Assembly: GCA_002686955.1 (NCBI GenBank)
Contig: NYZA01000138.1
Location: forward strand, 1 to 6,891
Direction of reading: 5' to 3'
Origin: Gemmatimonadota bacterium
Lineage (GTDB): Bacteria; GCA-2686955
Length of the DNA stretch: 6,891 bases
Shown here: piece after piece, positions 1 to 6,891 of the stretch
Layout: each line of letters begins with the position of its first letter
How positions within the stretch are numbered: position 1 is the first letter of the stretch
Notes under the pieces: model-generated
Databases searched by the model: none
Told to the model about the DNA's origin: nothing
Seen by the model: only the letters and a program-made list of their open reading frames with translations
Position numbers and translations under genes: made by a program

Positions 1-47
1 AAGAATAAAATGCCATTTTCGCATCCCATCTGCACTCCATCTCCGGC

Positions 48-114
48 CGATCGGCAAGCCCCGAAATCCTCAAAATAGCCCAACTATTCCTCCGGTTTCG
101 GGGCTTGCCGATCG
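48..114. repeat. Perfect 19-bp inverted repeat with 29-nt loop
   Basis: The left arm at 48-66 (CGATCGGCAAGCCCCGAAA) is the exact reverse complement of the right arm at 96-114. The loop at 67-95 contains a second small inverted repeat, AATAG at 74-78 against CTATT at 84-88, so a transcript could fold into a long stem topped by a short hairpin. Neither side has a T-run, which argues against a classical intrinsic terminator. It lies about 90 bases before the outermost start of the recQ gene. It could be the 3' end structure of an upstream gene, a dispersed palindromic element, or a regulatory structure. The repeat is seen directly; its role is unknown. Confidence 0.85.
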
Positions 115-115
115 A

Positions 116-136
116 CCAGATCTGCGGCACATCTGG
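116..136. repeat. Small inverted repeat upstream of recQ
   Basis: CCAGAT at 116-121 pairs with ATCTGG at 131-136 around a 9-nt loop. It starts two bases after the end of the 19-bp palindrome. A 6-bp stem is weak and could be chance. I see no convincing sigma-70 promoter between here and the recQ start. Confidence 0.4.
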
Positions 137-206
137 GCGCCAAGATGACAAGTTATTCTTGCGCGAGCTCTAAGGCCAAGATTCGCACGGCTCGGGCACG
201 CATCGG

Positions 207-2252
207 GTGGCGGATCCTGGTGTAATCGACAGCGTGTATTGTTGCTTCTGCATCCCGTCTACCGAGCCATCGATCGCAACCGAGCACTGGACACCACGAT
301 TGTCGCCCACGCAAGACACCAAATCGGACCTCACCAAGACCCGCGCCCTCACTACTCTCCGCGACCGCTTCGGCTTCGAGCAGTTCCGCGAGGGGCAATG
401 GGAGGTCATCTCGCGCCTGCTCGCGGGTCGATCAGCGGCCGCGATCTTCCCGACGGGCGGCGGGAAATCGTTGCTGTACCAGCTCACCGCGTTGGAGCTC
501 GAGGGCATCACTCTCGTCGTCAGCCCCCTCATCGCGCTGATGAAAGACCAGATCGACTCGCTGGTGGCGCTCGGGATCCCGGCGCGACGGATCGATTCCA
601 GCCTCGGCGAGGAAGAGTACCGCGCCGCGATGGACGAGCTGCGCGCCGGGCGACTCAAGCTCCTCTATGTCGCTCCAGAGCGCTTCAACAATGAACGCTT
701 TCGTGAGCTCGCGGCAACACTTCGGATCTCGCTCTTCGCCGTCGATGAAGCCCACTGCATCTCAGAGTGGGGACACAATTTTCGGCCGGACTATCTGAAG
801 CTCGCCCGTTCCGCTCGGGAGCTGCGCGCCGAGCGGGTGCTCGCGATCACGGCGACCGCGACCCCTCGCGTGCTCGAGAGCATACGCGAGGGATTCAGTA
901 TCGATGCCGATTGTGCGGTGCGAATCCCCTTCTATCGCCCAAATCTCACGCTGATCACGACACCGGTCACGCCGGCTGAGCGAGATGGACTGCTCTTGGC
1001 GCGCTTGCGGGAGCGGCCGCGCGGCGCAGCGATCGTCTACGTGACCCTGCAGCGGACGGCCGAAGTGGTGGCGACACTTCTCGCTGGCGCCGGATTCCCT
1101 GCTTGGGCCTACCACGCCGGAATGACCGCTGAAGACCGAAACGCCGTACAGGAGCGGTTCTTGGCTTCGACCGATGGCATCGTCGTGGCGACGATCGCCT
1201 TCGGCATGGGGGTCGACAAGCCGAATATCCGCTATGTCTATCACTACAACCTGCCGAAGAGCCTCGAGAATCTGGCGCAAGAGATCGGTCGCGCCGGGCG
1301 CGACGGCGAGCCCTCGACCTGCGAAATCCTGGCCTGCGCCGACGATCTGACTGTGCTACAGAATTTCGCCTTCGGCGACACACCGACCCGTGGCGCGATC
1401 CGCGGCCTCGTCGCCGAGTTGTTTTCCGAGGGGGATTCGCTGGAGCTGAGCTTAGGCGTCCTCTCTCAGCGTTACGACATCCGGACCTTGGTGGTGCGCA
1501 CGATCTTGACCTACCTCGAGCTCTCGGGTCACCTCGAGGGGGGCACACCCTTCTACGCTTCGTACCGCTTCGAACCCCGGATGTCGTCGCGCGAGATCTT
1601 GGCCCGCTTCCGCGGGGAGCGGCGGAATCTGCTCGTGAGCGTCTTTCGGCAAGCAACCAAGGGACGGCGTTGGTTCCACATCGATGTCGAGGCCGCTGCC
1701 CACGATTTGGGGCAGCCGAGATCGAGGATCGTGCGCGCTCTGGACCATTTGAGCGAGGTGGGCATGCTCAGGGTCGAGGCCGCGCAGGTGCGCTTTCGAT
1801 ACCGCAAACTTCGTGATCCGGACGACGCACAGGCACTCGCGGACGAGCTCCACGCGCGACTTCTCGAACACGAGGGGCGCGAGACCGAGCGTCTGGAACA
1901 GGTCGTCGCTCTGGTCGAGCTCTCCGGCTGTCAGGTCTCGGCCCTTGGCGCGCACTTCGGAGAGGCGCTCGATCGCTCCTGCGGCCACTGCTCGAGCTGT
2001 CTCGATGGGCAGCCCCGGCGCCTGGGCGAGCCGGCGAGGCCTTCGATCGAGGAGACGCTTTGGGACGACGTCCGCAAGCTGCGTCGTGAAAACGAGGGGC
2101 TCTTCGACGATCCGCGGGTGGTCGCCCGCCTGCTCAGCGGAGTGAGCTCCCCCGCCTTGGCGAAAGCGAGATTGACGCGTCATCGGTTGTTCGGTGCGAT
2201 GGCGCACGTTCCTTTTCGGGAGCTCGAAGAGGCGCTCGGGGAATCGTCTTGA
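207..2252 (+). CDS. recQ: RecQ-family ATP-dependent DNA helicase
   Basis: A superfamily 2 3'-to-5' DNA helicase, expected to act in recombination and replication-fork repair. The core runs from about residue 50 to 370 (numbering from GTG 207): the RecQ motif 0 FGFEQFREGQ at 55-64, Walker A TGGGKS at 83-88, DEAH at 180-183 followed by the aromatic-rich loop (EWGHNFRPDY), motif III TATATP at 215-220, motif V around 326-337, and motif VI QEIGRAGRDG at 358-367. Two winged-helix-like segments follow (about 400-455 and 485-535). Then comes a zinc site, C575-x16-C592-x2-C595-x2-C598, whose spacing I recall as identical to E. coli RecQ. The C-terminal 70 residues are helical and do not look like an HRDC domain. 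The start is uncertain: GTG 207 is the outermost choice, but it has no clear ribosome binding site and gives a Cys-rich leader unlike the family. TTG 300 (650 aa) would begin about 24 residues before motif 0 and is a good alternative. The gene is otherwise intact and convergent with the next gene. Confidence 0.93.
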   Translation: MADPGVIDSVYCCFCIPSTEPSIATEHWTPRLSPTQDTKSDLTKTRALTTLRDRFGFEQFREGQWEVISRLLAGRSAAAIFPTGGGKSLLYQLTALELEGITLVVSPLIALMKDQIDSLVALGIPARRIDSSLGEEEYRAAMDELRAGRLKLLYVAPERFNNERFRELAATLRISLFAVDEAHCISEWGHNFRPDYLKLARSARELRAERVLAITATATPRVLESIREGFSIDADCAVRIPFYRPNLTLITTPVTPAERDGLLLARLRERPRGAAIVYVTLQRTAEVVATLLAGAGFPAWAYHAGMTAEDRNAVQERFLASTDGIVVATIAFGMGVDKPNIRYVYHYNLPKSLENLAQEIGRAGRDGEPSTCEILACADDLTVLQNFAFGDTPTRGAIRGLVAELFSEGDSLELSLGVLSQRYDIRTLVVRTILTYLELSGHLEGGTPFYASYRFEPRMSSREILARFRGERRNLLVSVFRQATKGRRWFHIDVEAAAHDLGQPRSRIVRALDHLSEVGMLRVEAAQVRFRYRKLRDPDDAQALADELHARLLEHEGRETERLEQVVALVELSGCQVSALGAHFGEALDRSCGHCSSCLDGQPRRLGEPARPSIEETLWDDVRKLRRENEGLFDDPRVVARLLSGVSSPALAKARLTRHRLFGAMAHVPFRELEEALGESS

Positions 2253-2290
2253 CGTGGTCTCGCCGGGAAGATTCGGAGGATTCGCGCGCG

Positions 2291-2313
2291 CAGCCACCGC
2301 GCATGCGTGGCTG
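2291..2313. terminator. GC-rich hairpin between convergent genes, possible terminator
   Basis: CAGCCAC at 2291-2297 pairs with GTGGCTG at 2307-2313. Two more G-C pairs are possible inside it, past one bulged C, closing on a GCAT loop. It lies between the stop of recQ and the stop of the oppositely oriented gene, where a bidirectional terminator would be expected. Neither strand has a T-run directly after the stem, so intrinsic termination is doubtful. A C-rich pyrimidine tract at about 2341-2368 follows on the plus strand and could instead favour Rho. Confidence 0.3.
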
Positions 2314-2384
2314 ATGATGACGCGGGCGGACTCCAATGCGTCCCCCCACCCCTTCTTCCTCTTTGTCTACTCCGGTCCCCAAGC

Positions 2385-3245
2385 TCAAACCCGATCCCGC
2401 GCCTTCGAGGTGCGATCCGAGCCGTAGATGTGGTCCCCAACTCGGCGCATCCAGGCGAGTTCCTCGTCGTTCATCGGGCCGAGTGTGAGCGCGTCGAGGG
2501 CCTGGCGCATTTGGGCGCGACTGTTCGGGCCGGCCATCACCGTATCGACGTGGGGGTTCGATAACGCGAAGCGGTAGCAGTCGGTTCCGGTGGGGGGCCT
2601 TTCGTCGGGCGGGGTGCGGCGTGGGTCGCAGAGATGGCCCCAGCGGGTGGTAGTGTAGGTGACGATCCCTGGACGTCCGGCAGCTTCGAGCTGCGTCAAA
2701 GCGGGGAAGACATCGCGTTCGGCGCCGCGGTGGACTGCGTTGTAACGCAGGTGCCAGATCGAGTAGCGTTGCTCGTCGAGAAGGGCGGGGAACATAGTTC
2801 GGCGGTGTCCCGAGATGGCGAGATGACGCACGTGGCCTGCGTCAATCAAACCGATGGCTGCGTCAATGACGCGGGGAGTCGGGGGAGAGTTGTGCCAACC
2901 GAGGAGCAGAACGTCGGCCTGATCGATCCGAAGCGACCGTAGCGCCTTCAGGGTCGAGGCGCGAACGAGTGCGCCGAAACGGGCGTAGCTCTGGACGACG
3001 ATGAGCATGGAGTCTCGGTGGCGGGGGGCGATCTCTCGGATGGCGCGAGCCATTTCGCCGCGGCGTCGGCTGCCCCAATAGAAGTAATTGACGCCGCGCT
3101 CGAACGCCTCTTCGTAGGCGGAGGTGGGGGCGGCGTAGGAGGATCCCAGCCCGAGGCGGGAGGCGAGGAGGCCCGAGCGACCCAGGGATCGAGGGGCGAG
3201 AGAAGGCGACTGGACCGTCGAGTCGGCGGGAGGTGTCGAGGACAT
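2385..3245 (-). CDS. Divergent aldo/keto-reductase-fold protein, catalytic residues replaced
   Basis: A 286-aa protein starting at ATG 3245, preceded by GGAG two bases upstream. The frame stays open back to GTG 3311, but that extension looks non-coding. The aldo/keto reductase barrel is recognisable: LGRSGLLASRLGLGSSY near the N-terminus, a GVNYFYWGS segment at 51-59 where the family has the G-hydrophobic-N-x-x-D-T strand, RSLRIDQADVLLLGWHN at about 103-119, an SxNP..D.V.AG.NS cofactor-end motif near 228-242, and the terminal MNDEELAWMRRVGDHIYG. By my alignment the Asp/Tyr/Lys/His tetrad reads Tyr56, Arg61, Gln85 and Gly116, with His118 displaced by two positions. Normal NAD(P)H-dependent carbonyl reduction is therefore doubtful; a different chemistry or a binding role is possible. 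The similar residues elsewhere and an undamaged frame suggest a real protein rather than a pseudogene. I see no signal peptide. It is convergent with recQ and divergent from the molybdoenzyme remnant. Substrate unknown. Confidence 0.85.
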   Translation of the reverse strand: MSSTPPADSTVQSPSLAPRSLGRSGLLASRLGLGSSYAAPTSAYEEAFERGVNYFYWGSRRRGEMARAIREIAPRHRDSMLIVVQSYARFGALVRASTLKALRSLRIDQADVLLLGWHNSPPTPRVIDAAIGLIDAGHVRHLAISGHRRTMFPALLDEQRYSIWHLRYNAVHRGAERDVFPALTQLEAAGRPGIVTYTTTRWGHLCDPRRTPPDERPPTGTDCYRFALSNPHVDTVMAGPNSRAQMRQALDALTLGPMNDEELAWMRRVGDHIYGSDRTSKARDRV

Positions 3246-3339
3246 CGCTCCAGGATAGGCCGAGTCGAGCTTGCGGTGGACCCGGATCGTTCTAGCGTGA
3301 AGCCAGACCACCCAAGGTCCGCGGAAACCGACGGAAGCG
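3246..3339. promoter_or_regulatory. Divergent intergenic region, presumed promoters
   Basis: These 94 bases separate the start of the minus-strand AKR-like gene from the start of the plus-strand molybdoenzyme remnant, so promoters for both would be expected here. I could not identify a -35/-10 pair with good spacing on either strand. Both genes have a purine motif very close to the ATG (GGAGCGATG on the minus strand, GGAAGCGATG on the plus strand), a shorter spacing than usual. The regulatory call rests on position only. Confidence 0.3.
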
Positions 3340-3695
3340 ATGCGGCAACTACAACTTCAGATCAACGGCGACTCATCGATTCGCGCGGCTCCGGACCATT
3401 GGACTTTGCTAGAGGTCCTGCGCTACGAGCTGCACCAGGGCCCATCGCTTCTCGACTACGCGATTCCGAGCTCGGTCGACATACTGGAGCTGCGTGCGCT
3501 GATCGTCGAGAGCATCGATCCGGAAGGCCCCTACGGTGCGAAGGAGGCTGGTGAAGGACCCCTGCACCCCGCGATTCCGGCGCTATCGAAGGCGGTCCGC
3601 GATGCGATCGGGGTTCGATTGACGCGTCTGCCCTTTTTACGCCGGCCCGCGTGCTGCGAGCGTTGCAGGAGCAGGGAGAGGAGGCTCGAATCTGA
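3340..3695 (+). pseudogene. Fused remnant of molybdenum hydroxylase small and large subunits
   Basis: The first ~32 residues (MRQLQLQINGDSS... then HWTLLEVLRYEL) match the N-terminal beta strands of the [2Fe-2S] small subunit of the xanthine dehydrogenase / 4-hydroxybenzoyl-CoA reductase superfamily. From about residue 34 the protein switches, in frame, to the C-terminal end of the molybdopterin large subunit: LLDYAIPSSVDI, VESIDPEGPYGAKEAGEGPLHP, then AVRDAIGVRLTRLPF. Glu72, in AGEGPL, aligns with the catalytic Glu of the family. Both small-subunit iron-sulfur clusters and nearly all of the large subunit are absent. From usual subunit lengths I estimate about 2.4 kb is missing, with the junction near 3433-3444. 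A second lesion lies at the five-T run 3634-3638: the expected tail TPARVLRALQEQGEEARI continues in another frame from 3639 and stops at TGA 3693-3695. Read without correction, the frame runs on as nonsense to TGA 3760-3762. The product cannot be a working oxidoreductase. An assembly error is the main alternative. Confidence 0.8.
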
Positions 3696-4692
3696 TGCTG
3701 CGCTTGCCGGCCTTCGAGCTGATCGCGTCTTCGTCGATTGTCCAGGCGCTGGGAGTGCTTGAACTGCGGGGCGACGCTACGTGGCCTTGGCCGGCGGAAC
3801 CGATCTGATTCCGAATATGAAGCAAGGGCTTCTCGAACCGAGTGTCGTTGTTTCGCTTGGCGCCATCGATGCGTTGTGCGGCATCGTCGATGGGGTCGGG
3901 GGAAGCCTCGAAATCGGAGCGATGGCTTCTCTCGATGAGTTCGCCGACGACGAAAGGGTGCGCAAACAGGCATCGGCTTTGGCGCAGGCCGCCGGGTTGG
4001 TCGCGAGCCCGCATCACCGCCGAATGGGCACCATCGGGGGAAACATCATGCTCGACACACGGTGCCGTCTCTACAACCAGAGCTGTTTCTGGCGCTCGGC
4101 TCTCTGGTTCTGCTTGAAGAGGGACGGCACGATTTGTCATGTCGTGGCGGGAGGCAAAAAATGTGTGGCCGCCGCGAGCAATGACACGGTTCCTCCACTC
4201 ATGACCCTGGGAGCTTCGCTCGGATTCGATGGGACGCTGGGAAAGCACGAGCTGCCGATTGATGAGTTCTGGACGGCCGACGGCACTTGGAACAAGAGGG
4301 TGTTGAAGCGCGATCTCCCGGTGTCGATGACGATTCCGCCGACCCGTGCGGGGCACCGCAGCGCCTACGAGAAGCTGCGGATTAGGGGATCGATCGACTT
4401 CCCCCTGCTGGGGGTTGCCGCTCGGGTCGATCTGGGAGATCGAGGTGAGATCGTCGGCGCCGATCTCGTGCTCGGCGCACTTCAGGCGAAGCCGATTCGG
4501 ATGGACGCAGCAGCGGACAATTCGCGGGGCGAGCGTCTCACGGCAGGGATCGAGCTCGAAAGGGCGGTCGAAAAGGTGGCCGCGAGCGCGATGCGACGTT
4601 GCAAACCTCTCGCCGACATCCCCGGGGATGCCGACTATCGACGGGCGATGGTGCCTGTCTACGTGCGGAGGGCCCTCATGGCACCAAGATGA
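3695..4692 (+). pseudogene. Frameshifted FAD/[4Fe-4S] subunit, 4-hydroxybenzoyl-CoA reductase beta-like
   Basis: The natural start is ATG 3695, overlapping the large-subunit stop as TGATG, which implies translational coupling in the original operon. The N-terminus MLRLPAFELIASSSIVQALGV is typical of CO dehydrogenase-type FAD subunits. This frame hits TGA at 3806. The rest of the subunit continues one frame over, and a GTG at 3781 opens a 303-aa reading frame. The shift must lie between 3763 and 3805; one missing base near 3770-3783 would repair it. In the 303-aa frame the FAD motifs are AGGTDL (4-9) and TIGGN (84-88). Between them and the C-terminal domain sits the extra loop with C95, C111, C119 and C128. 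As I recall, the spacings of 16, 8 and 9 equal those of the [4Fe-4S] ligands of Thauera HcrB, and DTRC.LYNQS and CLK flank them. This marks the 4-hydroxybenzoyl-CoA reductase branch rather than plain xanthine dehydrogenase; the true substrate is unknown. C102 is an additional cysteine. If GTG 3781 were used, a protein lacking its first FAD-binding strands would result. No second break is seen downstream. Confidence 0.75.
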
Positions 4693-4733
4693 GAGTCTCC
4701 GCATGCGGAAGCCCGCGGCACGGTGCACTGGTG

Positions 4734-4739
4734 TAGAAT
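4734..4739 (+). promoter_or_regulatory. Possible -10 element for the acyl-CoA dehydrogenase gene
   Basis: TAGAAT at 4734-4739, directly preceded by TG, resembles a sigma-70 -10 box and lies about 95 bases before the GTG start. No good -35 hexamer is found at the right distance. Downstream, GCTTC at 4741-4745 and GAAGC at 4749-4753 could form a small hairpin in the leader. The 142-base gap after the decayed operon makes an independent promoter plausible. The call is tentative. Confidence 0.3.
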
Positions 4740-4822
4740 CGCTTCCTCGAAGCCAGAAGCCTGTCCGCGCCGCCCGCGTACGATGCGCCCCACCCTCCCA
4801 GGCGCGGCGAAGGCCGATCAAG

Positions 4823-4827
4823 AGGAG
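4823..4827 (+). promoter_or_regulatory. Shine-Dalgarno sequence deciding the GTG 4835 start
   Basis: AGGAG at 4823-4827 ends seven bases before GTG 4835, ideal spacing. It settles the start of the acyl-CoA dehydrogenase: the same frame is open back to 4346, but that stretch overlaps the FAD-subunit gene in another frame and has no family similarity. Confidence 0.8.
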
Positions 4828-4834
4828 AAGACCC

Positions 4835-6769
4835 GTGTCCCAATCCCACGCGGCCCAGACGAGCGAGGAGAAATCGCGGCAAGTAGCCGAGGATTCTCGC
4901 CAGAGAGAGTGGAAGCAGCCCAGCTTCCTGAAAGAGCTCTTTCTCGGAAGATTCCGCCTCGATCTGATCCACCCATACCCCGTCGACGAGAAGAGCGACC
5001 GCCCGGAATTCGCGGACTTCTACGACGAGCTCGAGCGCTTCATGAGGGACGAGGTCGACTCGGTCAAGATAGACGCCACCGGCGAGTATCCGCCTGAATT
5101 GATGGAGGGCCTGCGCAAGCTCGGCGCTTTCGGCATGAAGATCCCCGTGGAATACGGCGGGCTGGGTTTCACGCAACTCGAGTACAGCCGCGTCATGGAG
5201 CTCTTGGGGAGCGCCGATGGCAGCGTGAGCGCTTTGCTCTCGGCCCATCAATCGATCGGTGTACCGCAGCCGATCAAGCTCTTCGGAAGCGAAGAACAGA
5301 AAAAGCGCTTCTTGCCTCGATGCGCGGCCGGTGCCGTTTCAGCATTTGCTCTTACCGAAAACAATGTTGGTTCCGACCCCGCGAGCCTGGGAACCACCGC
5401 GGAGTTGACCGAAGAGGGAGATGCATACATCGTTTCCGGGGAGAAGCTGTGGTGCACGAACGGCACCATCGCTGACCTCCTCGTAGTAATGGCTCGCCAC
5501 CCGTCCGACAACAAGATCAGCGCTTTCGTCATCGAGGGCGGCGCGCCGGGAGTGAAGGTCGAGCATCGGTGCTATTTCATGGGACTAAAGGCGTTGGCCA
5601 ATGCCGTGATTTCCTTCGACAAGGTGCGCGTTCCGATCGAGAACCGGATCGGGAGAGAGGGCCAAGGCCTGCGAATCGCGCTCACGACGTTGAACACCGG
5701 ACGGCTGTCGTTGCCGGCTGGTTGTGTCGGCGCCGCGAAACGTGCGATTCAGGGGTGCCGTCAATGGGCGAGCACGCGAATGCAGTGGGGGCGTCCCGTC
5801 GGCGAGCACGAAGCGATCGGCATTCGTCTCGGCGAGATGGCCGCGACGACATTCGCTATGGAAGCGGTTTCAGATCTGGCGGCCGAGATGAGCGATCGGG
5901 GCAACTACGATATTCGTCTCGAAGCCGCCGGTGCGAAGGAGTGGAACTCGGTGCGAGGATGGGAGATCGCCGACGACGCCATGCAGATCCGAGGTGGACG
6001 CGGATACGAAACAGAGAAGTCGCTGGCCGCTCGCGGTGAAGCTCCCGCTCCTTGCGAGCGCGGAATGCGCGACGGGAGAATCAACCGTATCTTCGAAGGT
6101 TCCAGTGAAGTGATGCACCTCTTCATGGCCCGCGAAGCAGTCGACACGCATCTTCAGGTGGCGGGTGACCTGATCGACGCACGCAAGGCGAACAACGAGA
6201 AACTGAAGGCCCTGCCCGATGTGATCAGATTCTACGCTCGCTGGTACCCCGAGCTGTGGCTGAGAGGGATCAGGAATCTACGCTCCGACGGTTTTCGCGA
6301 ATTCGGCTCGATGGCCAAGCACCTGCGTTTCGTGGAGCGCACTTCACGACGCCTGGCGCGCCAGACTTTCTACGGAATGCTCGTTCATCAGGGAAAACTG
6401 CAGTATCGCCAGGGTTTTCTGTTCCGAGCGGTCGATGTCGGCATGGAGCTCTTGGCGCTCGGGGCGGCGGTGGCGAGAGCGCAACGCATGATGGTTACTG
6501 GGCACCCGAGCGCGCAAGATGCGGTCGAGCTCGTACACGTATTCTTCGGATCATCAAAAGGTCGTGTCGGAGCCGCGTTCCGGGGAATGTGGATGAGCAA
6601 CGATCGACGCGCCTATGACGCGGGCCAGCGTGTTTTGAGGGGCGAAATGCGATGGATGGAGGATGAGATCGTGGACTACTCGAATCTGAGCGATGAGGCC
6701 GTCGCGGATCCCGCGCGAGCCGTGACATCCGAAGAGTCGGATCGGGCGAACGTCGCGGCGGGGGCATAG
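4835..6769 (+). CDS. Acyl-CoA dehydrogenase, long VLCAD/ACAD9-like form
   Basis: A 644-aa FAD enzyme expected to introduce the alpha,beta double bond into an acyl-CoA in the cytoplasm, passing electrons to electron-transfer flavoprotein. Domains in order: helical N-domain (about 55-165, including the GMKIPVEYGGLGF segment), beta domain with FALTENNVGSD at 171-181 and WCTNG at 206-210, helical C-domain with STRMQWGRPVGEHEAI at 313-328 and RGGRGYE at 386-392. Glu421 in RIFEGSSEV is the likely catalytic base, at the position used by MCAD and VLCAD. The protein continues about 200 residues beyond the usual ~380-aa dehydrogenase. This helical extension resembles that of VLCAD and ACAD9, which in those enzymes is linked to dimerisation and membrane association. 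I see no transmembrane segment or signal peptide. The start is GTG 4835 with a good AGGAG. It follows the decayed molybdoenzyme operon by 142 bases on the same strand, so it may once have shared its pathway. It looks intact and functional. Chain length or branched/aromatic substrate cannot be told from sequence. Confidence 0.93.
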   Translation: MSQSHAAQTSEEKSRQVAEDSRQREWKQPSFLKELFLGRFRLDLIHPYPVDEKSDRPEFADFYDELERFMRDEVDSVKIDATGEYPPELMEGLRKLGAFGMKIPVEYGGLGFTQLEYSRVMELLGSADGSVSALLSAHQSIGVPQPIKLFGSEEQKKRFLPRCAAGAVSAFALTENNVGSDPASLGTTAELTEEGDAYIVSGEKLWCTNGTIADLLVVMARHPSDNKISAFVIEGGAPGVKVEHRCYFMGLKALANAVISFDKVRVPIENRIGREGQGLRIALTTLNTGRLSLPAGCVGAAKRAIQGCRQWASTRMQWGRPVGEHEAIGIRLGEMAATTFAMEAVSDLAAEMSDRGNYDIRLEAAGAKEWNSVRGWEIADDAMQIRGGRGYETEKSLAARGEAPAPCERGMRDGRINRIFEGSSEVMHLFMAREAVDTHLQVAGDLIDARKANNEKLKALPDVIRFYARWYPELWLRGIRNLRSDGFREFGSMAKHLRFVERTSRRLARQTFYGMLVHQGKLQYRQGFLFRAVDVGMELLALGAAVARAQRMMVTGHPSAQDAVELVHVFFGSSKGRVGAAFRGMWMSNDRRAYDAGQRVLRGEMRWMEDEIVDYSNLSDEAVADPARAVTSEESDRANVAAGA

Positions 6770-6891
6770 CGTTCGAAATCTCAGTTGATTAGCCCGGATT
6801 TCTCACGAGATTCCTGCTGCGACCGCACATCTCCCTGCCCTGCCGGCACTTCCCACCGTTTCGCCTTGTGCGACGTAGCACCACTACGCCT
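6770..6891. other. Non-coding 3' flank, no gene seen; possible element edge
   Basis: No reading frame with coding character is visible in these 122 bases on either strand. Weak inverted repeats follow the acyl-CoA dehydrogenase stop: GAAATC at 6775-6780 against GATTTC at 6797-6802, and AATCTC at 6777-6782 against GAGATT at 6807-6812. They lack a T-run, so they are poor terminators. Near the end, CGTAG at 6874-6878 and CTACG at 6884-6888 flank a 5-base loop. The stretch from about 6788 (TTAGCCCGGATTTCTCA) reminded me of the non-coding terminal sequence of some insertion sequences, but this is recollection only and no partner end or transposase is in the window. Confidence 0.3.

Follow-up and report, generated by a model that had tools for sequence, protein, structure and literature searches.

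4-Hydroxybenzoyl-CoA reductase (HBCR; HcrABC/HbaBCD, structure 1rm6), of the xanthine oxidase family, is built from three subunits, and its FAD subunit carries an extra [4Fe-4S] loop with four cysteines. This cluster is described as a special feature of HBCR by Unciuleac et al. (2004), as cited in PMC10420851. HBCR-like operons with the gene order small-large-FAD are found intact in metagenome genomes of Planctomycetota and Myxococcota (L015–L060). The window analysed here, which is the entire contig C138 (6891 bases) of a 4.28-Mb source genome assembled into 270 contigs and 84.5% complete, follows the same three-subunit plan in the same gene order and has the same loop and cysteines, and its FAD subunit is 50–58% identical to those of the closest of these operons. 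It differs from them in that 2.4–3.1 kb lie between two points that are joined in the window, and from 4-hydroxybenzoyl-CoA reductase in scoring below the equivalog cut-offs and in being broken. The locus is very probably the remnant of an HBCR-like molybdenum hydroxylase operon altered by one deletion of ∼2.5 kb, a chance in-frame join and further indels.

A profile-guided search, for which the FAD subunit was aligned with 1rm6_B in two rows, recovered 80 relatives, mainly from Planctomycetota, Myxococcota and Gemmatimonadota. A single-protein scan of genome and viral contigs returned no relatives, and a genus-to-phylum search for a closer copy, which covered one other genome, found no close FAD-subunit relative there. 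In the NCBIfam ranking, HBCR alpha was the top family for the large part and HBCR beta for the FAD part, while XdhC ranked narrowly above HBCR gamma for the small part. The remnants, both partial, missed the equivalog cut-offs (216.3 versus 404.55 for TIGR03195 and 65.8 versus 994.55 for TIGR03194). Given that the relative L017 also fell below the cut-offs although it is intact (879 versus 994.55, 276 versus 404.55 and 162.7 versus 257.8), we place the operon in an HBCR-like subfamily without an assigned substrate and do not assign it to true 4-hydroxybenzoyl-CoA reductase.

Several features of the relatives were recorded alongside. Downstream of the intact HBCR-like operon in L016, positions 8984–12 822 encode a sigma-54 activator and a pair of ABC transporter components, an inner-membrane permease and a binding protein of the SBP_bac_11 type. 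Several Gemmatimonadota relatives (L045, L046, L048, L053 and L055) have about 1 kb extra between the large and FAD genes. The metagenome-derived entries L075 and L076 are titled Klebsiella pneumoniae, but the HBCR-like operons in them are similar to operons from Myxococcota and from other environmental genomes, and the titles may be wrong.

The fused reading frame and its junction

The open reading frame at 3340–3762 on the forward strand (140 aa) consists of 31 small-subunit residues followed by the last ∼68 residues of the large subunit. A sequence-only reading had seen here a single frame that starts as the [2Fe-2S] subunit and ends as the molybdopterin subunit, and we matched the two parts to separate, adjacent genes. 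The head (3340–3432, +) covers the first 31 codons of the gene for the small, gamma-type [2Fe-2S] subunit; its residues 1–31 match the N-terminus of small subunits in HBCR-like operons with 52–75% identity in the closest relatives (65–75% over 31 aa in most of them) and E-values down to 1e-11. The tail (3433–3636, +) comprises ∼68 C-terminal codons of the gene for the large, alpha-type Mo-cofactor subunit, and residues 32–99 align with the C-terminal end of HBCR subunit alpha at positions 670–737 of 746 in TIGR03194 (E 2.6e-18). The tail also matched positions 690–752 of structure 1rm6_A (E 5.8e-14) and the large-subunit ends of intact relatives (E about 1e-35, down to 2e-38), with 62–77% identity to the closest ones. 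At these E-values, neither head nor tail is a chance match. The same reading frame gave no match in Pfam, because both pieces are short.

A codon-level comparison with 54 intact loci placed the deletion junction at a Leu codon common to both parental frames (3430–3433, +). Small subunits of the relatives read ...TLLEVLRYxL|GLTGSKQGCDKG... and large subunits ...NRFGL|HxGPSLLDY..., whereas the window reads ...TLLEVLRYEL|HQGPSLLDY...; the parental readings at the junction are RYE-L|GLTGSKQGC for the small and FG-L|H.GPSLLDY for the large subunit. Head-type sequence runs through Leu31 (3430–3432) and tail-type sequence starts with His32 (3433), which locates the break to about one codon; the junction proposed earlier near 3433–3444 was off by no more than a few bases. 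At both break points, the window has the same residues as its HBCR-like relatives. The break points share at least 3 bases in 16 of the 54 relatives versus 7% of random pairs, an excess due mostly to the leucine codon that both genes have in common; the parent sequence of the window itself is lost. A Leu codon in both parental genes fits a deletion between 3–4 matching bases; no larger repeats or IS scar were found around the locus.

The missing segment and further frame breaks

The joined points are 2423–3138 bp apart in the 54 relatives (median 2519.5) and 2486–2621 bp apart in the 20 closest (median 2528), and the small gene precedes the large gene in all 54. The earlier estimate of a ∼2.4-kb deletion was thus close but somewhat low, given a median of 2.53 kb for these 20 relatives. 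The small-subunit match ends at residue 31 and the large-subunit match starts at TIGR03194 position 670; every [2Fe-2S] cysteine, encoded past the break, is lost along with some nine tenths of the large gene, which leaves 3340–3762 with neither the [2Fe-2S] cysteine motifs nor the Mo-cofactor domain. The missing segment is present in the intact homologues and was not found on any other contig of the assembly, which lacks about 15% of the genome. The source genome encodes five further complete large subunits of Mo enzymes; compared over full length with a close relative of the lost subunit, none of them exceeds 39% identity.

Further disabling lesions follow the junction. A tblastn search with a relative's large subunit split at 3636 into two frames, the original frame being left near 3634 at a short T run (about 3633–3638). 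The end of the large-subunit remnant continues in the shifted frame (3631–3695, +), where relatives read ...LPFTPxxVL, and the original stop TGA (3693–3695) overlaps with the FAD start codon, an ATG at 3695. The stretch from this ATG to the GGTDL motif measures 98 nt in the window; it is 99 nt long in four relatives and 96 nt long in L016, and therefore the first ∼28 codons of the FAD gene (3695–3780, +) are out of frame with the remainder.

The body of the FAD/[4Fe-4S] (beta-type) subunit gene (3781–4692, +) matched TIGR03195 (E 5.4e-64) and 1rm6_B (E 3.9e-50) and aligned unbroken past the GGTDL region. It keeps Cys95, Cys111, Cys119 and Cys128, equivalent to Cys122, Cys138, Cys146 and Cys155 of 1rm6_B, which we take to be the ligands of the [4Fe-4S] cluster. 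This reading frame appears intact and would be annotated as a normal gene, yet it lacks the first ∼29 codons in frame.

Only 1 of 57 near-invariant sites was changed in the FAD body, and 3 of 32 were violated in the large-subunit tail, the highest rate among 46 sequences; these counts are small and carry modest weight as evidence of decay. Taken together, a well-preserved FAD body and slight tail decay suggest a recent loss. Within its 25-member clade, the FAD subunit of the window sits on the longest end branch (0.87 versus 0.014–0.63), which also speaks for inactivation but may simply mark an isolated lineage.

The later breaks also bear on why the junction is in frame. The sequence-only reading had allowed either luck or mild selection against nonsense. 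Since the large-subunit remnant breaks its frame ∼200 bp past the junction and the frame of the FAD gene is broken too, the second option is not supported, and we rejected selection for an in-frame fusion in view of the breaks at ∼3634 and 3695–3781. The in-frame join is a one-in-three accident.

History of the locus and alternative readings

We propose that the locus began as a three-gene HBCR-like molybdenum hydroxylase operon in the order small-large-FAD, which the remnant has preserved, as had been noticed from the sequence. One deletion event of ∼2.5 kb would have removed about nine tenths of the large gene together with most of the small one; its end points probably lay in a few matching bases at the leucine codon found in both genes, and the remaining head and tail would have ended up in the same frame by chance. 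The large remnant and the FAD gene also carry small indels, which are additional damage to the same operon. With the cofactor-binding parts of two subunits gone and two extra frame breaks, the operon would have been inactivated; the comparison with intact operons supports both a true deletion and the earlier view that it killed the enzyme. The fused 140-aa product, stripped of every cofactor-binding part, most likely does nothing.

An assembly artefact, in which a mis-join or collapsed strain variation cut the middle out of an intact operon and sequencing errors broke the frames, is unlikely. The window is a short contig of a fragmented and incomplete assembly, which would make such a fault conceivable, but no repeat that could mislead an assembler was seen near the join and the missing segment has not been left on another contig. 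Moreover, the recQ (207–2252, +), aldo/keto reductase (2385–3311, −) and long acyl-CoA dehydrogenase (about 4835–6769, +) genes beside the remnant are all open reading frames, and no internal stops were found in the other matched genes of the source genome, and hence no general sequencing fault accounts for the breaks. With its long neighbours clean, an operon carrying three independent lesions is therefore better explained by true inactivation than by error. The acyl-CoA dehydrogenase itself is 644 aa long with a C-terminal extension of ∼200 residues, and its best relatives within the genome are ∼31% identical. In the relative G001, the aldo/keto reductase (38% identical to that of the window) and the acyl-CoA dehydrogenases (about 32%) are on separate contigs.

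That the fused frame or the FAD subunit is still used, for example the latter with another molybdenum enzyme of the cell, is very improbable: the conserved FAD body, its four cluster cysteines and the five other large subunits speak for it, but the FAD gene's own start is out of frame, with ∼29 residues lost before the first in-frame start (GTG, 3781), and the fused frame is broken and has no cofactor site. We give equally little credence to the FAD/[4Fe-4S] subunit having become a separate, re-used electron-transfer protein with an internal start after its partners were lost.

True inactivation by deletion and indels makes the locus a clear snapshot of an operon shortly after its loss, and a warning, as automated annotation would list a 'hypothetical protein' of 140 aa here beside an FAD subunit that looks intact. 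It is an ordinary kind of gene decay with no new mechanism, documented by the intact copies in other bacteria. Comparative work in Helicobacter pylori counts homopolymer and short-repeat indels among the causes of frameshift pseudogenes (PMC3046158). With bacterial pseudogenes formed by short-repeat deletion and homopolymer indels, the window shares the fusion of two genes and a T-run frameshift, and it differs from them in nothing of substance.
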